Source: Lachnospiraceae bacterium (lineage in GTDB: Bacteria > Bacillota_A > Clostridia > Lachnospirales > Lachnospiraceae). From it: a stretch of DNA of 22,491 nucleotides. Numbering within the stretch: the first letter of the stretch is position 1; each line of letters begins with the position of its first letter. Of this stretch, positions 1 to 22,491 are shown one piece after another. The DNA lies in NCBI GenBank assembly GCA_017634255.1, contig JAGBNT010000054.1:1-22491 (forward strand), written 5' to 3'. The translations under genes and the position numbers were made by a program. The notes under the pieces were generated by a model. The model searched no databases, was not told where the DNA came from, and saw only the letters and a program-made list of their open reading frames with translations.

Positions 1-737
1 CATTTGATAACGGTTCCCCATTTGTTGGTATTGTACATACATTCGAAAAGATTGGGATAGTCCTTAAGCGCCGGGGTACGGTTGGGCTCAGACCTCTTGG
101 GAAGCTGCAAAAGGAGACCATTTTTATATTTATATACCTCGAAATATTTGATATACCCTGTGCTGGGCACCATGTAGCCGTAATAGTAATCCTTGAAATC
201 CCCGATGGAATACATATTTATGTAGGAGCTTCTGCGGTATTTAAAAAGCTGCCTCCTGTCCGGCATGTGATTTTCCTCGAAGATCCTGAAGGCATCGTCG
301 ATATGATAGCGTTTTTTTATGATGGGCTCGTCCGCCTCGACCATGCGTCGCATGATCGAATTAAGCCTGCTCACAAATTCGTCGGTCACCTCGAAGTCCC
401 CGCTAATGGTACAGAAATAGCCGTGGTCGATGGAAAACTCTATCCTTATCCGGTAGGGGGAATCGATACCCAGAATGTCATAGAAGGCCTTCGCCAGCAA
501 AAGACAGGCGCTTCTTTTATAGGTCTTGTGCCCTGACTTCCCTGAAAGGGTTTCGAAGCGCACCGTGCAGTCCCTCTTCACAGTCTTAAAGAGCTCAGTA
601 AGCTTTTTCCCGACTACGGCAAGGACTATCCTGTCCTCGTAATCCTGCTGGAAATCCGCCGCTATCTCCTCAAAGGTCGTACCCCTGACATATTGGTACT
701 GTTTCCCGTTTATTGTTACATTAAGCATCTTTTCCAT
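1..737 (-). CDS. Nucleoside (uridine) kinase with N-terminal TGS-like domain, 3' part cut off by the window
   Basis: An open frame runs leftwards off the window edge from an ATG at 737, giving about 245 residues without a stop. It begins MEKMLNVTINGKQYQYVRGT and continues as a TGS-like domain (about residues 4-65) and a ThrRS second-additional-domain-like region (H-rich HGYFCTISGDFEV segment). This is the usual N-terminal half of the large clostridial uridine kinase/phosphoribulokinase-family nucleoside kinases of about 550 residues. The P-loop kinase domain would lie beyond base 1, so kinase activity is inferred from family architecture, not seen. The start lies 3 bases after the Nif3-family stop, so it is probably the last visible gene of the rpoD-trmK run. 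A second in-frame ATG at 728 is possible; neither has a clear ribosome binding site, suggesting translational coupling. Confidence 0.7.
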   Translation of the reverse strand, partial: MEKMLNVTINGKQYQYVRGTTFEEIAADFQQDYEDRIVLAVVGKKLTELFKTVKRDCTVRFETLSGKSGHKTYKRSACLLLAKAFYDILGIDSPYRIRIEFSIDHGYFCTISGDFEVTDEFVSRLNSIMRRMVEADEPIIKKRYHIDDAFRIFEENHMPDRRQLFKYRRSSYINMYSIGDFKDYYYGYMVPSTGYIKYFEVYKYKNGLLLQLPKRSEPNRTPALKDYPNLFECMYNTNKWGTVIK

Positions 738-740
738 AAA

Positions 741-1523
741 CTAAACAGCCCCGAACGGTGTAAGCGAGCCGTAGTCCACGGCTTGCATCCCGGGCAGCCT
801 CCTTTCAAAAAATTGCATCATATACGGCACAAAGAGCTTCTCAACTCCGTAGTGCCCTGCATCTATAACGCATATGCCTTTCTCTACCGCATCCAGACCG
901 TTGTGGTACTTGACATCTCCGGTTATTAAAAGCTGCGCTCCCAACCCGGCTGCCTCATCCACAAATTCAGCTCCCGAGCCGGAAACTATGGCTGCCTTAA
1001 ATATCTCGCTCTCCCAGCTTCCGAAATAATCTGCCTTTTTAAGACCGAAGACCTCCTTTACTCTGTCCACGCACTCTCCAAGCTTCATCCTTTCCGGCAG
1101 CTCCCCTATATAGCCGAAGCCCAGCTCCCCCTTTGCGGTCTCCTTAAGCTCGGCAAAGGGCTGTTTATTTTTAAGCCCGAGCATATCGGCAGCCTCGGCG
1201 TTCATAACGTGTCTGTCAAAATTGGTGTGCATCGCTATAAGTGCGATATTGTTTTCGGCAAGGGCAAGTATCCTCCGCCCGACGAAATCACTGTCATTTA
1301 CCTTTTTTACCGAACCGAAGATCATCGGATGATGGGTGACTATAAGGGAGGCTTTAAGCTCTATCGCCTTTTCGATAACGTCCCCTCTGGCGTCCAGAGC
1401 GATAACCGCCTTTGTAACCTCCCTGTCGCCTCTGCCCACAAGCAGCCCGGAATTGTCCCAGGGCGCTGCATCCTCAAAGGGTGCAAGTTCATTTAATTTT
1501 TCCAGTATCCCGGTAAGCTTCAT
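741..1523 (-). CDS. Nif3-like dinuclear metal centre protein (GTP cyclohydrolase 1 type 2 homologue)
   Basis: The 260-residue protein is a complete Nif3/YbgI family member. The metal-binding pattern is visible: VTHHPMIFG (His64, His65), HTNFD (His99 to Asp103) and, near the C-terminus, DAGHYGVEK (His224, Glu228). It has the short form, without the PII-like insertion found in Bacillus YqfO (about 370 residues). The ATG overlaps the trmK stop as ATGA, with AAAGGCG as ribosome binding site. The biochemical role of the family is not settled; the GTP cyclohydrolase label is a database name. Its place directly after trmK and rpoD is the standard Firmicutes arrangement. Confidence 0.9.
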   Translation of the reverse strand: MKLTGILEKLNELAPFEDAAPWDNSGLLVGRGDREVTKAVIALDARGDVIEKAIELKASLIVTHHPMIFGSVKKVNDSDFVGRRILALAENNIALIAMHTNFDRHVMNAEAADMLGLKNKQPFAELKETAKGELGFGYIGELPERMKLGECVDRVKEVFGLKKADYFGSWESEIFKAAIVSGSGAEFVDEAAGLGAQLLITGDVKYHNGLDAVEKGICVIDAGHYGVEKLFVPYMMQFFERRLPGMQAVDYGSLTPFGAV

Positions 1524-2239
1524 AATTCGCCTTTATAATAAGTGTCAAGCGCCTCAGCGGCGGTTTCATATCTTTCTTTAAGCTCTCTTTTGCGGCTTTC
1601 CGGCAGCTGACCTTTTAGCAGCTTAGAAAACAGCTCCGCTTCCCTTAATATGTGCCGCCTTAAGACCTCGTTTCCCCTCTCAAGCCCTATCCTGCCGTAG
1701 GAATACTCAGCCGCGCTGCGAAGGCGGTATCTCTGCCTCTCCTCTTTCTTAAGGCTTTCGTCCGGTTTTGCAAGAAGCATCGGATAGTATTTCCCATCCT
1801 CATAGACGTGTTTTTCATCCACGACCGTCAGGGACAGCTCCGTAAGCCTTCTCCTAAAAAGCCACTGCTCCGACTGGGGACCCAGCACATATTGCTTTAA
1901 TGTCCCTCTTACTGCTGCGGGCGCCTCTTCTATTATCCTTATGATCAGTGCCCCACCCATTCCCAGTATCACTGCCGTCTGTGCATAGGGCTCCTTAAGC
2001 GTTGTCAGCCCGTCAGAGAGGATAAACTCCATCCTGTCCGACACTCCGAAAGAAACCGCGTTATCCCTCGCCCTCTCCAGAGGTCCTTTGTGTACATCCA
2101 TTGCATATACATATTGAGTCATCCCCTGTTCCAGCAGGAACATCCCGAGATACCCATGGTCACAGCCCACATCCGCCACAGAAGGGCTGTCTCCAACTAA
2201 AGAGGCGGCGGCATACAGCCTTTCGCTCAGCTTTATCAA
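1520..2239 (-). CDS. trmK: tRNA (adenine(22)-N(1))-methyltransferase
   Basis: A 239-residue class I SAM-dependent methyltransferase of the TrmK/YqfN family, which makes m1A22 in bacterial tRNA. The SAM-binding motif I is [12 protein letters not shown] (residues 21-32), preceded by the family-typical start [14 protein letters not shown] further motif [13 protein letters not shown] follows near residue 92, and a coiled C-terminal extension matches the family. The start codon is TTG at 2239, sharing bases with the rpoD stop (TTGA), and AAGGA lies about 10 bases upstream inside rpoD, so translation is probably coupled to rpoD. Cytoplasmic. Its neighbours, rpoD upstream and the Nif3 gene downstream, are the conserved Firmicutes order. 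Confidence 0.92.
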
Positions 2240-3762
2240 TCCAGATAGTCCTTCAGCTTCCTTGAGCGGCTGGGATGCCTCAGTTTCCGCAGCGCCTTGG
2301 CCTCTATCTGACGTATCCTCTCACGGGTAACATTAAATACCTTACCCACTTCCTCCAGGGTACGTGCGCGTCCGTCGTCCAGACCGAAACGCAGGCAGAG
2401 TACACGCTGCTCCCTCTCGGTAAGGGTGTCCAGCACCTCCTTAAGCTGATCCTGCAGCAGGGTAAATGCCGCAGCCTCGGCGGGAACCGGAACCTGCTCG
2501 TCCTGGATAAAGTCTCCAAGATGGCTGTCCTCCTCCTCTCCAATCGGGGTTTCCAGCGATACGGGCTCCTGCGAAATCTTAAGTATCTCCCTTACCCTCT
2601 CCTCGGGCATGTTCATTTCCTTTGCTATCTCCTCGGGGGTGGGTTCACGCCCGAGCTCCTGCAAAAGCTGTCTCGATACGCGCACCAGCTTGTTTATGGT
2701 CTCTACCATGTGTACGGGTATCCTTATCGTACGTGCCTGGTCAGCGATAGCACGGGTTATTGCCTGCCTTATCCACCAGGTCGCATAGGTCGAGAACTTA
2801 TAGCCCTTCCTGTAATCAAATTTTTCCACTGCCTTTATAAGACCCAGATTGCCCTCCTGGATAAGGTCCAGGAAAAGCATGCCCCTGCCTACATATCTCT
2901 TCGCTATGCTCACGACCAGACGCAGATTTGCTTCGGCAAGCTTCTTCTTAGCCTCCTCGTCGCCCTGCTCCATGCGCTTTGCGAGGTCGATCTCCTCCTC
3001 CGCCGAGAGAAGGGGTACCTTTCCGATCTCCTTTAGATACATCCTTACCGGATCCTCTATCGAAACGCTGTCAGGCACCGAAAGATCTATGTTTTCCATA
3101 TCCGGCTCGTCCTCTTCGGAAAGGTCGATATCCGGCTCGTCGTCATCCCCCTCGTCGGGAACGATATGGAGGACGTCAATATCACTGTGTTCAAGAGTCT
3201 CCGTGATATGGTCCATTAAAAGGTCGTTCATCTCAACATCCGAAAAGAAATCGCTTATTTCAGAATCCTCTAAAACGCCCTTCTTCTTTTTCCCGAGCTC
3301 TATAAGGTTTTTGATCTTCTGCTCGACTTTTTCATCGAAAATAACCTCATTGTTCTCCCCGGGCTTATCTTCAAGCTCCGCATCCTCCATAGCTTCAATA
3401 GACTCCTCATCATCCCTGATCTTTTCGGAGTTTTTGGCACTCTCTGTCTTTTTTGCTCCTTCGCTCTTCTTAGCTACCGCCTCATCCTTATCGGAGGTCT
3501 CCTTCTTCCCGGCAGTCTCCGGCTTTTCTTTGGACCCGGTCTTCTTCGCGCCCTTTTCCTGAGCGGAAGCGCCTTTTTCCGCAGAGCTTTTCTTTGCGCT
3601 CTCAGCCTTTTTTGAGGAAGCGCTCTTCTTAGCCGCCTCTCCCTTAGGGGCAGTTTCTTTTTTCTTTGCCTCTTCTGCCTCCTTCTTTAGAGCCTCCTCG
3701 GCACGCTTTGCTGCCTCCTGTGCTTTCTGCGCAGCCGTCATAGGTTTCTTTGCAGTTGCCAT
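2236..3762 (-). CDS. rpoD: RNA polymerase primary sigma factor (RpoD/SigA)
   Basis: A 508-residue housekeeping sigma factor. Regions in order: a Lys/Ala/Glu-rich low-complexity leader (1 to about 115), an acidic stretch, a region 1.1-like segment (about 145-195, [20 protein letters not shown]), a second acidic linker, region 1.2 ([16 protein letters not shown], about 237-252), region 2 with [19 protein letters not shown] (about 326-344, core binding and -10 recognition), region 3, and region 4 with the helix-turn-helix [20 protein letters not shown] near the C-terminus. The leader is unusual: typical clostridial SigA is about 370 residues. The start is supported by GGAGGAG 8 bases before the ATG at 3762. 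It directly follows dnaG, as in the classical macromolecular synthesis operon. Confidence 0.97.
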
Positions 3763-3788
3763 TTTTTCATCTCCTCCATTCCAAATCC

Positions 3789-5591
3789 TCAGGATTTAAG
3801 CGAGATCCTTATCGCCTTGAGCTTCCCTATCGCCCTCTTCAGGGCTATGTTACGGGCTACAGGGTCCTCTCCCGTCCTGCTTTCGGAAGCTTTTTTCGCG
3901 CTGTTTTCCAGGATCTTCACCACGAAATCAGTTAAAGCCTTCTCTTTTTCCTCATTTGTATCTATCGGGGGAACCTCCCCGTTTACTATTGCAGAGACAG
4001 CCCTTTGCTCCTCGGCATCCTCAAAATTATTTACTATGGACGCTACGGGCTTCCCCTTGTCTATCGCATCGTACATAAGCTCTGCCGTTCTTCTTATCAT
4101 TCCCTCCGAAAAATCGGAAGCCCGTACATATCTGGATATCGGTTCCATAAGCTGGGGATCGTCGGCGAGCATCGTCAGCAGCATTATTTCCGCCCGGTTT
4201 ACTCCCTCTTCGTCGTTTATTACCTTCGCCGCTAAAGACGGCTCTTTCCCGGTAGAGGGGGTATGAGGAAGCCCCGTGGCATCGCCGTATCGCTCTTCCC
4301 CCTTACTTACCGATACCCCTGCAAGGGCTACGGCACGCTTTAAGCTGTCGTTATCTATCAGATACTTCCCGGCAAAGGCGGCGGTATAATTGTCCCTTTC
4401 AATCTCATTGTCTATCCTTGCAATGCGCTCCGCCATCGCCTCGATAAATCTCGTTCTGCCCTCCGGGTCGGACAGCTCGTAATCCTTTTCAAGCTGCCTG
4501 ATCTCGAAATAAAAGCTGTTCTCTGCAGCATCCAGCCGCTTTTGAAACTCATCCCTTCCCCTGTTCTTTATAAATTCATCGGGGTCCTTATACGGCTCAA
4601 GATTTACTACCCTTGAGCTTATCCCCGCCCTTTTTAATATGGGTATTGCCCTTAAAGCTGCACGCACTCCCGCCCCGTCGGAATCATATACAAGCCTTAC
4701 CTCGTCGGTATATCTCTTAAGAAGAACAGCGTGGGAATCCGTAAATGCCGTACCCAGAGACGCCACCGCCTCGGTAAAGCCCGCCTGGTGCATACTGATA
4801 ACATCCATATAGCCCTCGCAGGCGATCAGATACCCCTTTCTGCTCCTTCTCGCCTGATTTAAGCCGTAGAGATTCCTGCCCTTATCAAAAACCAGAGTTT
4901 CCGGGGAATTGAGGTACTTCGGTTCTCCCTCCCCCATGACCCTGCCTCCAAAGCCTATGACCTTATTCGACAGATCCATTATCGGGAACATTACCCTGTT
5001 CCAGAAGCGGTCGGTATTTCCATAGCGCTCGTCGCTTTTTATAAGCCCGCTCTCACGCATGTCCTCCTCGGAATAGCCCCTCTCCTTAAGATACCTGTAT
5101 ACTCCGCCTTTACCGGCGTAGCCGAGACCAAAGGAATGCATGACCTCTGCACCGAGACCCCTCTTTTTAAAATACTCCATCCCTATGTGTCCCTCAGGGC
5201 TTCTGAGGTACCTGTAATAATAACCCGCTGCCTCCTTTAAGACCTTTAGGAGCCTCTGCCGCTTTCCTTCCCTGCGCCTGTCCTCCTCGGAGGGCTCCGC
5301 TTCCGGCAGCTCGACTCCTGCGCGCTCCGCCAGGGACCTTACCGCCTCTGGAAAGGTCATGTTTTCATATTCCATAAGGAACGTTATGACGTTGCCTCCC
5401 ACCCCGCAGCCGAAGCAGTGAAACATCTGCTTCGGTCTCGAAACGGAAAATGACGGGGTCTTCTCCCCGTGAAAGGGGCACAGCCCGAAATAGTTGCTCC
5501 CGCTTTTTTTCAGGCTTACATATGTACCTATTATATCTACTATATCGTTTCTCGCCCTGACTTCCTCGACGAGCTCGTCCGGATAATACAT
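3789..5591 (-). CDS. dnaG: DNA primase
   Basis: A 600-residue bacterial DNA primase, which makes RNA primers at the replication fork. The N-terminal zinc ribbon is visible as CPFH (Cys38, His41) and CFGC (Cys59, Cys62). The TOPRIM catalytic core has ACEGYMDV with Glu259 and VYDSDGAG with Asp303 and Asp305. A C-terminal helicase-interaction region of about 150 residues follows. Length matches Firmicutes DnaG. The ATG at 5591 immediately abuts the dgt TAG with no gap, so translation is probably coupled; only a weak GGTGAAG lies upstream. rpoD follows after 26 bases. Confidence 0.97.
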
Positions 5592-6602
5592 CTACTTCAC
5601 CAACCAAGGCATAGGTATGAACAACGAATTATACAGACCTATGGCATATCTGTCCGTCATCGAGGATACGTAATCGCAGACCACCCTCTCCGGCAGCTCG
5701 TCGCGCTCTGACATCAGTATCCTGTATTCCTCCGGCAGCTTATCCGGTCTGTTGATAAAATATGTATAAAGCGTCTCAATGAGGCTCTCAGCCTTACCCT
5801 CCTGCCCCTTTGCCACAGCATTGGTGTAGACATTGGCAAACATCCACTCCCGCAGGGACAGCAGCGCCTTATGCACGCTCTCACTCATCACTATATCGTC
5901 CTTATCCCGGCTTTGAGTAATTATGTCGTGGATAAAGGAATCCAGTCTCTGGGACAGTGTCCTGCCTACAACAGAGCTTATCTCATCGGGAACGGAATCG
6001 TCCGGCAGTATTCCCGCCCTTATGGCGTCGTCCATATCGTGGTGCATATAGGCGATTTTGTCGGAGATCCTTACTATCTTGCCCTCTAATGTATGCGGCA
6101 TCTTGGAAAAGCTGTGGTTCAATATGCCGTCCCGGGTCTCCTCGGTAAGGTTAAGCCCCCTCCCGTCCCGCTCCAGGATGTCCACTACCCTTAAAGACTG
6201 CTCGGAATGTACAAAGCCGTATTTGCATACGCGGTTTAACGCCCTCTCCCCCGCATGTCCAAAGGGCGTATGCCCCAGGTCGTGCCCCAGGGCTATCGCC
6301 TCCACCAGATCCTCATTGAGCCTCAATGCCTTGGCTATGGTGCGGGCGTTCTGGGAAACCTCAAGGGTATGGGTGAGCCTCGTCCTGTAGTGGTCTCCCT
6401 CAGGCGTAAGAAATACCTGTGTCTTGTCCTTGAGGCGTCTGAATGCCTTTGAATGAAGTATCCTGTCCCTGTCCCTCTGAAAGACCGGTCTTATATCGCA
6501 CTCCGTCTCAGAGTGTACCCTCCCCTTGGAAGCCATGGAAAGCGTAGCATAGGGGCTTAATATATCCTTTTCCCTAAGCTCTATACCCTCTCTTATAGTC
6601 AT
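5592..6602 (-). CDS. dgt: Deoxyguanosinetriphosphate triphosphohydrolase-like protein (HD domain)
   Basis: A 336-residue HD-superfamily dNTP triphosphohydrolase of the short dGTPase-like type. Characteristic segments are FRRLKDKTQVF, THTLEVSQ (His78), GHDLGHTPFGHAGE (His107, Asp108, His111, His116) and the late motif YVSSMTDRYA. These form the metal site that releases triphosphate from dNTPs. It overlaps the upstream small membrane protein gene by four bases (ATGA) and ends exactly where dnaG starts. A dgt-like gene upstream of dnaG and rpoD is common in clostridia and links dNTP control with replication priming. Substrate preference cannot be read from the sequence. Confidence 0.93.
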   Translation of the reverse strand: MTIREGIELREKDILSPYATLSMASKGRVHSETECDIRPVFQRDRDRILHSKAFRRLKDKTQVFLTPEGDHYRTRLTHTLEVSQNARTIAKALRLNEDLVEAIALGHDLGHTPFGHAGERALNRVCKYGFVHSEQSLRVVDILERDGRGLNLTEETRDGILNHSFSKMPHTLEGKIVRISDKIAYMHHDMDDAIRAGILPDDSVPDEISSVVGRTLSQRLDSFIHDIITQSRDKDDIVMSESVHKALLSLREWMFANVYTNAVAKGQEGKAESLIETLYTYFINRPDKLPEEYRILMSERDELPERVVCDYVSSMTDRYAIGLYNSLFIPMPWLVK

Positions 6603-6943
6603 ACCAGATATCTCCCGTAGAGCTTAATGAGCCATCCCACCGTCAGGACAAAGCAGGACATCACAGGTATAACAAGGAAATTCCAGAGTGCAAGCTTTTC
6701 TATCGCTACCGCCCTCCTGTCCCCCGTTCCCCTCTTATATACGGCGTAGTCAGAAATGTTGGCTATAAAGAACGCAATAAAGGGATGAACGAAAAAGTAT
6801 GTCGAATTTTCCTGTCCGCTGTACAAAAGGCAGACAGAAACTATCTCAAATATGATAAATATCCCGAAGGTGACTGCCCTTAACGCCGAAGCCCTTTCGA
6901 TATCCGGTGCCCTTTTTGAAACCAACCCCAGGATAAGCGCCAT
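6599..6943 (-). CDS. Small integral membrane protein of unknown function
   Basis: I do not recognise this protein. It has about four hydrophobic segments: around ILMALILGLVS, FGIFIIFEIVSVCLLY, FFVHPFIAFFIANISD and LWNFLVIPVMSCFVLTVGWL, with basic loops between. It is the first gene of the dgt-dnaG-rpoD unit and overlaps dgt by four bases. Start choice: a TTG at 6985 would give 128 residues but has no properly spaced ribosome binding site. The ATG at 6943 (114 residues) has GGAGAGGGA about 7-10 bases upstream, so I prefer it. An extended -10 promoter and a palindrome lie upstream. Confidence 0.7.
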   Translation of the reverse strand: MALILGLVSKRAPDIERASALRAVTFGIFIIFEIVSVCLLYSGQENSTYFFVHPFIAFFIANISDYAVYKRGTGDRRAVAIEKLALWNFLVIPVMSCFVLTVGWLIKLYGRYLV

Positions 6944-7023
6944 AAGTATTCCCTCTCCGACGGAACGGACCCAGTTAAACGCCAATTCTTCTGCCCATCC
7001 TTCCCTTTTTCGTACTTCAATCC

Positions 7024-7054
7024 TATAGTGAACGAATTTAATTCGTTCACTATA
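7024..7054. repeat. Perfect 31-base palindrome, member of an interspersed palindrome family
   Basis: Two 15-base arms around one central base, left arm starting TATAGTGAACGAA. The arms resemble those at 17826-17862 and 20033-20071. On neither strand is the stem followed by a T-run, so it does not look like an intrinsic terminator. It lies between a predicted extended -10 promoter and the first gene of the dgt-dnaG-rpoD unit, so it would fall within the 5' untranslated leader. Confidence 0.85.
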
Positions 7055-7080
7055 AAAACGGGTACAATTACGAGCAGTAT

Positions 7081-7089
7081 ATTATACCA
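7081..7089 (-). promoter_or_regulatory. Predicted extended -10 sigma-A promoter for the dgt-dnaG-rpoD unit
   Basis: On the minus strand the sequence reads TGGTATAAT, a perfect extended -10 element. No good -35 box is found 17 bases upstream, which extended -10 promoters can tolerate. It lies a few bases after the stop of the 750-residue protein gene, with an expected start point near 7074, about 130 bases before the ATG at 6943. Predicted only. Confidence 0.55.
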
Positions 7090-7095
7090 TACAAT

Positions 7096-9348
7096 TTACT
7101 TCTGTGCTAAAAAAACTTCCTGCAGGTCATAATAGCTCTGTCTTAAGCGTTCAAAATAAGGAAATTCATCCCACATGGGCCAGGTATACGAAGCAAACTC
7201 TATCTTACCCTTTTCTTTATCGGTAAAGCCGACGTAGATCTCATCTATCTTCATCCCTCCGAGTTCGCCGTGCTCTCTGAAATCCCACTCGATCTCCCTC
7301 GTGGAGGGATCCCTGAAATTTATAAGCTGCCATGGTATCCTAAGCTCGAGAATGTCTCCCTCAAAATAATAATCCGCAAGGGTATTATATGCCTCATTCT
7401 CCTTAACCGTGCTTCCGAAAAGGAGAGCCCCTGCATTGAAGTTTACCTCAGGGATAACGGCATCCGTACCGGCAGCGCTGATCTCCTTTTCCACAAGGTA
7501 TTTTATGTCGTGAAAGCCCGCGCCCGAAGCCGTCGCCTGGAAATCCGAGGCAAGCATTGCTTCCAGTTCCTTTCCGAGATAGCCATGATAGGCAAAGGGA
7601 TAGCGGTCATAATATTCATGGACTAAGATCCTTGAATCCTCCCTGCCATTAAGCTCGATTATGAAATCGGCTCCATTATCCATATTAAAATCCCAGTAGG
7701 TGTTGCTTCCGGCATCCGGAAGTATATCGAGGGGTATGGTCAGCTTTTCATTTTCCCAGTCAGCCCCGTATCTTTCAAACATAAAGTATAAAAACTCGCT
7801 GTCATAGTTTAAGTACATATTGACATCGCCCGCCGACATAAGCTTCTGCTCCTCGCTCCACTCGTCCCTGCTCCCGTCGAGAGTGACTACCGGAGCCCCG
7901 TCCTTTCCCGGGACGAACTCCAAAAGCCCCGTCTGCTGAACCGGGGTCATTGCATCCCTCCAATAGGGACGCCTTTCCGCATCGGTTAAGTTCCCCGTTT
8001 TCCAGTTATGCTTATACCATTCATCCTGCCAGGAGGTTATCAGCCCTCCGGCACAGCCGGTATCATATATATCCTTTGCCATTGCAGAAAGCATTTCTCC
8101 CTGCTCCGCTTCGCTATGCCTTCCCTCGTTAAAGTCGGTAACGGGATTTACCTGTGTAAGCCCTCTGCCTGCGGGAAGGCCGTACTCCGACACAAGGACG
8201 GGTACGCTGTGACTGGCTCTAAGCTCCTCGAGATACCCCTTATAAGGATCAGATTCCCCGTTTTCTCCCACGGTCTGTGCGTACTTACTGTCCATATACA
8301 TAAAGGCAGGGCGGTAGGGATAAACATTATAAGATGCAAATACCCCCGCTTTAAACCTGTTGGTGGGCTTTATGCTTTCCGCGTTCAGACTTATACTACC
8401 TCCTCCTAAAGAGTCGGTGCCAGTATGCTCCAAAATATCCGTGTCAGCTCCGTTTACAAAGGAGACAGGGCGCTGCATGGCATATCTCTCCATCTCGTAT
8501 GAGGTCAGATAGTCAGCCGCCTCTGCCCAGAAGCACTCGCAGGCAGAAACATCCCCGCAGGTGAAATACTCGCCCTGATATGCCTTTTTATCGGCATTTA
8601 AGGTGTTGGTCTCCTTGATATAATCCGCCTCTACCTCACTTCCAATGAGCCAGCCTATCACCCATCTGGACACATCCTTGTAGTATATCCCCCAGGCACC
8701 TCCGGCAAATTCATCTATCCTGCAGTTGCCGTGTATGATATCCACGAGGGCTCTGGAGTCTCTTTGGTGCAGCTCGACAAACTGCTGGTCAAACATATTC
8801 CCTGACTTAGCCAGAAGCTCATCATTAAACCATGTTCCCTGCATAAGATAAAGCGGATTTTCCGCAGTCTCGTTAAATTCACTCAAAGCCTCATAAAAGA
8901 TAGGCATCTGCAGAGTATATACCCTTATGCAGTTTGCGTTCATCTTGGATATCTCATCGAACCACCGAAGGTAAGCCTCCTTATCAGCCGCCAGATCTCC
9001 GGGATAGTGCCCCGGCATGCCGGTGCCTATATTGACTCCCTTAATATATACGGGCGAGAAGCTGCTTCCGTCAAAGCGCTGAATATACTTATCCCCTGTA
9101 TTAAAATAAAGGTAAACGGTTCCGTCCTCGGTGAAGGCATCCGAATAGGAATGGATATAGGACTCCGTGTCCACCGCCAGCTCTTCATACTGCCCCAGCT
9201 CCTCCAGTCTCCGCGCCGCGAAATTACTGTCCTTTTTTATGACATAGCGGACAACCCCCAGCACAAAGGCGGCGGATACTATGATTATCCCGAGGACAAT
9301 GCCTATATCAATTAAGCGTTTTACCGTTTCACTGCGTTCTGGCTTCAT
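7096..9348 (-). CDS. Membrane-anchored glycosidase-like protein (clan GH-A-type barrel plus beta-sandwich), last gene of the XrtG operon
   Basis: A 750-residue protein with an N-terminal transmembrane anchor (about 12-36) and no cleavage site, so the bulk should face outside. Residues about 95-460 read like a clan GH-A TIM barrel: YIKGVNIGTGMPGHYPGD, then NCIRVYTLQMP, a GWLIGSEVE segment with Glu238 at the acid/base position, LVSEYGLP with Glu388 at the nucleophile position, and SWQDEW at 439-444. From about 487 a second domain starts VVTLDGSRDEW and looks like a CBM9/DOMON-type beta-sandwich. A ribosome binding site AAAGAGAG precedes the ATG. The catalytic assignment is inference from motif context; no specific GH family is claimed. 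It follows the GtrII gene by 47 bases, suggesting trimming, release or transfer of the glycan made by the operon. Confidence 0.65.
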   Translation of the reverse strand: MKPERSETVKRLIDIGIVLGIIIVSAAFVLGVVRYVIKKDSNFAARRLEELGQYEELAVDTESYIHSYSDAFTEDGTVYLYFNTGDKYIQRFDGSSFSPVYIKGVNIGTGMPGHYPGDLAADKEAYLRWFDEISKMNANCIRVYTLQMPIFYEALSEFNETAENPLYLMQGTWFNDELLAKSGNMFDQQFVELHQRDSRALVDIIHGNCRIDEFAGGAWGIYYKDVSRWVIGWLIGSEVEADYIKETNTLNADKKAYQGEYFTCGDVSACECFWAEAADYLTSYEMERYAMQRPVSFVNGADTDILEHTGTDSLGGGSISLNAESIKPTNRFKAGVFASYNVYPYRPAFMYMDSKYAQTVGENGESDPYKGYLEELRASHSVPVLVSEYGLPAGRGLTQVNPVTDFNEGRHSEAEQGEMLSAMAKDIYDTGCAGGLITSWQDEWYKHNWKTGNLTDAERRPYWRDAMTPVQQTGLLEFVPGKDGAPVVTLDGSRDEWSEEQKLMSAGDVNMYLNYDSEFLYFMFERYGADWENEKLTIPLDILPDAGSNTYWDFNMDNGADFIIELNGREDSRILVHEYYDRYPFAYHGYLGKELEAMLASDFQATASGAGFHDIKYLVEKEISAAGTDAVIPEVNFNAGALLFGSTVKENEAYNTLADYYFEGDILELRIPWQLINFRDPSTREIEWDFREHGELGGMKIDEIYVGFTDKEKGKIEFASYTWPMWDEFPYFERLRQSYYDLQEVFLAQK

Positions 9349-9395
9349 ATCAACTCTCTTTTAATCATGAAGTATTTCATATAAAATGATGCTTT

Positions 9396-11153
9396 CTATT
9401 CCGGCAGCTTCACCACTACCCTGTCCCCGATAAGACGGCAGTACCCGTCTTTGGGATATGCCGGCATTTCCTGAACCTCTGGCATTGCCTTATATTGATT
9501 TATTACATCCGGCTCCTCTTCAATAGTCATGTTATTTCTAAGAACGGAAAGATAGGATGTAATAGTCTGTTCATAGGAAAGAGCAGTATTGTCTTCGCCG
9601 AAGATACCATAATGATTTCGAATAAGCTCAAAGTTAAACATCGTTTTTGAATTGATGTCCCCGACTATTACCACTCTCATATTCTGCCTGTCATAACCGT
9701 CTACGGCGGTCACATCGTCCGCTATCCTTGTAACGTATGAGAGAGTCCGGTCATACATGATCTTCTGCAAAACATATACCTCATTGCTGACTCTTATATT
9801 GCTGCAAAGGATAATGAGCGAGCAGACTATTGAGACAAGCTGGAGGCAACGGGAAAACCGCACCCTTTTCCCGCTGTCCTCTTCCGGACTTTCGCTTTCC
9901 CAGGAGGAAAGGGCAAACATAAGTATGTAGAGGAAAAATAAGGCATAGGAAACCCTGTACATAATAAAAATATTTCCCATTCCGATGGAGATCAGCATCA
10001 TCGCCAGGGGAAGCAGGATAAGCCCCAATACGGCGGCAAGAACCACATTGAGCGCTCCGGTCTTTCTTTTAGAGCTCAGCCGTATGAAGCATATTATAAG
10101 AATGAGCACAAGAACATAATTGCATATGGCACATTCAAGGGTTACCTCGTCGTCGTTTATAAAAAAGAACCTTAAAATGGCAAGGTAGTTCTTTCCCACC
10201 AGAGCGGGGATTGCCGAGACCCCCGAACCCAGATTTCCTGAAAGATTCCCCAGTCCGTTATAACCCCCTGCCGCCTCCACGCCCAGGCGATATATTTCCT
10301 CCTGATAAAAAAAGTAATACCATATCACTCCCAGCAGGAGGGAGACCCCGTGGCATACCCAGTGAAGAAACATCCTTAAATTTATTTTCTCTGTCAAAAG
10401 ATCCCTTATCATTATCAGGCTCACCGTAACGAGGATAACGCTGGCAAACGCCTGGTACATTCCCAGTGCGATAAAAAAACAGAGTGATCCCAGCAGCATA
10501 TTTACCAGCCTGGCTCTTTTATTTATTAAATACACTCCCAATACTGACATCAGAAGCGAAAACATATAGGCGTCCACAAGGAATGTGTATGAGGCATTAA
10601 GACTCGTCACAGTAATATTCGCTGACAAAATGCCTCCGACCAGCATTATATACCACTTATTTTTTATCTTTAGCATATCTGTAAGCAGGTATACGGCAAG
10701 GGCTATATAGATGATAGACAGCATACCCACGACCCAGGGCAGCTGGAAATTACCCCTTATGCTCCCATATAGAGGCTGCAAAAATCTTCCCAGCCTGACC
10801 TCCCAGCTATCCGCAAAGTGATCTATATAATTCAGGGCGTCATATCTGGGTATGAAATTAAAGCACTCGAAAGCGTTGGCAGCCATATAGAAAATAAAGG
10901 TTCCGATAAAGCTGTAAAAAAGCCTTACCCTGTCTATGATACTATCGTTTTTTACAGGAGCCACGGCAGCTGTTTTTTCAGCCGTTTTTTCGGGAACAGC
11001 CGGAAGGGCTTCCCGGCTCTCCTGAGGCTTTTTATCCTGAAATTTTTTCTCCTGCGTATCTTTATCCGGCGGTTTCTTAGCCGCCTTTGTCTCCTCTTTG
11101 GTCTCAAACCGTCTGCCGGTAACCTTTTCCCAATCGTCGTCAAAATTTATCAT
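9396..11153 (-). CDS. GtrII-type membrane glucosyltransferase with Lys/Glu/Pro-rich N-terminal tail
   Basis: A 585-residue polytopic membrane protein. A charged, cytosolic-looking tail (1 to about 70) is followed by about ten hydrophobic segments and a C-terminal soluble part (about 465-585). The segment RYDALNYIDHFADSWEVRLG (residues 103-122) leading into RFLQPLYG is characteristic of the GtrII glucosyltransferase family (Pfam Glucos_trans_II), GT-C-like enzymes that use a lipid-linked sugar on the outer face of the membrane. The XrtG-associated glycosyltransferase families described in Firmicutes fit this position. The gene starts 24 bases after the preceding stop with GAGAGGGA upstream. 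The sugar and acceptor are unknown; the operon suggests a surface glycan. Confidence 0.75.
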   Translation of the reverse strand: MINFDDDWEKVTGRRFETKEETKAAKKPPDKDTQEKKFQDKKPQESREALPAVPEKTAEKTAAVAPVKNDSIIDRVRLFYSFIGTFIFYMAANAFECFNFIPRYDALNYIDHFADSWEVRLGRFLQPLYGSIRGNFQLPWVVGMLSIIYIALAVYLLTDMLKIKNKWYIMLVGGILSANITVTSLNASYTFLVDAYMFSLLMSVLGVYLINKRARLVNMLLGSLCFFIALGMYQAFASVILVTVSLIMIRDLLTEKINLRMFLHWVCHGVSLLLGVIWYYFFYQEEIYRLGVEAAGGYNGLGNLSGNLGSGVSAIPALVGKNYLAILRFFFINDDEVTLECAICNYVLVLILIICFIRLSSKRKTGALNVVLAAVLGLILLPLAMMLISIGMGNIFIMYRVSYALFFLYILMFALSSWESESPEEDSGKRVRFSRCLQLVSIVCSLIILCSNIRVSNEVYVLQKIMYDRTLSYVTRIADDVTAVDGYDRQNMRVVIVGDINSKTMFNFELIRNHYGIFGEDNTALSYEQTITSYLSVLRNNMTIEEEPDVINQYKAMPEVQEMPAYPKDGYCRLIGDRVVVKLPE

Positions 11154-11177
11154 AGTCTCGCTGTCCCTCTCATATAT

Positions 11178-13667
11178 TCAGTTCCTGGAATCCTTAGAGC
11201 GTCTGTACAGATAGAGTGAATAGAGCACCGAGAGCAATACTCCTAAGAGAGTTAACCCCAAGCCCTTCCAAAGATTGGGATATTTATACTCTATCACCAT
11301 TTTCCCGGCTTCTATTCCCATAAGGCAGTTTTTGCTCGTCATAGGTCTGTCGGACACAAAACAGTCCATAAGACCCATCCCTGTGTTGACCTCCTCCTCG
11401 CACTCTATCGTCATTCCGGTGGGATAATAAGCAGTCTTCATTGGCACGATATGGCGCTCGGGCATCTGCCCCGGTTCTATTATCATTGCGTCATGCATTA
11501 TCTTTGCGATTGAAGGGTCCTCTGTAAGATAAAAATACAGGGGAATATTCAGGGCAAGCACGCGGATATTGTCATTATATACCGTGCCATAGAAGCTTAT
11601 CTGTTCCCCCGCGTCCGTCAGCGTTCCCAGAACCTTGTCCAGTCCGTTGACATAGTAGCAGGTCCAGTCCGCATAGCTCATCGGAAAGAGGTCGCAGTCC
11701 AAAACTCCGTAATCCACGGTCTCCAGCTCGGGATAGCCATTTTTAAACTTGATCATATTGCAGGTCATTCCTAAAAAAGTCTTCATCCTGTTTTCACGGT
11801 TTTCAGGTATTCCGTCCGCCAGTATCAAAATCTGCGTTCCGCTGTCCGCCAGCCTCTTTACCAGGTTTTCAGCCTCGGTCAGGCTGTCGTATGTAAATTC
11901 GCTAAGATAGATAACATCATATTTTGCAAGCTCGTCATATGTATAGTGATTGAGGTTGGTCTCCTCCGTCTCCTCTATCGTAGGATAAGCCAAAGACAGG
12001 GTGGCTGCGGCGTTTCCGATCCCGAGCGCCCGGAATTTCTCGCTTGTTCCCCATCTGCCCTCTATGTCCTGATGGAAAAATATATACTCCTCATTTTCGG
12101 CATATACCGAGTAGCCCAGCGCCTCTGCCGAATCCTTAAGCCGAAAATACTCGCGGTCATTCCCGTAGAGCTCGGCCTCAAGTGTCGTCTTCTTTATGAT
12201 GACGCTGTCATTTCCGAGCTGGAGCATCCTGTCAAATAGATACGGGTAGTAACCGTCCCTTAAGGCTATCTCGATCTGCGATATGTTTCTCTTTGTGGCT
12301 GCCCCCTCCCAGCCGTAGCCGTAGCTGGTCATAATCCTGTCTCCGTAATCCGAGATCATAAAGGCCACCGTAGAGCCCAGCTCACCGCCGTCAAAGAAAG
12401 CCAGCCTTTGCTTTGTAACCTCCTTAGCCTGCCTAATCAGGGTTTCATCCATTATCTTTTCATACCTGTCCCTGGGGTCCGTAGAGTTGGCATAGCCGCG
12501 TATATACCAAAGAGAGGGCAGGGTATCCAGGATAAGGAGAAACAGACAGACAAACAGCAGCTTTTTCTTTAGCGTCCTCCACTGCACAAGGCTTAAAAGA
12601 CTTAAGCCCACGGCAATGGATATGTATTTTAGCATCAGCAGGAATTTAGATGAGGGCATTACGGACAGCAGCGGGAACAGCAGGTTCGTGGAAAACAGCA
12701 GCATCATTATAGCCGTGATAAAGCCCGGTATCTGCATCCGCTTTGAGCATATTATCCCGAAAATGCTGACAAGGAAGATCGCCAGTCCGTAATAATATAT
12801 ATCACTGGAAACCGCCGAGCGGTAAAACGGATTTAAGCTGATAAATATACTCTGGAAGTGGTTTTCTATCTCCTCCCCCGCTCCGAAGTCAATAACCCCG
12901 GTCTGATAAGCGTTATAAAGCCACAGCCCTATTATCGCGTAGGGCAGGCACAGTGCCGCAAGAAGCCTCCTGAAACGCCTGCCTGTCCTGTTTGCTATAA
13001 GATAGATTATCATATACAGCAGGGAGGCAAGAAATATCATCGCCGAATAGTTTAGGGAGCTTAAGGTAATAAGGGTATATACGGCAATGAGCTTCGGTAT
13101 TATCCTCCAGCTGCCGTACATAAGGTAGTTGGAAACGTAAAAAAGAAACAGCGGCAAAAAGGCGTTTGCGAGGGCACGCCCCAGATCCCCCACTCCAAAA
13201 AGTATATACAGGTTGTTCGGGATAAAGAACCAGATTATACCCATGAACCAGCCGAGTATAGGTCTGTTCTCCCTCATTCCGACTATGTACCAGCAGGCGG
13301 AGCCTATAATGAATACAATAACAATATACAGCAGATAACCGATATATATGTTGCCCCTCATCAATAACTGGCACAGGGCGATGATATAGGGCGCCAGGGG
13401 AGGCTCCACCCTCAAGAGCTCTATTCCGTTAAACCAATAGGGGTCATAGAGCGGAAAGATAATCCCGTCCTGCCAGTTTTTGTAAAGGAAATCCCCGCGG
13501 TAAATATCGTACATGACGTCCGTTCCGGACGGGTACATGCCGTTATTGGAGACATACAAAACAATGAGCATGGACACTACCGTCCAGCTCAATAGCATTA
13601 CTATGGGCATGATGAGCTCCAGTATATAGAGCCTCGCCATTTTTTTATCTTTAGTTGTCTGTTCCAT
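11178..13667 (-). CDS. Large polytopic membrane protein, PTPS_related/YfhO-like (GT-C fold candidate)
   Basis: An 829-residue protein: N-terminal TM (about 14-38), then an extracytoplasmic loop with YPSGTDVMYDIYRGDFL (45-61) and NWQDGIIFPLYDPYWFNGIE (64-83), which is typical of the PTPS_related (PF10131) and YfhO-like families. About ten more TM segments reach residue 390, followed by a large extracytoplasmic domain (about 400-790) and one C-terminal TM ending in RRSKDSRN. The early acidic loop residue Asp50 is where GT-C enzymes keep their catalytic acid. Despite the Pfam name it contains no pterin-synthase domain; the name fits its co-occurrence with the neighbouring PTPS-like gene. It overlaps that gene by 17 bases; no clear ribosome binding site is seen, and a start at 13640 is possible. 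Confidence 0.7.
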   Translation of the reverse strand: MEQTTKDKKMARLYILELIMPIVMLLSWTVVSMLIVLYVSNNGMYPSGTDVMYDIYRGDFLYKNWQDGIIFPLYDPYWFNGIELLRVEPPLAPYIIALCQLLMRGNIYIGYLLYIVIVFIIGSACWYIVGMRENRPILGWFMGIIWFFIPNNLYILFGVGDLGRALANAFLPLFLFYVSNYLMYGSWRIIPKLIAVYTLITLSSLNYSAMIFLASLLYMIIYLIANRTGRRFRRLLAALCLPYAIIGLWLYNAYQTGVIDFGAGEEIENHFQSIFISLNPFYRSAVSSDIYYYGLAIFLVSIFGIICSKRMQIPGFITAIMMLLFSTNLLFPLLSVMPSSKFLLMLKYISIAVGLSLLSLVQWRTLKKKLLFVCLFLLILDTLPSLWYIRGYANSTDPRDRYEKIMDETLIRQAKEVTKQRLAFFDGGELGSTVAFMISDYGDRIMTSYGYGWEGAATKRNISQIEIALRDGYYPYLFDRMLQLGNDSVIIKKTTLEAELYGNDREYFRLKDSAEALGYSVYAENEEYIFFHQDIEGRWGTSEKFRALGIGNAAATLSLAYPTIEETEETNLNHYTYDELAKYDVIYLSEFTYDSLTEAENLVKRLADSGTQILILADGIPENRENRMKTFLGMTCNMIKFKNGYPELETVDYGVLDCDLFPMSYADWTCYYVNGLDKVLGTLTDAGEQISFYGTVYNDNIRVLALNIPLYFYLTEDPSIAKIMHDAMIIEPGQMPERHIVPMKTAYYPTGMTIECEEEVNTGMGLMDCFVSDRPMTSKNCLMGIEAGKMVIEYKYPNLWKGLGLTLLGVLLSVLYSLYLYRRSKDSRN

Positions 13668-14355
13668 TGGATATTATAGAATCAAAAATATCATTGAGAT
13701 TACTTCCGGCAATATTGTTCTGCATAGGAATGTTGCTCTGCATAGGAATGTTGCTCTGCATAGGAATATTGCTCTTCACAGGGATATTGCTCTGCATAGG
13801 AATATTGCTTTGCATCGGGATATTGCTCTGCACAGGGATGTTGCTCTGCATCGGATTATTCCCCATCATTATATAGTCATCCATATACGGAATCCCGTAG
13901 TGGTCATAGCTTACCGTATCTTCGTAGGGGTATTCCGTAACTCCCGATGCATTTTGTATCAGCTTCTCATCGGATATCTGCTGGGAGAAATCGTGGATAT
14001 ATGTCCTCGTAGGCGTCTCGCTTCCCTCCACGCGGATGACCTGTCCTCCAAGATTACCTATAATATCCCTGATCTTAGGCGCAAAATAATCCAGCATGCT
14101 CTCCAGAGTCGGGATGATAAGGTCGAAGGGCTCTATATCATTCATGACCTTGTCCTGATAGGGATTTATAAAGGCATTGATGCCCCTTTCAAAGTCATTA
14201 AATTCCATATATTTACTGCGGTCTATAAGTATATCCACCACAAATTCCCAGGTGTGGGGATGTATCTGCCCCCTCTTATTATTGAAAATAACATAATGGC
14301 TGGCGTTCAGATAGAATTTAAATCTGTATTCCCTTAATGCATTGGCTAATATCAT
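13651..14355 (-). CDS. PTPS-like protein with C-terminal hexapeptide repeats, XrtG-operon associated
   Basis: A 234-residue protein whose first 140 residues resemble 6-pyruvoyl-tetrahydropterin synthase/QueD. The zinc ligands are kept: NASH (His20) and IHPH (His32, His34). The pterin-anchoring-type Glu appears in VEGSETPTRTYIH. The catalytic Cys position (four before the HxH) is Arg28, and the LDH Asp-His motif reads MNDIE, so the normal lyase or synthase chemistry is unlikely. It fits the XrtG-associated 6-pyruvoyl-tetrahydropterin-synthase-related family known from Firmicutes. The tail carries seven NIP[MV][QK][SN] repeats plus a partial copy. The ATG at 14355 is preceded by AAGGAAG at ideal spacing, so I reject the GTG 54 bases further upstream. 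The partner paralogue is at 20262-20645. Confidence 0.8.
   Translation of the reverse strand: MILANALREYRFKFYLNASHYVIFNNKRGQIHPHTWEFVVDILIDRSKYMEFNDFERGINAFINPYQDKVMNDIEPFDLIIPTLESMLDYFAPKIRDIIGNLGGQVIRVEGSETPTRTYIHDFSQQISDEKLIQNASGVTEYPYEDTVSYDHYGIPYMDDYIMMGNNPMQSNIPVQSNIPMQSNIPMQSNIPVKSNIPMQSNIPMQSNIPMQNNIAGSNLNDIFDSIISNGTDN
13717..13857 (-). repeat. 18-base in-frame tandem repeat (seven full copies plus a partial one)
   Basis: The coding-strand repeat encodes NIPMQS-type hexapeptides: NIPVQS, NIPMQS twice, NIPVKS, NIPMQS twice, NIPMQN, preceded by a shortened NPMQS unit. Copies differ at one or two bases (for example CATAGG against CATCGG or CACAGG on the plus strand), so the array is not freshly expanded. 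The in-frame period means copy-number change by slippage would keep the reading frame. Confidence 0.95.
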
Positions 14356-14408
14356 GGTCGATCTTCCTTGAATATTTGATTTATAGTGAGTATGAATATG
14401 CCAGGACA

Positions 14409-15494
14409 CTAGTGCAGCGCCCAGAACTTCAGTTCCAGAAATACCTGAAATTCGGAATATATATCACTGTTTACGTCCGCAATACCGTTTAGGATATCAA
14501 AGCCCAGAAAATCACATTCACTGTCCAGGCTCCCGATATGCCTCATCTTATAAAGGTCCGTCTTCATCGAGATAATCGCAATGGTCTTCTTTGCCTTATC
14601 CTCAAAGCGGACATCCCTCTTATCCAATATATCGTCCAAAGCGTGCATAAGCTTTATCTTATTGCGCTCACTGCCATAAGCGTATAGTGAAAAGCCGAGA
14701 GGAAAAGCCTCTTCCTTCTTCTCCAGCTTTGAAAGGAACTCGGGCACTGTGCTTATATCAAAGACGGCGGGACCCTTGCTCTCAATCCCGATGCCATTGT
14801 CCATCCTGTGGTTTAAGCGGACCAGCTTGCCGTTTAATTCGTAATTTTCCTTTTCACTTTCATCGAGCCTTTTTACCAGACTGTTATATACGCTTACACT
14901 TATGATAGGAATTATATACAACAGGAAATACACTCCGAAAAGCAGAACGCTAAGTTCAACCTTTGCCTGCAAAAAGGTGTTGTTGTCCAGAAGCACGCTC
15001 CTGTTTGTCAGCAGGCATAAGCGATACTCCTTTCCTCCGTAATCAAACTTAACCCCGGAGGCGATATATTCCTTCTTGTTGACGACTATTTCCGCATGCT
15101 GTACCACATTGAGCTTCAGCGAATTGACAAAGGCTTCGGAGCTCTTTTCCGTGTAATAGTAGTCCGTCTTAAAGGACTGGTACTTATTGGTCTCGAGCGT
15201 ATCCTTTACGAACAGCAGGGACTGATCCTGCGAAAAGACCCAATATCTGTTGGTTGACGCATCCAGAGTGCTTAAGATGTTCTGGATGATCTCCTCGTTT
15301 GAACGGTTTTCCTTAAGGTTGATCTGGTCAATTACCAGCTGCACGTAGCTGTCCTGCTGGGTTGCGCATACAGCTACTATGCCGTCCTCATAGCGCTTTA
15401 GTGCATTTAATGTAATAAGGGTCATGACCGCCAGAAGTGCGGTCATAACAGCCGTAACAACGACAAGATTTTTCTTTTTAAACTTCCTGTTCAT
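14409..15494 (-). CDS. Two-TM sensor-like protein of the XrtG operon, possible degenerate GGDEF domain
   Basis: A 361-residue protein with TM1 (about 9-30), an extracytoplasmic domain (about 31-178) resembling a small Cache-type sensor region, TM2 (about 179-203), a short coiled linker (LDESEKENYELNGKLVRL) and a cytoplasmic domain of about 135 residues. The cytoplasmic part has the spacing and hydrophobic pattern of a GGDEF fold (LMHALDDILDKRDVRFEDKA, then TIAIISMKTD) but no GGDEF, DxxxLxN or metal-binding motif. It would therefore be non-catalytic if related. No histidine kinase motifs are present. It overlaps the glycosyltransferase gene by 17 bases. I infer a regulatory or structural partner of the neighbouring synthase; the GGDEF relation is a weak reading. 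Confidence 0.55.
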   Translation of the reverse strand: MNRKFKKKNLVVVTAVMTALLAVMTLITLNALKRYEDGIVAVCATQQDSYVQLVIDQINLKENRSNEEIIQNILSTLDASTNRYWVFSQDQSLLFVKDTLETNKYQSFKTDYYYTEKSSEAFVNSLKLNVVQHAEIVVNKKEYIASGVKFDYGGKEYRLCLLTNRSVLLDNNTFLQAKVELSVLLFGVYFLLYIIPIISVSVYNSLVKRLDESEKENYELNGKLVRLNHRMDNGIGIESKGPAVFDISTVPEFLSKLEKKEEAFPLGFSLYAYGSERNKIKLMHALDDILDKRDVRFEDKAKKTIAIISMKTDLYKMRHIGSLDSECDFLGFDILNGIADVNSDIYSEFQVFLELKFWALH

Positions 15495-16857
15495 CGTCTA
15501 TGTTGACCGCCTTTCTGAGCTTCGGTACCCAGCCGAAAAGCTTTGCTCCCTGCTCCTTAAGCGCTGCGACAAAGGAGTTACTCTCGTCCGTAAGGGTTTT
15601 GGTCTTCCATGCGCTGTTAGTCCCGATACTGTTTAATATCCCTGCCATACGTACAAAAAACATTATCATATTGAACAGGGACAGCAGCGGAACGACCCAC
15701 CAGTGCTTCTTATAATACATCGCAAGAGCCGGAAAATTTTTCATAAACAGCAGGATGGAGAAAAAATAAACATAGGAAATTATGATATACATGACCATCA
15801 TAAAGACCATCGAAAAGAGGATCATCTTTGCAGAATAGCCCATTATCATAAGGCAGATAAGAGCCACGTACCAGATCATCCTGGGGAAGGCGAAGGTATG
15901 GTCAAACATTAAGGTACGCACATTTACATCCTTAAGCATCCTTGTGGGACGGAAATTTTTGTCGTCAAAAAGCTTCGCTACCTCCAGACTGCCGCGCTGC
16001 CACCTCTGTCTTTGCGTATACAGCTTATCTATACCCTCTATCGGACCTACCAGATAAAGAGCGATATCGCAGACTTTAACCTTCTGGTGGAGGATGTGCT
16101 TCATCTGGAAAGTTATCTGCGTATCCTCCGCTATCGTGGAGGTGTCATACATCCTCGATTTTAAGACCGCGCTCTTTCTGAAAGCTGAAAATGCCCCGGA
16201 AAGAGTATAGACCTCACCTCTTTCGGATGCGTAGGTCCTTCCTGCCAGGAACGCCTGGGCGTATTCCATAAATTCGATCTTCCTCAAAAGCCTTGAAAAG
16301 AAATTCTTATATTCCTCAATCTGCTCAGGGATGGTAAGTATGGCTCCGGTCATACAGCCTATCTCCGGGTCCTCTTCAAAGGTATTGATCATGTACTGCA
16401 GCGCCCTGGGCTCCAGCTTCCCGTCGCTGTCGATATTGATTATGTATTTTCCGGTACTGTTGTAAAGCGCAAGATTTAACGCCCGGGATTTTCCCTGCTC
16501 GGAGGTGAGCCACTGCATCCTGAGCTCCGGAAAGTCCTTCTGTGCCCTTGTATATACCTTAAAGCTCTTTGTATCCTCAGAGTTGTTATTGACCAGAAAA
16601 ATTCGTATCTTGTCGTTATCATAGGTGGAATCGTTCACTGACTGTATACATTCATACAGTGAATCGTAAGAATTATAGACCGGGATTATCAGAGAGATCT
16701 CCGGATCCGCTGCAGGGTTCGGCGGGATATGGTTTTTCAGCCGCTTCTTTATAAGCACAATAGCAGAGCCAAGGGCGGGTAATATTTCCATCATGAATGG
16801 AATCAATACCCATGCACTCCAGAATATGAATGAACCAAGCCAGACCCTTAATGTCAA
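15478..16857 (-). CDS. XrtG-associated family 2 glycosyltransferase (processive type)
   Basis: A 459-residue membrane glycosyltransferase. An N-terminal TM is followed by a GT2 catalytic domain: SLIIPVYNSY (about 55-64), the DxD-type motif DSDG (143-146), the TED-like IAEDTQ (Glu244, Asp245) and the Q-x-x-R-W motif QRQRW (282-286), followed by three or four TM segments. This is the cellulose/hyaluronan synthase-like layout of enzymes that polymerise from nucleotide sugars at the inner membrane face. It matches the small GT2 clade known to sit beside exosortase G in Firmicutes. The start is TTG at 16857, with a strong AAGGAAGGAG 8 bases upstream, four bases after the xrtG stop. Sugar specificity is not readable. 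Confidence 0.88.
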   Translation of the reverse strand: MTLRVWLGSFIFWSAWVLIPFMMEILPALGSAIVLIKKRLKNHIPPNPAADPEISLIIPVYNSYDSLYECIQSVNDSTYDNDKIRIFLVNNNSEDTKSFKVYTRAQKDFPELRMQWLTSEQGKSRALNLALYNSTGKYIINIDSDGKLEPRALQYMINTFEEDPEIGCMTGAILTIPEQIEEYKNFFSRLLRKIEFMEYAQAFLAGRTYASERGEVYTLSGAFSAFRKSAVLKSRMYDTSTIAEDTQITFQMKHILHQKVKVCDIALYLVGPIEGIDKLYTQRQRWQRGSLEVAKLFDDKNFRPTRMLKDVNVRTLMFDHTFAFPRMIWYVALICLMIMGYSAKMILFSMVFMMVMYIIISYVYFFSILLFMKNFPALAMYYKKHWWVVPLLSLFNMIMFFVRMAGILNSIGTNSAWKTKTLTDESNSFVAALKEQGAKLFGWVPKLRKAVNIDDEQEV

Positions 16858-16861
16858 GCGC

Positions 16862-17611
16862 TTACTCCTTCCTTTCGCTGATCTCCTTTATACTCTCTGT
16901 CTCCTCTTTAAATGCCGCTATCTCCTCTGACTTAACGTCATCTCCCCAGGATTTATCGGCTTTGATCCTGCCCTCGCTGTCTTTCTCCTCTTCGCCCTCG
17001 GAGGCTTTTTTCTTTCCGCCGATGTTATAGCGGAAATTGCCTACCTTCATCCTGACAACCTGTGACTTCGTAAATACATAGAAATACATCACCACCGTCA
17101 CAAAGTAGAAAAAGATCCTTCCTACATAGGTATGCGCGATATAATATGATCGCGTTCCTCCAAAATATATGATCTCGCAGATGAGCACTATCCTTATCGC
17201 ATTGGCAAGGATGATGTAAAATACTCCGAGAACGCTTAATACTATCCTTTCAAATGCGTCGTATACCTTGTAGAATACCAGCAGTGAAAGATAGGCAAGT
17301 ATCTCGATGATACCCGAACATTCGAAGTCTATCTGCAGCGTTAACGAACCCTCGTTCCTGGTCTGTATAAAAATAATCCCGTACCGGAAAAACGTCTGAA
17401 AGGTGGATGTTACTCTCCCGACGATCCCTGCCAGAGCCGCTACTGCTCTGGATAGGGGTCCCACAGCAACAGGACGTATATACACCATTCCGAATATGAA
17501 GAGCCCCACCGAGCCGACAAGCTCAAACCATGCCTGCAGCTTTGCTTTATGCAGGGTTATCAGTACAAATATCCATAATATGAAAAATATAACGCCTAAA
17601 AGTATATACAT
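16862..17611 (-). CDS. xrtG: Exosortase family protein XrtG
   Basis: A 249-residue polytopic membrane protein with the three exosortase active-site residues in the correct order: Cys98 in FECSGIIE, Arg140 in ANAIRIVLI and His160 in IAHTYVGRIFF. Exosortases are membrane cysteine transpeptidases thought to cleave C-terminal sorting tails. The Gram-positive XrtG subfamily pairs with Firmicu-CTERM tails and with a specific GT2 enzyme, both found here. A charged cytosolic C-terminal tail (about 195-249, KKKASEGEEEKDSEGR) follows the last TM. ATG at 17611 with AGGGAG upstream, 20 bases after the small gene. The likely substrate is the secreted protein at 17965-19824. Confidence 0.9.
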   Translation of the reverse strand: MYILLGVIFFILWIFVLITLHKAKLQAWFELVGSVGLFIFGMVYIRPVAVGPLSRAVAALAGIVGRVTSTFQTFFRYGIIFIQTRNEGSLTLQIDFECSGIIEILAYLSLLVFYKVYDAFERIVLSVLGVFYIILANAIRIVLICEIIYFGGTRSYYIAHTYVGRIFFYFVTVVMYFYVFTKSQVVRMKVGNFRYNIGGKKKASEGEEEKDSEGRIKADKSWGDDVKSEEIAAFKEETESIKEISERKE

Positions 17612-17631
17612 TTAAAGCTCCCTGGGCGGTA

Positions 17632-17808
17632 CTATTCAGAGATGAGAGGAGGCTTTTGATATAGCTTACGATTTATGTATTCTTTTTTCTTCTCCAGATA
17701 AGCTATGGTCTTTGTGGCATTCTCTTCATGCGCGAGGGCTAAAGCTTCTTCTACAATTTCAAGCTGGTCAAAAAGATTCCCGTTATATTCTTTTTCATTT
17801 GTAGGCAT
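17632..17808 (-). CDS. Small helical protein, first gene of the xrtG operon, function unknown
   Basis: A 58-residue, soluble, probably helical protein (EIVEEALALAHEENATKTIA then YLEKKKEYINRKL). I do not recognise the family. The ATG at 17808 is chosen because AGGGAGG lies 7 bases upstream; a GTG nine bases earlier would overlap that site. It lies 20 bases before xrtG, downstream of a predicted promoter and a palindrome. It could be a chaperone-like or regulatory partner, but nothing in the sequence says so. Confidence 0.65.
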   Translation of the reverse strand: MPTNEKEYNGNLFDQLEIVEEALALAHEENATKTIAYLEKKKEYINRKLYQKPPLISE

Positions 17809-17825
17809 ATGCAGCACCTCCCTGT

Positions 17826-17862
17826 TTATAATAAACGAAATGATTTATTTCACTTACTATGA
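17826..17862. repeat. Imperfect palindrome in the xrtG operon leader
   Basis: Arms of 16 bases (17826-17841 and 17847-17862) around a five-base loop, closely matching the perfect copy at 20034-20070. There are four arm differences. In minus-strand RNA three of them become G-U pairs and only one is a mismatch, so the hairpin is largely kept in the transcript of the operon. It ends 17 bases before the ATG and just upstream of the ribosome binding site. Confidence 0.75.
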
Positions 17863-17863
17863 T

Positions 17864-17892
17864 ATTTTAGCATCCTGATAAGGTGAAAACAA
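17864..17892 (-). promoter_or_regulatory. Predicted sigma-A promoter of the xrtG operon
   Basis: The minus strand reads TTGTTT, a 17-base spacer, then TAAAAT preceded by TGC, which gives an extended -10. The start point would be near 17857, so the leader would contain the palindrome at 17826-17862. The -35 box touches the terminator of the upstream gene. Predicted by eye. Confidence 0.5.
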
Positions 17893-17919
17893 CTCCCGGG
17901 CTAGGCACACCCGGGAGTT
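17882..17919 (-). terminator. Intrinsic terminator of the sorting-substrate gene
   Basis: A perfect 10-base, GC-rich stem (17891-17900 with 17910-17919, AACTCCCGGG) with a nine-base loop begins 45 bases beyond the stop of the tail-bearing secreted protein. On the minus strand it is followed by GTTTTC, a short T-tract. It separates this gene from the xrtG operon. Confidence 0.75.
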
Positions 17920-17964
17920 ACAGCTTGATTTTATAAGGAATTAGGCTTTGTGCCGGTCAGCAGA

Positions 17965-19824
17965 TCAGGCTGCAGCCTTTGCTCTTTGAACCGCTCCGAT
18001 AAGCTTCTTTTTGTTTATGACTAGACCTATAAGGCAGGCTGCAAGACACATGCCCGCGTTTGCAACCGGACCGGACGAGGTTCCAACAGGAGCGGTCGCA
18101 TATCCTCCGATGCGCTCATAATCCGATCCTACAACTCCAAGCGCGTCTGCCTCCACTCCATATCTGGCGGCAAATTTCTCAGCATCTACCCAATACTGCA
18201 TTTCGGCAACTCCGTTGGAAACCTTGGCGTACATTTCTCCATAAAGTGTGTCGCCTGCAGTAAGGTTATTTAAATTTGTGGAATTATTCCAACCACTGGT
18301 TGCAAACAGATAAACATGTATGGTCCCGTCTGTGATCTTCTGGAAATCCCCCTCGCTAAGCCATGTAAGATTTCCGTTTTCATCTGCCATAGCATAGCTG
18401 AAGTTCAAGTCGCTTGCATTGTAATCAATGAGAGGCATTTTTTCACTTCTGTTATAAAGGGTAACATCCATAACATCCCATGCATTGATATGCGGAGTAT
18501 ACTGACTGACACAATATCCCATCAGCTTTCCATTCGCATTCACAAGGGCAGCTTCACCATCGACTACAGCTGTCTGCGTTCCATTTGTCGAATAATCCAG
18601 CCTCGATACCGGGTAGTTCGCCCACATCCCGTAGGACTCCTCATTCATGTTTGTCGTATCAAAGTCCTCCATGTTGGGGGTCACGACAGGTGAAGGCGTA
18701 TCAGCGCTCTCTTCCGCAAGAACCAGCCTGTTCCCGCCGTCAAGTACCAGATCCTGCGCATCCCATCCGAAAGCAATGGAACTGTTATAGTTGGGAAGCA
18801 TATCTACCGGTATGGCTATCTCGTAGGAATAACTGTTGATCCAGGGCCATGACCCGTCTTCAGCCTGATAGCTACGGCTTGTCTTAACCACAGTACAGTT
18901 TTCGAGCTGAACGTTGTTATTGCCGCAAAGAACGCCGTAATCAGTAATCCGGAATACAAGGGTTCTCCCTGTGTCGGTAACTATATCAAAGTTACCCGTG
19001 CTGCGCTCACCTCCCCAGGGTACAACATTGTCAAGATATATATATACCGTTTCCCCGTCAGGGCTTAAAGTCCATGCCACATGGGAATCGATCTTATTTC
19101 CGTCGGAGTCTGTAATATAGTCAAATGCCGTTACTGTCTGTTGGTCCCACTTTACATTTGAACCATTTATGGCAGTTCCCTTAACCTCCTCAGATGAGTC
19201 GCTGTCATCGACAACTGCTATCTTCATGCTTTCCGCTGAATCTACAACAATTGAATTTGCGGCATCTCCGGTATCGCTGCCGGTGCTTCCCGCTGCGCCT
19301 GCAGCGTCTCCGGCTGTACCTGTCGCATCACCTGCGGCAGCGCCTGTAGAACCTGCGGTGTCTCCGGCTGCGCCTGCGGCATCACCTGTCGCCGCTCCTC
19401 CTGCTGCACCTGTGGCATCGCCGACTGCAGCATCGCCTGCTGCGCCGCCTGTGGAACCCGTGGAGTCTCCAGCTGCGCCTGTGCTCTCACTTCCAGTGGC
19501 AGTCTCCCCTGCGGTCTCTTTGCTTCCTGTGGAGTCCCCGGCTGCAGCGCCTTCATTAGAAGCACCACTATTGCTTTCGCCCCCGTTATTATCAGCATCA
19601 GAGGCAGGCTCCTGGCTTTCCTCCTTGGGTGCCGGATTCTCTTCCTTTACCTCTTCCTTTACCTCTTCTTTTACTTCTTCCTGCTTTTCCTCTTCCTGCT
19701 TCTCTTCGCTCTGTTCAGCTGTGCTGCCGCCCTCAGAGCTCTCTTCCGCATAAACTAAAGTAGAGCTCATGAGCATCATTGCAGAGATTGCCACAGCCAT
19801 AGCCTTGATAAGTTTTCTCTTCAT
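17965..19824 (-). CDS. Secreted protein with C-terminal Firmicu-CTERM-type sorting tail, probable XrtG substrate
   Basis: A 619-residue protein. A signal peptide (MKRKLIKAMAVAISAMMLMS, cleavage expected near VYAEES) is followed by a Glu/Lys stretch (about 38-63) and a Gly/Ala/Ser/Thr/Asp-rich stretch (about 80-190) resembling a flexible or glycosylated wall spacer. A globular region (about 215-570) starts INGSNVKWDQQ and looks like beta-sandwich repeats. The C-terminus is a tripartite tail: VGTSSGP (about 580-586), a hydrophobic segment (587-603) and NKKK plus more basic residues. There is no LPxTG motif. This tail, beside xrtG, fits the Firmicu-CTERM signal. AAAGGAG precedes the ATG. It appears monocistronic, with a promoter, a 146-base structured element and a terminator. 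The substrate relationship is inferred from architecture and location. Confidence 0.85.
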   Translation of the reverse strand: MKRKLIKAMAVAISAMMLMSSTLVYAEESSEGGSTAEQSEEKQEEEKQEEVKEEVKEEVKEENPAPKEESQEPASDADNNGGESNSGASNEGAAAGDSTGSKETAGETATGSESTGAAGDSTGSTGGAAGDAAVGDATGAAGGAATGDAAGAAGDTAGSTGAAAGDATGTAGDAAGAAGSTGSDTGDAANSIVVDSAESMKIAVVDDSDSSEEVKGTAINGSNVKWDQQTVTAFDYITDSDGNKIDSHVAWTLSPDGETVYIYLDNVVPWGGERSTGNFDIVTDTGRTLVFRITDYGVLCGNNNVQLENCTVVKTSRSYQAEDGSWPWINSYSYEIAIPVDMLPNYNSSIAFGWDAQDLVLDGGNRLVLAEESADTPSPVVTPNMEDFDTTNMNEESYGMWANYPVSRLDYSTNGTQTAVVDGEAALVNANGKLMGYCVSQYTPHINAWDVMDVTLYNRSEKMPLIDYNASDLNFSYAMADENGNLTWLSEGDFQKITDGTIHVYLFATSGWNNSTNLNNLTAGDTLYGEMYAKVSNGVAEMQYWVDAEKFAARYGVEADALGVVGSDYERIGGYATAPVGTSSGPVANAGMCLAACLIGLVINKKKLIGAVQRAKAAA

Positions 19825-19924
19825 AAAACCTGTCTCCTTTCACAGACCGGAAATAGCATGACACAAAATCTCGCCAGATTGCGGCAATTTGCATATCCGA
19901 ACCTGACATCCTACGCTATATTTA

Positions 19925-20070
19925 TTATAGTAAACGACAAAACTCTTTTCGTTTTGGCGTTTACTGCGCCGGATTTTGGCCGCTTCCAGCGGCATATTTC
20001 CTAACAAAATCCGTGCGCATCCTCGCGGAGCGTTTATAGTAAGCGAAATTATTTATTTCGCTTACTATAA
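19925..20070. mobile_element. MITE-like composite of three hairpins with terminal inverted repeats
   Basis: Outer ends are inverted repeats matching 11 of 12 bases (TTATAGTAAACG at 19925, CGCTTACTATAA ending at 20070). Inside are hairpin 1 (19929-19965, 15-base arms, one mismatch), hairpin 2 (19965-20019, stem TGCGC-CGGATTTTG with one bulge, enclosing GCCGC-TTCCA-GCGGC) and hairpin 3 (20033-20071, 17-base perfect arms, five-base loop). No coding capacity is seen. The hairpin 3 arm also forms the solo palindromes at 7024-7054 and 17826-17862. Mobility is inferred from the structure; no target duplication was confirmed. Confidence 0.7.
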
Positions 20071-20101
20071 ATCGGCATTTAATAAAGTTTAGATAATAGG
20101 A

Positions 20102-20130
20102 AGTATACAATAGATCGTGACTTATTACAA
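20102..20130 (-). promoter_or_regulatory. Predicted sigma-A promoter of the sorting-substrate gene
   Basis: The minus strand reads TTGTAA, a 17-base spacer, then TATACT. The start point would be near 20095, giving a leader of about 270 bases that includes all hairpins of the composite element. Predicted by eye. Confidence 0.5.
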
Positions 20131-20185
20131 GAGCCTAAACATAAAAAATTTCTAATAATCTGGACTTTATTTGTACAATTTTTGT

Positions 20186-20212
20186 TTGACGTATTTACGG
20201 GGCTGGTATATT
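20186..20212 (+). promoter_or_regulatory. Possible plus-strand promoter facing the 3' end of the small PTPS-like gene
   Basis: TTGACG and TGGTATATT (extended -10) are separated by 15 bases, one or two shorter than ideal. No plus-strand gene follows, so a transcript would be antisense to the PTPS-like gene. Weak prediction. Confidence 0.3.
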
Positions 20213-20257
20213 GGTTAAAAATATAAAAGGCTCAGACAGTTCCAGGCTCATAGCCCC
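20213..20257 (-). terminator. Weak candidate terminator after the small PTPS-like gene
   Basis: On the minus strand GGGGCT can pair with AGCCTT (two G-U pairs) across a long loop, followed by TTTTATATTTTT. A shorter alternative is GGCT-ATG-AGCC. The T-rich tail is good but the stem is poor. Confidence 0.35.
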
Positions 20258-20261
20258 TATT

Positions 20262-20645
20262 TTACAGTTTATCCGTAATAATATACGACCTCAGCGGAGT
20301 TTCGGCGATCTCGAAACGGTACAGGTTAATACCCATCTCCCGTGCCCTTTCATTGATCTCGCGGCATATGACCTCTCCCACATTCTCAATGGTCGTATCT
20401 CCGGCAAAAACCTCCATATCGTTAAGATAGGATTCCTGATAGGGCTCCATGCAGTCTAAGAGTGTCCTCTCCACCTTGGAATAGTTCATGACATCAAAGC
20501 CCTTTGACACATCCAGCTCCACGTAGCAAAGTATCTCCAGAGTATGGTTATGCTCCTTCTTCCTGTCTCCGTCAAAGCTGTGGCTCATCTCAAGAAAGAA
20601 ATGCGAGCAGTATTTTAAGATATCCTTTTCCTTTGCTCCATCCAT
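20262..20645 (-). CDS. Stand-alone PTPS-like protein with altered active site
   Basis: A 127-residue protein of QueD/PTPS size. Zinc ligands His22 (EMSHSF), His32 and His34 (EHNH) are kept, and the substrate-anchoring-type Glu is in FEIAETPLRSYI. The catalytic Cys position is Arg28 and the LDH motif reads LNDME, exactly as in the XrtG-operon paralogue; both also share PYQ, ND and ETP-R-YI landmarks. It is therefore better called a PTPS-related protein than a 6-carboxytetrahydropterin synthase, and no queuosine genes are near. The ATG at 20645 has no Shine-Dalgarno sequence: an in-frame TAG lies five codons upstream, and AT-rich sequence with TATAGT and TATATT fills the gap. The gene may be read from a leaderless transcript. 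It follows the tsf terminator at once. Confidence 0.75.
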   Translation of the reverse strand: MDGAKEKDILKYCSHFFLEMSHSFDGDRKKEHNHTLEILCYVELDVSKGFDVMNYSKVERTLLDCMEPYQESYLNDMEVFAGDTTIENVGEVICREINERAREMGINLYRFEIAETPLRSYIITDKL

Positions 20646-20659
20646 ACAAAAAATATACT

Positions 20660-20709
20660 ATAAAAATAAGAAAAATAAAACCCCCGGAAATCGAACTGAT
20701 CTCCGAGGG
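20660..20709 (-). terminator. Intrinsic terminator of the rpsB-tsf operon
   Basis: An eight-base stem with one mismatch (20681-20688 with 20702-20709, CCCCCGGA against TCCGAGGG), starting 19 bases after the tsf stop, is followed on the minus strand by TTTTATTTTTC and further T-runs. Confidence 0.8.
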
Positions 20710-20727
20710 AATAATTATACTCACAGC

Positions 20728-21669
20728 TTACTTCTGTGCCGCTGCGGCTGCTGCTGCAACCTCCGCTGCGTAATCCTCTTCCTTCTTCTCCATTCCCTCT
20801 CCGGTCTGGAAACGAACGAAGCTCTTTATATTGATTTTGGCATTGTTTGCCTTTGCAACCTCGTCCACATACTTCTGGACACTCTGCTTTCCGTCCTCCG
20901 CCTTAACGTAGATCTGATCTAAGAGGCAGATCTCCTTCATCTCCTTATTTACACGACCCATAACAATACCGTTCCAGATCTTTTCATTTGCATCGGGCTT
21001 TTCGTTCTTTGCCTCCGCAAGGAATATCTCCTTCTCGCGGTCGATATAGCTCTGGTCTATCTCGGAAGACCTTGTATACTTCGGATAAAGAGCTGCAACC
21101 TGCATCGCAACATTCTTACCCATCTCCTTTACCGCATCGTTTACAACGTCGGTCTCAACGTCTACTAAAACTCCGATCTTTCCGCCCGCATGGATGTAGG
21201 TAGCTATAAAACCGTTGGGCTCCTCAACCCTTTCAAACCTGCGGATGCCGATATTCTCAGAGATATCGGATATAGCCTGCTTCCTTGCCTCTTCAACAGT
21301 AAGGGAGCTGTCCTTGTTCCACTTCTCCTCAAGGAAGGCATCCATCTCGGTGTTGCTCGAAGCGAGCGCCTGGTCAGCTACTGCATTTACGTAGTCCTTG
21401 AACTTATCCGTATTGGCTGCAAAATCCGTCTCTATATTTACTTCTACGACAACAGCCTTCTTTCCGTCGTCGGTAGACTTTGTAAGAGAAAGTCCCTCAA
21501 CCGCGATACGTCCTGCCTTCTTGGCTGCTCCTGCAAGCCCTTTCTCACGAAGGAAGTCGATGGCTGCGTCCATATCTCCGTTTGTCTCGTTCAGAGCCTT
21601 CTTGCAGTCCATCATTCCTGCGCCGGTAACTTCTCTTAATTCCTTAACCTGTGCTGCTGTAATTGCCAT
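20728..21669 (-). CDS. tsf: Translation elongation factor Ts
   Basis: A 313-residue EF-Ts, the nucleotide exchange factor for EF-Tu. It begins with the UBA-like domain AAQVKELREVTGAGMMDCKK, followed by the conserved ETDFAANTDKF of the core domain and the C-terminal dimerisation region. The last residues are Ala-rich (VAAAAAAAQK). Strong GAGGAGG ribosome binding site before the ATG at 21669. It lies 20 bases after rpsB, the near-universal bacterial arrangement, and is followed by an intrinsic terminator. Confidence 0.98.
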   Translation of the reverse strand: MAITAAQVKELREVTGAGMMDCKKALNETNGDMDAAIDFLREKGLAGAAKKAGRIAVEGLSLTKSTDDGKKAVVVEVNIETDFAANTDKFKDYVNAVADQALASSNTEMDAFLEEKWNKDSSLTVEEARKQAISDISENIGIRRFERVEEPNGFIATYIHAGGKIGVLVDVETDVVNDAVKEMGKNVAMQVAALYPKYTRSSEIDQSYIDREKEIFLAEAKNEKPDANEKIWNGIVMGRVNKEMKEICLLDQIYVKAEDGKQSVQKYVDEVAKANNAKINIKSFVRFQTGEGMEKKEEDYAAEVAAAAAAAQK

Positions 21670-21689
21670 AATATCCTCCTCGAAATCTA

Positions 21690-22442
21690 TTACTCCTCTG
21701 CTGCCTCTTCCACTGCCTCTTCCGCCTCGCTCTCGGCTTCCTCGGCAACCTCCATTGTCTCGCCCTGATTTGCTTCAACAACGGCATCCGCCATCTTGGA
21801 AACAATGAGCTTGACCGCTCTTATTGCGTCGTCGTTTCCGGGTATAACATAGTCGAGCTCCTCAGGATCGCAGTTTGTATCAGCTATTCCTATAAGGGTT
21901 ATCCCCAGAGCATGCGCCTCCTGTACGCAGATCCTCTCCTTCTTCGGGTCTACGATAAAGATAGCGTCGGGGATCCTCTTCATCTCCTTGATACCGCCAA
22001 GGTTCTTCTCAAGCTTATCCCACTCCTTCTTTAAAAGAGTTACCTCTTTCTTGGGCAGTACATCAAAGGTTCCATCCTTGCTCATAGCCTCTATCTCTTT
22101 AAGGCGTCTGATCCTGGACTGGATGGTCTTAAAGTTGGTCAGCATACCTCCCAGCCATCTTTCATTTACATAGAACATTCCGCAGCGCTGAGCCTCTGTA
22201 GAAATGGCATCCTGTGCCTGCTTCTTGGTTCCTACAAACAGTATCGTGCCTCCATCGGCAACGATATCGCCTACTGCGTTGTAAGCCTCGTCGATCTTAC
22301 CTACTGTCTTTTGCAGGTCGATGATGTAGATACCGTTTCTCTCCGTGTAGATATACGGAGCCATTTTGGGGTTCCACCTTCTTGTCTGGTGTCCGAAGTG
22401 AACACCTGCCTCCAGCAGCTGCTTCATTGAAATTACGCTCAT
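21690..22442 (-). CDS. rpsB: 30S ribosomal protein S2
   Basis: A 250-residue S2 protein with the family landmarks [20 protein letters not shown] near the N-terminus, [10 protein letters not shown], and [12 protein letters not shown] followed by [22 protein letters not shown]. It binds the 30S head-platform junction. After the conserved core there is a Glu/Ala-rich acidic tail of about 25 residues (residues 225-250). AAGGAGG precedes the ATG at 22442. The 49 bases upstream to the window edge contain only this ribosome binding site; the operon promoter is outside the window. Confidence 0.98.
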
Positions 22443-22491
22443 TTTTTCCTCCTTGTGGTTAAAAGGCTCTCAGCCTCTGACTTCGGTATGC

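Follow-up and report, generated by a model that had tools for sequence, protein, structure and literature searches.

The exosortase G (XrtG) locus of a Lachnospiraceae bacterium (GCA_017634255.1, contig JAGBNT010000054.1), located at positions 7096-19824 of the 22,491-nt stretch analysed here (the window), is proposed with moderate confidence to encode a dedicated glycan-synthase machine, in which a secreted tail-bearing protein would be the single partner of XrtG, matured by it and held beside a membrane family 2 glycosyltransferase (GT2). This proposal draws on gene content and order, a shared tail motif, the one-to-one pairing of enzyme and tail protein in 12 genomes, several gene fusions, and a clade in which the catalytic Cys of XrtG has been lost under purifying selection. 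The host is a gut-type bacterium.

Gene content and conservation of the XrtG locus

All genes named in the original prediction, from the glycosidase-like gene to the gene for the tail-bearing protein, are present (Table 1). A sensor gene and a second PTPS-like gene, the latter lying beyond 7096-19824, had been omitted.

Table 1. Genes of the XrtG locus, with window coordinates and profile matches
Gene product	Coordinates	Strand	Evidence
Second PTPS-like protein, 127 aa	20262..20645	-	TIGR03112 77.5 bits, cut-off 69.35; upstream of tail protein
Secreted tail-bearing protein, 619 aa, Firmicu-CTERM-like	17965..19824	-	TIGR04145 18.2 bits, cut-off 50; GTSSGP-TM-basic tail
Exosortase XrtG, 249 aa, Cys98/Arg140/His160	16862..17611	-	TIGR03110 176.4 bits, cut-off 102.75
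XrtG-associated GT2, PgaC/cellulose-synthase-like, membrane	15478..16857	-	TIGR03111 562.1 bits, cut-off 363.95
Membrane sensor, degenerate GGDEF fold, 361 aa	14409..15494	-
PTPS-like protein, 252 aa, C-terminus repetitive	13651..14409	-	TIGR03112 123.5 bits, cut-off 69.35
PTPS_related membrane protein, 829 aa, probable GT-C	11178..13667	-	PF10131 377.9 bits; 10 TM-like stretches
GtrII-like membrane glycosyltransferase, 585 aa	9396..11153	-	PF14264 124 bits, cut-off 30
Membrane-anchored glycosidase-like protein, 750 aa	7096..9348	-	TIM barrel, then C-terminal beta module

The three active-site residues previously reported for XrtG (Cys98, Arg140, and His160) were found and are invariant across an alignment of 30 sequences. 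In a wider set of 188 rows, which includes the window and contains repeats (e.g., the window itself again as P0001), Cys occurs in 184 rows, and Arg and His in all 188; two weak matches, L104 and L068 (21.5 and 23.6 bits), were left out of the XrtG counts. The window XrtG is predicted to cleave the tail. A viral origin of XrtG was rejected, as one scan of viral contigs with the window's own sequence as query returned no relative.

Conservation was examined in 55 loci, which were themselves chosen by the XrtG search (75 stretches matched and 55 were confirmed); protein searches covered the best 120 of 634 and the best 120 of 227 matches. The GT2 gene directly follows XrtG in the window and in 54/54 loci with sufficient reach, and a tail protein lies upstream of XrtG, or is fused to it, in 52/52, of which 12 entries were set by hand: the fusions L046 and L051, and 10 ORFs upstream of XrtG, seven of them confirmed by TIGR04145 and three (L048, L052, and L053) outside that scan. 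Among the 33 loci with enough flank, PTPS and PTPS_related genes were each detected in all 33, the sensor in 30, and the second PTPS-like gene in 16, using neighbourhood profiles built from the very loci they counted. The association of XrtG with the GT2 and PTPS-like families, described earlier as known, recurs in relatives far beyond chance. No match to the GtrII-like protein could be detected across the 55 loci.

The QxxRW motif is present in 63/63 GT2 sequences and DxD in 62/63, the window GT2 having both. An additional C-terminal domain of the phosphoglycerol-transferase type, with motifs common to all cases, extends the GT2 in 11 of the 55 loci; in the single case scanned (L029), it scored 169.8 bits with PRK12363 and 149.0 bits with OpgB, both below cut-off. 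The window GT2 is devoid of this domain. An apparent XrtG-GT2 fusion (L067) was excluded as broken or misassembled, since its GT2 part seemed shortened and its neighbour altered.

The PTPS_related protein is probably a GT-C glycosyltransferase. Searches with the glycosidase-like protein found neither a sequence family above cut-off nor a PDB sequence match of any use. Its structure model (mean pLDDT 62.9) matches clan GH-A barrels, with the GH157 endo-beta-1,3-glucanase on top at 16% identity and rival GH-A families within 2 Z units. Glu238 and Glu388 are invariant in nine aligned sequences and may form its catalytic pair.

Regulatory elements were also sought. Between 16700 and 20900, six promoter-like sites were found against 7.2 expected, a count that carries no information, and nine terminator-like sites against 3.2, the strongest being located at 20709-20681, after tsf. 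No Rfam match at E <= 1 was obtained anywhere in the window.

The tail-bearing protein and its relation to XrtG

The predicted architecture of the tail-bearing protein was borne out. Hydrophobic stretches occur only at residues 5-24 (signal-peptide-like) and 584-605, with a low-complexity spacer rich in Ala, Gly, Glu, Ser, and Thr between them, and a C-terminal domain precedes the tail. GTSSGP at residue 581 abuts the C-terminal TM, basic residues follow it, and the sequence contains no LPxTG, as originally stated. The absence of a Firmicu-CTERM match would have counted against the original prediction, and on this point the result was borderline: the TIGR04145 score (E 0.0018) falls below the cut-off, and the match is on the correct gene and nearly full-length (profile positions 10-188 of 191), reaching into the tail. 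At E <= 0.01, this model matches all 29 tail proteins scanned, including the window's. The closest of 28 aligned relatives (L012, 36% identity) scored 53.0 bits as a whole protein, above the cut-off of 50, and 45.4 bits in the genome search.

A tail motif of the G-T-S-[ST]-G-P type was observed in 47/51 tail proteins compared with 6/656 other ORFs of the same loci. The tail-protein count omits the two fusions (L046 and L051) as well as loci whose gene is off the contig or undetected; the pattern was composed after inspecting the tails, and 47/51 is therefore a description rather than a test. No Pfam family, carbohydrate-binding ones included, was found above cut-off in the tail proteins, and the best PDB relative of their domain (E 0.029) was discarded for its poor alignment. 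Their IDGxxxDW motif presumably resembles CBM9-like modules. Exactly one tail protein was present in each of the 12 genomes searched, pointing to a dedicated one-enzyme, one-substrate system inside a glycan synthase.

In the proposed machine, the membrane GT2 would make and extrude a sugar chain, to which the PTPS_related (GT-C) and GtrII proteins would add sugars at the outer face, and which the glycosidase-like protein may trim or rearrange. The tail protein would be exported and then held in the membrane via its C-terminal helix. XrtG, acting within the complex, would read the G-T-S-[ST]-G-P stretch ahead of this helix and cut the tail as a maturation step, and it probably also holds the protein near the GT2, where the latter could serve as a chain-binding outer subunit. 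On the cytoplasmic side, a ligand-responsive switch would most likely be formed by the two PTPS-like proteins together with the Cache sensor, whose GGDEF domain is dead.

A similar layout is known from cellulose synthase, in which BcsA is a membrane GT2 and BcsB an outer, C-terminally membrane-anchored partner that handles carbohydrate. The likeness to the window GT2 and tail protein is an analogy only, and profile searches of the window revealed no sequence relation between the tail protein and BcsB. The PEP-CTERM/exosortase A (EpsH) system also places an exosortase amid exopolysaccharide genes and uses a tail composed of a motif, a TM, and basic residues; on the other hand, its genomes are reported to contain 1 to 65 PEP-CTERM proteins (PMC1569441), in contrast to a single tail protein apiece in the 12 genomes searched here.

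Fused and cysteine-less forms of XrtG

Fusions uniting XrtG with the tail protein fall into two groups. The first consists of L046/L051, in which both curated models score above cut-off (94.3/75.7 and 200.9/204.4 bits) and Cys is retained. The second group comprises 10 proteins of a distant clade; these represent nine genomes, as contigs L075 and L079 belong to the same genome. All 10 are devoid of the catalytic Cys, which is replaced by Asn in nine and by Ser in one. Arg is kept throughout, and His in the nine proteins where it is visible, the contig end cutting L078. They form one clade (support 0.974), which implies a single evolutionary event, far from the window; one of the nine genomes, that of L059 (G089), is absent from the 63 genomes of the class searched, although its protein falls inside this clade. 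The XrtG part of these fusions is under purifying selection (dN/dS 0.10-0.14 in three unsaturated pairs), and the GT2 adjoins it in 8/10 loci, namely those whose contig reaches the GT2. A version of the system thus persists where XrtG cannot use that cysteine. Compared with the separate tail proteins of related unfused loci, the N-terminal domain of the fusions gives good matches, at 131-180 bits in five of six cases and at 52 bits in the sixth, a short ORF; its match to Lachnospiraceae tail proteins is weak (hhalign E 0.019, probability 2.5), and TIGR04145 gave 15.9 bits on L080.

Additional fusions involve other components. PTPS is fused to the GT-C protein in 7/8 further loci retrieved (three were scanned and all confirmed), that of L083 also carrying a tail-protein-like domain (15.9 bits, below cut-off), and in L051 the sensor is fused to PTPS. 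The fused, Cys-less relatives suggest that cohesion of the machine may be as important as cutting. The original prediction had the glycan joined to, or assembled with, the tail-bearing protein; gene order, the one-to-one pairing in the 12 genomes searched, and the fusions lend good support to the second of these and add nothing for the first.

A more radical possibility, which we entertain tentatively, is that the exosortase fold is primarily a structural subunit of the glycan synthase, that tail cutting was added to it and is dispensable, and that in the fused forms the enzyme is now a Cys-less pseudo-exosortase that continues to keep the outer subunit beside the GT2. The joining of glycan and protein seems rather unlikely by comparison with assembly: XrtG would act like a sortase, cutting the tail and transferring the new C-terminus onto the GT2-made glycan to give a glycan-linked surface protein. 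Such ligation would fit the finding of just one tail protein in every genome searched (12) and the retention of Cys in every unfused XrtG examined, and the EpsH-family residues are described as compatible with a transpeptidase (PMC1569441); however, the GT2 still adjoins the Cys-less XrtG, and a surface coat would be poorly served by one substrate in each genome. Anchoring of the archaeosortase A type, in which a membrane lipid replaces the tail and the surface protein is linked to the glycan genes only by a common operon, is judged slightly less probable still. XrtG belongs to the same exo/archaeosortase family (TIGR04178, 50.0 bits), and ArtA couples proteolysis with lipid anchoring in Haloferax (PMC7157517), but the tail-XrtG fusions imply a fixed place in the machine, as does the weakly supported tail domain on the PTPS/GT-C protein. 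The natural series of unfused XrtG, fused XrtG with Cys, and fused XrtG without Cys makes the purpose of this enzyme directly testable.

Cytoplasmic components and related systems

In the first PTPS-like protein, His38, His50, and His52 are kept and Glu131 occurs in 98% of 53 sequences; in the second, H22, H32, and H34 are found in 22/22. No relative of the PTPS-like protein was detected by sequence among solved structures at E <= 1. In QueD/PTPS enzymes, the catalytic Cys lies a short distance ahead of the HxH motif. It is very improbable that these proteins are pterin/queuosine enzymes placed by accident, with an unrelated sensor, as two modules on one transcript: plasmid annotations do name such genes 6-carboxytetrahydropterin synthase and the QueD model yields 22.9 and 23.0 bits, but its cut-off (89.25) is well above these scores, Cys is missing between the first His and HxH in 53/53 and 22/22 sequences, and PTPS is both present in all 33 loci and fused with GT-C and with the sensor.

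The sensor comprises an extracytoplasmic Cache/PAS-like domain (residues ~38-166), a second TM, and a cytoplasmic degenerate GGDEF fold (239-361), which PF00990 did not match in the window protein. The GG[D/E]EF signature was found past residue 200 in 0/37 aligned sequences, and the RxxD inhibitory site also seems to be missing, as judged by eye from the alignment. With the signature lost and RxxD apparently missing, binding of c-di-GMP by the sensor is not claimed. A riboswitch link to c-di-GMP was also rejected, as Rfam scans of the window and 14 loci gave none; at gathering level, the 14 loci contained four tRNAs and one Clostridiales-1 RNA.

The XrtG, GT2, and PTPS families of the window are those of the known XrtG/Firmicu-CTERM system (TIGR03110, TIGR03111, TIGR03112, and TIGR04145), all three above cut-off, and the order of tail protein, XrtG, GT2, and PTPS equals that in Lachnospira eligens and Lactococcus lactis plasmid records. 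The operon is found on L. lactis plasmid pBV60 (L088). The window differs from the known system in having two PTPS-like genes, added GtrII and GH157-like genes, and a tail protein that does not reach the TIGR04145 cut-off. Moreover, it has the degenerate-GGDEF sensor where the Lactococcus plasmid operon adjoins diguanylate cyclase and EAL genes. These neighbours are no general feature, since only eight DGC-like and two EAL-like ORFs, scattered, were found in L001-L055 and L080-L087 (E 1e-5).

Osmoregulated periplasmic glucan synthesis (OpgH/OpgB) offers a further comparison, by way of the phosphoglycerol-transferase-type domain on the GT2 of the 11 related loci mentioned above rather than on the window's. 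To our knowledge, the OpgH/OpgB system has no XrtG counterpart. In some lineages, the polymer may be of the beta-glucan type and decorated with phosphoglycerol, to judge from the OpgB-like domain and the GH157-like enzyme.

The gts operon of L. acidophilus, with a BcsA-like GT2 and a c-di-GMP receptor, is analogous; XrtG is not placed there, and the word "exosortase" is absent from the passages describing it (PMC6123363). No paper on the biochemical characterisation of XrtG was found in open-licence PubMed Central. Transcripts of the XrtG system, which Lactiplantibacillus plantarum encodes in genes LP_RS09090-09075, are reported to be overexpressed in interferon-inducing strains of this species (PMC12854382).

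Composition and distribution of the XrtG cluster

In the window (22,491 bases), rpsB and tsf are followed by the XrtG cluster, all on the same strand, and then by a dGTPase gene, dnaG, rpoD and others. From XrtG to the end of the cluster, neighboring genes overlap or lie no more than 50 bases apart, and a gap of 353 bases separates the tail protein gene from XrtG. The XrtG of the window is 75% identical to that of a Lachnospiraceae MAG (L001) across residues 16-249.

Features of the XrtG cluster in the window, in cluster order
Feature	Position	Strand	Remarks
Terminator-like hairpin	20681-20709	coding strand	strong (12 pairs, T-rich tail); in the gap from tsf to PTPS-like 2
PTPS-like 2	20262-20645	cluster strand	first cluster gene, between tsf and tail protein; beyond the interval of the original prediction
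Tail protein	17965-19824	cluster strand	second, before XrtG
XrtG		cluster strand	third
GT2		cluster strand	fourth
Sensor	14409-15494	cluster strand	after GT2, before PTPS-like 1
PTPS-like 1	13651-14409	cluster strand	after sensor; tandem SNIP[MV]Q-type repeat at its end
PTPS_related		cluster strand	after PTPS-like 1
GtrII		cluster strand	after PTPS_related
Glycosidase-like	to 7096	cluster strand	last of the cluster

By scanning an XrtG alignment against a genome collection, 55 loci were obtained. GT2 follows XrtG in all 54 loci with sufficient contig reach, and the tail protein is upstream of XrtG or fused to it in 52/52; of these tail proteins, 12 were added manually, namely two fusions and 10 ORFs upstream of XrtG (seven confirmed by TIGR04145). 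All 33 amply flanked loci contain PTPS-like 1 and PTPS_related; 30 contain the sensor, 16 PTPS-like 2 and seven the glycosidase-like gene. These counts, like those for GT2 and the tail protein, used neighbor-gene profiles derived from the very loci examined. PTPS_related sits between the tail protein and XrtG in some loci. In 12 genomes, each representing a different one of the 55 loci, a search for the Firmicu-CTERM domain detected exactly one such protein per genome, additional matches belonging to the same open frame. XrtG itself is uncommon, being found in 13 of 398 genomes of the phylum (nine over cut-off), 11 of 392 of the order (10 over cut-off), 14 of 63 of a class (13 over cut-off) and 5 of 148 of a family, each sample containing the genomes on which it was centered.

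XrtG operons can also move by plasmid: one lies on pBV60, a Lactococcus lactis plasmid typed as conjugative, together with genes for a diguanylate cyclase, an EAL protein and a TIGR03766 glycosyltransferase (L088, 4413-10691). An Aneurinibacillus megaplasmid (L089, 7937-11308) encodes XrtG and GT2 along with a hypothetical protein that is tail-like and a PTPS with a hydrophobic stretch at its end. In addition, ORFs judged by eye to be GH3 beta-glucosidase-like lie upstream of the cluster in L008 (5464-7713) and L010 (5302-7539).

Tail protein-XrtG fusions and the active-site Cys

In two of the 55 loci (L046 and L051), tail protein and XrtG form one frame in which both curated models score over cut-off and overlap at one helix, and therefore the tail helix is the first helix of XrtG. 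Both fusions retain the Cys. The same architecture was found in 10 proteins from nine distant genomes (eight from one class), all of which have lost the Cys (Asn in nine, Ser in one) while retaining the Arg (10/10) and, where visible, the His (9/9). The unfused XrtG proteins of that class keep the Cys (6/6). In a 188-row XrtG set, the Cys was lost solely in the four fused proteins that it included, and all 188 rows retain Arg and His; 13 further sequences, two of which repeat earlier genes, all have the Cys. The fused N-terminus is homologous to the free-standing ORF that precedes XrtG in the six genomes of that class where the two are unfused, with scores of 131-180 bits for five of them and 52 for the other. 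The 10 distant fusions form one clade in the tree (support 0.974), and L046 and L051 lie in another; as read from these sequences, the history is one of two fusions and one recorded Cys loss.

For the unsaturated locus pairs L060/L059, L060/L063 and L075/L079 (the last within one genome), dN/dS was 0.096, 0.135 and 0.113 in the XrtG part and 0.091, 0.099 and 0.050 in GT2, three other pairs being saturated or close to it. GT2 adjoins the Cys-less fusion in 8/10 loci, and the other two contigs stop short of its position. Sortase-like enzymes normally require their cysteine. That the whole exosortase domain has been kept, fused to its presumed former substrate and beside GT2, after Cys loss indicates that it has some role besides cutting in this clade. 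The simplest account would be that XrtG seats the tail protein beside GT2 within a complex. In the lineage of the window, XrtG very likely also cuts the tail, since both the Cys and the tail motif are retained there.

The genome of one Cys-less fusion (L059, 226-1428) is not in the class of its relatives, which may reflect transfer, a misplaced MAG or contamination. L067 (1540-2988) joins an XrtG-like part and a shortened GT2-like part in one open frame, which is probably broken or misassembled.

Tail motif

The motif G-[TAS]-[SP]-[TS]-[GAFY]-[PATY] immediately precedes the C-terminal TM in 47/51 tail proteins. Of these 47, 38 have Gly at +8 and 31 have Cys at +12; the remaining four tail proteins have ATSTAP or ATSTMP. 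The window tail has GTSSGP and the +12 Cys, but Asn at +8. GGSTGG occupies the motif position in Lactococcus, and the tails of Aneurinibacillus and of the distant clade's unfused relatives differ from the motif. The window tail protein is formally below the TIGR04145 cut-off and is termed Firmicu-CTERM-like; the locus itself belongs to the XrtG kind.

Accessory proteins and other fusions

The structure model of the sensor (pLDDT 80.1) comprises an extracytoplasmic Cache/PAS-like domain, which is the best conserved region of the protein, and a cytoplasmic GGDEF fold from which the GGDEF signature is absent. PTPS-like 1 retains three His in 53/53 sequences, with no Cys between them. GH157 was the top match of the glycosidase-like structure model, whose confidence is low outside much of the barrel. 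Relatives of this protein lie inside XrtG loci of another class (L080, 1464-3632; L081, 16872-19001), with 624 and 617 bits, respectively, against the profile of the first set.

Other components are fused as well. GT2 carries a C-terminal extension in 11 of the 55 loci, and ES.E, TM and GDHPRMD are common to all 11. The one extension scanned (L029) contains a Sulfatase domain and matched phosphoglycerol transferase I (169.8 bits) and OpgB (149.0) far above LtaS (41.8), all under curated cut-offs. PTPS is fused to GT-C in seven of eight loci examined, with Pfam confirming 3/3 scanned, and to the sensor in L051. At the end of one PTPS/GT-C frame (L083), a domain resembling the tail protein scored under cut-off (15.9 bits, E 0.009).
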